A stretch of DNA of 64,000 nucleotides from assembly GCA_902587325.1 (NCBI GenBank), contig CACIKV010000006.1, positions 16,028-80,027 on the forward strand. Reading direction: 5' to 3'. A program made the translations under genes and the position numbers. Positions 1-64,000 of the stretch are shown piece after piece. The stretch comes from an uncultured Bacteroidota bacterium. Its GTDB lineage: Bacteria; Bacteroidota; Bacteroidia; Flavobacteriales; Flavobacteriaceae. Under the pieces are notes generated by a model. The model did not search any database, was not told where the DNA came from, and saw nothing but the letters and a program-made list of their open reading frames with translations. Each line of letters begins with the position of its first letter. Position 1 is the first letter of the stretch.

Positions 1-1113
1 AATAATTAAATCAGATAATATTAAGTTTCTCTGTAACTTAGTTGTTGAGCCAGTTAAAATTTTAACATTAATATTAATATCGCTTAAATAGTTAATAAAA
101 GATGAAAAATGTTGTTGTGCTAGAATTTCAGTTGGTGCAACTATGCATGATTGAAAATTATTTTCAACAGCTATTATAACTGACATAATAGCAACAATTG
201 TCTTTCCTGAACCAACATCACCTTGAAGAAGACGATTCATTTGTTTTTTACTAGAAAAATCTTCACGAATTTCCTTTAAGACCTTTTTTTGAGAATTTGT
301 TAAATCAAAGTTTAATTTACTATCGAAAAAGGTCTTGAATTTATTGCTGATTGAAGGAAAGTAATATCCAGGATTAATTCTTTTTCTATTTATTTTAACT
401 AGATTAAATCTTAGTTGATTGAAAAAAAACTCTTCAAATATTATTTTCTTCTTAGCTATTTCTAAATGATTAAAATCTATAGGAAAATGTATATTAATCA
501 ATGATTTTCTTGTAGAATAAAAATTATACTTTTCATTAATTTCTTTATTTAGATTTTCATTTAATTCATCTTCAACAAATGAAAAAATATTTTTAATAAT
601 TTTTATAAAAAAATTATTTGTTATTCCATGATTAATAAGTTTTTCTGTTGAATGGTAAACTGGTTTAATCTTTACAAAACCTTTTTTTACAATTGAATTC
701 ATTCTTTCAAATTCTGGATGAACCATATTTGGTTTATTGTTAAACCAAGATAATCTACCAAACAATACATACTCTTTATTAAGTTCAATTGATTTTTCTA
801 CCCAACTTAGACCTTTAAACCAGTTAATTGTCATGTAGTTATATCCATCATAAAGTTTTCCTTCAAGCCTATACTTATTTGAAAATTTCACCAGTTTTAA
901 ATCTTTAAATACTCCTTTAATTTGAACATGAATCATTTCATTTTTAATTTCAGAAATTTTAAAAAATTTAGATCTATCTATATATCTAAACGGAAAACTA
1001 TAAAGCATTTGTTGGCATGTATTTATTTTTAATTCATCTCTAATTAATTTAGATCTAATTTTACCTATTCCTTTAATAAACTCTAAAGAAGTATTTAATT
1101 TATTGGTGTTCAC
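1..1113 (-). CDS. recG: ATP-dependent DNA helicase RecG (N-terminal part, cut by window edge)
   Basis: RecG is a superfamily 2 helicase that remodels stalled replication forks and recombination intermediates. The first 371 residues are visible; the family is about 700 long, so the helicase C-terminal half lies outside the window. The protein opens with the usual RecG start (LEFIKGIGKIRSKLI), followed by the wedge/OB region at about residues 55-150. Helicase motif I (GDVGSGKT) is near residue 300 and the motif Ia region (APTEILAQQH) follows. The start is GTG at 1113: an in-frame TGA lies just two codons upstream and no ATG fits. It is divergent from the UvrD-type helicase across a 53-bp gap, so two repair helicases share a promoter region. 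The reading frame is open to base 1. Confidence 0.93.
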   Translation of the reverse strand, partial: MNTNKLNTSLEFIKGIGKIRSKLIRDELKINTCQQMLYSFPFRYIDRSKFFKISEIKNEMIHVQIKGVFKDLKLVKFSNKYRLEGKLYDGYNYMTINWFKGLSWVEKSIELNKEYVLFGRLSWFNNKPNMVHPEFERMNSIVKKGFVKIKPVYHSTEKLINHGITNNFFIKIIKNIFSFVEDELNENLNKEINEKYNFYSTRKSLINIHFPIDFNHLEIAKKKIIFEEFFFNQLRFNLVKINRKRINPGYYFPSISNKFKTFFDSKLNFDLTNSQKKVLKEIREDFSSKKQMNRLLQGDVGSGKTIVAIMSVIIAVENNFQSCIVAPTEILAQQHFSSFINYLSDININVKILTGSTTKLQRNLILSDLII

Positions 1114-1166
1114 TTCTCAAATTTAATTTATTAACTTTAAATTTTAATAACAGTTAAAATATTAAA

Positions 1167-3407
1167 TTGACTGAATATCTTCAAAAACTTAACAAGCAAC
1201 AAAAACTTCCTGTAATTCATAAAAATGGCCCATTGATTGTTATTGCTGGCGCTGGATCAGGAAAAACAAGAGTTCTGACCTATCGTATTGTTCATTTAAT
1301 TAATCAGAATATTGATCCGTTTAATATTTTAGCCTTGACATTTACTAATAAGGCAGCTGCTGAAATGAAAAAAAGAATTTCAGAAAGTGTAGGAGACTCA
1401 CAAGCAAGAAATATATGGATGGGTACATTCCATTCCGTTTTTGCTAGAATTTTAAGATCTGAAGCACCTTTATTAGGCTATCCAACAAATTTTACAATAT
1501 ATGATACATATGATTCTGAAAGATTAGTTTCAAATATTATTAAAGAACTTAACTTAAATAAAGATCATTACAAAACAAAGCAAATAAGAAATAGAATTTC
1601 TTCATTAAAAAATAATTTTATAACAGTTGAAAACTATTTTAATAATCCTGAGATGATTGAAGTTGATAAAATGTCTAAAAGATCAGAATTTGGAAATATT
1701 TATAAAAGATATGTTGAAAGATGCTTTAGATCCTCTGTTATGGATTTTGACGATCTATTACTTAAAACAAACGAATTGCTAAATAAATTTCCTGAAGTTC
1801 TATCTAAATATCAAGACAAGTTTAGGTATATATTAGTTGATGAATATCAGGACACTAATTATTCACAGTATCTAATTATAAAAGCTCTTTCTGATCGACA
1901 TCAAAATCTTTGTGTTGTTGGAGATGATTCACAGAGTATATATAGTTTTAGAGGAGCTAACATTGATAATATTTTAAATTTCAAAAAATACTATCCAGAT
2001 TGTAAAATTTACAAACTTGAGCAAAACTACAGGTCATCTAATAACATAGTTCAATGTGCAAACTCATTAATCCAAAATAACCAGTTTAAGTTGGATAAAA
2101 CTATATGGACTCAAAATAATGATGGAGAAAAAATAATCATAAATAAATCATTATCAGATTCCGATGAGGGCAGATACGTTGCCTCAAATATATTTGAGAG
2201 AAAGAATAATGAATTACTAAATAATTCATCATTTGCAGTTTTATACAGGACTAATGCTCAATCAAGGGCTGTAGAGGATGCCCTGAGAAAAATTAATATT
2301 GAATATCAGGTTTTTGGCGGATTATCTTTTTACCAGAGAAAAGAGATAAAAGATGTTTTAGCTTATTTAAGATTAATTGAAAATCTTAATGATGAAGAGA
2401 GTTTGAGGAGAATCATAAATTTTCCGCCGAGGGGAATTGGACAAACTACTTTAGATAAGTTAACATTAATTTCTGAAAAACAAAATATCTCACTTTTTGA
2501 TTCTATATCAAATCTTAATGATCCATTAGTAAAAATCAACAAAGGAACAATAGAGAAATTAGATAATTTCATGAACCAAATTCTTTCTTTTAAAGTTTTT
2601 TCTCAAAATAACAATGCATACGAAACAGTATCACATATAATTAATAAAATACAAATTGTAAATTTTTATAAAAATGAAGGATCATTGGAGTCTTTTAATA
2701 GAATTGAAAATATAGAAGAGTTGGTTAATGGCATTAATGATTTTATAGAAGGTCAAGAAGAACTCTTTGAATCAGATAAGTCACTTTCAAAATATTTAGA
2801 GGATGTTGCGCTATATTCAGAGACTGATAAAGAAGTTTCGAATGAAAGAGTTTCTTTAATGACAGTTCATATGGCAAAAGGATTGGAATTTCCAATTGTA
2901 TATGTTATCGGAATGGAAGAGAATTTATTTCCATCAGTAATGAGTATTAATTCTAGAGAAGAAGTAGAAGAGGAGAGGAGGCTATTTTATGTAGCAATGA
3001 CCAGAGCTGAAAAAAGTTTAACATTGAGTTATTGTAATCAAAGATTTAAATGGGGAAATCTAAATGAATGCGAACCAAGTAGATTTCTTTCTGAAATTGA
3101 CAATAAGTACACAAATAAAAATTCTTTACACAAACAACAACCTTCTCATATTGATAACACTTTATTAAGGTTAAGAAACTTTAAAAAAAGAAAGAATATA
3201 TCAAAGCTTAAATCTTTTAAATCATCTTCTCAGAATATTAAAATTAACATTAAAATTAATGATGTAGTTTTTCATGAAAGATTTGGTAGAGGCCAAGTCA
3301 AGGAAATTGAAGAAGATGGCGAAAATTCAAGGGCAACAATTAATTTTAATAATTCGGGAGAAAAAAAAGTTCTTCTAAAATTTGCAAAATTAAAGGTTAT
3401 TAAATAA
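1167..3407 (+). CDS. UvrD/PcrA-type ATP-dependent DNA helicase
   Basis: Superfamily 1A 3'-5' DNA helicase used in repair and replication. At 746 aa it has the usual length. Visible motifs are Walker A AGAGSGKT (residues 27-34), motif II DEYQDT (225-230), motif III GDDSQSIYSFRGA (about 252-264), the TVHMAKGLEF region and motif VI with VAMTRAE near the C-terminal third. The last 45 residues (FHERFGRGQVKEIE...) resemble the Tudor-like tail of PcrA/UvrD that binds RNA polymerase in other bacteria; that role is inferred here. The start is TTG at 1167, because no ATG lies between the upstream stop and the conserved LNKQQ motif. It is divergent from recG and convergent with the OmpA lipoprotein, with a shared terminator between. 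It is closer to PcrA/UvrD than to Rep or RecB because of the tail. Confidence 0.93.
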   Translation: MTEYLQKLNKQQKLPVIHKNGPLIVIAGAGSGKTRVLTYRIVHLINQNIDPFNILALTFTNKAAAEMKKRISESVGDSQARNIWMGTFHSVFARILRSEAPLLGYPTNFTIYDTYDSERLVSNIIKELNLNKDHYKTKQIRNRISSLKNNFITVENYFNNPEMIEVDKMSKRSEFGNIYKRYVERCFRSSVMDFDDLLLKTNELLNKFPEVLSKYQDKFRYILVDEYQDTNYSQYLIIKALSDRHQNLCVVGDDSQSIYSFRGANIDNILNFKKYYPDCKIYKLEQNYRSSNNIVQCANSLIQNNQFKLDKTIWTQNNDGEKIIINKSLSDSDEGRYVASNIFERKNNELLNNSSFAVLYRTNAQSRAVEDALRKINIEYQVFGGLSFYQRKEIKDVLAYLRLIENLNDEESLRRIINFPPRGIGQTTLDKLTLISEKQNISLFDSISNLNDPLVKINKGTIEKLDNFMNQILSFKVFSQNNNAYETVSHIINKIQIVNFYKNEGSLESFNRIENIEELVNGINDFIEGQEELFESDKSLSKYLEDVALYSETDKEVSNERVSLMTVHMAKGLEFPIVYVIGMEENLFPSVMSINSREEVEEERRLFYVAMTRAEKSLTLSYCNQRFKWGNLNECEPSRFLSEIDNKYTNKNSLHKQQPSHIDNTLLRLRNFKKRKNISKLKSFKSSSQNIKINIKINDVVFHERFGRGQVKEIEEDGENSRATINFNNSGEKKVLLKFAKLKVIK

Positions 3408-3434
3408 AAAAGGGAACACAAAATGTCCCCTTTT
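3408..3434. terminator. bidirectional Rho-independent terminator
   Basis: An 11-bp stem (AAAAGGGAACA against TGTCCCCTTTT, one mismatch) with a 5-nt loop. A-runs and T-runs flank both sides, so it can act on both strands. It sits between the convergent helicase gene and the OmpA-like lipoprotein gene. Confidence 0.75.
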
Positions 3435-3454
3435 CATATACTAATTGTTATTAA

Positions 3455-4312
3455 TTAGTTTGACGCTGCTTTCATCCCTTGTTCAATTAAATCATAAAAT
3501 TGATCAAGTTTTGGAAGAACAACAATTCTTGTTCTTCTATTCTTGGCTCTTCCATCAGATGTGTCATTATCCATGACAGGAATGTAAGAACTTCTACCAG
3601 CAGCAGTCATTCTCTCAGGCGGGACACCAAAATCATTTTGTAAAACTCTAACTACTGAAGTTGCTCTTTTAACACTTAAATCCCAGTTGTCAAGTAGAAT
3701 TTCATTTTGAATAGGGACATCATCAGTATGTCCTTCAACCATAAATTCAATCTCAGGTTTATCTAAAACTACCTGAGCAACTTTCCCAAGAACCTCTTTA
3801 GCTCTGTCGGAAACATAATAACTTCCGCTGTTAAACAATAGTTTATCAGAAATTGAAATAAATACTACACCCTTTTCAACATTAACTTCAATATCATTGT
3901 CATTAATATCTATAAATGCGCCTTTAAGGCTTGTTACTAAAGCCAGAGTTACTGAGTCTCGTCGAGTTACTGCATCCTGCATTGTTCTGATAACAAGATC
4001 TTTTTCTTGAAGACTTTCAAGTGATCTTTCTAAATTCTCAGCACCTTTCTGGGACAGGGTTGTCAAATTACCCATGTTATTAATTAAGTCTTGATTATTA
4101 GCTTTTAAAAAAACTACTTGATCCTGAAGAGCTTTCATGTTTGCCTCAGCAGTTGCTTTTTCATCAAGACATGTATTTAATTTAACTGTGGCTGAATTTA
4201 GTAGATTCAAGTTGTTTTGATTTGTCGCTTCAAGTTCAGCAAATTTCTTTTGAGAAACACATGAGGATAATAAAACAACAAAGGATAGAATATATAAAAC
4301 ACTTTTTTTCAT
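3455..4312 (-). CDS. OmpA/MotB-domain peptidoglycan-associated lipoprotein
   Basis: An outer-membrane lipoprotein that probably tethers the membrane to peptidoglycan. A lipoprotein signal ends at LSSC (Cys18). Residues 20-115 are a Gln/Asn/Leu-rich helical segment, likely a periplasmic coiled coil. Residues 145-270 form the OmpA C-terminal domain, with the binding motifs GHTDD (194-198), NWDLSVKRA (209-217) and NRRTRI (258-263). There is no beta-barrel, so this is a Pal- or MotB-like linker rather than a true OmpA porin. It is monocistronic: a 52-bp gap separates it from the upstream glycosyltransferase gene and it ends at the hairpin shared with the helicase gene. Confidence 0.88.
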   Translation of the reverse strand: MKKSVLYILSFVVLLSSCVSQKKFAELEATNQNNLNLLNSATVKLNTCLDEKATAEANMKALQDQVVFLKANNQDLINNMGNLTTLSQKGAENLERSLESLQEKDLVIRTMQDAVTRRDSVTLALVTSLKGAFIDINDNDIEVNVEKGVVFISISDKLLFNSGSYYVSDRAKEVLGKVAQVVLDKPEIEFMVEGHTDDVPIQNEILLDNWDLSVKRATSVVRVLQNDFGVPPERMTAAGRSSYIPVMDNDTSDGRAKNRRTRIVVLPKLDQFYDLIEQGMKAASN

Positions 4313-4364
4313 GATAAAATTTTAATAAGTATATGAAATTAAAAAAAATGAAATTAAAATTATA

Positions 4365-5363
4365 CTAAATTTCGGAAAAAAATTTTTTTCTTTTGAAGAA
4401 GAAATTATAAAAAATTGATTTACAATAATAAAATTTAAAATTTGAGTTTCTACTTGATCTTAATCTAAAAATATTGATCAAATTCATTATGATAAAAAAA
4501 TATGCTTTAATTATACCTTTAACTACTTTAAAATTTAAAGTGATTAAAGAGACTATTAGTATAATAAAATCTATAAAAAATCTTCCTGTTAAGGAAACAA
4601 ACATTAATTTTTTAGGTAAGTTTTTAATTAACATAACTAATGAATTTCTAAAATTCAAATAGTTTTTATTGACAGTATTATAATTAAGTGTCGCTCCTCC
4701 CAAATGATAAACATTTGCATTTCCAATAACAACAATTTTATTACTGTTATTATTATTTTTCAATCTCCAACATAAATCTATTTCCTCCATATGAGCAAAA
4801 AAGGAGGAATCAAAACCATTGACAGAGTTAAAGGAGGATTTTCTTATAACTAAACAACACCCACTGGCCCAAAAAATTTCTCTTGTAGTACTATATTTTG
4901 TAACATCTTCAATCTCTGTGAAAATTCTTCCTCTACAAAACGGATAACCAAATAAGTCAATAAATCCACCTGAAGCACCTGCATAATCAAAAATTTTTCT
5001 GTTTGTATAATTAATTATTCTAGGTTGTGCAGCTACTATTTCTGGGTTTTTTTTAAAAACTTCAATTATATTATTAACTGATTTTTTATCAATAAATGTT
5101 GCATCATTATTTAAACATATGAATAATTCAGCATTTATCTTATTTAAAGATTTATTGTATCCTCCAGCGTATCCGAAATTTTTTTCATTTATAATTACTT
5201 TAATGTTTGGATATTCATTAATTATATAATTTACAGAATCGTCATCAGAACCATTATCAACAACATAAAAATCTAATCCTAAACAATTTTTAATTAGTTG
5301 TGGAATAAATATTTTTAATAAGTTTAAACCATTATAATTTAAAACAACAATTGCAACTTTCAT
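4365..5363 (-). CDS. glycosyltransferase family 2
   Basis: A GT2-type (GT-A fold) enzyme that transfers a sugar from a nucleotide donor to a cell-surface glycan or lipid carrier. The acceptor cannot be told from sequence. The N-terminus VAIVVLNYNG is typical of the family. The donor/metal-binding segment is CLNNDATF (residues 83-90) and the acceptor-side motif is HMEEIDLCWR (191-200), as in rhamnosyltransferase-like members. Residues about 250-300 hold hydrophobic stretches that may anchor it to the inner membrane, and the tail is very Lys/Phe-rich. The ATG overlaps the TGA of the nuclease-fold gene upstream (ATGA), so the two are translationally coupled. Confidence 0.88.
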   Translation of the reverse strand: MKVAIVVLNYNGLNLLKIFIPQLIKNCLGLDFYVVDNGSDDDSVNYIINEYPNIKVIINEKNFGYAGGYNKSLNKINAELFICLNNDATFIDKKSVNNIIEVFKKNPEIVAAQPRIINYTNRKIFDYAGASGGFIDLFGYPFCRGRIFTEIEDVTKYSTTREIFWASGCCLVIRKSSFNSVNGFDSSFFAHMEEIDLCWRLKNNNNSNKIVVIGNANVYHLGGATLNYNTVNKNYLNFRNSLVMLIKNLPKKLMFVSLTGRFFIDFIILIVSLITLNFKVVKGIIKAYFFIIMNLINIFRLRSSRNSNFKFYYCKSIFYNFFFKRKKFFSEI

Positions 5364-5803
5364 AAATTAGTGTAATTTGGTAAAGAATTTATTTTTTCAA
5401 TTTTATCATTGGATTTCTTTAAAAATAAATGATTAATTCCATTTGTCAGCATTAAAAAATTGGATTTTAAATATTGATTGTAGATAAGTATTTGATCAAT
5501 TGCTTTTTCATTTAATTTAACATCAAAAGACTTGCATTCAATAAGTATTGAACACTTCCCGACTGAATTATAAACAACAATATCAAATCTTTTTTTAAGT
5601 TTATTTATAATAAATTCTTTTTCTAAGTTGATATGCGACTCCGGAACACTTAATTCATTTATTAAAAAATTAACAGTATTTTGTCTTACCCATTCTTCCT
5701 TTTTTAGCTCAATATATTTTTTTCTAATAACATCGAATACATATAGTTTGTTATCTTTATTTTTGAACTTTAAATTATAATTTTCAAAATTTAATTTTTT
5801 CAT
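5360..5803 (-). CDS. stand-alone HsdR N-terminal-like PD-(D/E)XK domain protein
   Basis: A 147-aa protein resembling the type I restriction enzyme R subunit N-terminal domain family (HSDR_N_2). The PD-(D/E)XK core is intact: Asp74 in RFDIVV, then Glu89-Cys-Lys91 in LIECK after a beta-strand, and QILIYNQY (from Gln104) as the usual QxxxY helix. No helicase, methylase or specificity subunit is near, so this is not a restriction system. The likely start is ATG at 5803; an upstream in-frame start at 5857 would extend into holA. The start codon overlaps that of divergent holA in CATG. Its stop overlaps the glycosyltransferase start by 4 bp. From memory this neighbour of holA recurs in flavobacteria. 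Nuclease activity and target are unproven. Confidence 0.75.
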   Translation of the reverse strand: MKKLNFENYNLKFKNKDNKLYVFDVIRKKYIELKKEEWVRQNTVNFLINELSVPESHINLEKEFIINKLKKRFDIVVYNSVGKCSILIECKSFDVKLNEKAIDQILIYNQYLKSNFLMLTNGINHLFLKKSNDKIEKINSLPNYTNL

Positions 5804-6818
5804 GATTACAATTTCAAATGTAGAACATTTTAAAGAAGAGATTAAATCAATAACCAATAATATAAATCATAATTTATATTTAATAAATTCTGAACAATTA
5901 TATTTTATTTCTGCATTTATCAAAATTTTTAAAGAAAAATTGCCAGATGAACTAAAAACATTCAACGAATATATTTTGTATGGTGATGAGATAAACTTTA
6001 ATGAATTATTATTAAAAGCAAATAATTATCCAATGATGGGGGATAGACAGCTTTTTTTAGTTCGAGATTCAAATAATTTAATCAAAGAAATTGATAAATA
6101 TTTTAATAAACTAAAATCAATTCCTAAAACATCACTAATTGTTTTGTTTATAAATGATCCAAATATCTCAAAAAAAACAAAGATTGTAAACTACTTTAAA
6201 GAAAGTGGAAGATTAATTAATTTTAAAAAAATATATGATAATCAACTTCACAACTGGGTAATATACATATCAAGTAGATATAATTTTAAGTTGGACTACA
6301 AGACATCTCAGTTGATAATTGAACTTACAGGAAATAATTTAAGTAAAATTAATAATGAATTTGAAAAACTAAGTCTAAACAAAAAGGATAGTTTAGGAAT
6401 CAACGAAGAATTAATTTTAAATCATTTCGGAATAAATAATGAGTACAATTTATTTGAATTGCAAAATCAATATGGAAAAAGGGACCTTATGAAAGTTTTA
6501 AAAATATCAGATCATTTTTCTAAAAATCCAAAGAAATACCCTGTTCAAGTCGTTCTCATGAATATCTATAATTATTACCTGAAAATTTTTCAAATTCAAT
6601 CTCTCAAAAAATTAAATGATTCTGAAGTTTCAAAGCAGGTAGGAATAAATCCATTTTTTTTAAACGAATTTAAAAATGCCAGTATGAATATTAGTATGAA
6701 AGAAACTGTTAAAACTTTAAACACTATTAAAAACTATGATTTAAAATCTAAAGGAATAAATACATTAGTTCAAGACGAAAAAATATTGAAACAGCTTGCT
6801 CTCGAAATACTAGGATAG
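5802..6818 (+). CDS. holA: DNA polymerase III subunit delta
   Basis: The delta subunit of the clamp loader, which opens the beta clamp for loading onto primed DNA. At 338 aa it matches the family. The recognisable segments are the N-terminal LYLINSEQLYFI region (a degenerate P-loop area, as in all delta subunits), the ANNYPMMGDRQLFLVRD block near residues 75-95, the LIVLFINDPN strand, and the helical C-terminal collar domain with KYPVQVVLMNIYNYY. The start ATG at 5802 is interlocked with the opposite-strand ATG of the nuclease-fold gene (shared CATG). The end overlaps the convergent E1 dehydrogenase gene by 9 bp. A candidate TATTTTTG promoter box at 5758-5765 lies inside the neighbouring gene. 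Confidence 0.9.
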   Translation: MITISNVEHFKEEIKSITNNINHNLYLINSEQLYFISAFIKIFKEKLPDELKTFNEYILYGDEINFNELLLKANNYPMMGDRQLFLVRDSNNLIKEIDKYFNKLKSIPKTSLIVLFINDPNISKKTKIVNYFKESGRLINFKKIYDNQLHNWVIYISSRYNFKLDYKTSQLIIELTGNNLSKINNEFEKLSLNKKDSLGINEELILNHFGINNEYNLFELQNQYGKRDLMKVLKISDHFSKNPKKYPVQVVLMNIYNYYLKIFQIQSLKKLNDSEVSKQVGINPFFLNEFKNASMNISMKETVKTLNTIKNYDLKSKGINTLVQDEKILKQLALEILG

Positions 6819-9206
6819 TTTTAAATTGTATTTAGCGGGATTATATTCTTGCATTATTTTGTATACTATTTCAAAAACATCATCTATTGAAGGCTTTGAA
6901 TAATAATCACCATCGGTTCCATATGGCGGTCTATGTTCTTTCCCAGTTAATGTTATAGGTTTAGAATCTAAAAAGTTATATCCATTATTAAGATCAAGAA
7001 TTTTATGTAAAATATATGAGCTGGCACCTCCTGGTAAATCTTCATCTACAATCAAAAGTTTATTAGTTAATTTTAAACTTTGAATAATATCATTATCAAT
7101 ATCAAATGGTGTAATTGATTGGATATCAATTAAATCTACACTAATATCATGCTTTTCAAGTATATCACATGCTTTATCAACAATTCTTAAAGTTGACCCA
7201 TATGAAACTATCGTGATGTCTGTTCCTTTTCGGATAAAATCAACTTTTCCAATTTTTAAACAAAAATCACCATAATTTGTAGGTTCTTTTTCTTTTAGTC
7301 TATATGAATTTAAAGGTTCAATTACTATTGCTGGTTCAAATGACTTTAAAAGAGAGTTATACATACCAGCAGCCTGAACCATATTTCTTGGAACTAAAAT
7401 CCTAATACCCCTTAATGAATTGACAAGCATACCAATTGGAGATCCAGAATGCCATATTCCTTCAAGTCTATGACCTCTAGTTCTAACTATTAAAGGAGAA
7501 ATTTGTTTTCCAACTGATCTGTAAGACATCGTAGCTAAATCATCACTTAATGTTTGAAGAGCAAAAATCAAATAATCTAAGTACTGAATTTCTGCAATTG
7601 GTCTAAATCCTCTCAGAGCTAATCCGATTCCTTCACCCACAATAGATGCTTCTCTAATTCCTCTATCATCAACACGCAAACTTCCATATTTGTTTTGTAA
7701 ACCTTCCAAAGCTTGGTTGACACCACCAATTTTACCTGAATCTTCTCCAAAAATTATAAGATTTTTATTTATGCTAAGAAGTTTATCAAAATTATTTTTT
7801 AAAATAATTCTACCATCTATAAGGTGTGAGTTTTTATCATATAAAGGTTTTACTTCAGAAATATTTTTTAACGAATGGTTATGTTCATTATATAAAAAAG
7901 AGCTGTATAATGGTTGTGTTGTTTTTTTATATTTTTCAATCCAATTTATAATTTCATCTCTTTTGAATAAATCATTTATTCGTAAACATTTTCTTGAATA
8001 AGATAAAATATCTTTTCGTGTAGGTTCTTTTATCCTTAGAAGCTGATTATATAAATTAATTAATGAATTATTTTTAGTTTTATCAATGGTGCTTTTAATA
8101 ACATCTAAAAGTGATAATCTTTCTTTTTTAATTACATCTTGAAAAGAGGTCCAAGCTTCAATTTTTTGTTTATTTACAAATTCCAAACTTTCCTTTTCTA
8201 ATAATTTTAGCTCATCTTCAGAAGCTATTCCATTCTCAATAATCCAATTCCTCATCATTAAATTACAATCATATTTTTTTTCCCAATCAAGTCTTTCTTT
8301 GTTCTTATATCTTTCATGAGAACCCGAGGTTGAATGTCCAATAGGTTGTGTTAACTCTTTAACATGTATGATCACTGGGATATGCTTACTTCTGCATATA
8401 TTACTTGCATGTTCATAAGTGGAGATAAGTTTCGGATAGTCCCAGCCATTAACCTTGATAATTTCAAAACCTTTATTTTTTGAATCTGTTTCAAAACCCT
8501 TTAATACTTCTGAAATACTTGATTTTGTTGTTTGGTATGAATTGTCAACAGATATACCAAATTCATCATCCCATATATTAATAATCATTGGAACTTGATG
8601 AACTCCTGCTGCATTAACTACTTCAAAAAATAAACCTTCACTAGTACTTGCGTTTCCAATTGTTCCCCATGCAATTTCGTTTCCATTAATTGAATGTTTT
8701 TCAGAATTAAATTTTCCTGATCTGTAAAGTTTAGAGGCCATGGCTAGACCCAGCAATCTGGGCATTTGACCACTTGTACAAGATATATCTGAAGATGAAT
8801 TAAATTCTTTAGTTAAATCTTTAAAAGAACCATCCTCATTTAAAAAGGGAGTACTAAAATGTGAACCCATTTGTCTGCCACCTGACATCGGCTCTTCGTT
8901 GATATCAGTATTTGCATATAATGCTGAAAATATTTGTTTAATATTTAATTTCTCGATTGCAAGCATGAAAGTTTGATCACGATAATATCCAGATCTAAAA
9001 TCACCTTTTTCAAAGACTTTAGACATAGCAATTTGAGGTAACTCTTTACCATCACCAAAAATTCCAAATTTTGCTTTTCCATTTAAAACTTCTTTTCTTC
9101 CTAATAAACTAGCTTGACGACTTATGGTAATAATCCTGTAATCATTCAGGACTTCTTTTTTGAAGGTCTCGTAAGTAATGGCTCTAGTGAGAAACTTTTC
9201 ACTCAT
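6810..9206 (-). CDS. fused alpha/beta E1 component of a 2-oxoacid (probably branched-chain or pyruvate) dehydrogenase
   Basis: A thiamine-diphosphate-dependent decarboxylase that feeds acyl groups to a lipoyl E2 subunit. The 798-aa chain joins an E1-alpha-like half (residues about 1-345) to an E1-beta/transketolase-like half (about 455-798) through a charged linker. In the alpha half, GTIGNASTSEGLFFE and NIWDDEFGIS lie in the TPP-pyrophosphate-binding region; the canonical GDG triplet is replaced, as I recall for Bacteroidota fused E1s. In the beta half, GEDSGKIGGVNQALEGL and the transketolase C-terminal domain (VDEDLPGGASSYI) are clear. No E2 or E3 gene is nearby, so substrate specificity is uncertain. 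The single gene end overlaps holA by 9 bp. Confidence 0.85.
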   Translation of the reverse strand: MSEKFLTRAITYETFKKEVLNDYRIITISRQASLLGRKEVLNGKAKFGIFGDGKELPQIAMSKVFEKGDFRSGYYRDQTFMLAIEKLNIKQIFSALYANTDINEEPMSGGRQMGSHFSTPFLNEDGSFKDLTKEFNSSSDISCTSGQMPRLLGLAMASKLYRSGKFNSEKHSINGNEIAWGTIGNASTSEGLFFEVVNAAGVHQVPMIINIWDDEFGISVDNSYQTTKSSISEVLKGFETDSKNKGFEIIKVNGWDYPKLISTYEHASNICRSKHIPVIIHVKELTQPIGHSTSGSHERYKNKERLDWEKKYDCNLMMRNWIIENGIASEDELKLLEKESLEFVNKQKIEAWTSFQDVIKKERLSLLDVIKSTIDKTKNNSLINLYNQLLRIKEPTRKDILSYSRKCLRINDLFKRDEIINWIEKYKKTTQPLYSSFLYNEHNHSLKNISEVKPLYDKNSHLIDGRIILKNNFDKLLSINKNLIIFGEDSGKIGGVNQALEGLQNKYGSLRVDDRGIREASIVGEGIGLALRGFRPIAEIQYLDYLIFALQTLSDDLATMSYRSVGKQISPLIVRTRGHRLEGIWHSGSPIGMLVNSLRGIRILVPRNMVQAAGMYNSLLKSFEPAIVIEPLNSYRLKEKEPTNYGDFCLKIGKVDFIRKGTDITIVSYGSTLRIVDKACDILEKHDISVDLIDIQSITPFDIDNDIIQSLKLTNKLLIVDEDLPGGASSYILHKILDLNNGYNFLDSKPITLTGKEHRPPYGTDGDYYSKPSIDDVFEIVYKIMQEYNPAKYNLKLS

Positions 9207-9241
9207 TGAGGTGCGAATTTACAAATTAATTTTTCAATTTA

Positions 9242-11977
9242 TCAAAACCATCTTCTTGTAAACAAGCTGGATAGATCTTCAGGGTCTAATGAAAGAGTAA
9301 ATCTTATATTTTTTGTATAATTATTTGATTTTAAAATAAATTCATCAGAATTTAAGACTGGAAAATATAACTCAAAATAATTTTCAACAATATTAAGCTT
9401 CAAGCCCAAATCATAACCAGTAACTAATTTTTTTGATTTTTGTTTAAAAAAACCATAATCAAAATAGGATTCAAGCCATTTCCATAATGTGACACCAGAT
9501 CCAATAACAAAAATAAAATCATTAACTTTTTCTTGACTGAGTTTAGATTTAAAAGCACCTTCATATTTCACATATTGTTGTGAGTAAAATCCTTCAGATT
9601 CTGATCTTCCAATTAAATTATTTGAAAAAAGATAATCATTTGATGAATGAATGTTAAAGTTGAAAAAGTCATCATTGGAAGTGTTTTTAAAAAATTTTCC
9701 TAAAAAAATTCTAAAATTAAATTGTTTAAAATCTTGGAAGTAATTCCTGTATGAAAAAGTTATTGAGTTTTTTATTATTTCATTATTAATTTGAAAATTA
9801 TATAAAAATGAATAAGTTTTTTTTGCCCCAGGATTTGAATTTATATATGAGAAATTAGAGACTCCATAATTACTATTTTCAAAAGAATTAAGCTCTTTAT
9901 TAATATTAACGTGTCTTACAATGAAAAACTGTCTAAAGTTAGATTTTAAGTCGCTATCTTTTATTGAATATATTATTGATGGAGAAAATCTAGAATATTT
10001 TAGATCATCTTCGTAATTAAACTTTGCATATGAAAGAAAATATTTTAATGACTTTGTTTTGCTAATTATGTCTCTATAATTGAAACTAACAGATCCTAAA
10101 ATCTTTTTTGTTCTTGATGAGTATTGTGGAGAAATAAAATATAAAAAATTTTTCTTTAATGGTGATTGATTGGTGAAAGTCAAGCCAGGAAGAATTCCGT
10201 CATAAAGATTATAGTTTATTATTGGTCTGTAGAATACTTGATTAGATTTATAATTTTCAAAATCTGAAAATAATGTGAACTTTAATTTGTTTAAACCTTT
10301 TTTTGATAAAAAATTATTTTTGTAGTTATTTTCGTTTAAAATAAAGTCTGGATTAACAATTATATTATTTAGATTACCATTAAATGAGTCTTTATATTTT
10401 CTATTAAATAATATCCAGTTTTGTATTGAATAGTTATTATATTCTTTTTTAATAAGTAAAGGGATTTTATTTTTTGTAATAAATGAATTATTGATTTCAA
10501 AATTACTTTTATCAATTTTAGTTACTTTAAAGTCAAAAGCTGTATTTAAATTTAATATATCGTCAAAAAACCAGTCTAGTTCTTTTTCATTGTTAATATC
10601 AAAAATCTTTCTAATACTATTATTATTTTTCATTTCTGAATTCATAATTTTTTTAATAGTATAATTAAATGATTTATCGCCCAAATAATTTTTTAAATAA
10701 CTTAAATTGAAGTATGATAAGTAAGGAGAGTTTAATACATAATTAAATCTAGTTAGTTTTTCACTTGATATTGATAACTTTTGTTCAATATTTCTTGAGG
10801 ATACAAATTGATTTACTAATTTGAATTGGTCACTAAATTTATAATTACTTATGTTATGTTTTTTTATTATAAATAGACTTGAGAACTTTCCTAAAAGTTT
10901 TAAATCATTATAATATTGCGAGATGTATTCATTTAAAAAGTAAATTTCAATACCTGAAAAAAACCAAAAATTAGTTCTTTTATTAAAATTTAGGTTTTTA
11001 TGTAAGTTTTTTGAAATTAAAAACTTTATAATATTTAACTCTGTTAAAATTTTTTTATCAATTGGTGAAATGAAAGATGGGATTTCAGAATATGGATAGA
11101 TTGAATAATTAAGAAAATTTTCTTTATTTACTATAATTTTTTTTATTGGATTTTTAAATTTTTCATTAATAAAATTATTTATTCTTTTTAATATGTCTTG
11201 TTGACTTATTTTAATATTTTTTGAATCAGAATATAAAACAAGATCATTAATATTAATTTTTTCGAATACATTCTTTAAATCGAAAATTAATTCAAGATTT
11301 CTTGAGTTAATTAACTCGTATTCAATAAATTTTTCATTTTTTGATATGTATTCAGCATTTGTAATAATTCTGAATTTATTATTATTTAAAATTCTTAATT
11401 TAAAGTTAGAACTATAGACAAATTGATCATCAAGATCAACATTTGATTGTATAATTGGATTATTATTTAAAAATGGAACTATCCTTAGAAAAGAATTTTT
11501 AAAATAAAAAAGCTTATTATTTTTATTACCATTATTAGTTATGGAATATCTAGGAAGAAATAAATCATAATTTATAAAAATTTTTAATTCATTATTATTT
11601 AATGAAGAGTCATTTTTAATTTTAATTATATCAATATTTTTATCTAATCTTTCCCAGTCAACAACAACGCCATTGATTAAAACATTTTTAATATTAGTAC
11701 GGCCTGATAGATTTGCTTGAGGCTTTAATAATGAGGAATCATACTCAGAATAGAGTTTTTTTGATAATGGGGAATTAAAACTCGAGTATGAATTATTCCA
11801 ATCGTACAGGTACAAATAATCTTCTTTACTAATGTCTAATTTATTAATAATAATTAGTTGTCTGACTGAAAATTTATTTGAGATTGAATCAAATTGAATC
11901 TCAATGTCATTCAATGACTGAGACTTCAAAGAAAAAATAGACTGAAAAAAAAATAAAAAATATAAGATTTTATTCAC
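9242..11977 (-). CDS. large exported protein: degenerate M1-peptidase-like domain plus probable outer-membrane beta-barrel
   Basis: A 911-aa protein with a Sec signal (residues 1-20). Residues 25-470 follow the layout of M1/gluzincin aminopeptidases: an N-terminal beta domain with the LYLYDWNNSYSSFNSPL motif, then a helical region ending in WFFDDIL. The zinc motif HEXXH is absent; the expected place reads ELNIIKFLISKNLHKN, so it is probably not a zinc peptidase. Residues about 560-911 are alternating polar/aromatic beta-strands ending in Phe (RRWF), typical of an outer-membrane barrel. It lies 2 bp after the LOG-family gene and appears cotranscribed with it and uvrA. From memory, flavobacteria keep a similar gene here. 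Its function is unknown; an assembly or transport role for the barrel is inference. Confidence 0.6.
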   Translation of the reverse strand: MNKILYFLFFFQSIFSLKSQSLNDIEIQFDSISNKFSVRQLIIINKLDISKEDYLYLYDWNNSYSSFNSPLSKKLYSEYDSSLLKPQANLSGRTNIKNVLINGVVVDWERLDKNIDIIKIKNDSSLNNNELKIFINYDLFLPRYSITNNGNKNNKLFYFKNSFLRIVPFLNNNPIIQSNVDLDDQFVYSSNFKLRILNNNKFRIITNAEYISKNEKFIEYELINSRNLELIFDLKNVFEKININDLVLYSDSKNIKISQQDILKRINNFINEKFKNPIKKIIVNKENFLNYSIYPYSEIPSFISPIDKKILTELNIIKFLISKNLHKNLNFNKRTNFWFFSGIEIYFLNEYISQYYNDLKLLGKFSSLFIIKKHNISNYKFSDQFKLVNQFVSSRNIEQKLSISSEKLTRFNYVLNSPYLSYFNLSYLKNYLGDKSFNYTIKKIMNSEMKNNNSIRKIFDINNEKELDWFFDDILNLNTAFDFKVTKIDKSNFEINNSFITKNKIPLLIKKEYNNYSIQNWILFNRKYKDSFNGNLNNIIVNPDFILNENNYKNNFLSKKGLNKLKFTLFSDFENYKSNQVFYRPIINYNLYDGILPGLTFTNQSPLKKNFLYFISPQYSSRTKKILGSVSFNYRDIISKTKSLKYFLSYAKFNYEDDLKYSRFSPSIIYSIKDSDLKSNFRQFFIVRHVNINKELNSFENSNYGVSNFSYINSNPGAKKTYSFLYNFQINNEIIKNSITFSYRNYFQDFKQFNFRIFLGKFFKNTSNDDFFNFNIHSSNDYLFSNNLIGRSESEGFYSQQYVKYEGAFKSKLSQEKVNDFIFVIGSGVTLWKWLESYFDYGFFKQKSKKLVTGYDLGLKLNIVENYFELYFPVLNSDEFILKSNNYTKNIRFTLSLDPEDLSSLFTRRWF

Positions 11978-11979
11978 TT

Positions 11980-12657
11980 CTAAAAGTTAGGAGAATATCT
12001 TTGGTCGGAATAGAAATTATCAATAATATTAATAACTTCACTAGGCTGATCAGCAATTTTAAAAAAACTCATATCTTCATTTGAAATATTTTTTTGTTGC
12101 TTTAAAACAACTTTATCTAACCAATTTATGCAATCTTTCCAAAACTCTGAACCATATAAAATAATAGGTATTTTTTGAATTTTATTAGTTTGAACTAAAG
12201 TTAATGACTCAAATAATTCATCAAAAGTTCCAAAACCACCTGGCATTACAATAAATGCTTGAGCATATTTAACAAACATTACTTTTCTAACAAAGAAATA
12301 ATCGAAATCAATCGACTTATCCTTGTCGATGAAATTATTAGGTTCTTGTTCAAATGGGAGTTTGATGTTTAAACCAACAGATATGCCTCCTGCATTTTTT
12401 GCGCCTTTATTTGCAGCTTCCATTATACCGGGACCTCCACCTGTTATCACACCTAATCCTTTAGATACAATTAATTCAGATATCTTAATAGTTTCTTTAT
12501 AGTAAAAATCATTTTCATTTGTTCGTGCTGATCCAAAAATTGAGACACATGGGCCAATTTCAGAAAGTTTTTCATAACCCTCGACAAGCTCACCCATGAC
12601 TTTAAAAACAGACCAAGAGTCATGTGATTTTTTATTAAACCATTTTTTGTTGTGCAT
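11980..12657 (-). CDS. LOG-family (TIGR00730) Rossmann-fold nucleotide phosphoribohydrolase-like protein
   Basis: A member of the LOG/lysine-decarboxylase-like family. Characterised members release bases from nucleoside monophosphates (cytokinin riboside phosphates in plants, AMP/GMP in some bacteria). The 225-aa protein has the two signatures: GGGPGIMEAANKGA (residues 73-86) and PGGFGTFDELFE (139-150). The N-terminal 35 residues are a lead-in typical of the longer bacterial form. The start lies 23 bp inside the 3' end of uvrA, and the stop is 2 bp before the peptidase-like gene, so the three form one transcription unit. The natural substrate is not predictable. Confidence 0.88.
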   Translation of the reverse strand: MHNKKWFNKKSHDSWSVFKVMGELVEGYEKLSEIGPCVSIFGSARTNENDFYYKETIKISELIVSKGLGVITGGGPGIMEAANKGAKNAGGISVGLNIKLPFEQEPNNFIDKDKSIDFDYFFVRKVMFVKYAQAFIVMPGGFGTFDELFESLTLVQTNKIQKIPIILYGSEFWKDCINWLDKVVLKQQKNISNEDMSFFKIADQPSEVINIIDNFYSDQRYSPNF

Positions 12658-15481
12658 ATTCTAAATTTAATTCCTTTTTAACAAAAAGATTCGTTATTGA
12701 TTTTTTATTTTTAATAAAATCATCAAATAAACCTTGAAAAATAACATTACCTCCATTTTCTCCACCTTTTGGACCAAGTTCAATTATATAATCAACAATT
12801 TTTAAAATATCAATATTGTGCTCGATTATTAAAATCGTATTACCTTTTTCTGACAGCCTATATATTATTGAGAGAAGCTGTTTTATGTCTTCAAAATGAA
12901 GTCCAGTTGTAGGTTCATCAAAAATAAATAAAGTTTTTCCAGTATCTTTTTTTGAAAGTTCAGTAGCTAATTTTATTCTTTGAGCTTCACCACCTGATAA
13001 TGTAGTTGATGATTGACCAAGAGATATATATCCCAGACCTACATCAATGAGTGTGTTTAATTTTCTTATAATTTTAGGATAATTTTCAAATATTAAAGCT
13101 GCTTCTTTAATTGTCATATTTAATATTTCTGATATACTTTTACCCTTTAATTTTACCATAAGTGTTTCACTATTAAATCTTCTACCATTACATTCATCAC
13201 ATTCAACATATACATCTGGTAAAAAATTCATTTCAATTTTTTTCATTCCTCCACCCATACATTCTTCACATCTTCCACCTTTAACATTAAAGCTAAATCT
13301 CCCAGGATTGTATCCTCTTATTACTGACTCAGGTAAATTTGAAAATAATTGTCTAATATCATTAAAAATTCCTGTGTAGGTTGCTGGATTACTTCTAACT
13401 GTTTTTCCAATAGGTGATTGATTAATTTGGATTACTTTATCTATGTATTCACTACCTTTAATTTTTTTAAAGGGAAGAGGAACTTTATTTCCATTATAAA
13501 TTCTGTTATTAAAAATTGGATATAATGTTTCATTAATCAGAGTAGACTTTCCACTTCCTGAAACTCCACAAATCCCACTTATCAAACCAACTGGGATTTG
13601 AACATTGATATTTTTAAGATTATTTCCTGAGCAACCAGTAATTTCAATAAATTTTTTAAAATTTAAATTATGTCTACTATTTCTTTTTATATATTTTTTC
13701 CCATTTAGATATTTAGCAGTTAGAGTATTTGAGTTGGTAATTTTACTTGATAAATCACTAAAAACAACATTTCCTCCATTTTTTCCAGCACCTGGACCAA
13801 TATCAATAATATAATCTGACTTGAGCATAATATCTTTATCATGTTCAACTACTATTATAGTATTTCCTAAGTCTCTTAATTTTTTTAAAGAATCAATTAG
13901 CTTATTATTATCAATTTGATGTAATCCAATTGATGGTTCATCTAGAATGTATAAAACATCTTGCAATTGAGAACCAATTTGTGTAGCTAGTCTAATTCTT
14001 TGGGATTCACCTCCTGAAAGTGATCTAGTTTCTCTATTAAGAGTAAGATAATCTAAACCTACATCCAAAATAAAATTTATTCTTTTTAAAATTTCAATTA
14101 TAATTTGACTTGATATTTTATTTTTTTTTGAATCTAATTTTTTATGCAAAGAAGAGACCCATTCGACTAGATTAATAAAACTCATATTACTTACTTCAAA
14201 AATGTTTTTGTCTAATATTTTAAAATTTAGAGACTCATTTCTTAATCTTGTTCCATTGCATTCATTACAATTAGATTTTAGCATAAAATTTCTTGCCCAG
14301 GATTTTAATTTCTTACTTTCAGAGAAGGAGAACTGATTATTAATAAAACTAACAATACCCTCAAAATCTATACTATATGTCCTAGTTAAACCCAAGGATT
14401 TTGACATAATTTTAAACTTTTCCTTTCCACCATAAAGAATAATATTTAATGCTTCTTGGGGGATGTCTTTAATAGGATCTTTCAAGTCAAATTTGTATTT
14501 GTTGGAAATATTTTTCAGCTGGCTAAACATCCAATTGTTTTTATATGAACCAACAGCTGTAATCCCACCGGAATAAATTGATTTATTTTTGTCAGGAATT
14601 AGAGAATCAATATTAACTTCATTAACATATCCTAGGCCTTTACATTTATTACACATTCCATATGGGGAATTAAAAGAAAAAGAATTAGGTTCAGGCAATT
14701 TGTAAGAAACACCTGAATCTGGACAAATTAAATTTTTACTGTAATATGACAGATTATTATTTTCATCAATTATCAATACAGAACCATCGCCGTTTGAAAA
14801 AGTAATATTAAGGCTATTTTTTAATCTTTCATCTGAATTATTATCATTTCTTAATGTAAAATTGTCAATAAGAATTTCAATGGTATGAATTTTATATCTA
14901 TCTAATTCAAATCCATCTACTATATCAATTATTTCATTATCAACCCTAACTTTATCAAATCCTTGTTTTTTTATACTTACAAACAGCTCCCTGTAATGTC
15001 CTTTTCTCGATTTTATAATTGGTGAAAGAATTTTAATTTTTTTATCAAAATATTTCGATTTAATTAAGTCAAAAATTTCTAAATCAGTATATGAAACCAT
15101 TTTCTTTCCTGTAACGTAGCTGTGGGCGTCTGAAACCCTCGCAAAAAGTAATCTTAAATAATCGTAAATTTCTGTTATAGTACCAACAGTTGATCTCGGA
15201 TTTTTAGTTGTTGTTTTTTGTTCAATAGCGATAACTGGCGATAACCCATCAATTTTATCGACGTTAGGTCTTTTTAATTCTCCAACAAATTGTCTAGCAT
15301 AAACAGAAAAAGTCTCAATATATCTTCTTTGAGCTTCAGCATAAATAGTGTCAAATGCTAAAGATGATTTTCCACTTCCAGAAAGACCAGTAATAACAAC
15401 TAATTTATTTCTTGGTATTTTTAAGTCTATATTTTTTAAATTATGAACTTTACATCCTTGAATTGATATGTTCTCTTCCAT
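12635..15481 (-). CDS. uvrA: excinuclease ABC subunit A
   Basis: The damage-recognition ATPase of nucleotide excision repair. The 948-aa length matches the family. There are two ABC ATPase modules: Walker A GLSGSGKSS (residues 32-40) and a second GVSGSGKST. Signature sequences LSGGESQRIRLA and LSGGEAQRIKLA and zinc-binding Cys pairs (CNKCKGLGY; CEECMGGG with CDECNGRR) are all present. The DNA-binding insert lies between the first Walker A and the first zinc module. It heads the uvrA, LOG, peptidase-like run and its 3' end overlaps the LOG gene start by 23 bp. No uvrB or uvrC is nearby, as is common. Confidence 0.97.
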   Translation of the reverse strand: MEENISIQGCKVHNLKNIDLKIPRNKLVVITGLSGSGKSSLAFDTIYAEAQRRYIETFSVYARQFVGELKRPNVDKIDGLSPVIAIEQKTTTKNPRSTVGTITEIYDYLRLLFARVSDAHSYVTGKKMVSYTDLEIFDLIKSKYFDKKIKILSPIIKSRKGHYRELFVSIKKQGFDKVRVDNEIIDIVDGFELDRYKIHTIEILIDNFTLRNDNNSDERLKNSLNITFSNGDGSVLIIDENNNLSYYSKNLICPDSGVSYKLPEPNSFSFNSPYGMCNKCKGLGYVNEVNIDSLIPDKNKSIYSGGITAVGSYKNNWMFSQLKNISNKYKFDLKDPIKDIPQEALNIILYGGKEKFKIMSKSLGLTRTYSIDFEGIVSFINNQFSFSESKKLKSWARNFMLKSNCNECNGTRLRNESLNFKILDKNIFEVSNMSFINLVEWVSSLHKKLDSKKNKISSQIIIEILKRINFILDVGLDYLTLNRETRSLSGGESQRIRLATQIGSQLQDVLYILDEPSIGLHQIDNNKLIDSLKKLRDLGNTIIVVEHDKDIMLKSDYIIDIGPGAGKNGGNVVFSDLSSKITNSNTLTAKYLNGKKYIKRNSRHNLNFKKFIEITGCSGNNLKNINVQIPVGLISGICGVSGSGKSTLINETLYPIFNNRIYNGNKVPLPFKKIKGSEYIDKVIQINQSPIGKTVRSNPATYTGIFNDIRQLFSNLPESVIRGYNPGRFSFNVKGGRCEECMGGGMKKIEMNFLPDVYVECDECNGRRFNSETLMVKLKGKSISEILNMTIKEAALIFENYPKIIRKLNTLIDVGLGYISLGQSSTTLSGGEAQRIKLATELSKKDTGKTLFIFDEPTTGLHFEDIKQLLSIIYRLSEKGNTILIIEHNIDILKIVDYIIELGPKGGENGGNVIFQGLFDDFIKNKKSITNLFVKKELNLEYAQQKMV

Positions 15482-15522
15482 TCAAAATTTGATAATCTTC
15501 TAATATATGAATATAAATTGTA

Positions 15523-17193
15523 CTATTTGCCATAACTATAATCATCTCCTCTAGGATCAGGGGCAGTAAAGATTTTATTATTTTCAATTAAAATTGCATC
15601 AACTCTTCCAATTGAAGAAAAAGTTTCAGCAAATTTATAGCCGATATCAATTAATTTATTTTTTGTTTTTTCATTGAAAGTATTTATTTCATAAAAAATT
15701 TTATCCGGAAGCCAAATATGATGAAATCGTCCTCTGTTAACTGCTTCTTTGATGTTCATATTGAATAATGATACATTTAAAATAGTTTGTAAAATAGATG
15801 TTATTATTGTTGGACCTCCAGGGCTTCCTAATATCATATACGTTTTATTATTTTTTTCAATTATTGTGGGTGTCATAGAACTTAACATTCTTTTTTCAGA
15901 AACTACAGAATTATTCTCACCGCCGACTAAGCCATAAATATTAGGATAGCCAGGTTTTATTGAAAAATCATCCATTTCATTATTTAAAAAGAAACCCAAA
16001 GAGGGCGGTATTAATTTTGAACCAAAATTCGAGTTTAAAGTTGTTGTTACCGAAACCGCATTTCCAAATGAATCAACAATAGAGTAGTGGGTCGTTTCAT
16101 CTGATTCATTTAAATTAAAATTTCCATGTTTTATCTCTAATGATTTTTTAGGGTTTTCAAAATCAATACTATTGAATCTTGATAATAAATAATTATCAGA
16201 AACAATTGAATCAATGAAACTATCATCAATAAAATCAGGGTCACCTAAATAAAAACTTCTATCTGCAAATGAAAGTTTTTCCAATTCAACCAAAGATCTT
16301 ACATATTTAAGATCAGATTCAAAAAGAGATTTTTGATCTAAAAAATTTAAACTTTTTAAAATTTGATTCATGACAATACCCCCACTTGAGGGTAATCCCA
16401 TTGTAATAATTTTTAAATCTTTATATTCAAACACATAAGGATCCCTCCAAATTGGTTGATATTTGACTAAATCATCTTGAGAAATAATTCCTCCTTTTGA
16501 AGACAAATATTCAATAATTTTTTCTGCATTTTTTCCAGTATAAAAAGAATTTAAACCGTTTTCTAGTAGATATAACAAAGTTTTATATAGCTGGATATTC
16601 TTAAATAGGAAACCTTCATGAAAATCATTATTAAATAATTCAATATTATTATTTAATTCTAAGATTTTGTTTTTTGATGAATTAAATAAATTAGCTTGTC
16701 TTTTAGTTAATTTAAATCCATCTTTAGCTAAATACAATGCTGGCTTAAATATTGAATCTAGTGGAATAGAACCAAACCTTTGATAAATCTCAAATAAACC
16801 TGCGGGTGTTCCTGGGACAGCAACTGAAAACGCACCCTCTCTACTAAGATTCGGTATTATATTATTTTCGTTGTCTAAGAACATTTTTTCTGAAGCTCTC
16901 AGTGGTGCCTTTTCTCTGTAATCTAATGATCCAATATTACCTTTGTTATCTCGATATATTAGAAAGCCACCTCCTCCTAAATTACCTGCATTTGGATATA
17001 CGACAGCCAAAGCCAAGTCAACAGCAATCATTGCATCAAATGCATTGCCACCCATTTCTAAAATTTTAATACCAGCAAGAGTTGCTTCTTTTTTTGCAGA
17101 AACAATTGCGTACTCATTATAATAGGTCTGATTTTTACATGAAAAAATAATTAATAAAAATATATATGTAAATTGAATAATCTTATTCTTCAC
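15523..17193 (-). CDS. ggt: gamma-glutamyltransferase, lipoprotein form
   Basis: An N-terminal nucleophile hydrolase that cleaves the gamma-glutamyl bond of glutathione and transfers or hydrolyses the glutamyl group, normally outside the cytoplasm. The precursor self-cleaves before the nucleophilic Thr in DETTHYSIVD (about residue 366). The C-terminal subunit shows SSMTPTI and GSPGGPTI, typical of the family. A GTG start at 17193 gives a compact lipoprotein signal (MKNKIIQFTYIFLLIIFSC), which favours it over the ATG at 17232. The latter would add 13 residues and abut the divergent glmM start. The protein is 556 aa with the GTG start. Lipid anchoring on the outer membrane or periplasmic side is inferred. 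Confidence 0.88.
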   Translation of the reverse strand: MKNKIIQFTYIFLLIIFSCKNQTYYNEYAIVSAKKEATLAGIKILEMGGNAFDAMIAVDLALAVVYPNAGNLGGGGFLIYRDNKGNIGSLDYREKAPLRASEKMFLDNENNIIPNLSREGAFSVAVPGTPAGLFEIYQRFGSIPLDSIFKPALYLAKDGFKLTKRQANLFNSSKNKILELNNNIELFNNDFHEGFLFKNIQLYKTLLYLLENGLNSFYTGKNAEKIIEYLSSKGGIISQDDLVKYQPIWRDPYVFEYKDLKIITMGLPSSGGIVMNQILKSLNFLDQKSLFESDLKYVRSLVELEKLSFADRSFYLGDPDFIDDSFIDSIVSDNYLLSRFNSIDFENPKKSLEIKHGNFNLNESDETTHYSIVDSFGNAVSVTTTLNSNFGSKLIPPSLGFFLNNEMDDFSIKPGYPNIYGLVGGENNSVVSEKRMLSSMTPTIIEKNNKTYMILGSPGGPTIITSILQTILNVSLFNMNIKEAVNRGRFHHIWLPDKIFYEINTFNEKTKNKLIDIGYKFAETFSSIGRVDAILIENNKIFTAPDPRGDDYSYGK

Positions 17194-17221
17194 AATGAGT
17201 AAATATATAATAATCACTGTG

Positions 17222-17229
17222 TATATTTG
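17222..17229 (+). promoter_or_regulatory. Bacteroidota-type -7 box for glmM
   Basis: TATATTTG fits the TAnnTTTG consensus exactly. It ends only 3 bases before the glmM ATG at 17233, so a transcript from it would have almost no leader. No clear TTG -33 element was found at the usual spacing. Confidence 0.45.
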
Positions 17230-17232
17230 CAT

Positions 17233-18618
17233 ATGACATTAATTAAATCAATTTCAGGTATCAGAGGAACCATTGGTGGTAGTATTGAAAATAATTTAAC
17301 TCCAATAGATGCAGTTAATTTTGGTTGTGCATATGCAAAATGGTTAATTAAAAAAAAATCGATTTCAAAAAATAAAGTTATAATAGGAAGAGATGCAAGA
17401 GTCTCAGGAAAAATGATTCAAAATCTTGTTCAATCTTCTCTCATATCCATGGGCATTGATGTAGTTGATCTAGGACTATCAACTACTCCAACAGTTGAAA
17501 TAATGGTTAAAAAATATAATGCAGATGGGGGAATTATTATTACAGCAAGTCACAATCCTAAAGAATGGAATGCATTAAAACTGCTAAATAAAAATGGTGA
17601 GTTTTTGAATAAACATGAAGGAAAGGAAATAGTTAATTATTATAAAAATAAAAAATTTAAATTTTCAAAAGTTGATGAATTAGGAACATCAATTAAGTTA
17701 AAAAATTCAATTAATCAACATATTAAATATATTTTAAATCTTGAACTTGTAAAGACTAAAAAAATAAAATCAAAAAAACTTAAAATAGTAGTTGATGCCG
17801 TTAATTCAACAGGGGGAATTATTATTCCAAAACTATTGAAAAAATTAAATATTGACGTTGTTGAGTTATATTGTGAACCGAATGGCGATTTTCCTCACAA
17901 TCCTGAACCATTGAAAAAAAATCTTAAAGATTTATCTCAAAAAGTAATTGAATGTGGTGCTGATATGGGCATTGCTGTAGATCCCGACGTAGATCGTTTA
18001 GTTTTTATTTGCGAAAATGGAGAAATATTTGGAGAAGAAAACACACTGGTTGCTTGTGCTGATTATGTTCTGAGTAAAAATCCTGGTGCAACAGTATCTA
18101 ACCTCTCATCATCAATTGCTTTAAGAGATATTACTGAAAAATATAATCAAACTCATTTTTACTCAGCAGTTGGAGAAGTAAATGTTATTGAAAAAATGAA
18201 AAAAGTAAATGCAGTTATTGGAGGTGAAGGGAATGGGGGAGTGATCTACCCTGAAAGTCATTACGGAAGAGATGCTCTAGTCGGAATAGGACTTTTTTTA
18301 TCTCTTTACACTGAAAGAAATTTAAGTCTAAGTAAATTAATTGAAACATATCCAAAGTACTTTATGGTCAAACAAAGTATCAATTTATCAAATTCAATCA
18401 ATATTGATGATGTTTTGGAGCAAATTGCAATAAAATACAAAAATGAAAATATAGACTGCGTGGATGGGGTTAGAATTGATTTTGAGAAAAGTTGGGTTCA
18501 AATACGAAAGTCAAACACAGAACCAATCATTAGAATTTACAGTGAGGCTACAACTAAAGAAAAAGCTAATGATTTAATTTCAGTAATAGAATTATTAATA
18601 AAAGATATTACAAATTAA
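17233..18618 (+). CDS. glmM: phosphoglucosamine mutase / phosphohexomutase
   Basis: Converts glucosamine-6-phosphate to glucosamine-1-phosphate for UDP-GlcNAc, the precursor of peptidoglycan and lipid A. The phosphoserine loop is TASHNP (Ser106) and the magnesium loop is DPDVDR (about residues 246-251). The sugar-binding GGEGNGG and the C-terminal phosphate-binding RKSNTEPIIRIY are also visible. The ATG at 17233 gives MTLIKSISGIRGTIGG, the standard start of flavobacterial homologues; a TTG two codons upstream is less likely. The protein is 461 aa. Some relatives are phosphomannomutases, so the substrate is not certain. The stop shares TTAA with the convergent acyltransferase gene. Confidence 0.85.
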   Translation: MTLIKSISGIRGTIGGSIENNLTPIDAVNFGCAYAKWLIKKKSISKNKVIIGRDARVSGKMIQNLVQSSLISMGIDVVDLGLSTTPTVEIMVKKYNADGGIIITASHNPKEWNALKLLNKNGEFLNKHEGKEIVNYYKNKKFKFSKVDELGTSIKLKNSINQHIKYILNLELVKTKKIKSKKLKIVVDAVNSTGGIIIPKLLKKLNIDVVELYCEPNGDFPHNPEPLKKNLKDLSQKVIECGADMGIAVDPDVDRLVFICENGEIFGEENTLVACADYVLSKNPGATVSNLSSSIALRDITEKYNQTHFYSAVGEVNVIEKMKKVNAVIGGEGNGGVIYPESHYGRDALVGIGLFLSLYTERNLSLSKLIETYPKYFMVKQSINLSNSINIDDVLEQIAIKYKNENIDCVDGVRIDFEKSWVQIRKSNTEPIIRIYSEATTKEKANDLISVIELLIKDITN

Positions 18619-19484
18619 GTTTTGGGAGCCTCATCCGAATGCTTAAATCTATTGTGAGTCCACAAGTATGGGTGTGGATCCTCTTTTAATTGATTTTCTA
18701 CTTGCTTTAAGTATTTCTCTGTAATTTCATAGTCACTATAATCATTTGGACTTTCAGCAATAAGCTCAAATTCAACAGAATAATAACCTCTTTTTATTTT
18801 TTTCATTTTTCCATATATAACAGGAAGATTGTGTTTTTTTGCAATTCTTTCAGAGCCTGTAAAGATTGGCACATTCACTCCAAGGAATTTGCTCCAATAA
18901 TTTTTGCTTTTTAATTGAGGTGACTGATCAGCAACTAAGCCGTACATGTAAGGTTTTTCAGAATCAACTTCTCTTTTATAAATTTCTTTTATTGCATCAT
19001 ACCTAGATATTAAATCTAAACCATGTTTAGACCGTGAATTATGCATAAAACTATTCACTGATTTATTTTTAATAGGCGTATACACAGCAATTAATTTATG
19101 TTTTATATAATAAGGAAGACTAGTACACCATTCATATCCTGCATAATGGGAAAGCATTAAAACAACACTCTTACCCTCATAGTAAAATTTATTTAGCAAA
19201 TCAACATTAATAACTTCTAATCTTTTATCAAAATCTAACTTTGAAAAAGAATCCATTTTAATTGACTCCAAGTATAAATCAGTAAAGTATTTATAAAACT
19301 TATTTGTAATTAGTTGTATTTGGTAATCATCAAGTTTTAAATTGCTCCTACGAAGATTATTTTTTACAATACTTTGTCTATAATTAAAAATGTTTTTAAT
19401 AATAAATGAAGTAAAATCTGATATTAAATAAATTACATTTAGAGGAAGTAATTTAATGAGTTTAAGTAAAACAGTAATAATCAC
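18615..19484 (-). CDS. lipid A biosynthesis-type lysophospholipid acyltransferase (LpxL/HtrB family)
   Basis: A membrane-associated acyltransferase that adds a secondary acyl chain to lipid A or a related glycolipid. An N-terminal hydrophobic segment (residues 1-30) anchors it. The catalytic HX4E dyad is HYAGYE (His113, Glu118). The later VADQSP motif and the TGSERIAKKHNLPVIYG block are typical, and the C-terminal YLWTHNRFKH matches the family's W.HNR.K ending. At 289 aa it is a normal length. The stop overlaps that of glmM within TTAA. It is 6 bp downstream of the thioredoxin lipoprotein gene, so probably cotranscribed. Confidence 0.85.
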   Translation of the reverse strand: MIITVLLKLIKLLPLNVIYLISDFTSFIIKNIFNYRQSIVKNNLRRSNLKLDDYQIQLITNKFYKYFTDLYLESIKMDSFSKLDFDKRLEVINVDLLNKFYYEGKSVVLMLSHYAGYEWCTSLPYYIKHKLIAVYTPIKNKSVNSFMHNSRSKHGLDLISRYDAIKEIYKREVDSEKPYMYGLVADQSPQLKSKNYWSKFLGVNVPIFTGSERIAKKHNLPVIYGKMKKIKRGYYSVEFELIAESPNDYSDYEITEKYLKQVENQLKEDPHPYLWTHNRFKHSDEAPKT

Positions 19485-19490
19485 CTTAGT

Positions 19491-20606
19491 TTAATTACTA
19501 TTCAATGACGAATTTAAAAAAAACTCTAATTCTGCACCTTTTATATTTTTTTCAATAATTTTTTTATCAGGACCAATTAAAAAAGATGTTGGAACTCCCT
19601 CTGCTGCAACATTGTATAGTTTTGAAATTGGATCATTAAAATACTTTAGACTAGAAATATGGACCCAGTCTTCAATTCCATCATCCGTGATTGCTTTTCT
19701 CCATGAAGCTTCATTTATGTCTAAAGATACACCAACGATAATAAAATCTTCAGGGTCAAACTTATTCATAATCTCTGTTAAGCCAGGATTTTCAACTCTA
19801 CAAGGGGCACACCAGGAGGCCCAAAAATCAAGAAGAATAAATTTTGAATTAATCGAGTTCAAAGAAATAATTTCCCCATTCAAACCTGGACCTGAAAACT
19901 TAGGAGCAAAAGCTCCAATAGTTGGGGATTCAGAATTCGTAAGATTATAATCATCAATAATTTTTTTAATTTCAAAAGATGAGCTAGTTTTCTTTATATT
20001 TTCAGAGAAATTGTTTAGTAAACTGTCCGCTAGTCTAAAATCTATAGATCTTTCAAATATCATTCTCCTTAAAATTAAAGAAGATATGTAAGAATCGTTG
20101 TTTTGATTTATGAATTCAAACTCATAATCCGTCAATTTTTTCCTCATATTAATAAATTGAGACTCTAAATCTGCAACAATCAATGAATCGGATCTTGAAA
20201 TAGCAATATTAATCTCCTGATCGATTTTTGATAATTCATTAGTAAATTTTAAAGTTTCATTTTTATATTTTTTAAAGTCATCGTTAGACTTTGTTCCAGA
20301 AACTTCTGAGGAGGATAATGAGTCTTTAAAAATTTTAAGCTTAATCACACCTGGCTCAAGAATTATAGGAATATTTCCCATTATGTCCTTAAAAAATAAA
20401 TAATGCATTTCTGGATAAGTTATTGTATCAGTAAAGGAAAATTTTCCATTTTTAATTAATGTTGAATCTTTTAAAATTGGTCTATTTTCTAAATATTGAA
20501 CTAAGAAAACTTTTTCATTGTCATTAAAGTTTGAATCAGCAACTATTTTTACATCACTCTTACTACACGATATGAAAAGAAATATAAATAAAACAGCTTT
20601 TTTCAC
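19491..20606 (-). CDS. DUF4369-thioredoxin (TlpA/ResA-like) lipoprotein
   Basis: A membrane-anchored thiol-disulfide oxidoreductase of the cell envelope. The GTG at 20606 gives a lipoprotein signal ending FISC (Cys14); a TTG three codons earlier is possible. Residues about 20-125 are the DUF4369 domain that often precedes thioredoxin folds in Bacteroidota. A helical linker follows. From about residue 225 there is an AhpC/TlpA-type domain with the active site WCAPC (near 265) and the cis-proline segment GVPTSFLI. The protein is 371 aa. It is probably a periplasm-facing reductase, but the partner is unknown. It lies upstream of, and close to, the acyltransferase gene. Confidence 0.83.
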   Translation of the reverse strand: MKKAVLFIFLFISCSKSDVKIVADSNFNDNEKVFLVQYLENRPILKDSTLIKNGKFSFTDTITYPEMHYLFFKDIMGNIPIILEPGVIKLKIFKDSLSSSEVSGTKSNDDFKKYKNETLKFTNELSKIDQEINIAISRSDSLIVADLESQFINMRKKLTDYEFEFINQNNDSYISSLILRRMIFERSIDFRLADSLLNNFSENIKKTSSSFEIKKIIDDYNLTNSESPTIGAFAPKFSGPGLNGEIISLNSINSKFILLDFWASWCAPCRVENPGLTEIMNKFDPEDFIIVGVSLDINEASWRKAITDDGIEDWVHISSLKYFNDPISKLYNVAAEGVPTSFLIGPDKKIIEKNIKGAELEFFLNSSLNSN

Positions 20607-20659
20607 TCTTAGCAAATTTAGGATTACTTCGGCAAAAGTAATAACTTTAATTTAAAATT

Positions 20660-22351
20660 ATGAAGGAAAAAGATAAAGTAATTTATAATTTAAAAAAAAT
20701 AGTTGGAAAGATTAATGTTATAACTTCTGACTGGGGAAAGGAACCATTTTCCAAAGGATGGAGGTATGGGGATGGAAAAGCACTAGCTGTAGTTAAACCA
20801 GGAAGATTGATAGAAATATGGAAAGTTCTTCAATTTTGTGTTAATAATAATTTAATTATTATAATGCAAGGCGCAAATACTGGACTCACAGGTGGTTCAA
20901 CTCCTTTTGGTAATGATTACGACAGAGACATTATTGTAATAAATACAATTAGAATAAACGATATTCAAATTATTAACGATGGTAAACAAATCATTGGATT
21001 AGCTGGAAGCACTCTTTATGATTTAGAAAAAAAACTAGATAAATACAACAGAGAACCTCATTCTGTCATAGGCTCAACATCTATTGGAGCTTCAATTGTG
21101 GGTGGAATTTGTAATAACTCTGGTGGATCTTTAGTACACCGAGGTCCTGCGTATACTCAACTAGCTCTTTATGCGAAAATTAACAAATTGGGTGATCTTG
21201 AGTTAATAAATGAATTAGATATTAATCTTGGATCTTGCCCAGATGAAATTTTTGAAAATCTAGAATCAAAAAATTATGATAAAAATGATATAATAAATTC
21301 TAGTAAATTAGCATCCGATGATAAATACTCTGAAATTGTAAGAGAAATTAACTCTGATTCACCTTCAAGATTTAATGCAGATGAGCGATTATTATATGGT
21401 GTTTCAGGAAGTGCAGGTAAAGTAGCTGTATTTGCTGTTAGAGTTGATACATATCCAAAGCCAAAAAAAAGTCAAGTTTTTTATATCGGAACAAACGATA
21501 CTGACGTCTTCTGGAAAATTAGAAGAGAAATTCTATCAAATTTCAAAACACTACCTAGATTAGGTGATTATATGCATAGGGATTGCTATAATGCAGCAAA
21601 AAAATATAGTAAAGATTCTTTTATAGTAATTGAAAAACTCGGAACAAACTTTCTCCCTACACTATTCAATATTAAAAGGATTGTTGATTTATTTTCAAAA
21701 AAAATTAAGTTTTTACCTGAAAAATTTTCTGATATAATTTTGCAATATTTAAGTTATTTATGGCCAAATCATTTACCTAAAAGAATGAATAATTTTAAAA
21801 ATCAATTTGAACACCTTTGGATTATTGAAATGACTGACGAAGGTATTGATGAAGCTGAGGTTTATTTTAAAAGCTTTTTTGATAAAAATGATGGGGCATA
21901 TTTTAAATGCACTAAATCTGAGGCAAAAAAAGCACAATTACATAGGTATGTATCTGCAGGTGCATTTGGCAGGTATCAAGCATTAAAAAACAAGAGCAAC
22001 GAAGAATCTTTTTCAATGGATATTGCTCTTCCAAGAAATGAAAAAAATTGGTTTGAAAATCTTCCTAAAGATATAAATGAACTATTTGAAATTAAACTTT
22101 ATTATGGTCATTTATTTTGTCACGTGATGCATCAAAATTATATTGTGAAAAAAGGAGTTGATACAAAAGCTTTATTAAATAAACTTCTAATGTTTTATGA
22201 AAGCAGGGGAGCTGAATATCCTGCTGAGCATAACGTTGGACATGAATATTTTGCAAAATCTTCTTTATTGAATTTTTATAAAAAACTTGATCCTACTAAT
22301 TCATTCAATCCTGGAATAGGAAAGACGAGTAAATTGAAAAACTGGAAGTAA
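20660..22351 (+). CDS. dld: quinone-dependent D-lactate dehydrogenase
   Basis: An FAD flavoprotein that oxidises D-lactate to pyruvate and passes electrons to the quinone pool at the inner membrane. At 563 aa it is close to the well-studied enzyme (571). The FAD-binding p-cresol-methylhydroxylase-type domain shows MQGANTGLTGGSTP (about residues 75-88) and SIGASIVGGICNNSGGSLV. The C-terminal membrane-binding domain shows HLFCHVMHQNY and AEHNVGHEYFAK. It is single-gene, divergent from the thioredoxin lipoprotein gene, and followed at 51 bp by aroC. The name rests on overall pattern, not on substrate evidence. Confidence 0.87.
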   Translation: MKEKDKVIYNLKKIVGKINVITSDWGKEPFSKGWRYGDGKALAVVKPGRLIEIWKVLQFCVNNNLIIIMQGANTGLTGGSTPFGNDYDRDIIVINTIRINDIQIINDGKQIIGLAGSTLYDLEKKLDKYNREPHSVIGSTSIGASIVGGICNNSGGSLVHRGPAYTQLALYAKINKLGDLELINELDINLGSCPDEIFENLESKNYDKNDIINSSKLASDDKYSEIVREINSDSPSRFNADERLLYGVSGSAGKVAVFAVRVDTYPKPKKSQVFYIGTNDTDVFWKIRREILSNFKTLPRLGDYMHRDCYNAAKKYSKDSFIVIEKLGTNFLPTLFNIKRIVDLFSKKIKFLPEKFSDIILQYLSYLWPNHLPKRMNNFKNQFEHLWIIEMTDEGIDEAEVYFKSFFDKNDGAYFKCTKSEAKKAQLHRYVSAGAFGRYQALKNKSNEESFSMDIALPRNEKNWFENLPKDINELFEIKLYYGHLFCHVMHQNYIVKKGVDTKALLNKLLMFYESRGAEYPAEHNVGHEYFAKSSLLNFYKKLDPTNSFNPGIGKTSKLKNWK

Positions 22352-22387
22352 ATTTACTGAGATAACCAATATCTTAATATTTAAACT

Positions 22388-22395
22388 TATTTTTG
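22388..22395 (+). promoter_or_regulatory. candidate -7 box for aroC
   Basis: TATTTTTG matches TAnnTTTG. It ends 7 bases before the aroC ATG at 22403. In AT-rich DNA such matches arise by chance, so position is the main support. Confidence 0.35.
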
Positions 22396-22402
22396 TGAAA
22401 GA

Positions 22403-23464
22403 ATGGGCAATAATTTTGGAAAAATTTTTAGATTAACAACTTTTGGAGAATCTCACGGTAAAGCTATTGGTGGTATAATTGATGGATGCCCTGCAAATAA
22501 AGAAATTGATTTATCTAAAGTTCAACTTGACCTAGACAAAAGAAGACCCGGCCAATCCAAAATTGTAACTCAAAGGAAAGAGAGTGATAAAGTTGAGTTT
22601 CTATCTGGAATTTTTGATGGAAAAACAACTGGAACTCCAATTGGATTTATAATTATTAATAAAGATCAAAAATCAAAAGATTATGATCATATAAAAGATA
22701 TATTTAGACCTTCACATGCTGATTTTGTTTATCAAAAAAAATATGGTATAAGAGACTACAGGGGCGGTGGCAGAAGTTCAGCTAGAGAAACTGCTTGCAG
22801 GGTTGTTGCAGGATCGATTGCAAAACAGATTTTAAATGAAATTTCTTTCAATGCTTTTGTTTCAAAAGTTGGTAATATTAAAATTAGTTCTGATTTTTCT
22901 AAAATCAATTTTCAAAATATTGAAAAAAATCCAGTAAGATGTCCAGACCTAAAGAAAGCAGAAGAAATGGAATCACTAATAAAGGCCGTCAGGAAAGATG
23001 GTGACACCATTGGAGGGATTGTATCATGTGTGATTAAGAATGTTCCAGTAGGAATTGGAGAACCTGTTTTTGACAAACTACATGCTGAATTAGGAAAAGC
23101 TATGCTTTCAATAAATGCAGTGAAAGGTTTTGAGTTTGGAAGTGGTTTTAGAGGTGTTGAAATGAGAGGAAGTGAACACAATGATCAATATAAATCAGAT
23201 GAGTCTACCAAAACTAATAATTCAGGAGGAATTCAAGGTGGAATAAGTAATGGTATGGAGATATATTTTAATGTTGCTTTTAAACCTGTTGCTACTATCA
23301 TGAAAAATCAAAAAACTATTGATAAAGCTGGAAAAGAAACAAATATTTCAGGAAAAGGAAGACATGACCCCTGCGTTGTTCCTAGAGCTGTACCTATTGT
23401 AGAATCAATGGCTGCTCTTGTGATTCTTGATATGATTCTTATCAATAATTCTAAAAATTTATGA
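22403..23464 (+). CDS. aroC: chorismate synthase
   Basis: Catalyses the last shikimate-pathway step, 5-enolpyruvylshikimate-3-phosphate to chorismate, using reduced FMN. All three family signatures are present: [17 protein letters not shown] near the start, the [12 protein letters not shown] block, and the C-terminal [16 protein letters not shown]. At 353 aa it is a normal length. It is the first gene of a tight run with a symporter and ung: the symporter ATG overlaps the aroC stop (ATGA at 23461-23464). aroB lies elsewhere in this window (54.7 kb), so the aromatic pathway genes are scattered. Confidence 0.97.
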
Positions 23465-24717
23465 AAAAAATTTCATTACACTGGAAAATAATCATAGGTA
23501 TGTTTCTAGGTGTAATAATTGGATTGATATTTAGTTCCTTCAGCGGAGGTAGTATTTACATAACAAATTTTGTTAAACCTTTTGGTACCATTTTCATTAA
23601 TTCCCTAAAATTAATTGCAATCCCTTTAATTTTAGCATCACTGATTAAAGGAATTTCTGATTTGAAAGATATATCTAAACTTTCATCCATGGGATTATTG
23701 ACGATTATGACATATCTCACTACTACAATTATTGCTGTATCCATTGGTTTGTTAGTTGTAAATTCTTTAGGTCCAGGTAAAAGCATAAGTGATGAAACAA
23801 GGACTGAACTAATTAATGCCTATTCTAATGATGCAAATGAAAAAAGAGATATTGCTGAAGAGAAAAAAAAATCAGGGCCGCTTCAACCGCTTGTTGACCT
23901 AGTTCCCTCAAATTTTCTAAATGCCGCCTCGAATAATAAAAATATGCTTCAGGTGATATTTTTTTCAATATTATTTGGTATTGCTATGATTTTAATCCCT
24001 GCAGAAAAATCTAAACCAGTAAAAACTTTTTTTGACTCTTTAAATGATGTTATTTTGAAAATAATTGATATAATAATGACATGTGCTCCTTTTGGAGTTT
24101 TTGCTCTTTTAGCTTCATTAATAGTTGAAGCGCCTAACATTGATCTTTTAAAAAGTTTGATTTTGTATTCCATCACATTATTAGTTGGACTATTTGTTGT
24201 AATAATTATTTATTTACTATTTATAAAAATTTTTCTAAAAAGAAATTTAAGAGAATTCATTAATGGAATTTTACCTGCACAATTAGTAGCTTTTTCCACA
24301 AGCTCAAGTGCAGCAACCCTTCCTGTTACAATGGACAGAGTTGAAAATGAATTAGGTGTAAAAAAAGAAGTTTCAAGTTTTGTCTTACCAATAGGAGCAA
24401 CAATTAACATGGATGGAACTGCAGTTTACCAAGCTGTAGCAGCAGTTTTTATTGCCCAAACTTTTGGATTAGATTTAAGCTTAATTGATCAATTAGGAAT
24501 AATTACTACAGCTACATTAGCATCAATCGGTGCAGCTGCTGTACCAAGTGCTGGAATTATTGTGCTTGTAATTGTTTTAGCTCAAGCTGGAATTCCTGAA
24601 GCGGGATTAGCTCTGATTTTTGCTGTAGACAGACCACTAGATATGTTTAGAACAGTAGTTAATGTTACTGGTGATGCAATGGTTTCATTAATTGTGTCTA
24701 AATTTCAAAAATCTTGA
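23461..24717 (+). CDS. dicarboxylate/amino acid:cation symporter (DAACS family)
   Basis: An inner-membrane carrier of the GltP/DctA family that imports glutamate, aspartate or C4-dicarboxylates with Na+ or H+. At 418 aa it has the expected hydrophobic pattern (eight helices and two re-entrant loops). The Ser-rich re-entrant motif [14 protein letters not shown] and the substrate/Na+ motif [10 protein letters not shown] are intact. A hydrophilic, Lys-rich insert at about residues 117-140 is an extramembrane loop. Its start overlaps aroC by 4 bp and its stop overlaps the ung start (TTGA). Exact substrate is not predictable. Confidence 0.9.
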
Positions 24718-25382
24718 GCGTAAAAATTATAAAATGTTGGAAAAAGATTTTAGATAAAGAGTTTAAATCTGAATATTTTTATAATATAATTTCAAAAACA
24801 AAAGAAGAATATTCAAGATTCAAATGCTATCCTGCTGGTAGAAATATATTTAAGGCTTTTGATAAGTGTCCTTTTGAAAAACTAAAAGTTATAATCATAG
24901 GTCAAGACCCTTATCACGGAGAAAAACAAGCTAATGGTCTATGTTTTTCTGTTAATAAAGAAATTGAAAACCCTCCATCTTTAAATAATATTTTTAAAGA
25001 ATTAAATAATAATTTTTCAAATAAATTAAGAACTGATAGTGATTTATCAGATTGGTCAAAACAAGGTGTTCTTTTAATGAACTCAATATTAACTGTAAGA
25101 CGAAGATTTCCAGGATCACATCAAAATATTGGATGGGAAATTTTTACTGATAACGTTATTAAAATAATTTCTGAAAAAAAAAATAATCTTGTCTTCATGT
25201 TATGGGGAAATTATGCAAAAAACAAAGAAAAGTTTATAAAAAAATCTAACCACCTTATTTTAAAAAGTGGACACCCATCGCCTTTAAGTGCAAACAGAGG
25301 ATATTGGTTTGGTAATAATCATTTTATAAAATGTAATGATTTTTTAGAAAGTAAGGGATTAAATACTATAAAATGGATATAA
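24714..25382 (+). CDS. ung: uracil-DNA glycosylase (family 1)
   Basis: Removes uracil from DNA to start base-excision repair. The catalytic water-activating motif GQDPYHG (residues 63-69) and the intercalation loop HPSPLSANRGYW are complete; the protein is 222 aa. The start is a TTG at 24714 that overlaps the symporter stop as TTGA, which suggests translational coupling. No ATG fits before the conserved region. It is the third gene of the aroC run. Confidence 0.95.
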   Translation: MSVKIIKCWKKILDKEFKSEYFYNIISKTKEEYSRFKCYPAGRNIFKAFDKCPFEKLKVIIIGQDPYHGEKQANGLCFSVNKEIENPPSLNNIFKELNNNFSNKLRTDSDLSDWSKQGVLLMNSILTVRRRFPGSHQNIGWEIFTDNVIKIISEKKNNLVFMLWGNYAKNKEKFIKKSNHLILKSGHPSPLSANRGYWFGNNHFIKCNDFLESKGLNTIKWI

Positions 25383-25416
25383 TTATGATTAATTTTATTT
25401 TTATTAAATAAAGTCT

Positions 25417-25950
25417 ATGAAAAAGTTTTTTGAATTTAAAGGAACGATTAATGGATCCACTTTTATTTTAAGATTTTTATTTATGATTGTTTTATCACTG
25501 CCTTTTTTTATTTTATGTATAATATGGGGTTTTAGTTTAGTTTTTAATTATTCAGATATTGATTTATCAAGTTTTAGTAGTTTGAGTTTTTCTGAGTCTA
25601 ATGCAATTGGAGAAAAAGCTGGAGAAAAAATTGCTAAAGAAATTCAAGAACTTGGTACTATAAAATGGTTTTCAAAAAAACTTGGATTTGGATGGATAGC
25701 TTCTTTGTTTATGTCAGTTGTTCCGTTAATTTGGTTTGGATTAAGTACTTATTATAAGAGAATCTCAGCATTATTTTATTCGAATCGTATTAAGGCCTTT
25801 ATTTTTTTTATAATTGTGGAGTCTGCATTGGACTTGATATCTATAAGTTCAAATAGTTCGTTTGTGTATTGGATTTGTACAATAATGGGCTATGTGATTT
25901 TCTTTTATTTAGTTTTAAAAAACTCACCAATTGGTGAACACGACGGATAG
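25417..25950 (+). CDS. DUF805-like integral membrane protein
   Basis: A 177-aa membrane protein with four likely helices (about residues 17-40, 93-112, 121-141 and 148-166). It opens FFEFKGTINGSTFILRF, close to the F.G.inR..F opening of DUF805 proteins, and carries IWFGLSTYYKRISAL, resembling the later family motif S...KR.HD. An amphipathic insert of about 40 residues (52-92) separates the first two helices. Function of the family is unknown. It follows ung by 34 bp and may be the last gene of that run. Confidence 0.6.
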   Translation: MKKFFEFKGTINGSTFILRFLFMIVLSLPFFILCIIWGFSLVFNYSDIDLSSFSSLSFSESNAIGEKAGEKIAKEIQELGTIKWFSKKLGFGWIASLFMSVVPLIWFGLSTYYKRISALFYSNRIKAFIFFIIVESALDLISISSNSSFVYWICTIMGYVIFFYLVLKNSPIGEHDG

Positions 25951-25972
25951 TAAAAATTAGGAAAAAGTACAA

Positions 25973-26308
25973 TTAACCCCCAATTCTCTTTACATAATGA
26001 CCCTCAGATTCTAAAATTGATATAATCCCCTCTCTTTTATCTCCCTGAAAAAACATCTCATTATTTTTAATGCTTCCACCAATCCCTAGCTTATTTTTAA
26101 TATGTTTTGATAAACTTCTTAATTCATTTCTATTTAAACCCGTAAAACCTTTTAAAATGATCACAGGGTTACCAGCTCTTCCCTTTATGGAGTAATGAGC
26201 CTGTAAACTTTGTTTAATTTTATTACGCTTTAGAATTTGTTTATCCTCTGGATTATATTCTTTTGGAATAAGTGATTTTAAATCTTGAAGAGAGTTTAAT
26301 TTTTTCAT
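25973..26308 (-). CDS. SUI1/eIF1-like translation factor (YciH family)
   Basis: A small protein (111 aa) with a C-terminal SUI1 domain from about residue 38. The core shows AGNPVIILKGFTGLNRNELRSL and LGIGGSIKNNEMFFQG, which match the conserved RR/KGGK-type face of bacterial SUI1 proteins. The bacterial homologue is thought to influence start-site fidelity, but its role outside enterobacteria is poorly defined. Its start overlaps the stop of the upstream oxygenase gene by 1 bp, so the two are cotranscribed. It is convergent with the DUF805-like gene, and no clear terminator lies between. Confidence 0.88.
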   Translation of the reverse strand: MKKLNSLQDLKSLIPKEYNPEDKQILKRNKIKQSLQAHYSIKGRAGNPVIILKGFTGLNRNELRSLSKHIKNKLGIGGSIKNNEMFFQGDKREGIISILESEGHYVKRIGG

Positions 26309-27252
26309 TACAAAACACCAATTTCTTTTAGTCTTTGAATTAGAAAATCATGTGCGGTAATATCATCAAATTTTTTTGGATTTTCATTATTAATACATGA
26401 TTCTAAAACATCTAGTTTCATAGTACCTACAGGATGAAGAAAGAACGGAATTGAATATCTCGACTTCTTCCAAAGATGTTTTGGAGGATTAATGACCTTG
26501 TGAATAGTAGATTTTAACTTATTATTAGTATATCTAGAAAGCATATCACCGACATTAATTATAATTTCATCCTTCTCAGCTATTGCATCAATCCACTTAC
26601 CTTCATTAGTTAATACTTGCAAGCCTTTTCCGTGAGCACCCATTAGGAGTGTTATTAAATTTATATCACCATGAGCGGCAGCTCTTTCAGCTCCACTAGG
26701 TTTAGTTTTAATAGGAGGGTAGTGAATCGGCCTAAGAATGCTATTTCCTTTTTCTACGAATTTATCAAAATGATCTTCCTTTAAGCCAAGAAATAAAGAA
26801 ATAGCTCTTAGCACATATATAGATGTTTTTTCTAATGATTTATATACTTTTTTTCCAATTTTGTTAAACTCTGGAAGTTCATTAACAGTTAGATTTTTTG
26901 GATATCCAAACTTTAAGTATTCCGATTCATCAAGATATTGTCCAAAATGCCAGAATTCCTTTAAATCTCCATGTTTTTTTCCTTTTGCATGCTCTTTACC
27001 AAAAGATGTATACCCTCTTTGACCAGCAAAACCTTTCAATTCATATTTACATTTTATATTCTTTGGAAGGTCGAAAAATTTTTTAATGTATTTATATATA
27101 TTTTTAATATCTGAATCTTTTAAAAAATGTCCTTTAAGGGCTACAAATCCTATTTCTTGGTATGCCTTTCCTAACTTATTTACAAAATCTTGTTTTAAAG
27201 ACAAGTCATCTGAAATAAAATCACTTAAATTAACAGACGGAATATTTGGCAT
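26308..27252 (-). CDS. isopenicillin N synthase-like 2-oxoglutarate/Fe(II) oxygenase
   Basis: A member of the non-haem iron oxygenase family that includes isopenicillin N synthase and plant dioxygenases. The N-terminal DIOX_N region (IPSVNLSDF, YQEIGFVALKGH) and the C-terminal jelly roll are both present in 314 aa. The iron triad is HGD (in AAHGDINLITLL) plus the His of STIHKV. The Arg of SRYSIPFF would bind the 2-oxoglutarate carboxylate. The substrate is unknown and no biosynthetic cluster surrounds it; neighbours are SUI1 (1-bp overlap) and alanine dehydrogenase (3-bp gap). Being in an operon with ald suggests amino-acid-related housekeeping, as inference only. Confidence 0.82.
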   Translation of the reverse strand: MPNIPSVNLSDFISDDLSLKQDFVNKLGKAYQEIGFVALKGHFLKDSDIKNIYKYIKKFFDLPKNIKCKYELKGFAGQRGYTSFGKEHAKGKKHGDLKEFWHFGQYLDESEYLKFGYPKNLTVNELPEFNKIGKKVYKSLEKTSIYVLRAISLFLGLKEDHFDKFVEKGNSILRPIHYPPIKTKPSGAERAAAHGDINLITLLMGAHGKGLQVLTNEGKWIDAIAEKDEIIINVGDMLSRYTNNKLKSTIHKVINPPKHLWKKSRYSIPFFLHPVGTMKLDVLESCINNENPKKFDDITAHDFLIQRLKEIGVL

Positions 27253-27255
27253 AAT

Positions 27256-28362
27256 CTAAATTTTGATGGAGGAGTAGGGCAGATTAAAAGCGTCGGAAAC
27301 AGCTTTGTAAACAATGTTGCCATTTACAATATTCAATCCTTTCCTGAGAGGTTTATTGTCAACACATGCTTTTTTCCAACCTTTATTGGCTATTTCAATT
27401 GCATAATAAACTGTTGCGTTAGTTAATGCTTCGGTTGAGGTCATAGGTACAGCACCTGGCATATTTGCTACCGAGTAATGTAAAACATCGTCTATGATAT
27501 AAGTAGGAGAGTTGTGAGTTGTGGGTTTTGTTGTTTCAAAACAGCCTCCTTGATCAACTGCTACATCAACCAAAACAGTGCCTTTTGATAAGTCTTTTAG
27601 CATTTCCTTTGAGATTAGGTTAGGAGCTTTGGCTCCTGGCAAAAGTACTGCACCGATCACCAAATGAGCATTGGAGATAGCCTCCTTAATATTATATTGA
27701 TTAGAAAATTTAGTTTTTACGTTTTTTGGCATAATATCATCGAGCTCCCTCAGTCTATCTAAACTAATATCTAATATGGTAACATCAGCACCTAAACCAG
27801 CTAACATTTTAGCAGATTGAGTTCCTACAGTTCCACCTCCAATAACAACAGCTTTTGCAGGATTAACACCTGGAACACCACCTAATAAAATGCCACAACC
27901 TTTTTGATGTTTTTCAAGAAATTTTGCACCTTGTTGGGCTGCCATTCTTCCAGCAACTTCAGACATTGGAGTCAAAAGTGGAAGAGATTTATCTAAGTTT
28001 TCAACTGTTTCATAAGCAATACAAACAGCTTTACTGTCGACCATTGCTTTTGTAAGCTGTAAAGATGATGCAAAATGAAAAAAAGTATATATAATTTGAT
28101 CTTTTTTAATTAGGGAATACTCTCTTTCTAAAGGTTCCTTAACTTTAATTATCATTTCAGATATATTATAAATATCATCAATACTATCAACGATTTTGGC
28201 GCCAATATTTAAAAAATCTTTATCAGAATATCCGCTACCTTCTCCAGCAGATTTTTGGACATATACATCATGATTATTTTGTATTAATGTTTGAACGCCT
28301 GACGGTGTCATCCCAATCCTGTACTCACTCTCTTTAATTTCTTTTGGTACCCCTATAATCAT
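27256..28362 (-). CDS. ald: alanine dehydrogenase
   Basis: NAD-dependent oxidative deamination of L-alanine to pyruvate and ammonia, and the reverse. The 368-aa protein opens MIIGVPKEIKESEYRIGMTP, the family signature. The substrate/catalytic residues fall in IKVKEPLEREY and FHFAS (the expected Lys and His). The NAD site is GGGTVGTQSAKMLAGLGADV. The ATG at 28362 is preceded by an exact TATATTTG box four bases away. It heads the run ald, oxygenase, SUI1. Confidence 0.95.
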   Translation of the reverse strand: MIIGVPKEIKESEYRIGMTPSGVQTLIQNNHDVYVQKSAGEGSGYSDKDFLNIGAKIVDSIDDIYNISEMIIKVKEPLEREYSLIKKDQIIYTFFHFASSLQLTKAMVDSKAVCIAYETVENLDKSLPLLTPMSEVAGRMAAQQGAKFLEKHQKGCGILLGGVPGVNPAKAVVIGGGTVGTQSAKMLAGLGADVTILDISLDRLRELDDIMPKNVKTKFSNQYNIKEAISNAHLVIGAVLLPGAKAPNLISKEMLKDLSKGTVLVDVAVDQGGCFETTKPTTHNSPTYIIDDVLHYSVANMPGAVPMTSTEALTNATVYYAIEIANKGWKKACVDNKPLRKGLNIVNGNIVYKAVSDAFNLPYSSIKI

Positions 28363-28366
28363 AAGT

Positions 28367-28374
28367 CAAATATA
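28367..28374 (-). promoter_or_regulatory. -7 box for ald
   Basis: On the minus strand TATATTTG is followed by ACTT and then the ald ATG. It is an exact TAnnTTTG match and it places the transcription start at or next to the start codon. No -33 TTG was found at normal spacing. Confidence 0.45.
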
Positions 28375-28377
28375 TGA

Positions 28378-29556
28378 CTATTTAAAAAGATTTGAATTTA
28401 TTGATGGGAAAATTTTAAGAGCATTTTGATGGTAAACTTTCTTTAATACTGAATCTGGCAAGTTAAGACCATAAAGCCTCCATAAACCATGTCTTTTTCT
28501 AAAATATTCAATGTACTCATCACTTGTTTCCAAAACTTGAAAATATAAATAGTATTCCTCCTTATTATAATTATCCTTTCCAAACAATATGCGATCTTGA
28601 TGTTTTATAAAGAATTTTCTTGCAGAAACTGGCTGTCTACCTAATTCATTGATTACTGCTCCAAATTCAACATAAACGTTTGGAAGATCAATTAATTGTT
28701 GATCTAATTTGGATAAATTATTTCCATACCACCCCATATGAGCATTAATAAAAGTTGTTTTAGGATTCTTTTTAAACATATTATATTGCTCACTCATAAC
28801 TATTTCAAATGAAGGATATTTATCTGACGGTCTGAAACTGCTTGGGCGTTGTTTTGCATGAAGCCACCTTTCATTATACTTGTCAATATTTTGAAAAAAC
28901 GCTATCGGTTCACCTGAATGAATCAGTACTGGTAAATTAAGTTCAGCACATTTTTCCCAAATAAACTGCAATCTATCATCATCAACTTTGACCCTGTTGC
29001 CCTCGCCATCTTTTAGGTTTAAGCCCAAGTTTTTGTATATCTTTAACCCAGTTGCACCAATCTTTGATGCATTTAAAAGGTATTTTTCCGTATTAAGCTT
29101 AAAATCTTTTCTTCCAATTTTAGAAAGATCAAGGTTAACAAAAACACCAAATCTTTCAGGATAATTTTTTTTAATATTATTTATAGATTTTGATAAATTT
29201 AAATCCATTAAATCTTGTTTGCCTGAAAAAACTGCCAAGCCGGATCCACTTAAGTTAATTTGATATTTCATATTTAAACTATCCATTTCTTCAATGAGAT
29301 TGTCTAAATTCATTATTGGCATATTCCAATGATGACTGTGAACATCAATGAAAGGAAACTTAGATCTGGTTTTTGGGTTTTGAGGAACAACAAGAGTAGA
29401 AATAGGAGAGTACTCTTCAATATCCATTAAATTATTCTTTTTTTGAATTCTATCAATTGTGTAATAAGAAATCCCAAAAACTAATAATAATAATAAGGAT
29501 AATGAAATAAAAAAAACTAATAGCTTTATTAAAAACCTAAATGAAAAGAACTTCAT
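28378..29556 (-). CDS. membrane-anchored amidohydrolase-2 family metal hydrolase
   Basis: A TIM-barrel metal-dependent hydrolase. Residues about 10-33 are one hydrophobic segment that should anchor it to the membrane with the domain outside. The metal motif is DVHSHHW (the HxH of the family). Later metal or substrate residues are in LPVLIHSGEP, FINAHMGWYG and RILFGKDNYN. At 392 aa it is the usual family length plus the anchor. The final ATG overlaps the stop of the DUF2911 gene (4 bp). The substrate is unknown; family members act on carboxylated or phosphorylated ring compounds and aminocarboxymuconate. Confidence 0.78.
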   Translation of the reverse strand: MKFFSFRFLIKLLVFFISLSLLLLLVFGISYYTIDRIQKKNNLMDIEEYSPISTLVVPQNPKTRSKFPFIDVHSHHWNMPIMNLDNLIEEMDSLNMKYQINLSGSGLAVFSGKQDLMDLNLSKSINNIKKNYPERFGVFVNLDLSKIGRKDFKLNTEKYLLNASKIGATGLKIYKNLGLNLKDGEGNRVKVDDDRLQFIWEKCAELNLPVLIHSGEPIAFFQNIDKYNERWLHAKQRPSSFRPSDKYPSFEIVMSEQYNMFKKNPKTTFINAHMGWYGNNLSKLDQQLIDLPNVYVEFGAVINELGRQPVSARKFFIKHQDRILFGKDNYNKEEYYLYFQVLETSDEYIEYFRKRHGLWRLYGLNLPDSVLKKVYHQNALKIFPSINSNLFK

Positions 29557-30089
29557 TTTACTTTGAATGGCAAAGATACTTTAGTCTTATCCCATGAAAA
29601 ATCAATATAATTTGAGATAGAGTCACCAGAAAAATCAATTGTAAATTGTTCAACAGGATTAAATAATTGACTTGTTAAAACTTTAAAGCGTGCAATATCA
29701 GAATCTGAGGGTGGTTGATTTATTCCAAAATAATAAATTTCACTATTTAAAAATATATCCCAAGACTTAGAGTTAGGAATAGTATAAATTGAATAAGTAC
29801 CTGCAGATAGGGAATCAGTTCCAAAAATTAAAGTTTTATCTGTTTCTATAAAAGTATGTTTATTAGCACCTGTTCTCCAATAAACTCCGTGAGGAACCAA
29901 AGCACCATCAGTTTCTTCACCAAAAATTAATCTGTCATTTTTGTAAGGACGGCTATAGGTTATAGAAATATTAGTGTTTTTTAACGATACAGTTTCAAGA
30001 GGACTGACTGGGTTAGTGACCGTATATACAGCAAATAAACTTATAAATATAATTACAGCTAATAGGGAGTATAATATTTTTTTCTTCAT
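29553..30089 (-). CDS. DUF2911 family exported protein
   Basis: A 178-aa protein with an N-terminal signal or anchor (residues 1-25), then the DUF2911 domain common in Bacteroidota. Recognisable pieces are ITYSRPYKNDRLIFG, VPHGVYWRTGANKHT, the GTYSIYTIPN strand and WDIFLN. Function is unknown. It overlaps the amidohydrolase start by 4 bp, and that coupling suggests they act in the same envelope process. The cold-shock protein gene lies 38 bp upstream. Confidence 0.83.
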   Translation of the reverse strand: MKKKILYSLLAVIIFISLFAVYTVTNPVSPLETVSLKNTNISITYSRPYKNDRLIFGEETDGALVPHGVYWRTGANKHTFIETDKTLIFGTDSLSAGTYSIYTIPNSKSWDIFLNSEIYYFGINQPPSDSDIARFKVLTSQLFNPVEQFTIDFSGDSISNYIDFSWDKTKVSLPFKVK

Positions 30090-30127
30090 AACAAATAAAA
30101 TTTAACATAATATAAATTATAGTTCAT

Positions 30128-30571
30128 TTATATCTTATTTATTTTTACGGCATTTAATCCTTTTTCTCCACGAACAGTGTCGAATTCAACTTTATCACCA
30201 ACTCCTAAAGTGTCTTTGCATTCACTGAAATGAAAAAAATATGAATCATGAGATGTTAAGTTCTTAATAAATCCAAATCCTTTGTCTGGTTCATAAAAAG
30301 TTACTTTACCTTGTATTTTTTCATCAAAATCTTGATTCTTTGCAGCTCCTAAATTTATGGACTCTAAACTTATTTCTTCTTTTTCTGCTGGATCAGGTGG
30401 TGTATCAGTGAAATTACCTAGGTGATCAACATATACAAATTCATCTTGCTTCAATTCACCCTTTTCGCGAGCTTCTTTACGAGCCTGCATTTTTTTTCTT
30501 TTTTCCTCTCTTTTTTTAGCTTTATTCTTTTCTCTTTCTAACTTATTGAATGTTTGTTGTGATTTTGCCAT
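30128..30571 (-). CDS. cold-shock domain protein with charged N-terminal arm
   Basis: A 147-aa RNA/ssDNA-binding protein. Residues 1-50 are an extremely Lys/Arg/Glu-rich helix, residues 50-84 are an acidic linker, and residues 85-147 are the cold-shock OB fold. RNP1 is KGFGFI and RNP2 is SYFFHF. This extended layout is common in flavobacteria. It probably acts as an RNA chaperone in the cytoplasm. A TAAATTTG box lies 16 bases before the ATG. The next genes downstream (DUF2911, amidohydrolase) follow closely and may be cotranscribed. Confidence 0.87.
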   Translation of the reverse strand: MAKSQQTFNKLEREKNKAKKREEKRKKMQARKEAREKGELKQDEFVYVDHLGNFTDTPPDPAEKEEISLESINLGAAKNQDFDEKIQGKVTFYEPDKGFGFIKNLTSHDSYFFHFSECKDTLGVGDKVEFDTVRGEKGLNAVKINKI

Positions 30572-30587
30572 TAATTATATTTGTTTT

Positions 30588-30595
30588 CAAATTTA
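30588..30595 (-). promoter_or_regulatory. candidate -7 box for the cold-shock gene
   Basis: TAAATTTG on the minus strand matches TAnnTTTG and leaves a 16-nt leader before the ATG at 30571. The -33 element is not clear. Confidence 0.35.
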
Positions 30596-30649
30596 ATAAT
30601 TATTCTTTTAAAATCATTTTCTTACAATCTTAAAGCTTTTTAATTAGTT

Positions 30650-31378
30650 TTATTCTGTTCTAAAGGAAAAAACTATAGAGTAACTAGTATTAGACCCGTC
30701 TGAGGTCATTATTCTCCAGTAATAAATAGTTTCAGCATCAACAGCAACTTCTAACTCAGAGTCATCTAACTCTTTGTTGTTATCATTAGGTGTCTGTTTT
30801 CCATCAACTTTATCAATGTAAACAGTGTATTTTAGACCTGTAGAGGTGTCAGGATCTGACCCTGTCCAACTAAGCTTAACTTTTCCTTCGGATGTCCTTG
30901 CAACAGTCGAACCAGATTCTGGTGTTTTTAAATCTGCTGGAAATGGAGCGTAACTAGTCTCACCTGTTCCTGACAAATAAAACTTCCACGTAGCACTTGA
31001 AGCAGTTTGAGTGGTTTCATTATTTTTAGATGTTATTTGCCATGAATAAGGATTTCCTTTATCTAATGCAACAATAGTATTTGTAGATGTTAAACCATTT
31101 TTATTAGTTACCTGATTATTATTCAAGTTTGTAATTTTCAAATCATAAGTATCAGTATTTGCTGATGCAGACCATGTAAACTCAACATTACTCTGGGTAT
31201 CGGAAATACTTGTACCTGTTTCACAAACCTCATTATTAGCTGGCTTAGTTAGGTTAGTAGCACTTGGTGGGTCTGGTTCAGGTGGTGGTGGTGGAGAACC
31301 TCCCCCGTCATCACCAACCCCTCCGCTAGAGCAAGACATTATTAACAAGCTAATAAATAGATAAATTGTTTTTTTCAC
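30650..31378 (-). CDS. surface lipoprotein with two fibronectin III-like domains
   Basis: A 242-aa lipoprotein: signal MKKTIYLFISLLIMSC (Cys16) followed by SSGGVGDDGGG. An S/G/D-rich stretch after the Cys is typical of Bacteroidota surface-exposed lipoproteins. A Pro-rich spacer (about residues 29-40) leads to two beta-sandwich repeats (about 40-135 and 145-242) with VEFTWSAS...DTYDLKI and KVKLSWTGSDP...LKYTVYID. These resemble fibronectin III or SusE-type binding modules. The GTG start overlaps the TGA of the giant T9SS gene (GTGA), so the two are translationally coupled. It probably sits on the cell surface beside that protein. Ligand unknown. Confidence 0.75.
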   Translation of the reverse strand: MKKTIYLFISLLIMSCSSGGVGDDGGGSPPPPPEPDPPSATNLTKPANNEVCETGTSISDTQSNVEFTWSASANTDTYDLKITNLNNNQVTNKNGLTSTNTIVALDKGNPYSWQITSKNNETTQTASSATWKFYLSGTGETSYAPFPADLKTPESGSTVARTSEGKVKLSWTGSDPDTSTGLKYTVYIDKVDGKQTPNDNNKELDDSELEVAVDAETIYYWRIMTSDGSNTSYSIVFSFRTE

Positions 31379-34300
31379 TCTCTAATAATTTTAAAGGTTT
31401 TTCTAACTGTTTTACTTTCCATAACTACCACATAAGTGCCTGTCTGTTGTTTTGACAAGTCAATCTGTGTTTTTCTAGTTATATCTTCTATTGTTTGTTC
31501 TTGTGTATATACTAATGCACCTGCAGTAGTAAATACACTTACTTTTACTTGTTGATCCTTCCCGCCTACATGAACTTTAACATCATTATCTGTAGGATTA
31601 GGATAATAATGGATGTCCTCCGATACAAACACCTTCTGCTCTATTGACCCTTGACATTCTAAGTCCGTATATACTTTTATAATACTTAAACCTGTATCAA
31701 GCTCTGTAGTGAAGCTACTTGAACTCACTGTAGATCTCTTACCATTAATCTCCACATTATAAACATTAGATCCACTCATCGTTATACTAACCTTCTTGTC
31801 ATCCTCATCTACACTTACAAAAGCATTTAACTTCTCAGGCTCCCCAACAACTACATCAAAACACTGCTCATAACTTGACTGACCATCTACTTTAAAACAT
31901 ACCGTATATGTCCCCTTAGCAAGACCCGATACTGACGCTGTTTTACTGTCTCCAGTAATCGTAACATTATCCTTACCAGTTATGGTAACTGTATAATCCA
32001 CTGTAGCATCCTCCACACTTAAATTAATCATACCATCACTATTACCAATACAAGTAGTTTTAGCAACTTCCACTTTAAAGTTAGAAACCGGCATAGTAAA
32101 CACCTCACAACCATTTACATCAACCTTAACACCAGAAGGTGTGTTTGGACAATTATCATTTGAATTAATAACACCATCACCATCAGTGTCAATATTGGAA
32201 CTAACATCATCTTCAGTAACTGTAAACTCTCCTTCATCACTAAAAACAGAGCCAATAAAAGATGCATCAATTGCTTGTACCGAGTAATAATATTTACCTG
32301 GGCTTAGAGCCAGTTTCCATTTTAAATTATGTTCAGCATTTCCTTTTGATGGAGTTTTTCTAAAACCAGTCTCAGCAGATGCATTTGCTGACATGACATC
32401 TGAATCACCGGGACTAGTTCCAACTCTGACTGAATATGTTAATCCTTCAGGTCCTGTAAAATCATCTTTAGCTTGTCCCCAAGAAAGTTCCACTAAAATC
32501 TTACCATCTAATACATCTTGATCCGTTATCTTACTCACTGACTCGATAGGTGGCGCATCAGGCGGATTGTTTTTTACAAATTTAGAAGTATTTCTAGCAC
32601 CCTGTGCTGTACTTTGTTTAATAATAATTCCAGTTGAATTATTATTAACATTGTTGACAAGTTCCGCTGATTCTGATCTTACATTCAAATATGTATTTAT
32701 AACATGAAATTTATCATTATCTTTTTTTGTTCCTGATAAAACAAAATCTAAATCACCATCACCATCAATATCTCCAAACTCAACATCAGCATCAATTATA
32801 TTACCAATATCAAATGAACTTTGTACATAATTTTTTGCATTATTATCGAACTCCCTAAGCTCCGAAATTTTTCCTGAGCCTGATTGAACTCCAGAATATA
32901 GCAAATCAGAGTAACCGTCTCCATTAAAATCACCAAATTCCACTTTACTTAATCTTATTCCTGGAATATTGGTTTCAACTTTAGGCCATTCTTTTATAGT
33001 ATCCCTAACTTTATTTTCATAAATCTCGAAAACATCACCATTAAAGCTAGTCCCTGTTATAATCACATCCAAATCGCCATCATTTTCCATATCAAAGAAA
33101 TTAACGCTACCATCTCTAGATGCTCCTAATACATTATCAGTTACTTGTAATTTATAATCATTCGAGCCTGATTCTGTGATATTATCATAAATGAATGTTT
33201 GTAGACCATTAGAAGCATCAAAACCAGAAATAACAACATCTACATCTTGATCATTATCATAGTCACCTATATCAAATGATGAGTTTGTTAATGCTGTAAT
33301 TTGATCTGATATATCAGTTTGTTCAAATGAATTTGAATCCTTGATATAAGTATAAATAATAATTTTAGGTTTTCCTGAGGTGGAATTATTACTTGTTAAA
33401 CCAATTTGAACTATTTCTGACTTACCATCATTATTAAGGTCTGCAATTTTAATTTTACCCTCAAAAAGTCCATCACCAAGTCTTATTTGATCATAAATTA
33501 AAGTTTCCTCGTTTAAATTGCTAGATCCTCCGTCAACTGGTGCTTTACCAAAATGTAAAAATAAATCATTTAAATTAGGAGACTCACCATAAACAACCCC
33601 ATCAGCAGCAAATCTATTAATTATTACATCGGGATAATTATCGTCATTTATATTACCTACTTGAATGTCTGTCACATCATGTATACTCAAATTTGATAAC
33701 GAGTTTTCTGTTTTTCTCTCCCTATCAAACCTAATCAATCTCTTCTCTTCAGCATCAAACTTATGTGATGTCAAGAAATTATTATCATAAATTGTTCCCC
33801 ATTCGTTTCTCCATTTAACTTCCGATCCATAAATCAAATCTAAGTCGTCGTCATTATCCAAATCTGCTAGTTTTACAACAGGTTTTTCGAGCCCAGCTAT
33901 ATTTCGATCAACAATACCACCTTGATTTAATTTTTTCCATTCATAAGCTAATGTAAATTGAACCTCTTGTGAAAATTTACTTGCTTTTACACCTGGATCT
34001 ATAGACTGAGCAGACAAGTAATAATTTCCCGGAAAGAGATTTGTCTGAAATTCATTTGTTAAAATTGGAGGAGGAGATGAAATAAGCCTAGACCCCGTTT
34101 CGAGATTACTTAATGTATTTGAAAGTTCAGAACCGCCAGATGAAGTACCAATTCTTAAATTGTATCCTATAGCATTTGAAAAGTCATCAGTTGATTCATC
34201 CCATTTAAATTTAACATTTCCATAACCAAGATCTTCTACTGACAGATTTTTAACATCACTTGGAGGAGAATTTACTTTTGAATTTAGATTAACTTCATAC

Positions 34301-37300
34301 AATATTGTCTCTGCACCATCATCACTCATTCCGGTGATAAATATATCTAGATCTCCATCAGTATCATAATCAACAAACTCAACAGTTGATTCTCTCAATC
34401 CAACAAATTCAAAATCAGACTCTACAATTGTATTGTTTTTTGTAAAAAAGAGTTTTGTTATTGGAGAGCCATCTGCATCCTCCCCTGTATACATGAAATC
34501 ATTTGAACCATCATTATTTATATCTCCTACAGAAATGTCACCATTTTCTAATGCTAATTTTGGTGTATTTGTCTCTCGGTTTAATCCTCCAACTGATCGA
34601 ATTAATGTTCTTAGTTCTCCATTGCTATCTTTACCATTAATTATATAAGATAATTCTTTAGTTTCTTGATTAAAATAAGTTGTTATTGAAGCATTTTTTA
34701 AAGCAAATGGAATATTTTCTTCTACATCCCAATACGGGACATTTCTTCCATCTAATTTTGGTTCGGATGTTATGTACGTATTTAATTTAATTTGAGATCT
34801 TAATTCTCCATTAGTTCTTTCACCAGTAAATATTAAGTCATTATCTGAATCTTGATCAAAATCTGCAATTTCAAGATCACCATGTTTGAATCCACCACCA
34901 GAAAAATAACTTAAATCTTGAACAATAAACTTGTCTTGATTGTCAACTCTTAGGTATAAATATGAAAATCCATTTTCTTGATCATCAATACCGACTAGGG
35001 CTAAATCAATATCACCATCATTATCTAAATCTCCCCAAGACATTTTTGATGCATATGCATTTGGAATCCCCCATTCAAGATTCGATTTTTCAAAAGTTTG
35101 ACCTTCATTTGTGCTTAAATAAATATTAGTTTTAGCCCCGTTATTGTATCCAGCTACTACTAAGTCTAACCAACCATCCTTGTTTAAATCAACCCAAGAC
35201 AAATCACCATCGTAAACTTTTGTCAATTCTTGACTTGTATCTTCAAAAGTTCCTTCATTATTTTTATAAATAGCTGTTACTGCTCCTTCGGTGTTTGACT
35301 GACCCATAATTGCAAGATCCATATCACCATCTCTATCATAATCTCCCCACGAAATAGAGCTTTTTGAAAGTTTAATAAACGGGTTGTCTTTTTTTATAAA
35401 CTCTAAAGTATTGTTTTTTATTGTAATTGTCGATGCCGCAATATTATTTAGATTTGCATTCGTAACAGATGGAGTTAATATTACTGTTTCATCATCTTCT
35501 GCATTTTCAGGAAATTCTTCAATTGCTGATATTTTCATTGTACCTGATGTTTGACCTGCAGGAATTTTAATTTGAGGATGTGTTTTAAGAAATACTACTC
35601 TATCTTTTTTAACATTTTCATCTCTAAAATCGGTTCCATCCTGCTGAGTATCTCTTCCAATAGAAAAATATAGTTCATTAGAATTACTGTAAGCTATTCC
35701 TGATATACCTAAATGATAATCAAAATAAGATGAATATTGATTTTGACTAAAAAGCCAATCTAAATTGGTACCACTTGCTAAAGGTTCTCCCTCATCTAAT
35801 TTAAATTCCATTATCATAGCATCTCTGCCACTTAAATTAATTGACATTACTCCACAAACTAAATTTCCTCTATTATTTAGAGTAATCGAAAGACAGCCTG
35901 ATACGCCTAACCCACTTTTATTACCTGTTTGTTTTTCCCATTTACGGATATCAGTATTTTTATTTGATACATACACATTTCCACTTGAATCTAATACTAA
36001 GTCAGTTGGAAAATGAAATTCATTGTCTTCATATAATTCAGTGGTTGAATTTTCTGAGATATTTGATTTATAAACCTTTTTATCATTTCTACTAACAAAA
36101 TAAATATCAGATGTATTTTCTTCAACAAACATCCCAATGCCTTCTTTAGAAACACCAGTATCCAATTTTTCTACAAAAGACCCGTCCAATTTATACTTTA
36201 AAATATGAATGTTATCAAGTGACGCACCATCGAGTTTTACATTGTTTGCCAATAAATAAATATTTTCATTGACAACATGAATACTATTGATTCTTTGACT
36301 TGTTTGATCTGGATTACTAGAGTTTTCGTGACCTAGATCAATAAATATTGATGTTTCTCCATTAGGTTTTCTTTTAATAACTCGAGCATTTCTTGAATCA
36401 GCTACATATAAATTATTATTTGAATCAAAATAAACATCTTCAGGTTGGGATAATTGGTTAGCGGCAGAACCTATACCATTACCTCCTACTGCAATATTAA
36501 AAGTATTTTTTCCATCAAAATCAACGTTATAATCATCATCAAAAGTTGCTGTTCCTGAAATAGTAAATATAACATCAACATCTTTTCCAAATGCACTACT
36601 AATTTCTGCTGTGATTACACTTTTTTCATGTTCAAAAATTTCTTCTTTGTCTACAGTAATTGAGGATAAATCTGGTACATCATCACTTACAAGATTAATC
36701 GTAAGTTTTTGTTCACCGCTTTCAGTAGCATTTGATACAGAGGATACTTCAATAATTACTGTTTCATCAACTTCAATTTCTGAGTCATCAATTGCAGCAA
36801 TAGTTATTGATTTCGATGAGCTTCCAGTTGGAATTGTTATTGTTTCACCTGCACTGTAGTCTGTATCTTTAGTTGCAGTTCCTGAATACTCAAGATTAAC
36901 AGTCACATCACTTGAGTTTGTATTACTCAGTGAAGCAGTTAATTCAACTGAACCTGATAGTTCAGAAAATTCTGATGAACTTGATGATATAGCAACATCA
37001 ACTGTTTTTGAAACACTAAACCAACTTTCATTTCCTTCTACCTGATCATCAGTACCGTCAGCAAGGGAATCGTAAGCTGTAATAGCGTACTCGGTTGAAA
37101 AATCACCATCTGTAAATGTATATGTATTTACATTTCCAAGGTCAATTACAGTGTCATATGAATAACCTGTTGGATTTCCATAATAAAGCTTATAACCTGC
37201 AACATCAGTTTCTAGGTTGGCAGACCATGAAAGAATTATATCATCTCCAGATTTTACTTTAGATAAATTTTGTGGAGGTGTTATAGGTGCATCAATATCT

Positions 37301-38541
37301 AATTCATTTAAAAATGGGTCATAATCAACAGTTCCTTTATCTACGTTGTCATTTGAATCATAAATTAAATCTTGAATTTTACTTTCCGTTGTAGTTCCCC
37401 AGTAATTATTCTCTACAGTCAAATCAGAACTAGATAAATTTTCAATAGAATATAAACTCGAATTAATATTATTATATTCAATTTCTTGATTATTCTTTCC
37501 CTCAATAATTATTGCTTTTCTATTATTAAAGAAAGTGTTTTTTTTGATTTTTGTATTTCCTCCAATATTATAACCAGCTTTTCCAGAAATCTTAATTGCA
37601 TCGATATCTTTTAATTTACTGTAACCATAGAATAAAGATTTATAAATACTATCAGCATTACCAATTGAAATATAATTTTCAGATGAATCAGGGGATGTAA
37701 AAACACTTTTATAAGCAATTAGTTTTGCAGATGGTAAAATAATTTTACTTTCAATAAACTTAGACTTAATTATTTTAAAAACTCCATTCACAGGATTTCC
37801 CATTCCATTCCTTATATTAGAATTATATACGATACTTTCGTTAAATGAGAAGTTAGCAGAACAACAACCCATTGTAATATTAGAATTTTTTATGGTTGAA
37901 CCAATTACACTAATTCCTAAGTTATATGCATCTGAATCGATAATTGAATTATTAATAACACAGTTAGTGAATGTTATAGGTTCACTTCTTGGATAATAAC
38001 CTTTTATTGTCAAATCATCAAATGTTGAATTTTCAAATTTTAACTCAGCAGAAGTTGAATAACCTTTTGTATACAAACCTGCGTTATTAAAATCAGAATA
38101 ACTAACTGTTAATATTCCAGAATTTTTAACACTATCTTGACTATGTTCTGATTCATTAGCTAATTGAATTGCATTTTGAGGACCATTGAATATACAGTAA
38201 GAAATGGAACTGTTTGATAAGTTTGTACTTTTAAACAAAATCATCTGATTGTTAACTTCAGAAGAATTACCATTAAATGTAATTGATGATGAACTATTAC
38301 CATCAGCAACTAAACTACCTTTTATTAAAATTTTATAATCGTCTGTAAAATTAACAACTACACCAGGTTCAATCGTTAGAGTAACACCTTCAGAAACAAG
38401 CACACTTCCTGTTATTATGTATGGACTGTTCGCAAGTGTCCATGTAACATCACTGTTAATAGCGCCTGAAACGTTTGTTTGTGATTTTAAACTTAAAAAA
38501 CAAAAAAAGGTAATTAAAAAAGTTAGTTGTAAAAATCTCAT
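31375..38541 (-). CDS. giant multidomain T9SS-secreted surface protein (beta-helix, Fn3, Calx-beta, NHL, FG-GAP, TSP3)
   Basis: A 2388-aa secreted protein. Approximate layout: Sec signal 1-22; right-handed beta-helix of Asn-rich repeats 40-405; Fn3 415-515; Calx-beta 520-620; a second Calx-beta whose first strands are at 620-680 and last strands at 988-1040, with an NHL-type beta-propeller (repeats like PEDVYFDSNNNLYVAD) between; FG-GAP/VCBS repeats 1055-1420 (SWGDYDRDGDMDLAIMG); Fn3 1425-1535; second FG-GAP block 1540-1950; Fn3 1990-2105; TSP3 repeat DTDGDGVINSNDNCPNTP near 2120; a SprB-like module; and a type A T9SS sorting domain at about 2310-2388 (YYPNPTDNDV... to KTFKIIRE). The Asp-rich repeats should bind calcium. 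ATG 38541 is preferred over GTG 38547. An adhesin or glycan-binding role is inferred. Confidence 0.85.
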   Translation of the reverse strand: MRFLQLTFLITFFCFLSLKSQTNVSGAINSDVTWTLANSPYIITGSVLVSEGVTLTIEPGVVVNFTDDYKILIKGSLVADGNSSSSITFNGNSSEVNNQMILFKSTNLSNSSISYCIFNGPQNAIQLANESEHSQDSVKNSGILTVSYSDFNNAGLYTKGYSTSAELKFENSTFDDLTIKGYYPRSEPITFTNCVINNSIIDSDAYNLGISVIGSTIKNSNITMGCCSANFSFNESIVYNSNIRNGMGNPVNGVFKIIKSKFIESKIILPSAKLIAYKSVFTSPDSSENYISIGNADSIYKSLFYGYSKLKDIDAIKISGKAGYNIGGNTKIKKNTFFNNRKAIIIEGKNNQEIEYNNINSSLYSIENLSSSDLTVENNYWGTTTESKIQDLIYDSNDNVDKGTVDYDPFLNELDIDAPITPPQNLSKVKSGDDIILSWSANLETDVAGYKLYYGNPTGYSYDTVIDLGNVNTYTFTDGDFSTEYAITAYDSLADGTDDQVEGNESWFSVSKTVDVAISSSSSEFSELSGSVELTASLSNTNSSDVTVNLEYSGTATKDTDYSAGETITIPTGSSSKSITIAAIDDSEIEVDETVIIEVSSVSNATESGEQKLTINLVSDDVPDLSSITVDKEEIFEHEKSVITAEISSAFGKDVDVIFTISGTATFDDDYNVDFDGKNTFNIAVGGNGIGSAANQLSQPEDVYFDSNNNLYVADSRNARVIKRKPNGETSIFIDLGHENSSNPDQTSQRINSIHVVNENIYLLANNVKLDGASLDNIHILKYKLDGSFVEKLDTGVSKEGIGMFVEENTSDIYFVSRNDKKVYKSNISENSTTELYEDNEFHFPTDLVLDSSGNVYVSNKNTDIRKWEKQTGNKSGLGVSGCLSITLNNRGNLVCGVMSINLSGRDAMIMEFKLDEGEPLASGTNLDWLFSQNQYSSYFDYHLGISGIAYSNSNELYFSIGRDTQQDGTDFRDENVKKDRVVFLKTHPQIKIPAGQTSGTMKISAIEEFPENAEDDETVILTPSVTNANLNNIAASTITIKNNTLEFIKKDNPFIKLSKSSISWGDYDRDGDMDLAIMGQSNTEGAVTAIYKNNEGTFEDTSQELTKVYDGDLSWVDLNKDGWLDLVVAGYNNGAKTNIYLSTNEGQTFEKSNLEWGIPNAYASKMSWGDLDNDGDIDLALVGIDDQENGFSYLYLRVDNQDKFIVQDLSYFSGGGFKHGDLEIADFDQDSDNDLIFTGERTNGELRSQIKLNTYITSEPKLDGRNVPYWDVEENIPFALKNASITTYFNQETKELSYIINGKDSNGELRTLIRSVGGLNRETNTPKLALENGDISVGDINNDGSNDFMYTGEDADGSPITKLFFTKNNTIVESDFEFVGLRESTVEFVDYDTDGDLDIFITGMSDDGAETILYEVNLNSKVNSPPSDVKNLSVEDLGYGNVKFKWDESTDDFSNAIGYNLRIGTSSGGSELSNTLSNLETGSRLISSPPPILTNEFQTNLFPGNYYLSAQSIDPGVKASKFSQEVQFTLAYEWKKLNQGGIVDRNIAGLEKPVVKLADLDNDDDLDLIYGSEVKWRNEWGTIYDNNFLTSHKFDAEEKRLIRFDRERKTENSLSNLSIHDVTDIQVGNINDDNYPDVIINRFAADGVVYGESPNLNDLFLHFGKAPVDGGSSNLNEETLIYDQIRLGDGLFEGKIKIADLNNDGKSEIVQIGLTSNNSTSGKPKIIIYTYIKDSNSFEQTDISDQITALTNSSFDIGDYDNDQDVDVVISGFDASNGLQTFIYDNITESGSNDYKLQVTDNVLGASRDGSVNFFDMENDGDLDVIITGTSFNGDVFEIYENKVRDTIKEWPKVETNIPGIRLSKVEFGDFNGDGYSDLLYSGVQSGSGKISELREFDNNAKNYVQSSFDIGNIIDADVEFGDIDGDGDLDFVLSGTKKDNDKFHVINTYLNVRSESAELVNNVNNNSTGIIIKQSTAQGARNTSKFVKNNPPDAPPIESVSKITDQDVLDGKILVELSWGQAKDDFTGPEGLTYSVRVGTSPGDSDVMSANASAETGFRKTPSKGNAEHNLKWKLALSPGKYYYSVQAIDASFIGSVFSDEGEFTVTEDDVSSNIDTDGDGVINSNDNCPNTPSGVKVDVNGCEVFTMPVSNFKVEVAKTTCIGNSDGMINLSVEDATVDYTVTITGKDNVTITGDSKTASVSGLAKGTYTVCFKVDGQSSYEQCFDVVVGEPEKLNAFVSVDEDDKKVSITMSGSNVYNVEINGKRSTVSSSSFTTELDTGLSIIKVYTDLECQGSIEQKVFVSEDIHYYPNPTDNDVKVHVGGKDQQVKVSVFTTAGALVYTQEQTIEDITRKTQIDLSKQQTGTYVVVMESKTVRKTFKIIRE

Positions 38542-38583
38542 TATCACTAAAATACAGTTTTTTTTATATTTTTCAGTGATAAT
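38540..38583. repeat. inverted repeat over the start of the giant T9SS gene
   Basis: Perfect 9-bp arms ATTATCACT (38540-38548) and AGTGATAAT (38575-38583) with a 26-bp AT-rich spacer. The inner arm covers the start codon and the outer arm lies upstream of a TATTTTAG promoter-like box on the minus strand. It could be an operator or an mRNA hairpin; nothing proves either. Confidence 0.45.
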
Positions 38584-38593
38584 ACTATTATAA

Positions 38594-38620
38594 AAAAAAC
38601 CCCCCAGCGGGGGGTTTTTT
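38594..38620 (-). terminator. Rho-independent terminator after the 234-aa secreted protein gene
   Basis: A perfect stem of six G:C pairs with a 3-nt loop (CCCCCC, AGC, GGGGGG) flanked by A- and T-runs that extend the stem. It is 18 bp past the stop of the minus-strand gene at 38639 and just upstream of the giant gene's promoter region, so it insulates the two. Confidence 0.9.
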
Positions 38621-38638
38621 AATTAATTAAAATCTTTT

Positions 38639-39343
38639 TTAAGGTGCGTTATAAACTCTTAGTGTAGTTGATGAAAATGATTGAATTGTTGTCGAGTATT
38701 TATTTGCTGTTGTTAAAAATTTTTCACTTCCAGGGTTTGCAAATACAGCTTCTCTGCCTTTTAACCAATCACCCAAATTATTTGATCTAGCAATCATAAT
38801 GTGTGATACATGATCATTTCCTCCGCTTATAATTTCGTGCAATTCTATGGTTCCATCAAAATTATTAGAATTTGCAGCAATAAATCCAGCAGCCAATTCT
38901 GCATATTTAGGAATATCTTTTACATCTACACCCCAAATATTAGAATACTTATATCCAACTTTAGAAGGGTCAAAAATTAATGGGCTACCTAAAACACTTC
39001 CTTCCCACTTAGCAACTTGTTCAAAGATTTTATTGAGCAATTTACCTTCAGCTGTAGGTGGTGGACCTCCACCCCATCCTGCAAACACGCTAGCATCTTC
39101 TCCCAAAAAACAAACCTGATGAGTAAAGTCCTCGGTACTGCTTTTAAATTCGATTTGGAGTAAAAATACAGTATATGGAATCATTTCGCCCGCAGGTGAT
39201 TCAAATAATGCATCCATTGCCTCAACTAATTCCTCAGCATCAGAATTGTTCTCAACACTAAAGTTGAAACAACCCCAATAAGCCTTTTCTTGTGACTGCA
39301 CAAAAAAAGACGTTAATAGTAATATTAATATATATTTTTTCAT
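38639..39343 (-). CDS. secreted protein of unknown family, probable internal duplication
   Basis: I do not recognise a family. The 234-aa protein has a clear Sec signal (residues 1-18, ending VQSQ) and no lipobox or T9SS tail, so it is periplasmic or exported. Two halves share a pattern: a helix, then a strand with charged residues, then a His-containing strand followed by a Gly/Trp loop. Compare TEDFTHQVCFLGEDASVFAG (about residues 74-93) with NDHVSHIMIARSNNLGDWLK (about 175-194). This looks like a tandem pair of ferredoxin-like (dimeric alpha-beta barrel) units, but that is inference from eye alignment. A GGGPPPT loop lies between. It is 35 bp downstream of hisIE and ends at a strong terminator, so it may be read from the his operon or its own promoter. 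Confidence 0.6.
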   Translation of the reverse strand: MKKYILILLLTSFFVQSQEKAYWGCFNFSVENNSDAEELVEAMDALFESPAGEMIPYTVFLLQIEFKSSTEDFTHQVCFLGEDASVFAGWGGGPPPTAEGKLLNKIFEQVAKWEGSVLGSPLIFDPSKVGYKYSNIWGVDVKDIPKYAELAAGFIAANSNNFDGTIELHEIISGGNDHVSHIMIARSNNLGDWLKGREAVFANPGSEKFLTTANKYSTTIQSFSSTTLRVYNAP

Positions 39344-39378
39344 TTTTTTAAGATATAAAATTTAATCTTAATTGGAAA

Positions 39379-39969
39379 TTATTTATTCCTTGTCTTCAAC
39401 TCATTAATTACATCATCAATTTTAAAGCCTCTTTTTTGAAGAATTAATAAAAAATGAAATAAAAGATCCCCAGATTCCTCAATAAAAAGCTTGTCATCCG
39501 AATTTTTTGATGCTATTACCAACTCTGTAGCTTCCTCTCCTACTTTTTGAGCAATTTTATCAATCCCTTTTTTAAACAAGTTAGAAACATAACTCTTTGT
39601 ACTAGATTTCATTATCCTACTTTGAATTATTTCTTCCAACATATATAAAAAACTCTTTTCATTTACTTCTTCCCAACAAGTATCATCACCTTTATGACAG
39701 GTTGGTCCCATGGGAGTTACTTTAACTAATAGAGCATCATTATCACAATCTGCTTTAATTGAATCTAATTTTAGAATATTACCACTGGTTTCTCCCTTCA
39801 TCCAAATTCTGTTTTTTGATCTACTGAAAAAATGAACATTTCCTGATGAAACAGTTAAATCAACTGCTTTTTGATTCATATAACCAAGCATTAAAACACA
39901 ATATGTTTTTTTATCTTGAATAATTGCTGGGACTAAACCATCCTTACTCTTATTAAAATCTATTTTCAT
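39379..39969 (-). CDS. hisIE: bifunctional phosphoribosyl-AMP cyclohydrolase / phosphoribosyl-ATP pyrophosphatase
   Basis: Steps 2 and 3 of histidine synthesis in one 196-aa chain. The HisI part (about residues 1-105) has the metal-binding DCDNDALL and the Cys motif CHKGDDTCW. The HisE part (about 110-196) has [14 protein letters not shown] and the GDLLFHFL helix. It is the last gene of the operon and its ATG overlaps the hisF stop by 4 bp. Confidence 0.97.
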
Positions 39970-40721
39970 AATCTAACTTTTATATTATTTTTCACTAAGT
40001 TTTCCTTAAGATTTTTGATTTCTATTTCCTTGAAATGAAAAACACTTGCAGCAAGGGCTGCATCGGCTTTTCCTATTTTAAAAACATCTGTAAAGTCTTG
40101 TATTGTTCCAGCCCCACCTGAAGCAATGACCGGAATTGTTAGCCTATCAGATAATTTTTGAAGGATATCTAGAGCAAAACCACTTTTTGTTCCATCATTA
40201 TTCATTGAGGTGAATAAAATCTCGCCAGCTCCCCTATCTTGAACTTCAAGAGCCCAATCAATAAGCTTAATTTTTGTTTTTTCTCTACCACCAACCAAAT
40301 AGACAAACCATGAATCATTAACAAATTTTGCATCGATAGCAACAACAACGCATTGATTGCCAAACTTCAATGATATTTCATTAACTAAATTTGGTGTTTT
40401 GACAGCTTGAGTGTTAATGGATATCTTATCTGCTCCGTTTCTAAGTAAAGATGAAACGTCATCCAGAGATTTGATTCCGCCTCCAACTGTAAATGGGATA
40501 TTTATATTTTCTGAAATTTTTTTTGCCAATTTAGATAGAGTTTTTCTTTTATCCTTAGTTGCGGTGATATCTAAAAAGACTAATTCATCAGCACCTTCAT
40601 CTGAGTATATTTTTGCAAGTTCAACTGGATCTCCAGCGTCAATCAGGTTTAAAAAATTAACCCCTTTGACTGTCCTGTTGTTATCAATATCAAGACATGG
40701 AATTATTCTTTTTGCTACCAT
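39966..40721 (-). CDS. hisF: imidazole glycerol phosphate synthase cyclase subunit
   Basis: The (beta-alpha)8 barrel that uses ammonia from HisH to make imidazole glycerol phosphate and AICAR. The 251-aa chain starts [13 protein letters not shown], with the catalytic Asp. The two phosphate-binding half-barrel motifs are FTVGGGIKS and PVIASGGAG. The second catalytic Asp lies in [11 protein letters not shown]. Its 5' end overlaps the hisA 3' end by 32 bp, the longest overlap in the operon. Confidence 0.97.
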
Positions 40722-41433
40722 ACTTTTTTATTGCATTCTTTAAATTAATTTTATTTTCATAAACAGCTTTTCCAGTTATTACACCGTAACAATTAATGTC
40801 GAATAATTCTTTAATATCATTTTCGGCAGAAACGCCTCCAGAAGCTATCAATTTTATTCCTTTGAATTTATTCTGAATTTTTTTATAGTTCTCTAAACTT
40901 GTACCATTCAGAGCACCATCTTTAGATATATCTGTTATGATGAAATATTTTAAACCTAGTTGATAATAATCATTTATAAATTCAAATAAATCTAAGTCAG
41001 TTTCTTCTGTCCAGCCATTAATTTTAATTCTGTTTTTTAAAAAATCAACACCAATAATTACTTTTTCAAATCCATATTTACTTACAGAATTCATAACTAA
41101 ATCTTTATTTGTAACAGAAATAGTTCCAAGAGAGATTTGATTTACGCCTAAATCAAAAGCATTTAAAATTTCATCTTCACTTTTAATACCACCACCAAAA
41201 TCAACTTTTAGATTTGTTTTTATGCAAATTTCTCTGATAGATTTTTTGTTGATTATCATTTTTGATCTTGCACCATTTAAATCTACAACATGAAGATTGG
41301 TTACACCCATATCCTCAAACTTTAAAGCTACATCTACGGGATTCTTATTATAAATTTTAATTTTATCATAATCTCCATTTAAAAGACGAACACATTTTCC
41401 ATCATATATGTCAATTGCCGGAATAACTTTCAT
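40690..41433 (-). CDS. hisA: ProFAR isomerase
   Basis: Isomerises ProFAR to PRFAR in histidine synthesis. A 247-aa barrel related to HisF. The start [17 protein letters not shown] holds the catalytic Asp. The phosphate loops are VDFGGGIKS and LIASGGVS, and the second catalytic Asp is in [12 protein letters not shown]. The last dozen residues ([12 protein letters not shown]) run into the hisF coding sequence. The start overlaps the hisH stop by 4 bp. Confidence 0.96.
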
Positions 41434-42017
41434 AACTCTTCAATAAAGTTTTTTATTATTTTTTCACCAACTGATCCGCTTTTTTCAGGGTGAAACTGAG
41501 TACCGTAAAAATTATTTTTATTTATTGCTGATGAATAATTTATACCGTAAGTACTACTTGCAATTGTATAATTAGATTTTGGAACATAATAACTGTGAAC
41601 CATATAAACAAATTCATTTTCTTTTATTCCTTTAAAAATTTTTGATTTTAGTTCCGTAATATTATTCCATCCAATTTGGGGAACTTTCAAGTTCTTATTA
41701 TCAAATTTTTTAACATCAGAATCAATTACACCTAGACATTTCGTATCACCCTCTTCGCTACTTTTACACAAAAGTTGCATTCCTAAACAGATACCTAGAA
41801 TAGGATGTTTTATATCAACAATAATCTTATCTAAATTTTGATTTTTCAATTTTTTCATAGCGTATGAAGCATCTCCAACACCTGGAAAAATAACTTTATT
41901 TGAAGAAAGTATTTCATATGGATCGCTTGTATAATTATGTGAAATACCCAATCTATCAAGACAATGTTCGATGCTCATTATATTTCCAACACCATAATTT
42001 ACTATTGCTATTTTCAT
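41430..42017 (-). CDS. hisH: imidazole glycerol phosphate synthase glutamine amidotransferase subunit
   Basis: A class I glutaminase that supplies ammonia to HisF. The catalytic triad is visible: Cys in GICLGMQLL and His-Glu in GTQFHPEKSG. The N-terminal NYGVGNIMS and the oxyanion region FPGVGDASYAM are standard. It is 195 aa, directly adjacent to hisB with no gap, and overlaps hisA by 4 bp. Both subunits of the synthase are encoded one gene apart, with hisA between. Confidence 0.97.
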   Translation of the reverse strand: MKIAIVNYGVGNIMSIEHCLDRLGISHNYTSDPYEILSSNKVIFPGVGDASYAMKKLKNQNLDKIIVDIKHPILGICLGMQLLCKSSEEGDTKCLGVIDSDVKKFDNKNLKVPQIGWNNITELKSKIFKGIKENEFVYMVHSYYVPKSNYTIASSTYGINYSSAINKNNFYGTQFHPEKSGSVGEKIIKNFIEEL

Positions 42018-43118
42018 TTATATAATGCCTTTCGTTGACGGAAGAATCATTTTAGATTCATCCTTCATTATTGCAGATTTAATGGATTTAGCAAAAGCTT
42101 TAAAAATTGATTCGATTTTGTGATGTTCATTCTTACCCTCTGCTTTGATATTTATATTTGCTTTTGCAGTATCAGCAAATGATTTAAAAAAATGAAAAAA
42201 CATTTCTGTTGGAACATCTCCAATTTTTTCTCTTTTAAAATTTGCACTCCATGTTATCCAACTTCTACCCCCAAAATCAATCGCACATTGTGCTAAACAA
42301 TCATCCATTGGTAAAACAAAACCGTACCTATTTATACCTATTTTATTAGATAATAAAGAATTAAAAGCTTCTCCCAATAAAATTGCAGTGTCCTCAATCG
42401 TATGATGTTCATCAACATCTAAATCTCCCACAACGTTTAAATCGATATCGACTAATGAATGTTTAGATAATTGATCTAACATGTGATCAAAAAAAGACAA
42501 ACCAGTACTAATATTACTTATACCAGATCCATCTAAATTCATTTGTAGTTTTATATTGGTTTCTTTAGTAATTCTAGAAAATTCAGACTTTCTTTCAATT
42601 CCTTTTAAATAATCATATATTGCTTTCCAACTAGAACATCTTTTTGAACAATTAATTTTTGATTTTCTTTCTGAAAAATGAATTGAGTTACATCCTAAAT
42701 TATTGGCAAAAATTATGTCAGTATCTCTGTCACCAATTACAAAAGAAGATTTTAAGTCAACCTCACTATCATTTATATATTTATAAACCATACCTAATCC
42801 TGGTTTTCTAGTTTCCAGTTTTTGATGCTCAAAACTAGAATCAATTAAAACATCCATTAAATTTATATTTTCATTCTTTAATGTAGTAATAATGAAGTTT
42901 TGTACTGGCCAAAATTTTTCGTTGGGAAAAGAATCTGTACCCAAACCATCTTGATTCGTAACGAGCACAATACTGTAACCAAGTTCATTATTAATTTTTT
43001 CTAAATACTTTAAAACGCCAGGGATAAAGGATAATTTTTCAAAACTATCAACTTGTTTGTCAGGTTGTGGTTCAATAATAATTGTCCCATCGCGATCTAA
43101 AAAAATTATTTTCTTCAT
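42018..43118 (-). CDS. hisB: bifunctional histidinol-phosphatase / imidazoleglycerol-phosphate dehydratase
   Basis: Two histidine-pathway activities in a 366-aa chain. The HAD-type phosphatase (about residues 1-165) has the nucleophile motif DRDGTI (Asp8, Asp10) and GDRDTDI. The IGP dehydratase (about 172-366) has the two His-rich metal motifs, DEHHTIED and HHKIESIFKA. The Cys-rich zinc loop of the enterobacterial phosphatase is missing: the corresponding stretch reads SSFEHQKLETRKPG. The activity is probably retained because the catalytic residues are intact. Its start overlaps the hisC stop by 4 bp. Confidence 0.95.
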   Translation of the reverse strand: MKKIIFLDRDGTIIIEPQPDKQVDSFEKLSFIPGVLKYLEKINNELGYSIVLVTNQDGLGTDSFPNEKFWPVQNFIITTLKNENINLMDVLIDSSFEHQKLETRKPGLGMVYKYINDSEVDLKSSFVIGDRDTDIIFANNLGCNSIHFSERKSKINCSKRCSSWKAIYDYLKGIERKSEFSRITKETNIKLQMNLDGSGISNISTGLSFFDHMLDQLSKHSLVDIDLNVVGDLDVDEHHTIEDTAILLGEAFNSLLSNKIGINRYGFVLPMDDCLAQCAIDFGGRSWITWSANFKREKIGDVPTEMFFHFFKSFADTAKANINIKAEGKNEHHKIESIFKAFAKSIKSAIMKDESKMILPSTKGII

Positions 43119-44143
43119 AGATTTTTTAATGTTTTTATTAATAACTGATTTTGTTCTGGGGTTCCAACAGTAATTCTAAGACAATTACTACATCCAACAA
43201 CATTAGATCTATTCCGAACAACAATTTTATTTTGAATTAATTGCTGATATATTTTATTGGCATCATTAAACTCAACCAAAATAAAATTTGAATTTGATGG
43301 AAAAACTTTTTTAACAGAATTAATTTTAATTAATTTTTCTGAAAGATTAATTCTTTCAACAATCGTTTCATTTACTTGGTTTGAATTAACGTAATATTTA
43401 GATATTGAATTAATTGCTTTTTTTTCAGTTAATGAATTAATATTATATGGTGGCTTTACTTTTTTTATATAATCAATAATAGCCTTATTTGAATAACCAA
43501 TACCTAATCTAATTCCAGCTAAACCTAATGCTTTTGAAAAAGTTTGACTAATAATTAAATTATCATATTTATTTATTTTTTTCAAAAAAGATTTTTTAGA
43601 ATAATCTACGTATGCTTCATCAATAAAAACAATTCCTTGAAAAGATTCAATAATCTTTATTATTGACTTTTCATCAAATATGTTTCCTGTTGGATTGTTT
43701 GGATTGGTTATAAAAATAATTTTTGTATTAGAGTCAAACTTAGAAATAACTTTTGATGTATCTATTTGAAACTTACTATCTAAATTAATGGTAATATTTT
43801 CAACATCATTTATTTTGGCTGATACATCATACATTCCATATGTTGGATTTAATGTTATAATCTTATCAATTCCTGGTTTACAAAAAATCCTAATTACAAG
43901 ATCAATTAATTCATCAGTTCCATTGCACAAAACGAGATTATCATTATTTACAAATTTATAAGAACAAATTAATTGAATCAACTTTAAATGTCTGTTATCA
44001 GGATATCTATTTAAATCATTTCCGTAAGAACTTTCATTTGCATCAAGATAGATAAAATTTTTATCAGACTTAAAATCGTCTCTCGCCGATGAATATGGAA
44101 TCAAATCCAAAATATTTTTTCTAATTAATTTTTTAGCTCTCAT
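43115..44143 (-). CDS. hisC: histidinol-phosphate aminotransferase
   Basis: A PLP enzyme that transaminates imidazole acetol phosphate with glutamate. The 342-aa chain shows NPNNPTGN, IDEAYVDY and the PLP-lysine segment SQTFSKALGLAGIRLGIG. The C-terminal phosphate/substrate Arg is in CLRITVGTPEQN. Its start lies 11 bp inside the hisD gene. A type I fold aminotransferase could act on other substrates, but the operon fixes the role. Confidence 0.96.
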   Translation of the reverse strand: MRAKKLIRKNILDLIPYSSARDDFKSDKNFIYLDANESSYGNDLNRYPDNRHLKLIQLICSYKFVNNDNLVLCNGTDELIDLVIRIFCKPGIDKIITLNPTYGMYDVSAKINDVENITINLDSKFQIDTSKVISKFDSNTKIIFITNPNNPTGNIFDEKSIIKIIESFQGIVFIDEAYVDYSKKSFLKKINKYDNLIISQTFSKALGLAGIRLGIGYSNKAIIDYIKKVKPPYNINSLTEKKAINSISKYYVNSNQVNETIVERINLSEKLIKINSVKKVFPSNSNFILVEFNDANKIYQQLIQNKIVVRNRSNVVGCSNCLRITVGTPEQNQLLIKTLKNL

Positions 44144-45419
44144 TACTATTTATTCTTATGGATACAGCATTTTTGTGAGCATCTAAACCTTCATGTTCTG
44201 CCATAGTTTCAACGGCGCTTGAAATTGATTTTAATCCAAATTTTGTAATTTTTTGAAAAGTTATTGTTTTCAAAAAACTGTCTGTATTTACTCCACTATA
44301 TTGTTTAGCATAACCATTTGTTGGTAGTGTGTGGTTTGTACCAGAAGCATAATCACCTGCACTTTCTGGAGTATAATTGCCTAAAAAGACAGATCCTGCA
44401 TTTACAAGCTTAGAAATACAATAATCTTCATTTTTAACATTAATTATATAATGCTCAGGCGCATAGTCATTTATAAAATCTAAAGCATCATCAATTAAAT
44501 TAAAAAAAACAGACTTTGAATTTTTTAATGATTCATTAATTATATTAATTCGTTCAAGTTTTTTCTTTTGAATATCAATTTCATTGTTAATATCATTAAT
44601 TATTTTTTTTGAATTACTAACTAATATAACTTGGCTATCACAACCGTGTTCAGCCTGTGATAACAAATCAGATGCTACAAACTTAGGATTTGCAGATTCA
44701 TCTGCTAAAACTAGTAATTCACTTGGCCCTGCTGGCATATCAATTGAAACTCCAAAATTCATTGAATATTTTTTAGCAATTGTTACATATTGATTGCCGG
44801 GTCCAAATATTTTATTAACCATTGGTATGGTCTTCGTTCCTAATGTCATTGCTGCTATAGCTTGTGATCCTCCAACTTTAAAAATATTTTTTATTTTACA
44901 AATTTTACACACATATAATATTTCAACAGGAATTTCACCGTTTTTATCTGGTGGAGTACATAATATTCTATCTGGACAATTTGCAATTAAAGAAGGTATT
45001 CCTAACATTAATACTGTTGAAAAAAGTGGAGCTGTTCCACCAGGAATATAAAATCCAACTCTCTCAATTGGTCTCTTTTCTTGCCAACAGTTTATACCCT
45101 CATTAATTTTAACTATCTCTTTTTTTTGAATTTGAGATTTATGAAATTTATAAATATTTTTGAAAGCTAAATCTATTGAATCTTTTAGCTTGTGTGAAAT
45201 TATAAATTCAGAATTGGTAATAGATTTTGCCTCTACTTTTATAGTTGCTAGTTCAATATTATCAAATTTTTTTGTGTATTCTATCAACGACTTGTCACCA
45301 TAATTCTTTACATTTTCAAATACTTCCTTAACAACAGTGTGAACCGATTTGTTATCAACATAAGGTCTCTCTGTTAAAGAACACCAAATAGATCTTTTCG
45401 GATTAGTTATTATATTCAT
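44133..45419 (-). CDS. hisD: histidinol dehydrogenase
   Basis: Catalyses the last two steps, histidinol to histidinal to histidine, with two NAD. The 428-aa chain has the family signature over GPGNQYVTIAKK to MPAGPSELLVLAD, the zinc-binding LLSQAEHGCDSQ and the C-terminal NHTLPTNGYAK. The start touches the hisG stop (1-bp overlap at 45419), so translation is likely coupled. Confidence 0.97.
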   Translation of the reverse strand: MNIITNPKRSIWCSLTERPYVDNKSVHTVVKEVFENVKNYGDKSLIEYTKKFDNIELATIKVEAKSITNSEFIISHKLKDSIDLAFKNIYKFHKSQIQKKEIVKINEGINCWQEKRPIERVGFYIPGGTAPLFSTVLMLGIPSLIANCPDRILCTPPDKNGEIPVEILYVCKICKIKNIFKVGGSQAIAAMTLGTKTIPMVNKIFGPGNQYVTIAKKYSMNFGVSIDMPAGPSELLVLADESANPKFVASDLLSQAEHGCDSQVILVSNSKKIINDINNEIDIQKKKLERINIINESLKNSKSVFFNLIDDALDFINDYAPEHYIINVKNEDYCISKLVNAGSVFLGNYTPESAGDYASGTNHTLPTNGYAKQYSGVNTDSFLKTITFQKITKFGLKSISSAVETMAEHEGLDAHKNAVSIRINSNES

Positions 45420-46276
45420 TATAATACCATTTTTTCAATTGGACAAACTAAAATATCTTCAGCACCTGCATCTTTGATTATATCAATTGATTCCCAAAAC
45501 TTATCATCATCGATTACAGTATGTAAAGAAGACCAGCCTTTCATTTCCAATGGAAGAATAGTTGGACTTTTTAAGACAGGTAAAAGTTTTGAAACAGTTT
45601 TTATTTTATCATTTGGAACATTCATTAAAATGTATTTTGATCGTTTTGCTCTCAATACAGAATTGAATCTAAAAATTAATTTGTCAAGTGTTTGTTTTTT
45701 TGATTGATCAAATGAATCTGAATTACATAAGACAGCTTCTGAATTAGATATTGTTAGAATCTCCCTTAAATTATTTTTATAAAGAGTATTTCCTGTTGAA
45801 ACTATATCACATATTGCATCGGACAATCCTATGTTTGGAGCTATTTCCACACTACCATTAATTTTATGAATTTCACAATCAAGATTATTTTTACTTAAAA
45901 ATTTATTTAGAGTATTTGGATATGAAGTTGCAATTTTCATTTTATTTAAGTCACTTATTTTTTCAAATTTCATTTTTTCGGGAACTGCTATAGATACTCT
46001 GCATTTTGAAAAATTAAGTGGCATCAATTCATTTACATTTAATTCGCTTTCATAAATTAAATTTTGTCCAATAATAGCAATATCAACTACACCATCTGAC
46101 AAATATCTAGGTATATCACTATTTCTTAAAAAGTAAATATTCAAGGGGAAGTTTTCACAATTTACCTTTAATTGATCTTTGAAATTTTCAAATTTTATTC
46201 CAGATTTTTCCAGAAGAGAAATTGATTCTTTATTTAATCTTCCAGATTTTTGAATTGCTAATTTTATTTTTTTCAT
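45419..46276 (-). CDS. hisG: ATP phosphoribosyltransferase, long form
   Basis: The first and committed step of histidine synthesis. At 285 aa it is the long (HisG-L) form, with a C-terminal regulatory domain of about 75 residues for feedback inhibition by histidine, so no hisZ is needed. Visible parts are KLAIQKSGRLNKES at the start, the ALIGQNL-type segment IAIIGQNLIYES, the PRPP loop ICDIVSTGNTL, and the regulatory LKSPTILPL. It is the first structural gene after the attenuator, 15 bp downstream of the terminator stem. Confidence 0.96.
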   Translation of the reverse strand: MKKIKLAIQKSGRLNKESISLLEKSGIKFENFKDQLKVNCENFPLNIYFLRNSDIPRYLSDGVVDIAIIGQNLIYESELNVNELMPLNFSKCRVSIAVPEKMKFEKISDLNKMKIATSYPNTLNKFLSKNNLDCEIHKINGSVEIAPNIGLSDAICDIVSTGNTLYKNNLREILTISNSEAVLCNSDSFDQSKKQTLDKLIFRFNSVLRAKRSKYILMNVPNDKIKTVSKLLPVLKSPTILPLEMKGWSSLHTVIDDDKFWESIDIIKDAGAEDILVCPIEKMVL

Positions 46277-46283
46277 TTTATTA

Positions 46284-46318
46284 AATAAAAAAACCCGCTT
46301 GATTTCTCAAACGGGTTT
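46284..46318 (-). terminator. his attenuator terminator hairpin
   Basis: On the minus strand a 12-bp stem, AAACCCGTTTGA against TCAAGCGGGTTT, closes a GAAA tetraloop and runs into a U-rich tract (TTTTTTTATTT). One pair is G:U, which pairs only in the minus-strand RNA and so fixes the orientation. Its 5' arm (CGTTTGAG, 46313 down to 46306) can pair instead with CTCAAGCG in the leader ORF (46358 down to 46351), all 8 positions including one G:U. That alternative would break the terminator. Confidence 0.88.
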
Positions 46319-46340
46319 GTTATAATTAAACACATAATCA

Positions 46341-46400
46341 TTACATATCTCGCTTGAGTATTAAAAATAATGAATGATGATTATGTATAAGTTTTCTCAT
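46341..46400 (-). CDS. hisL: histidine operon leader peptide
   Basis: A 19-codon ORF, MRKLIHNHHSLFLILKRDM, with three His codons in four (codons 6, 8 and 9). It ends 22 bases before the terminator stem of the his operon. The His codons lie in CATAATCA (46385-46378), which pairs perfectly with TGATTATG just after the stop (46340-46333). That hairpin loops out the antiterminator strand. A ribosome stalled on His codons would block it, free CTCAAGCG and prevent termination; fast translation would allow termination. This is the standard amino-acid attenuation layout. A GATATTTG promoter-like box sits 7 bases before the ATG. No database comparison was made. Confidence 0.82.
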   Translation of the reverse strand: MRKLIHNHHSLFLILKRDM

Positions 46401-46407
46401 TTATTTA

Positions 46408-46415
46408 CAAATATC
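46408..46415 (-). promoter_or_regulatory. candidate -7 box for the his operon
   Basis: GATATTTG differs from TAnnTTTG at the first base and lies 7 bases upstream of the leader-peptide ATG. It is placed correctly for a short leader transcript. The -33 element is not evident. Confidence 0.35.
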
Positions 46416-46443
46416 TAATTTTTTTAATTTAAAAAAAAATTTA

Positions 46444-47262
46444 TTATTGATTTCCTAAAATAATTGGTAATCCATCACCGCCAGAACCTATTATTACTGT
46501 TTTTGTATTTGGTGATTCAGATAACTGCATTGTAGCTTCTATCCCTTTGTCTCTAAGTATATTAGATGTTAAAGAACTATTTAAAATTCTATTAGCATTG
46601 GCTTTACCTTCAGCATCAATTCTTAATTTTTCAGCCTCTTGTCTAGCTTTTTCTAGTCTAAAAACATATTCCAAAGCTTCTTGCTCCTGAGTTAACTTTC
46701 TTTCAATAGCAGCTTTAATATTTGCAGGAAGAGTTACATCCCTAACAAGCACAGAGTTTATCTGAACATGTTGTTGTTCAACATCCTCAACTAATTGCTC
46801 AAAAATTTCGTTTTGAATAGCATCTCTTTTTGTTGAATAAAGCTGTTCGGGTGTGTATTGACCAACAACACTTCTTGCAACGGCTCTTAGAGAGGGGATA
46901 ATCACAACATTTAGATAATTTGAACCTTTAGTTTGATGAAGCAAACCTAATTCAGCGATGTTTGGTTGATACAAGACGGAAATATCAAGCGATATATCAA
47001 GACCATTTGAAGATAAAACTTGCATTTTACTTTCAAAAACTTCTTGTTGTTTAACATTATATACGAAGACCTTGTTCCAAGGCATAACAATATTTAGACC
47101 TTCGCCTAAAGGCGGTTCGTCAGTTACAACCCCATTTCCAAAGGTTTTAAATAAAACACCTGCTTCACCGTATCCAATATTAACAAAGGTTTTCGCAAGA
47201 AAGATAAATAATAATAGGCCTCCAACTAAAATAGGAAGTCCAAGTTTTTGTAATTTTTCCAT
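46444..47262 (-). CDS. prohibitin-like SPFH/band 7 membrane protein
   Basis: A 272-aa prohibitin-type protein. One N-terminal membrane segment (about residues 10-28), then the SPFH domain (30-190) with VNIGYGEAGVLFKTFGNGV, LDISVLYQP and EQLYSTKRDAIQNEI. A coiled coil rich in Glu, Ala and Arg follows (about 190-245). Such proteins form large membrane rings linked to quality control of membrane proteins. The ending DGLPIILGNQ is typical of bacterial prohibitin homologues. It is the last gene of the lpx run, 13 bp after fabG, and the his attenuator lies just downstream. Confidence 0.88.
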   Translation of the reverse strand: MEKLQKLGLPILVGGLLLFIFLAKTFVNIGYGEAGVLFKTFGNGVVTDEPPLGEGLNIVMPWNKVFVYNVKQQEVFESKMQVLSSNGLDISLDISVLYQPNIAELGLLHQTKGSNYLNVVIIPSLRAVARSVVGQYTPEQLYSTKRDAIQNEIFEQLVEDVEQQHVQINSVLVRDVTLPANIKAAIERKLTQEQEALEYVFRLEKARQEAEKLRIDAEGKANANRILNSSLTSNILRDKGIEATMQLSESPNTKTVIIGSGGDGLPIILGNQ

Positions 47263-47275
47263 TGTAATTTTTTAA

Positions 47276-48022
47276 TTAAGTTAAAAGACCGCCATCAACA
47301 TTGATGACTTGTCCAGTAATATATGATGACAAATCTGATGCCAGAAACAAACATAAATTAGCAACATCATGTGTTTCACCAGGTCTTTTCAGAGGAATTG
47401 TACTATTCCAAGATTCAATTACTGATGCAGACAAGTTGTCAGTCATTTCTGTTTTGATAAAACCGGGTGCAATTACATTGCATCTAATATTTCTAGATCC
47501 TAATTCAATTGCAGTAGATTTTGAAAATCCAATAATACCTGCCTTTGATGCAGCATAGTTTGACTGACCCGCATTTCCTTTAATTCCAACAACAGAACTC
47601 ATATTAATTATGCTTCCTGATCTTTTTTTAAGAAAGATTTTTTGAACAGCCTTTGTCATATTGAAAACAGACTTGAGATTTATTTCAATTACAGAATCAA
47701 AATCATTTTCACTCATCCTCATCAACAAATTATCCTTTGTTATTCCAGCATTATTTATTAAAACATCAATGTCACCAAAATCAGAAATTACATTTTTAAT
47801 CAAAACTTCACATTCTTCAAAAACTGAAGCATCGCTTTTATAAGCCTTAATATTATTCTTTTCTGATGCTAAATCATTTACAATTTCTTTAGAGACGGAT
47901 GATGATGATGAATATGTAAATGCAACATTAGCTCCATTTTCAACAAGTTTATAAACTATACCCTTACCAATTCCCCTGCTTCCACCAGTTATTAATATGT
48001 TTTTATTCTCGAGTAATTTCAT
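47276..48022 (-). CDS. fabG: 3-oxoacyl-ACP reductase
   Basis: An NADPH-dependent short-chain dehydrogenase that reduces 3-oxoacyl-ACP in fatty acid elongation. Seen: the cofactor loop TGGSRGIGKG, the NNAGIT strand, catalytic Ser in INMSSVVG and the YAASK catalytic Tyr-Lys. The ending ITGQVINVDGGLLT is standard for FabG. It is 248 aa. Its neighbours, lpxA, lpxC-fabZ and lpxD, use 3-hydroxyacyl-ACP, so the position fits. SDR annotations are broad, but this one is close to the FabG consensus. Confidence 0.92.
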   Translation of the reverse strand: MKLLENKNILITGGSRGIGKGIVYKLVENGANVAFTYSSSSSVSKEIVNDLASEKNNIKAYKSDASVFEECEVLIKNVISDFGDIDVLINNAGITKDNLLMRMSENDFDSVIEINLKSVFNMTKAVQKIFLKKRSGSIINMSSVVGIKGNAGQSNYAASKAGIIGFSKSTAIELGSRNIRCNVIAPGFIKTEMTDNLSASVIESWNSTIPLKRPGETHDVANLCLFLASDLSSYITGQVINVDGGLLT

Positions 48023-48028
48023 TATAGG

Positions 48029-48901
48029 TTAGTTTAATATTTTTTTAACTTCTAATCCAATATTAGCAGGAGAATCAACAACATTAACACCAGACTCTAT
48101 TAATATTTTCTTTTTAGCTTCAGCAGTATCATCTTTACCACCAACAATTGCTCCAGCATGTCCCATTGTTCTTCCTTTAGGGGCTGTTTCACCAGCAATA
48201 AAACCAATAACTGGCTTTTTTATTTTAGAATTCCTAATCCACTCTGCGGCATCAGCTTCTAATTGACCACCAATTTCACCAATCATTACAACACAATCGG
48301 TATCAGGATCTTCAAAAAACATTTGAATAGCTTCTTTGACGGTAGTGCCGATAATTGGATCCCCTCCTATACCAATTGCTGTAGAAATACCATATCCAGA
48401 TTTAGATATTTGATCAGCAGCTTCATATGTCAAAGTTCCTGATTTAGATACTAAACCAACATTTCCTTTTTTAAAAACAAAACCTGGCATAATTCCAACT
48501 TTGGCTTCTTCAGGTGTAATAATTCCGGGGCAATTTGGTCCAACAAGTTTACAATCATATTTTTTTATGTAGTGGTAAACTTTTGTCATATCAGAAACAG
48601 GAATACCCTCTGTTATTGCAACAATTACTTTTATTCCAGCATCAGCAGCTTCAATAATTGCATCAGCAGCAAATGCAGCAGGAACAAAAATAATTGATGT
48701 ATTTGCTTTAGTTGATAAAACAGCATCAACGACTGTATTAAAAATTGGTTTTCCAAGATGAAATCCACCTCCCTTTCCAGGTGTCACTCCACCAACAATA
48801 TTTGAACCGTAATTAATCATTTGCTCAGAATGAAAGGTGCCTTCTGACCCAGTAAAACCTTGAACAATTATTGTTGAATTTTTATTTACTAAAATACTCA
48901 T
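48029..48901 (-). CDS. sucD: succinyl-CoA ligase (ADP-forming) subunit alpha
   Basis: The alpha subunit of the TCA-cycle enzyme that interconverts succinyl-CoA and succinate with ATP formation. The 290-aa chain starts with SILVNKNSTIIVQGFTGSEG, the CoA-binding domain. The phosphohistidine is in GRTMGHAGAIVGG. No beta subunit (sucC) is nearby, as is common in flavobacteria. It is separated by 1 bp from efp and 6 bp from fabG, so it is inside one operon. Confidence 0.96.
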   Translation of the reverse strand: MSILVNKNSTIIVQGFTGSEGTFHSEQMINYGSNIVGGVTPGKGGGFHLGKPIFNTVVDAVLSTKANTSIIFVPAAFAADAIIEAADAGIKVIVAITEGIPVSDMTKVYHYIKKYDCKLVGPNCPGIITPEEAKVGIMPGFVFKKGNVGLVSKSGTLTYEAADQISKSGYGISTAIGIGGDPIIGTTVKEAIQMFFEDPDTDCVVMIGEIGGQLEADAAEWIRNSKIKKPVIGFIAGETAPKGRTMGHAGAIVGGKDDTAEAKKKILIESGVNVVDSPANIGLEVKKILN

Positions 48902-48902
48902 C

Positions 48903-49469
48903 TTAATCTTTAATTCTTTCTAAATAATTTCCTTTCTCAGTATCAACTTTGACCTTATCTCCCTCGTCGATGAATAGAGGAACATTAATCTCAACGCCTG
49001 TTTCCAAAACAGCAATTTTTGTTGCGTTAGTTGCTGTATTACCTTTTACACCAGGATCAGAAGATATAATCTCTAAAACAACACTTTGAGGAATTTCAAC
49101 AGATAAAATATCAGAGTTCTCAGTGTTGATAATAATTGTTACGATAGTACCTTCTTTTAAAAATTTTCTTCCTTCAATAATTGATTCATTAACTTCAATT
49201 TGATTAAAATCTTCTGTATTCATGAAATGAAAAGTTTCACCATCGTTGTATAAATACTGATATTTTCTGTTCTCAACTCTAACATCATCAATTTTATGGC
49301 CTGCAGTAAAAGTATTATCAATAACTTTACCTGAACTTACACTTTTTAATTTTGTTCTAACAAATGCAGGGCCCTTGCCAGGTTTAACATGTAAAAATTC
49401 AATAATTTTGTAAATATCATTTGAATACTTAATACATAATCCTTTCCTTATATCAGATGTAGAAATCAT
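48903..49469 (-). CDS. efp: elongation factor P
   Basis: EF-P relieves ribosome stalling at polyproline sequences. The 188-aa protein has three beta-barrel domains. The tip loop VKPGKGPAF carries Lys32, the residue that is modified in some bacteria; no modification enzyme (epmA-type) is seen here. The C-terminal signature IDEGDKVKVDTEKGNYLERI is intact. It lies between lpxA and sucD with 1-4 bp gaps, so it is cotranscribed with lipid A genes. Confidence 0.97.
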   Translation of the reverse strand: MISTSDIRKGLCIKYSNDIYKIIEFLHVKPGKGPAFVRTKLKSVSSGKVIDNTFTAGHKIDDVRVENRKYQYLYNDGETFHFMNTEDFNQIEVNESIIEGRKFLKEGTIVTIIINTENSDILSVEIPQSVVLEIISSDPGVKGNTATNATKIAVLETGVEINVPLFIDEGDKVKVDTEKGNYLERIKD

Positions 49470-49472
49470 AAT

Positions 49473-50255
49473 TTAATTTTGAAAATAACCCTTCATTATT
49501 CCTCTCTGTGAATTTTGTATAAATGATAAAATTTCATCTCTTTCTTTTGTTGCTTCTAACTCAGCTTCGATTATACTAATTGCCTGAGTATTATTATGTT
49601 TCTTTTGAAAAAGTATTCTGTAAATATTTTGTATTGATTTAATTGTATTTGTATCAAAACCTCTTCTTCTAAGTCCAACAGAGTTAATACCAACAAAAGA
49701 AAGTGGCTCACGAGCAGCTTTAACATATGGTGGAATATCTTTTCTAACTAAAGAGCCTCCAGCGATAAAAGAATGCCTACCAATTTTACAAAACTGATGT
49801 ACAGCAACCATTCCAGCCAAAGTTACATGGTCACCAACAGTAACATGACCTGCAAGAGTTGAATTATTTGAAAAAATACAATAATCACCCAACAAGCAAT
49901 CGTGCGCAATGTGAGAATATGCCATTATTAAACAATTTTTTCCAACAACTGTTTTATTTCTATCGGCGGTTCCTCTGTTGATAGTTACGCATTCTCTTAC
50001 AACAGTATTATCTCCTATTTCTACAGTTGTTATTTCTCCATCAAATTTCAAATCTTGAGGAACACCAGAAATAACTGCGCCTGGATAAACTGAACAATTT
50101 TTTCCAATTCTCGCTCCTTCAAGGATTGTAACATTGGATCCAATCCATGTTCCTTCACCTATTACAACATTTTTATCAATAGTTGTAAATGGCTCAATTA
50201 CAACAGTTTTTGCAATTTTAGCATCAGGATGAACATAAGACAGTGGTTGATTCAT
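49473..50255 (-). CDS. lpxA: UDP-N-acetylglucosamine acyltransferase
   Basis: First step of lipid A synthesis: moves a 3-hydroxyacyl chain from ACP to UDP-GlcNAc. The 260-aa chain is a left-handed beta-helix of hexapeptide repeats (such as VVIGEGTWIGSNVTI). The catalytic His lies in IMAYSHIAHDC. The C-terminal helical domain follows (RRRGFDTNTIKSIQNIY). It starts just 2 bp after lpxC-fabZ. Confidence 0.95.
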   Translation of the reverse strand: MNQPLSYVHPDAKIAKTVVIEPFTTIDKNVVIGEGTWIGSNVTILEGARIGKNCSVYPGAVISGVPQDLKFDGEITTVEIGDNTVVRECVTINRGTADRNKTVVGKNCLIMAYSHIAHDCLLGDYCIFSNNSTLAGHVTVGDHVTLAGMVAVHQFCKIGRHSFIAGGSLVRKDIPPYVKAAREPLSFVGINSVGLRRRGFDTNTIKSIQNIYRILFQKKHNNTQAISIIEAELEATKERDEILSFIQNSQRGIMKGYFQN

Positions 50256-50257
50256 AA

Positions 50258-51646
50258 CTATTTTTCTACAATTTTAGCTTTCATTTCAGCTTCAGTTGTT
50301 AATTCACCATTTACGTATGCTCTAGCTATCATATGACTAATACCTCTTCTAATAGGCGATAAAAGCTCTAATTTAAAGATTAATACATCACCAGGCACTA
50401 CAGTTCTTTTAAATTTTGCATTTTCTATTCTTGCAAAAAAAGTAAGATAATTTTCAGGGTCAGGAAATGTACTTAAAACTAAGACGCCACCAACCTGAGC
50501 CATTGCTTCAATTTGAAGAACACCGGGCATCACAGGCCTTCCTGGAAAATGACCTTTAAAATATGTCTCATCCGGTGAAACATATTTTAAACCTGTAATT
50601 GATGTATCACTAATCTCAAGAATTTTATCAACAAATAAAAATGGTGGTCTGTGAGGAAGGATATTCATAATGTCATCGGCATCCATAATAGCTTTTTTGT
50701 CATAAATATCTTTTTGCTTTTTTAATGAATCTTGAATCTCAATTATAGAACTTATTTTTTTTGCAAAAGTTGTGTTAGTCTTATGTCCAGGTTTTTTAGC
50801 AATAACCTTACCTCTGATTCTCTTACCAATTAAGGCTAAGTCACCCATAACATCTAAAAGCTTATGACGAGCAGCTTCATTTTGGTAATGTAAATTTAAA
50901 TTATCTAAAATACCATTTGGTTTAACTGAAATTTTATCCTTTTTAAATGCTTTTTTTAGCTTATCCATAGTTTCGTCAGAAATTTTTTTATCAACATAAA
51001 CAATTGCATTATTTAGGTCACCTCCTTTAATGAGATTGTTTTCTAATAGCATTTCAATCTCATGTAAAAAACTAAAAGTTCTAGCATTTGAAAAATTTTC
51101 TTTAAACTCTTTGAGATTATTTAAAGTTGCATTTTGTGTCCCTAAAATTTTAGTATCATAATCAACCATTGTTGTTATTTGATAATTATCAGATGGTATT
51201 ACAGTTATTTCACTTCCAGTTTTTGTATCAACATATGAGATTACTTCCTTTACAATATATTCTGATCTGATTTTATTAAGAAACTTAATTCCTGCAGATT
51301 CAAGTGCTTCAACAAAATATTTTGATGATCCATCTAAAATTGGTGGTTCCTCACTATTAATTTCAATAATTACATTATCAATTTCCAAACCAACTAAAGC
51401 AGCAAGAACATGTTCAATAGTCTTAAGTTTTACACCATCTTTTTCAAGAGTAGTTCCTCTTTGAGTATCAATAACATATTTTGAGAGAGCTTCGATCTCA
51501 GGTTGATTCGTCATGTCTATTCTTTTAAAAACATATCCGAAATCAGCAGGAGCAGGTTTAAAGGTTAACTTAACCTCATTTCCTGTGTGAATCCCTACTC
51601 CTTCTAAAGTAGTTTGTTTTTTTATGGTTGTTTGTTTATTTGACAT
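50258..51646 (-). CDS. lpxC-fabZ: bifunctional UDP-3-O-acyl-GlcNAc deacetylase / 3-hydroxyacyl-ACP dehydratase
   Basis: A fusion of the committed deacetylase of lipid A synthesis with a fatty-acid dehydratase, as found in Bacteroidota. The LpxC part is residues about 1-300, with zinc ligand His79 in IEHVLAALVG and the later HKLLDVMGDLAL motif holding the other ligands. The FabZ part is about 305-462, with the hot-dog catalytic motif GHFPGRPVMPGVLQIEAMAQ. Joining the two activities may balance use of 3-hydroxyacyl-ACP between lipid A and phospholipids; that is inference. The start overlaps the lpxD stop by 11 bp. Confidence 0.96.
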   Translation of the reverse strand: MSNKQTTIKKQTTLEGVGIHTGNEVKLTFKPAPADFGYVFKRIDMTNQPEIEALSKYVIDTQRGTTLEKDGVKLKTIEHVLAALVGLEIDNVIIEINSEEPPILDGSSKYFVEALESAGIKFLNKIRSEYIVKEVISYVDTKTGSEITVIPSDNYQITTMVDYDTKILGTQNATLNNLKEFKENFSNARTFSFLHEIEMLLENNLIKGGDLNNAIVYVDKKISDETMDKLKKAFKKDKISVKPNGILDNLNLHYQNEAARHKLLDVMGDLALIGKRIRGKVIAKKPGHKTNTTFAKKISSIIEIQDSLKKQKDIYDKKAIMDADDIMNILPHRPPFLFVDKILEISDTSITGLKYVSPDETYFKGHFPGRPVMPGVLQIEAMAQVGGVLVLSTFPDPENYLTFFARIENAKFKRTVVPGDVLIFKLELLSPIRRGISHMIARAYVNGELTTEAEMKAKIVEK

Positions 51647-52658
51647 CTTTTTTCATTAATTTATAAATGAATTTCATAACAGATGGTAAATTTTTAAAAT
51701 GCACATAGGACTTATTATAATCCATATAATTAATAGCAGGATAACCCATAATAACTGAGTCAGACTTAATATTTTTTAAAACACCAGATTTAGCCTGCAT
51801 TTGAACTCGGTCTCCGATTTTTAAATGACCAGCGATTCCAGCTTGACCTCCAATTAAACAATTGTCACCAATTATAGTTGATCCTGCTACTCCAACTTGA
51901 GCAGCTAGGCAAGTATTTTTACCTATTATAACATTGTGCGCGATTTGAACCAAATTATCAAGTTTAGCACCAGATTTAATCAATGTTGAACCTAAAGTAG
52001 CTCTATCAACAGTACAGTTTGCTCCTATCTCAACATCATCTTCAATTATGACATTACCATTATGATTAACTTTTAGAGTGTTTCCTTTTGAATCAAAATT
52101 AAAACCAAAACCATCAGAACCGATTACTGAGCTAGAATGAATAATACAATTTTTACCAATTTTAGTATTTCTGTATATTTTTACACCAGGATATATTATA
52201 CAATTGTCGCCAATTTCAACACTTTCACCTACATATACTTGGGGATGAATTTTGACATTTTCACCAATTTTAACATCCTTTTCAACAATTGAAAATTTAC
52301 CAAGATATAAAGTTGATCCATATTTAACAGATGAATCTAGAGAAGAGCTCGAATCAATTCCATTTTTTGAAAGATTTTCACCATTAAAATGATCTAACAA
52401 AACAGAAAATGCAATTTTTGGATTATCGACTCTTATAAGAGTTGATTTGATTGGGTGTTTTAGCTTAAACCCTTTATCAACAATGATAATTGACGCCTTT
52501 GATTTGTATACATATTCATTGTATTTAGGATTTCCTAAAAAGGATAATGATTTGCTTTCACCATTTTCAATTTTTGAAAGTTTTGTGATTGTAGATTTTT
52601 TATCACCATCAACAATACCACCAACAAGATCTGCGACTTCTTGGGCTTTTAATTTCAT
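51636..52658 (-). CDS. lpxD: UDP-3-O-(3-hydroxyacyl)glucosamine N-acyltransferase
   Basis: Third step of lipid A synthesis, N-acylation of the deacetylated sugar. The 340-aa chain has the N-terminal uridine-binding domain (about residues 1-100, with GNPKYNEYVYKSKASIIIV) and then a hexapeptide beta-helix (about 100-310). The catalytic His is in LDNLVQIAHNVIIG. It is the first gene of the run lpxD, lpxC-fabZ, lpxA, efp, sucD, fabG, SPFH. The ATG lies 5 bases after a TATTTTTG box and is divergent from tsaE. Confidence 0.94.
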   Translation of the reverse strand: MKLKAQEVADLVGGIVDGDKKSTITKLSKIENGESKSLSFLGNPKYNEYVYKSKASIIIVDKGFKLKHPIKSTLIRVDNPKIAFSVLLDHFNGENLSKNGIDSSSSLDSSVKYGSTLYLGKFSIVEKDVKIGENVKIHPQVYVGESVEIGDNCIIYPGVKIYRNTKIGKNCIIHSSSVIGSDGFGFNFDSKGNTLKVNHNGNVIIEDDVEIGANCTVDRATLGSTLIKSGAKLDNLVQIAHNVIIGKNTCLAAQVGVAGSTIIGDNCLIGGQAGIAGHLKIGDRVQMQAKSGVLKNIKSDSVIMGYPAINYMDYNKSYVHFKNLPSVMKFIYKLMKKDVK

Positions 52659-52663
52659 CTTGG

Positions 52664-52671
52664 CAAAAATA
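52664..52671 (-). promoter_or_regulatory. -7 box for the lpx operon
   Basis: TATTTTTG on the minus strand matches TAnnTTTG and is followed by five bases and then the lpxD ATG. It implies a very short leader for the whole lpx transcript. The -33 TTG was not found at normal spacing. Confidence 0.42.
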
Positions 52672-52731
52672 TAAAAAAAAAAATTTATTATATATGAGGA
52701 AAATCTTTCCTTTGTAATAAATATTTTTAAA

Positions 52732-53148
52732 TTGGATATTACTTACAAGCTGGACACTATTGATTATGCAAGTAAATTCATAATTAACAATTGTAAATCT
52801 AAATTGATTTTGTTTGAGGGAGGCTTAGGATCTGGAAAAACTACATTGATTAAACAAATATGCAGAGATTTAGGATCAAATAATAATGTTTCAAGCCCTT
52901 CCTACCCTATTTTAAATATTTATGATTGTAAATATGGAGATATATTTCATGCAGATTTGTACAGGGTTAAAAATATTTCAGATTTAAATGAATTAGGTTT
53001 TTTAGAAATTTTAGATTTACCTAATTGGGTATTTGTCGAATGGTCTAATAAATTCAAAAATATATTTGATAAAAATCACACATTAATTAAAATAAAATCT
53101 GTATCAAAAAATAAAAGAAAATTATCTTTATCAAATTATGACTTTTAA
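52732..53148 (+). CDS. tsaE: tRNA threonylcarbamoyladenosine biosynthesis ATPase TsaE
   Basis: The small P-loop ATPase that works with TsaB and TsaD to modify adenosine 37 of ANN-decoding tRNAs. The 138-aa chain has Walker A EGGLGSGKTT (residues 29-38), the switch-like SSPSYPILNIY and the DLYR motif, and ends with the VEWSNK motif. The start is TTG at 52732, since no ATG lies between it and the preceding stop. It is divergent from lpxD by 73 bp and overlaps the next gene by 11 bp. Confidence 0.92.
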   Translation: MDITYKLDTIDYASKFIINNCKSKLILFEGGLGSGKTTLIKQICRDLGSNNNVSSPSYPILNIYDCKYGDIFHADLYRVKNISDLNELGFLEILDLPNWVFVEWSNKFKNIFDKNHTLIKIKSVSKNKRKLSLSNYDF

Positions 53149-53476
53149 AAAAAGGGTTACATACTATCTGTTTGGATTATTCATAGGTTTGTTTATTGTT
53201 TACTTTATAACATCACAAAAAAAAACTGAATTTAATTACTTGCCATCAAAAAGAGTTATTGCTGATATCAAAAAGAAATCCTGGCTTTATGATAGTACTT
53301 TTACAGATCAGATAAAAAAAAATATTCTTGAGGACGTCGATATTAACTTTTCAAAAAGTATTTTGAATGTAGACAGTTGTAATATTTACCATTTAATAAA
53401 AAGAAATAAATATCGATTTACAGTCAAAAACTGTACAAATAAGGTTTTTTTTTCAAACTTAATTTCTACGGAATAA
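53138..53476 (+). CDS. DUF4258-like single-pass membrane protein
   Basis: A 112-aa protein with one N-terminal transmembrane segment (about residues 8-26, LFGLFIGLFIVYFI) and a small soluble domain. The soluble part has YLPSKRVIADIKKK, DINFSKS and DSCNIYHL, which resemble the DUF4258-annotated protein that I recall at this place in flavobacteria. Function unknown. It overlaps tsaE by 11 bp upstream and the convergent proline dehydrogenase by 18 bp. Confidence 0.6.
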   Translation: MTFKKRVTYYLFGLFIGLFIVYFITSQKKTEFNYLPSKRVIADIKKKSWLYDSTFTDQIKKNILEDVDINFSKSILNVDSCNIYHLIKRNKYRFTVKNCTNKVFFSNLISTE

Positions 53477-54625
53477 TTCTCTGTTAATCAATACAAGTTC
53501 TCTGTTGGATTGACCCTCTAACGAAGAGTTCTCTTGAGCTCTTCTAATTAAATATGGCATCAAGTTTTCAACTGGACCGAAAGGAAGAATCTTAGCTACA
53601 TTAAATCCGTTTTTGGCCAAATTATATGAAATATTATCTCCCATTCCATACAGCTGACCAAACCAGATTCCGGAATCATCATTGTTTAATGAGTATTTTT
53701 TTATTTTTTCAATTACAACTAGATTAGATTCTTCATTATGACTAGCAATAAATAAGTCTACTCGAGTCTTATTTTTAAATACAAGGCTAATACAATCATT
53801 AAAATTCTTATCTGTTTCTTTTTTTGAGGCACAAATCGGAGATTTATAACCATTTAATATAGCCAATTCTCGTTCCTTCTCTAAATAAGCTCCTCTGACG
53901 AGCTTAAAACCAAATTTAAATCTAGCTTTTTTAAATTTCGTCAGTAAAGATTCTATGTAAGATATTCTATCAAACCTGTAAAGCTGAATTGTATTGTATA
54001 CTACAGTAGATTTAGTATTAAAATTTTTCATCATTTCTAGAGCTAAGTCATCAATTGATTTTTGAACTTCATATTCCTCAGCGTCAATTAAAATTTTCAT
54101 ATTTGATTCTTTAGCATGTCTACATATTTTAGAAAATCTTTTTCTGACATTCATCCACTCGTCTTTCTCATGATTATTTAGGATAATGTTTGATGAAACT
54201 TTTTTAAACAAATCATATCTGCCAAAACTTGTTGGTTTAAATACTGAAAAGGGAATTGAATCATTGTCTTTTGTAAGATTAATTATCTCAATCTTCTTTT
54301 TTAAAGCCAAATCAAAGTCATCTTCACTTTCTAATGCTTCAACCGAAAAATCTAGTATTGAGAAAACTCCCATTTTTCTCATATTGTTAATTATTTTAGT
54401 ACATTCATCTAGATTGGTACCCCCACAAAAATGATTGTATATTGTTCGCCTTAAAATCCATTTAATTGGAATATTAAATTTTAAAGAAAATAGAGTTATT
54501 TTTGTTAAAATTGAAACAATGAATTTTTTAGTAATTATAAGAAATAAAAATTTTGCATTGTATAAATTAATTTTAGATTTTAATTTATAAGCAATTTCTG
54601 TATCATTAAAAATATTCTTACTCAT
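53459..54625 (-). CDS. proline dehydrogenase
   Basis: An FAD-dependent barrel that oxidises proline to pyrroline-5-carboxylate and feeds electrons to quinone. The 388-aa stand-alone form lacks the P5C dehydrogenase domain of PutA. Visible features are ILIDAEEYEVQ, the FKLVRGAYLEKER motif and IASHNEESN, with the FAD/substrate region FGQLYGMGDNISYNLA and the Arg-rich ending LIRRAQENSSLEGQ. The N-terminal 30-60 region (ISILTKITLF) is hydrophobic and could aid membrane association. It is divergent from aroB by 53 bp. Confidence 0.93.
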   Translation of the reverse strand: MSKNIFNDTEIAYKLKSKINLYNAKFLFLIITKKFIVSILTKITLFSLKFNIPIKWILRRTIYNHFCGGTNLDECTKIINNMRKMGVFSILDFSVEALESEDDFDLALKKKIEIINLTKDNDSIPFSVFKPTSFGRYDLFKKVSSNIILNNHEKDEWMNVRKRFSKICRHAKESNMKILIDAEEYEVQKSIDDLALEMMKNFNTKSTVVYNTIQLYRFDRISYIESLLTKFKKARFKFGFKLVRGAYLEKERELAILNGYKSPICASKKETDKNFNDCISLVFKNKTRVDLFIASHNEESNLVVIEKIKKYSLNNDDSGIWFGQLYGMGDNISYNLAKNGFNVAKILPFGPVENLMPYLIRRAQENSSLEGQSNRELVLINRELFRRN

Positions 54626-54653
54626 ATTTTTCTAATATATGTTGTTTTTAAAA

Positions 54654-54661
54654 TATCTTTG
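54654..54661 (+). promoter_or_regulatory. candidate -7 box for aroB
   Basis: TATCTTTG matches TAnnTTTG and ends 17 bases before the aroB TTG start. A TTG element is present upstream but not at the usual spacing. Confidence 0.35.
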
Positions 54662-54678
54662 ATGAAAATTTACCAATT

Positions 54679-55728
54679 TTGAAGGAAATAGTTTCAAGCA
54701 ATTATAGTATTTTTTTTAACAATGATGGATATTTAAAACTTCTAGAATTAATTTATAAATTAAAATATTCTAATGTTTTTGTTTTGGTCGATGAGAATAC
54801 CGAAGTTAAATGTTTAAATATTCTACTATCAAAACTAAATCAAAAATTTTCTGTTATTAAAATTAAATCTGGAGAGGAGAATAAAAATTTATCCACATGT
54901 AATTATGTTTGGAGTTTTTTAAACAATAATAATGCCGATAGAAAATCGCTTTTGATTAATTTAGGAGGAGGAGTAATAACTGATATGGGCGGATTCATTG
55001 CGAGTACTTATAAGAGGGGTATTGATTTTGTCAATATTCCTACAACACTTTTATCAATAATTGATGCATCAATTGGAAGTAAAACAGGGGTTAATTTTAA
55101 TCAACTTAAAAATAATATTGGAACATTTACCGACCCAAAACTTGTAATAATTGATAAAAAATATTTAGAAACTCTTGATGAGAAAAATCTTAAAAGCGGA
55201 TATGCTGAGATATTTAAACATAGTCTAATCTCAGGAAAATTATTTGTTAAACTACTTAGTGACCCAAAAATAATTTATAATCATGAAATCATTTATAATT
55301 CAATTAATGTTAAAAATAATATTGTTTTAAGAGATAGAGAAGAATCGAATTTAAGAAAATCATTAAACTTTGGGCATACAATAGGTCATGCTTATGAATC
55401 TCTAAAAATGAAGAAAAAAGATAAATTATTACACGGTGAAGCAATAGCAGCTGGGATGATAATTGAATTGTATTTATCTCATATTGTCCTCAATTTTCCA
55501 AAAAAAACTGTCAATGAGTGCAACAAACATCTCGGTCTTTTCTTCAAAAAAATTAAAACAACTGATTTAGAAATTGATGAATTATTTAGATTAATGGAAT
55601 TTGATAAAAAAAATTATAAAAATGAGATAAACTTTGTTTTACTAAATGAAGTGGGTAGCTTTAAAACGGATGTAAACGTAAGTAGGGAAAAAATTACTGA
55701 AGCAATAAAATACTATCAAAACAATTAA
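54679..55728 (+). CDS. aroB: 3-dehydroquinate synthase
   Basis: Second step of the shikimate pathway, DAHP to 3-dehydroquinate, with NAD and a metal. The 349-aa chain shows the NAD-binding LINLGGGVITDMGGFIAS, IPTTLLSIIDASIGSKTGVN, the metal ligands in AEIFKHS and FGHTIGHAYE, and HGEAIAAGM. The start is TTG at 54679; a nearby ATG at 54662 is out of frame and stops after six codons. Its stop shares TTAA with the convergent ppc gene. Confidence 0.94.
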   Translation: MKEIVSSNYSIFFNNDGYLKLLELIYKLKYSNVFVLVDENTEVKCLNILLSKLNQKFSVIKIKSGEENKNLSTCNYVWSFLNNNNADRKSLLINLGGGVITDMGGFIASTYKRGIDFVNIPTTLLSIIDASIGSKTGVNFNQLKNNIGTFTDPKLVIIDKKYLETLDEKNLKSGYAEIFKHSLISGKLFVKLLSDPKIIYNHEIIYNSINVKNNIVLRDREESNLRKSLNFGHTIGHAYESLKMKKKDKLLHGEAIAAGMIIELYLSHIVLNFPKKTVNECNKHLGLFFKKIKTTDLEIDELFRLMEFDKKNYKNEINFVLLNEVGSFKTDVNVSREKITEAIKYYQNN

Positions 55729-58298
55729 GCTGAGTTTCTGCTTGCATTAATATTGCCAAATAAAGATCTAGTAATCATTCTCTCAAATATTTCAATCCTA
55801 TTATTGGATTTATTTTTTTCGATTTCCTTTATATTTTGAAGCGCATATTGTTGAATAGTAATTAATGGTAAAACAATATTTTCGCGAGTTTGTATTGAAA
55901 GTTTATTAGCAGGTTCATTCTGCATAAGCTCTTTAAAATCTGAGACTTTGAGTAGCATCTTTTTTGTTAATTTATATTCTTCAAAAATCAAATCCCAAAA
56001 ATCACCAAACTCTTCGTCATTGCTCATGTATGCTGTTAACTGAAAAAAAGATTTTGTTAAACTCATCATGCTATTTGATACTAAAGCTCTAAAAAAAGGA
56101 ACTTCTTTATAAAGTAATTTAGCCTCACGAAATTTCTTATTACTATAAAAATAATTTAATGCAGTCCCTAATCCATAAAATCCTGGAACATTTTGCTTCA
56201 ATTGACTCCAGCTACCAACGAATGGAATAGCTCTCAGGCTTTCAAAGTTAAATTCTGATGAACTATCAGTTCTTTTCGATGGTCTACTTCCAATATTTGT
56301 TTTTGCATAATATTTAATGGTACTCATTTTTTCAAGATAAGGAACAAATTTTGGATGGTCTTTAAATTTATTATAAGCATCAAAGCTCAATGAAGATAAT
56401 TTATCTAAAGTTTTTCTGTTTTTTTGAGAAAATACTAATTTACTTTCAACTGTTCTGTTTTTTACGCCAGAACTAATAAGCTGTTCTAGGTTATATTGAC
56501 AAGAATCGGGTGTGCCAAAATTTGAACTGATTGTTTGACCCTGAACAGTAATTTGAATAACGTCTGATTCAACTAAATTTCCTAATGCACTGTAAAATTG
56601 ATGTGTATTTCCACCACCACGAGCAGGTGGTCCTCCTCTGCCATCGAAAAATATAACTTTTATACCGTATTTTCTCGATAGCTTAGTTAAAACCTCTTTA
56701 GCTTTCAAAATACTCCAATTAGCTGTTAAATAACCACCATCCTTTGTTCCGTCGCTAAAACCAAGCATTATAACTTGAGTATTATTTCTTTTCATTAAAT
56801 GATTTCTATAATCTTTATTGTTGTAAACTACATCCATTACATTAGAACAAACATCTAAATCATTTATTGTTTCAAAAAGTGGAACTATATCTACCGTTGG
56901 ATTTTCCCAATCACATAGCTTAAACATTGTAAAAACTTCTAATATATTAACAGCTGTTTGATTATTACTAATTATATATCTATGACAACCTTTAAAGCCA
57001 TTTGATGATTGAATTATTTTCATTGCACCAATTGATTCAATAGTAGACTTTACTAAATTATCTTCAAACTTTATTTTATTAATCTTCTTATTCTTAAGTT
57101 TTGATAAAATTTTAATTTTTCCAGATCTAGATAACTTAGAATAATTATCAGGGAAATCTTTGCTAAAAGCCTTTTTAAAAATTAGTTCAAAAACTTTACT
57201 ATGAATTCTAGAATCTTGTCTAATGTCTAATGTTGCAAAATGATATCCAAAAATTTTTATTTTATCAATTAACTCATCCAACTTGTCTACAAAAAGAGAT
57301 TTATGTTCCTCAACAACAGTTTTTCTAATAAATTCTAACTTTTCAATAAGCTTTGAAAGACTTATTCTTGGCTTTTTGTCTGTTTCGAAAATACTTAAGT
57401 ATAAGTCATTTTCAATTTTAACGATGATATCCTCAATCTTTTTAAATGTTAATCTTCTACGAAGTTTTCTTATATCTCTATAATAATTTTTAATGATATC
57501 ACTTCTAAGCTTTTGAGCAGTTTTAATAGTAATTTCAGTAGTAACAAATGGATTACCATCCCTGTCACCACCAGGCCAGAAACCTAAAGACAATAAATCG
57601 TAATGTTGAAAATCATTTTCAAAAATATTAGTCTTTATGTATTTAAAAATATTTCCAATTGAGCTGTAAAAAACATTCTCTAAATACCAAGACAGGCTAA
57701 CTGCTTCATCATATGGAGTTGGCTTCTTGTTTTTAAAAAATGGTGTTTTACCTAACTGAGACAATAGATTTTTAATTTCAACATGATTATTTTCTTTAAC
57801 AGCTGCTGATAAATCAGTTATTATACCGAGAACAGATCCTGGATAAAACTGAGTGGGATGAGCAGTTAAAACGGGTCTTACTTTAAACCTATTTAAATAT
57901 TTTTTTAATTCATTTTTTTTATTGGAAGTTTCAACAAGTTCTTTCAAATTTCTCAAGGTTCCAACACCATCCATATTATTAATTTCACTGAAAGCAGCAT
58001 CTTCAATTGCATCAAACAAAACCACTTGACGTTCAACATATTGAATAAATTTAAATAATAAGCTTATTTTTTCCTTTTCAGAATAATCATTACAATATTT
58101 ACTAAAAAAAGATTCTACTATATATTTTGGATCTTTTTTTTGTTTATATCCATTATTACAAACTTCATTAAATAATGGTAAAAGTTGACCTGTATCAGAG
58201 ATACTTTCGTATGGTAGAGTAGAAAAAATACTATTGTAAATATTGAATTTAGAGAGAACCTTTTCTGAGAATCTCTCTTTTTTAGTAAGTTTTCTCAT
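55725..58298 (-). CDS. ppc: phosphoenolpyruvate carboxylase
   Basis: An anaplerotic enzyme: PEP plus bicarbonate to oxaloacetate. The 857-aa chain is normal length. Catalytic residues are in AHPTQF (His147), GFWPGGDRDGNPFV, and the GRGGPPARGGG loop near the middle, followed by FVGSWSQLKQNVPGFYGLG. The C-terminal tail (ITRSLFGNINASRNSA) resembles the usual RNTG end, here RNSA. It is 5 bp downstream of the Lrp-family regulator, so they are cotranscribed. Confidence 0.96.
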   Translation of the reverse strand: MRKLTKKERFSEKVLSKFNIYNSIFSTLPYESISDTGQLLPLFNEVCNNGYKQKKDPKYIVESFFSKYCNDYSEKEKISLLFKFIQYVERQVVLFDAIEDAAFSEINNMDGVGTLRNLKELVETSNKKNELKKYLNRFKVRPVLTAHPTQFYPGSVLGIITDLSAAVKENNHVEIKNLLSQLGKTPFFKNKKPTPYDEAVSLSWYLENVFYSSIGNIFKYIKTNIFENDFQHYDLLSLGFWPGGDRDGNPFVTTEITIKTAQKLRSDIIKNYYRDIRKLRRRLTFKKIEDIIVKIENDLYLSIFETDKKPRISLSKLIEKLEFIRKTVVEEHKSLFVDKLDELIDKIKIFGYHFATLDIRQDSRIHSKVFELIFKKAFSKDFPDNYSKLSRSGKIKILSKLKNKKINKIKFEDNLVKSTIESIGAMKIIQSSNGFKGCHRYIISNNQTAVNILEVFTMFKLCDWENPTVDIVPLFETINDLDVCSNVMDVVYNNKDYRNHLMKRNNTQVIMLGFSDGTKDGGYLTANWSILKAKEVLTKLSRKYGIKVIFFDGRGGPPARGGGNTHQFYSALGNLVESDVIQITVQGQTISSNFGTPDSCQYNLEQLISSGVKNRTVESKLVFSQKNRKTLDKLSSLSFDAYNKFKDHPKFVPYLEKMSTIKYYAKTNIGSRPSKRTDSSSEFNFESLRAIPFVGSWSQLKQNVPGFYGLGTALNYFYSNKKFREAKLLYKEVPFFRALVSNSMMSLTKSFFQLTAYMSNDEEFGDFWDLIFEEYKLTKKMLLKVSDFKELMQNEPANKLSIQTRENIVLPLITIQQYALQNIKEIEKNKSNNRIEIFERMITRSLFGNINASRNSA

Positions 58299-58303
58299 TT
58301 AAG

Positions 58304-58783
58304 CTATTTGATTTCGTTAAATATCTTATGCATCAATCTTTTTTTGTCATTTATACTTTCTTCCAAAGAAATCATAGTTTCAGTTCTGGAAACACCATCA
58401 ATATCATCAATCATAAAAATAATTTCTTTAGCATGATTAGTGTTTCGAGATCTAACTTTACAAAAAATATTAAACCTACCAGTAGTAATGTGTGCAACTG
58501 TAACAAAGGGTATGCTATCGAGTTTTTCTAAAACTAAATTTGTTAAGTGAGTTTTCTCGAGAAAAATACCGATGTAAGCAATAAAAGTATAACCTAATTT
58601 CTTGTAGTCAAGAGCAAGAGATGAACCCTTAATAATTCCGGCGTCCTCCATTTTCTTAACTCTTACATGAACGGTTCCAGCAGAAATTAAAAGTTTCTTT
58701 GCTATATCAGTGAAGGGTATTCTTGAGTTGTCAATTAATAGATCTAGTATTTTATGATCAACATCATCTAATTTAAATTTCAT
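58304..58783 (-). CDS. Lrp/AsnC family transcriptional regulator
   Basis: A 159-aa feast/famine regulator. The N-terminal HTH (residues 1-62) reads DDVDHKILDLLIDNSRIPFTDIAKKLLISAGTVHVRVKKMEDAGIIKG in family style, and the C-terminal RAM domain (about 70-150) has YIGIFLE, VAHITTGRFNIFCKVR and the typical beta-alpha-beta pattern that binds amino acids. It probably regulates amino-acid metabolism, perhaps ppc downstream and itself. A palindrome overlaps its promoter box. Confidence 0.93.
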   Translation of the reverse strand: MKFKLDDVDHKILDLLIDNSRIPFTDIAKKLLISAGTVHVRVKKMEDAGIIKGSSLALDYKKLGYTFIAYIGIFLEKTHLTNLVLEKLDSIPFVTVAHITTGRFNIFCKVRSRNTNHAKEIIFMIDDIDGVSRTETMISLEESINDKKRLMHKIFNEIK

Positions 58784-58802
58784 ATTACAGTATTATCAAT
58801 GA

Positions 58803-58812
58803 ATTTGCAAAT
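58803..58812. promoter_or_regulatory. palindrome overlapping the Lrp-gene promoter
   Basis: ATTTGCAAAT is a perfect 10-bp palindrome. It overlaps an exact minus-strand TATATTTG -7 box (58808-58815), leaving a 24-nt leader to the Lrp-type ATG. A repressor bound here would block its own transcription, and Lrp-family proteins often autoregulate. Assignment of the site to this protein is inference. Confidence 0.5.
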
Positions 58813-59078
58813 ATACTGAATAATCACTAGTTATTTTTATTTTACTTGCAAAATATTATTATAAATACACAAATATGCTTAATAAATTATTAATAAATAA
58901 AATTATTAGTGTTTACAATAATATACCAATTTGAATTGTTTTAAGGGTGAAAAATATACAATATTATACATTTATTTCTTAAAATATTGTTTATTAGGTA
59001 TTTATAATTAATAATCTAAATAAATATTTTAAATTTTTAGTATATTATTTCTTCTATATACTACTTTTTTTGATAAAT

Positions 59079-59105
59079 ATATTTACTTATATTTACAAAT
59101 GTAAA
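59079..59105 (+). promoter_or_regulatory. candidate operator of the XRE regulator
   Basis: Two direct ATATTTAC copies 10 bp apart (59079-59086 and 59089-59096) followed by GTAAA (59101-59105). The second copy and GTAAA form an inverted TTTAC-AAAT-GTAAA element just before the ATG at 59107. One-turn spacing suggests a dimer-binding site for autoregulation. Confidence 0.42.
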
Positions 59106-59106
59106 C

Positions 59107-59433
59107 ATGAATGAATTAACATCAAGAATAGTTGAAATAATGAAAAATAAGAATATTTCAGCTTCTGATTTATCAAAAAAAATTAATGTACAAAAATCTA
59201 GTATCTCGCATATATTAAGCGGAAGAAATAAACCGAGTTTAGATTTTGTTGTGAAATTAACTTCAGCATTTGATGATTTGAGTATTGATTGGTTAATACA
59301 TGGTACCCCCACTAGTTCACATCAAATAAATACTATTGATAAATTAAAAAACAATAAAAGTGTTAAAAAAGTACGTAAAATTATTTTATTTTACGATGAT
59401 AATTCATTTGAGACCTATGAAAACAGTCCTTAA
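59107..59433 (+). CDS. XRE-family helix-turn-helix regulator
   Basis: A 108-aa DNA-binding protein. The HTH_3 domain covers about residues 4-60, with the recognition-helix segment VQKSSISHILSGRNKPSLDFV. A basic region follows (about 70-90) and then a short tail. It has no recognisable sensor domain. The adjacent operator-like repeats suggest autoregulation. A small lipoprotein gene starts 17 bp inside its 3' end, so the pair is translationally coupled. No phage or toxin-antitoxin partner is visible. Confidence 0.87.
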   Translation: MNELTSRIVEIMKNKNISASDLSKKINVQKSSISHILSGRNKPSLDFVVKLTSAFDDLSIDWLIHGTPTSSHQINTIDKLKNNKSVKKVRKIILFYDDNSFETYENSP

Positions 59434-59803
59434 AATTCTATTTTATTTTTTCACATCTATTTTAATAATTTACTGCAGTTTACCAGAGAAAAAATGTACT
59501 TTATATAAAAAAGGTTCATTTGAGTTTAAAACTAAAATCAATAATGAATTTGTTATTTCAAAATTTATTAGAAATGATAGCTTAGAAATCGAGTATTTTC
59601 AGAACAAGATTGATACATCTTTTGTTAGATGGGTCTCTGACTGTGAATTTATTTTAACAAAAAAAAATCCTGAATCTATGGAGGACAAAAAAGCAATAAG
59701 TATGAAAATTCTTTCAACAGATGAAAAGGGTTATAATTTTGAATTTTCAATTGTTGGGAATAAAGATACTTTCTTTAGAGGACGAGCAAATAAAATAAAT
59801 TAA
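59417..59803 (+). CDS. small lipoprotein of unknown function
   Basis: A 128-aa lipoprotein (ATG 59417 chosen): signal MKTVLKILFYFFTSILIIYC (Cys20) then SLPEKKCTLYKKGSFEFKT. The mature part looks like a small beta-rich domain with SDCEFILTKKNP and the ending FSIVGNKDTFFRGRANKIN. An in-frame start 19 codons earlier is possible but would bury the signal peptide. It overlaps the XRE gene by 17 bp and shares its TTAA stop region with parC. Similar 'DNA topoisomerase IV' labelled short proteins occur next to parC in flavobacteria, from memory; function unknown. Confidence 0.65.
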   Translation: MKTVLKILFYFFTSILIIYCSLPEKKCTLYKKGSFEFKTKINNEFVISKFIRNDSLEIEYFQNKIDTSFVRWVSDCEFILTKKNPESMEDKKAISMKILSTDEKGYNFEFSIVGNKDTFFRGRANKIN

Positions 59804-62406
59804 AAATCTATTCTTATTTGTGATTCTCCATTTTCAGTAGAATTATTATCAAGATCATCATAAGACTCATCTACAACCTCAATTTCGTTTAGTTCTTTTA
59901 TTTCAGGTTCATACGGAATTGGGTCTAGTAAATTAATTTCTTTAAGTTGTTTTTTGCTAAGCTGATTACCAATAGCTTTAATTCCTTTTATACTAATAAA
60001 ATCAGATACATTTATCTGGTCTCTATTTAATACTTTTCCATTTTTAATAACTAGTTCTATGACTGGTTTCCAATCAGTAGAAACTAACTCTACTTGAATA
60101 TTTTTTGAAACATCAACGTATTTTTGCTCACCTTTTAATAATCCTAAAACAAATCTTTTTATAAAATAAATGTTCTTTTTTGTATTAAAATATACAACAC
60201 TGATTGGTCTTGATCTATCAGCTTTCTCTAAAATAATCATGTCATCAGGAAAATGCATACTTAGATCTGGTGGAAGAATTTTTAAAATTCCTGAACTACT
60301 AACTATAAGTAAGTCATCGTCTGGTTTAAACTCGCCCAAAAGATCACCTCTATTTTCAACATTAATCCTAGAAACAGTATCATCAAACCAAATTTTTCTT
60401 GGTTTGAGTGTAGAAAGCCCTTTCTCTTTAAACAAAACCTTATTTATTGAATATTTTGTCACTATGTTACCCTTAACAGACCTACCTTTAATAGATAAAT
60501 CTCCAAAATCAAGATCCCATTTTAGTTTTTTTACAGACCCTGATTGTCTTAATTGAATAGTTACAACTTCAGCTTCACCATTTGAGTTTGATGAAAAATA
60601 AAGAACTTTTGTTTTTGGACTTTTAGACGTAAGATTGTAAGGTTTATCTCTAGTAACACCTGTTACATTAAATCTTTTCATGTAAGATGTACCAGACTTA
60701 CCGTCCTTATAAATCATATTGTAGACTGTTCTTGAATCTTTTTTTCTAAACACAGCTAAATGAATGATATTCTTAGCAACAAATTTTTTTCTTTCAATTT
60801 TACTAACAACCATATTACCTTCATCAGTAAAAACAATAACATCATCTATATCAGAACATTCTTCAACAAACTCCTCTTTTCTCAAAGCAGTACCAACAAA
60901 ACCCTCTGATCTATTTACGTACAACTTAGAGTTACGTACAACTACTTTTTTAACATCTACGTCATCAAAAATTCTAATTTCTGTTTTCCTTTCTCTCCCT
61001 TTTGAATATTTAGATTTTAAATCTTTAAAATATTTGATAGAATAGTCATTTAGGTTTTTAATATTAAATTGAACACTTTTAATATCCTCTTCAATTTGGT
61101 TAATTTTTTTGTCTGCCTTATCTATATCGTATTTTGAAATTCTTTTAATTTTTATTTCTGTTAGTCTGATTATATCATCTTCATTAATTTCTTTTTTAAG
61201 TACATTTATGAAAGGTTCTAAACCTTTATTAATTGCATTTAAAACAGCATCCCAACTTTCTTTATCCTCAATACTTCTATATATTCTCTTTTCAATAAAA
61301 ATTTTCTCCAAAGTGGAATTGTGCCACATTTGATTTAACTCATTAAGCCTAACTTGTAACTCTTTACCTAACAGCTCTTTTGTTAAATCTGTAGATCTTT
61401 TTAAAACCTCACTAACACCTATAAAAATTGGTTTATGATTGTCAATAATACAACTTAGTGGAGAAATTGAAACCTCACAATTAGTAAAAGCAAATAGTGC
61501 ATCAATTGTTTTATCAGGTGATACACCTGATGGTAAATGAATCAATATTTCAACTTCAGAGGAGGTATTATCTTCAATTTTTTTAACTTTTATCTTTCCT
61601 TTATCATTGGCTTTCAAAATAGACTCGATTAACGATGATGTTGTTGTAGTGTAGGGAATTTGTGAAATAACTAATGTGTTTTTATTTAATTGATCGATTT
61701 TTGCTCTAACCTTAATTCTTCCACCTCTTTTGCCGTCGTTATATTGTGTAATATCCACTACCCCACCTGTTGGGAAGTCAGGAAAAATATCAAACCTTCT
61801 TCCTCTCAAATATTTTATTGATGAATCAATTAATTCGATAAAATTATGTGGCAAAACTTTTGTTGACAATCCAACCGCAATACCCTCGGCACCCTGCGCC
61901 AGTAATAAAGGAAATTTTAAAGGTAGATTAACTGGCTCTTTTCTTCTACCATCATATGATAATTGCCATTCAGTAATTTTTGGACTGTAAACTACATCAA
62001 GTGCAAACTGAGATAATCTAGCTTCTATATATCTAGAGGCTGCTGCTGAATCTCCAGTAAGTAAATTACCCCAGTTACCTTGAGTATCAATCAATAAATC
62101 TTTTTGACCTATTTGAACAATTGCATCTGAAATACTAGCATCTCCATGTGGATGATATTGCATGGTATGTCCAACAATATTTGCAACTTTATTAAATCTT
62201 CCATCATCAAGATCTTTCATGGAGTGAAGAATTCTTCTTTGAACAGGCTTTAAACCATCTTCAACAGATGGAACTGCTCTTTCTAGTATAACATAAGAAG
62301 CATAATCAATAAACCAATCTTTATACATTCCCGAAATAGGGATCAAACTATCATCAGTATGACTTTCTGATCCTAAATCTTCATTTAAATCTTCTTTTTC
62401 AATCAT
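59800..62406 (-). CDS. parC: DNA topoisomerase IV subunit A
   Basis: Decatenates chromosomes with ParE. The 868-aa chain has the breakage-reunion domain with the QRRILHSM helix, HPHGDASI (Ser91, the fluoroquinolone-contact position) and the catalytic Tyr126 in AASRYIEARLS. The ATG follows the parE stop by 4 bp. The C-terminal beta-propeller lacks an obvious GyrA box, consistent with ParC. The tail is acidic (from about residue 840). The stop shares TTAA with the convergent lipoprotein gene. Confidence 0.93.
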   Translation of the reverse strand: MIEKEDLNEDLGSESHTDDSLIPISGMYKDWFIDYASYVILERAVPSVEDGLKPVQRRILHSMKDLDDGRFNKVANIVGHTMQYHPHGDASISDAIVQIGQKDLLIDTQGNWGNLLTGDSAAASRYIEARLSQFALDVVYSPKITEWQLSYDGRRKEPVNLPLKFPLLLAQGAEGIAVGLSTKVLPHNFIELIDSSIKYLRGRRFDIFPDFPTGGVVDITQYNDGKRGGRIKVRAKIDQLNKNTLVISQIPYTTTTSSLIESILKANDKGKIKVKKIEDNTSSEVEILIHLPSGVSPDKTIDALFAFTNCEVSISPLSCIIDNHKPIFIGVSEVLKRSTDLTKELLGKELQVRLNELNQMWHNSTLEKIFIEKRIYRSIEDKESWDAVLNAINKGLEPFINVLKKEINEDDIIRLTEIKIKRISKYDIDKADKKINQIEEDIKSVQFNIKNLNDYSIKYFKDLKSKYSKGRERKTEIRIFDDVDVKKVVVRNSKLYVNRSEGFVGTALRKEEFVEECSDIDDVIVFTDEGNMVVSKIERKKFVAKNIIHLAVFRKKDSRTVYNMIYKDGKSGTSYMKRFNVTGVTRDKPYNLTSKSPKTKVLYFSSNSNGEAEVVTIQLRQSGSVKKLKWDLDFGDLSIKGRSVKGNIVTKYSINKVLFKEKGLSTLKPRKIWFDDTVSRINVENRGDLLGEFKPDDDLLIVSSSGILKILPPDLSMHFPDDMIILEKADRSRPISVVYFNTKKNIYFIKRFVLGLLKGEQKYVDVSKNIQVELVSTDWKPVIELVIKNGKVLNRDQINVSDFISIKGIKAIGNQLSKKQLKEINLLDPIPYEPEIKELNEIEVVDESYDDLDNNSTENGESQIRIDF

Positions 62407-62410
62407 TTAT

Positions 62411-64000
62411 TTATGCTTTATCTAGATCTATTTTTAAGTTATCAATTATAAAATTTTGTCTTTCTGATGTGTTCTTACCCATATAAAAAGAGAGTAATTT
62501 TTCGATACTGGTGTCTTTATTAATGATTATTGGATCTAAACGCATATTTTCACCTATGAAATTTTTAAATTCGTTCGGAGAAATTTCACCTAAACCCTTG
62601 AATCGAGTTATCTCAGGCTTGGGAGACAATTTTTCAATAGCATTGTGTTTCTCAAGATCTGAATAACAATATATTGTTTCTTTTTTATTTCTTACTCTGA
62701 ACAAAGGAGTTTGTAAAATAAATAAATGACCTTCTTTAATTAATTCGGGAAAAAATTGAAGAAAAAAAGTGATTAATAAAAGTCTAATATGCATACCATC
62801 TACATCTGCATCAGTTGCTATTACAATCTTATTATACCTTAATTTTTCAATTCCTTCTTCTAAATTTAGAGCTGCTTGTAATAAATTAAACTCTTCATTT
62901 TCATAAACAATTTTTTTTGTCATTGAATATGAATTTAAAGGTTTTCCTCTCAAGCTAAACACAGCTTGAGTATTTACATTTCTAGATTTTGTTATAGAAC
63001 CACTAGCTGAATCACCCTCAGTAATAAACAGGGTTGAATCTAATCTTAATTCATTATTCATATCTCCTAGATGAACTCTGCAATCTCTTAGTTTTTTGTT
63101 ATGTAAATTTGATTTTTTTGCTCTTTCTCTTGCAAGTTTTCTGATTCCTGAAAGCTCCTTTCTCTCTCTTTCAGCTTGAACTATCTTCTTTTGAATTTCT
63201 TCAGCAACATTATGATTTCTATGGAGATAATTATCTAAATTTTTTCCAATAAAATCATTTATGTAAGTTCTTACCGTTGGAAAATCACCACCCATTTCAG
63301 TTGAACCTAGTTTTGTTTTAGTTTGAGATTCAAAAACAGGCTCCATAACCTTAATACTAATCGCGCATAATATAGATTTTCTTATATCAGAAGCATCATA
63401 GGGTTTTTTGTAAAATTCTCGAACAGTCTTAACTATGGCTTCTCTCAATGCAGAAAGATGTGTTCCGCCTTGTGTTGTGTGTTGTCCATTAACAAAAGAA
63501 TAATATTCTTCACTATATTGCTTTCTATTGTGAGTAAGTGCTAGTTCAATATCATTTCCTTTTAGATGAATCACTGGATAAAGAAAATCCTCAGAATTAT
63601 TATTGTCTTCAATAAGATCTTTTAATCCATTTTTAGATTGTAGCTTTTCACCATTAAAAACTATAGATAAACCAGGATTTAAATACACATAATAACTGAG
63701 CATTCTTGTGACATATTCAGTTCGATATTTATAGTTTTTAAAAATTTTAGAATCAGGACTAAACGTTACTTTTGTACCCTTTCTTTTAGATGACTCAGAT
63801 TCTGGCTCATCATTTATAACCTCTCCATATTCAAAAGAAACAGTCTTATTTAAACCATCTCTGTATGACTCAACTTGAAAAAAAGAGGAAAGAGCATTAA
63901 CTGCTTTTGTTCCAACCCCATTTAATCCTACTGATTTTTTAAAAGCTCTCGTATCATACTTTCCCCCAGTATTCATTTTACTAACAACATCTTTAACTTT
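62411..64000 (-). CDS. parE: DNA topoisomerase IV subunit B (5' end outside window)
   Basis: The ATPase subunit partner of ParC. The frame is open to the window edge, so the N-terminal ATP-binding part with its first motifs is missing and the true start lies beyond 64000. Visible parts are the ATP-lid motif [32 protein letters not shown], the TOPRIM motifs [10 protein letters not shown] and [13 protein letters not shown], and the [12 protein letters not shown] motif. About 529 residues are visible. Pairing with a ParC-type subunit A gene supports ParE rather than GyrB. Confidence 0.92.

What the first reader, a model, noticed from the sequence alone, without database searches (positions are those of the whole stretch)
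46284..46400. Complete His-codon attenuator in front of the his operon
A 19-codon leader ORF has His-Asn-His-His at codons 6-9. The His codons pair with a sequence just past the stop codon (CATAATCA with TGATTATG). An antiterminator strand (CTCAAGCG) pairs at all 8 positions with the 5' arm of a 12-bp terminator hairpin. A G:U pair fixes the strand. The parts are arranged so that stalling at His codons would free the antiterminator. I know this mechanism best from proteobacteria; a clear case in a small-genome flavobacterium is worth recording because the ORF is below gene-caller size.
Basis: partly seen in the sequence, partly recalled or inferred. Interest (0 to 1): 0.75.

Follow-up and report, generated by a model that had tools for sequence, protein, structure and literature searches.

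The report
Histidine-sensing RNA switch before his operon
A 19-codon reading frame with a cluster of histidine codons and a terminator hairpin sit directly in front of this flavobacterium's histidine-making genes, and together they are predicted to act as a switch that would turn the genes on when histidine runs short; a matching leader sits in front of hisG in all 103 hisG-bearing genomes tested from its family.

Summary
Leader ORF 46400-46341(-), MRKLIHNHHSLFLILKRDM, precedes a 12-bp terminator (46318-46291) that ends 14 nt before hisG; an 8-nt strand in the ORF pairs with the terminator's 5' arm. Of 241 hisG upstream regions from class Bacteroidia, 219 carry such a His-cluster ORF (controls 0-6). 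In 120 genomes of the family a leader model hits all 103 with hisG, always just upstream, none of 16 without, and one orphan. In relatives the helices show compensatory changes. Folding with a placed ribosome predicts the antiterminator for a stall at His and not for a ribosome at the stop codon; at equilibrium the terminator always wins, so antitermination would have to be kinetic. Not new to biology: a Flavobacterium psychrophilum transcriptome paper already names a conserved hisG 5' element and leader-peptide attenuation; no Rfam family matches. Unexpected extra, absent from the window: 115 of 207 relatives' loci have a strand (F) before hisG complementary to the terminator loop, and it co-varies with it. 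Its function is unknown; a second, translational layer is my inference.

The parts
46408..46415 (-). GATATTTG, probable -7 promoter element (one mismatch to TAnnTTTG), 7 nt before the leader start
   Evidence: sequence; exact TANNTTTG within 60 nt upstream of the leader ATG in 146 of 193 loci, shuffles 12.8 on average (max 18); the window and four of five same-genus loci have it with one mismatch, 5-9 nt upstream; L007 does not
46341..46400 (-). leader ORF MRKLIHNHHSLFLILKRDM plus stop; His at codons 6, 8, 9
   Evidence: His-cluster ORF in 219 of 241 hisG loci
46377..46388 (-). arm A, codons 5-8 (Ile-His-Asn-His), pairs with arm C
   Evidence: in relatives a helix over the His codons has compensatory changes
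46351..46358 (-). arm B, CTCAAGCG, antiterminator strand in codons 15-17
   Evidence: B:D 93.6% paired, 21 double-change cells against 5.9 in shuffles, in 49 selected relatives
46330..46341 (-). arm C, from the last base of the stop codon on, pairs with A
46307..46318 (-). arm D, 5' arm of the terminator; 46313-46306 also pairs with B
46291..46302 (-). arm E, 3' arm of the terminator
46287..46293 (-). T-run of the intrinsic terminator; predicted 3' end of the short transcript near here
45419..46276 (-). hisG, first gene of the operon; starts 14 nt after the terminator stem
   Evidence: TIGR00070
39379..45419 (-). hisD, hisC, hisB, hisH, hisA, hisF, hisIE
   Evidence: NCBIfam equivalogs

Best explanation
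The leader is predicted to be a ribosome-mediated transcription attenuator: when charged tRNA-His is scarce, a ribosome would stall at codons 6-9 and leave strand B free to pair with D, so that the terminator D:E likely fails and RNA polymerase reads on into hisG. When histidine is ample the ribosome would reach the stop codon and cover B, and D would pair with E and end transcription near 46287. Shown: the parts, their positions, their conservation, and their co-variation in relatives. Inferred: stalling, termination, and the response to histidine. Because D:E is predicted to win at equilibrium in every state, the choice would have to be made kinetically, in the short time between the making of D and of E. 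In many relatives, but not in the window, a further strand F after the terminator is complementary to the terminator loop; what it does is not known.
For: Anatomy, fold z -3.99. His-cluster ORF in 219 of 241 hisG loci against 0-6 in controls; terminator score >=24 in 220 of 244 against 1 in shuffles (68 on the reverse complement, where a symmetric hairpin beside A-runs scores too). Leader model R1 hits 104 of 120 family genomes and hisG is in 103 of the same 120; all 103 have both on the same strand with 8-132 nt from the hit to the first matched HisG residue; the 16 without a hit lack hisG (at least 8 of the 103 genomes also gave sequences to the model). Ribosome placement, 190 loci: mean probability of B:D before E is made 0.91 with a stall at the first His, 0.75 at the last His, 0.31 without ribosome, 0.03 with a ribosome at the stop. 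Co-variation in 49 selected relatives: B:D and A:C plus D:E, no shuffle of 500 reaching the counts of double-change cells. Promoter motif in front of the leader. A sibling Trp leader stands before trpE in the same genome (L267).
Against: At full length the terminator wins in every ribosome state (0.94-0.97 in the window, means 0.94-0.96 in 190 loci), so thermodynamics alone gives no switch. In the window the antiterminator is predicted even without a ribosome, so arm A:C is not shown to do anything there. B was chosen as the best complement of D, which favours it; B reaches p<=0.05 in 125 of 190 loci only. 14 of 244 loci show no His-cluster ORF by the script, two of them cut by the contig end; L009 has no T-run. 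No expression data. The Rfam His_leader model does not match. Two 0.6-Mb genomes keep hisG and a hairpin but no His ORF (L055, L056).
Confidence: 0.88

Rival explanations
1. The hairpin acts on translation rather than, or as well as, on transcription: it ends 14 nt before the hisG start, and would hinder ribosome loading unless B:D takes its place.
For: In the window genus the terminator ends 14-15 nt before hisG in L002-L007; in relatives strand F ends 13-18 nt before it in 64 of 103 loci of one subset. PMC6847099 passages: initiation in F. johnsoniae is tuned by structure, with -20 to +20 generally less paired.
Against: The T-run directly after the stem is what transcription termination needs. 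Nothing here measures translation.
Confidence: 0.15
2. An ordinary terminator of the upstream gene with a chance ORF; no regulation of hisG.
For: The upstream gene (46444-47262) lies on the same strand and the spacer is short.
Against: His clusters at this place in 219 of 241 loci, B:D and A:C co-variation, a promoter motif between the upstream gene and the leader, and co-occurrence with hisG in 103 of 103 genomes.
Confidence: 0.03
3. A T-box, riboswitch or protein-bound leader senses histidine.
For: It is a structured 5' region before an amino-acid operon.
Against: No Rfam family reaches its cut-off in the window or in 12 loci; weak matches in the region are far below cut-off. The His codons would be unexplained.
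Confidence: 0.02

Closest known systems
his operon leader of Enterobacteriaceae (Rfam RF00514 His_leader)
   Same: Leader ORF with His codons, terminator and antiterminator sharing one strand, in front of hisG (enterobacterial details recalled)
   Different: No match to the RF00514 model in the window genome; 0 of 60 relatives reach the cut-off, 1 of 60 has E<=0.001. Here the antiterminator is a single 8-nt strand inside the last codons of the ORF; the enterobacterial segments were not compared
Bacteroid-trp (Rfam RF01692), Trp leader of Bacteroidetes
   Same: Same phylum, short leader ORF with a codon run, terminator close to the first gene; 9 of 60 relatives over cut-off; table entry seen in PMC2864571 (passages)
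   Different: Trp codons before trpE; the window region does not match the model
5' element upstream of hisG in Flavobacterium psychrophilum and other Flavobacteriaceae (PMC9723704)
   Same: Very likely the same element: structured 5' region, conserved in other genera, no Rfam hit; the paper also reports strong clues for leader-peptide attenuation before amino-acid operons (section 19 read)
   Different: The section read gives no anatomy, His codons, range beyond the family or post-terminator strand; the supplement could not be read here
Sinorhizobium meliloti metA SAM-II riboswitch and rnTrpL attenuator RNA
   Same: Leaders in which a terminator is followed by a further, post-transcriptional layer: metA from the abstract and outline of PMC9373788; rnTrpL as a trans-acting RNA is recalled, only listings seen
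   Different: Different sensor (metA) and different target; neither has a strand co-varying with the terminator loop as far as I saw

Membership tests
Ribosome-mediated amino-acid attenuator (functional class) | Short ORF with clustered codons of the regulated amino acid upstream of its biosynthetic operon | tested here: met
Ribosome-mediated amino-acid attenuator (functional class) | Intrinsic terminator between leader and first gene | tested here: met
Ribosome-mediated amino-acid attenuator (functional class) | Antiterminator excluding the terminator, supported by co-variation | tested here: met
   (49 selected relatives without the window; window genus not tested for co-variation)
Ribosome-mediated amino-acid attenuator (functional class) | Stall and stop positions of the ribosome give opposite structures | tested here: met
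   in nascent RNA before the 3' arm is made; not so at equilibrium of the full leader
Ribosome-mediated amino-acid attenuator (functional class) | Transcript level responds to charged tRNA through translation of the leader | not testable with these tools
   needs RNA measurements
Rfam RF00514 His_leader | Match to the family's covariance model | tested here: not met
Rfam RF01692 Bacteroid-trp | Match to the model and Trp codons | tested here: not met
   His codons instead of Trp
T-box leader | Match to a T-box model | tested here: not met
   no Rfam match at cut-off

The most novel reading that the evidence does not exclude
In most Flavobacteriales and some other Bacteroidia the his attenuator is a two-storey switch: a strand F, typically 13-18 nt before hisG, pairs with the loop of the terminator hairpin, so that the hairpin ends transcription first and, on messages that got past it, gates translation of hisG; the window's lineage has fused both storeys by placing the terminator itself 14 nt before the start codon.
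Probability: 0.35. Interest if true: 0.75.

Novelty: new member of a known kind. Interest (0 to 1): 0.47.

Why it matters
It shows that a His-codon attenuator is the usual arrangement before hisG in the family and in the class sampled here, in bacteria that lack Shine-Dalgarno sequences (PMC6847099 abstract) and whose coupling of ribosome and polymerase is, as far as I know, little studied; a working attenuator would be direct evidence for such coupling. The element has no Rfam family and its ORF is too short for most gene callers. The post-terminator strand F is a co-varying part that the textbook model of attenuation, as I recall it, does not contain.

Tried and rejected
F as an anti-start strand: single-sequence folds often pair F with the hisG start (ATGAGTAAA), and start-by-F pairing exceeds permutation (z 8.4). 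Rejected as the main partner, because among loci with the same terminator apex F does not follow the start (z 0.6), while among loci with the same start it follows the apex (z 9.4, 86 loci).

F always pairs with the 5' arm: not so. One Flavobacterium group (L085, L087, L091, L095, L098, L103, L105, L118, L128, L131) and a few others (L021, L027, L050) pair loop plus 3' arm better. This counts against a simple lock in which F merely competes with B for D.

F in other attenuators: two trp loci read by eye show none, and in 22 of 30 trpE loci the terminator picked by the script ends 6-30 nt before the start, leaving little room (which ran no pairing test and picked a farther hairpin or a wrong start in the other 8). 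First regex for hisG starts missed L049, L107, L117, L123, L141; replaced by tblastn, 244 of 246 loci placed, L208 and L247 lost. An ilvD scan was not taken further. Of nine secondary hits of model R1 (E 1e-6 to 9e-4) six were looked at: L342, L344, L345, L346 and L348 carry no His-cluster leader; L347 has a 15-codon ORF with His at codons 5, 8, 9 before a hairpin and T-run, but the script found no same-strand ORF of 60 codons in the 1.8 kb behind it. A taxonomy look-up gave nothing.

Full report
What is in the window. On the minus strand, between an upstream gene without an NCBIfam match at 1e-10 (46444-47262) and hisG (46276-45419), lies a 19-codon ORF at 46400-46341, MRKLIHNHHSLFLILKRDM. 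Its His codons are 6, 8 and 9. A 12-bp helix joins 46388-46377 (codons 5-8) with 46341-46330 (just past the stop). A 12-bp stem with loop GAAA and a T-run (46318-46287) follows; the stem ends 14 nt before hisG. CTCAAGCG inside codons 15-17 is complementary to CGTTTGAG in the terminator's 5' arm, so A:C and B:D exclude each other as nested helices, and B:D excludes D:E. hisG heads a complete operon hisG-D-C-B-H-A-F-IE. No Rfam family reaches its cut-off in the window.

Chance. The folded leader is 4 standard deviations better than shuffles, with 1 of 200 shuffles as good. The stronger test is comparison. I collected hisG loci from 100 relatives (58 with a match; 29 stretches fetched by hand), 80 titled genome records (the best 80 of 276) and 296 class-level genomes (135 with a match: 27 new loci with the search, 80 stretches fetched already held, 25 genomes not fetched). 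Of 246 loci, 244 gave a hisG start. Of the 241 with at least 250 nt upstream, 219 have an ATG ORF of 8-45 codons with at least 3 His in 7; controls give 6 (reverse strand), 0 of 241 (farther upstream) and 2-5 (five shuffles). Five loci are duplicates and are counted there; they were dropped from then on, which left 215 loci with a good terminator and 207 after removal of identical ones. Fourteen of 244 loci show no such ORF in 400 nt by the script, two of them because the contig ends; L008 among them has two His codons.

Co-occurrence. A covariance model R1 was built from 35 leaders, five of them from the window's genus, the window included. In 120 genomes of the family, one per genus and at least 90% complete besides the window's own, 104 have a hit. 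hisG is in 103 of the same 120. All 103 have a hit on the same strand, 8-132 nt before the first matched HisG residue. The 16 genomes without a hit lack hisG. One genome (G049) has a hit without hisG: an orphan His leader and terminator, now in front of an unrelated ORF. At least 8 of the 103 genomes also contributed to the model. Outside it, two 0.6-Mb genomes of the order (L055, L056) keep a hairpin but no His ORF.

How it likely works. For 190 loci with leader and terminator I blocked a ribosome footprint and folded the nascent RNA up to the terminator loop. Mean probability of B:D is 0.31 without ribosome, 0.91 with a stall at the first His codon, 0.75 at the last, 0.03 with a ribosome at the stop codon. 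In the window the values are 1.0, 1.0, 1.0 and 0.0, so there the stop-codon ribosome, not A:C, makes the difference. In the full leader the terminator has 0.94-0.97 in the window whatever the ribosome does. Antitermination must therefore be kinetic, if it happens. B was picked as the best complement to D, which biases these values upward; by shuffles B is significant in 125 of 190 loci. A TANNTTTG motif, the -7 box of flavobacteria (PMC9723704 passage), stands within 60 nt upstream of the leader ATG in 146 of 193 loci against 12.8 in shuffles; the window and L003-L006 have GATATTTG, one mismatch, 5-9 nt upstream, and L007 does not. This predicts a very short 5' end.

Co-variation. In 49 relatives aligned by sequence alone (A1; chosen for a significant strand F, F position, spacing and leader length, so not a random set, and without the window), B:D is 93.6% paired with 21 double-change cells against 5.9 in shuffles; A:C plus D:E 91.8% with 76 against 24.2; no shuffle of 500 reached either count. 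RNAalifold finds a helix over the His codons and D:E unaided.

In relatives, though not in the window genus, a strand F lies after the terminator and before hisG. It is complementary to the terminator's loop together with, usually, its 5' arm (commonly GTTTGAGTAAA with TTTACTCAAAC). Of 207 non-redundant loci, 153 have at least 35 nt between terminator and hisG, and 114 of these have F at p<=0.05; of the 54 with a shorter gap, 1 does. In the subset made up of the relatives, the titled records and ten family-level loci, 103 of 116 with the longer gap have F, and its 3' end is 13-18 nt before the start codon in 64 of these 103, with a tail to 74 (a few titled records there belong to other orders). 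Eleven further loci from other orders or families of the class have it too, 13-19 nt before the start. F is 89.3% paired in A1, with 54 double-change cells against 14.6 in shuffles (0 of 500), and pairs at 23-42% when slid by 1-3 columns. The loop positions, which have no partner in D:E, co-vary with F. Own F fits own apex better than other loci's F does (z 20.9 by permutation; above the mean of the others in 121 of 153); relatedness is not removed by that test. F:start, the rival pairing, is 80.5% paired with 26 against 12.7 double-change cells but loses in the stratified test. Two facts hinder a simple function: D:E beats F:apex in 13 of the 15 F-bearing loci folded (L058 favours F, L036 is split), and one Flavobacterium group pairs F with the 3' arm instead. 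In the window genus the terminator itself ends 14-15 nt from hisG, about where F ends in relatives. I infer, without proof, a post-transcriptional role at the hisG start; PMC6847099 (passages) reports that structure around -20 to +20 tunes initiation in F. johnsoniae. Trans action by the terminated leader RNA, as I recall it for rnTrpL (listings only), is not excluded.

What is already in print. PMC9723704 (section 19 read whole; other passages) reports, in F. psychrophilum, strong clues for leader-peptide attenuation before amino-acid operons and names a structured 5' element upstream of hisG, present in other genera of Flavobacteriaceae, without Rfam hits. PMC2864571 (passages) lists Bacteroid-trp, RF01692, which I find over cut-off in 9 of 60 relatives. 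PMC8305728 (passages) treats his genes of the phylum and in the passages seen describes attenuation for S. enterica and E. coli only. PMC7366714 (passages) mentions ORFs reminiscent of leader peptides in Bacteroides. Lopatovskaya 2010, cited in PMC4833913, surveyed attenuation in bacteria; I did not see its text. In ten searches of the open library, of which I saw listings and the papers named here, I found no description of strand F or of the class-wide range; subscription papers and supplements were not searched.

Verdict. The window holds a well-formed His attenuator, one of a family found before every hisG examined in its bacterial family and common in the class. As a mechanism it is known; as a catalogued family it is missing; strand F is the open question.

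Noticed in passing
L267 (window genome, contig C12, upstream of trpE): A Trp leader MKNYYKFWWQRYINRLLSL with terminator 10 nt before trpE stands in the same genome; RF01692 gave no match there.
   Followed up: partly
L341 (G049 contig C11, 14399-14521): Orphan His attenuator in a genome without hisG; the next ORF looks like a CorA-type transporter by eye. A relic of a lost his operon, or re-use.
   Followed up: partly
L347 (G424 contig C2, 223629-223737, minus strand): A second hit of the leader model: 15-codon ORF with His at codons 5, 8, 9, then hairpin and T-run, with no same-strand ORF of 60 codons found behind it. Chance or relic.
   Followed up: no
L055, L056 (0.6-Mb genomes): hisG keeps a terminator-like hairpin 20-23 nt upstream but no His-cluster ORF.
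   Followed up: no
same-genus genomes G001-G022: hisG found in only 6 of 22 (many are incomplete), so histidine synthesis looks patchy in the genus; the five of these loci whose upstream region was held (L003-L007), and the window, keep the attenuator.
   Followed up: no
L288, L295-L297, L299, L300, L302, L303, L306-L310: Window-genus ilvD is preceded by a short hairpin of the type ACTCCAT-TTAT-ATGGAGT, 12-16 nt before the start in 12 of these 13; possibly another attenuator.
   Followed up: no
L009: Relative with His leader and hairpin but without a T-run after it.
   Followed up: no
window 31375-38547 (-): 2390-residue ORF, probably a secreted repeat protein by its look; not analysed.
   Followed up: no
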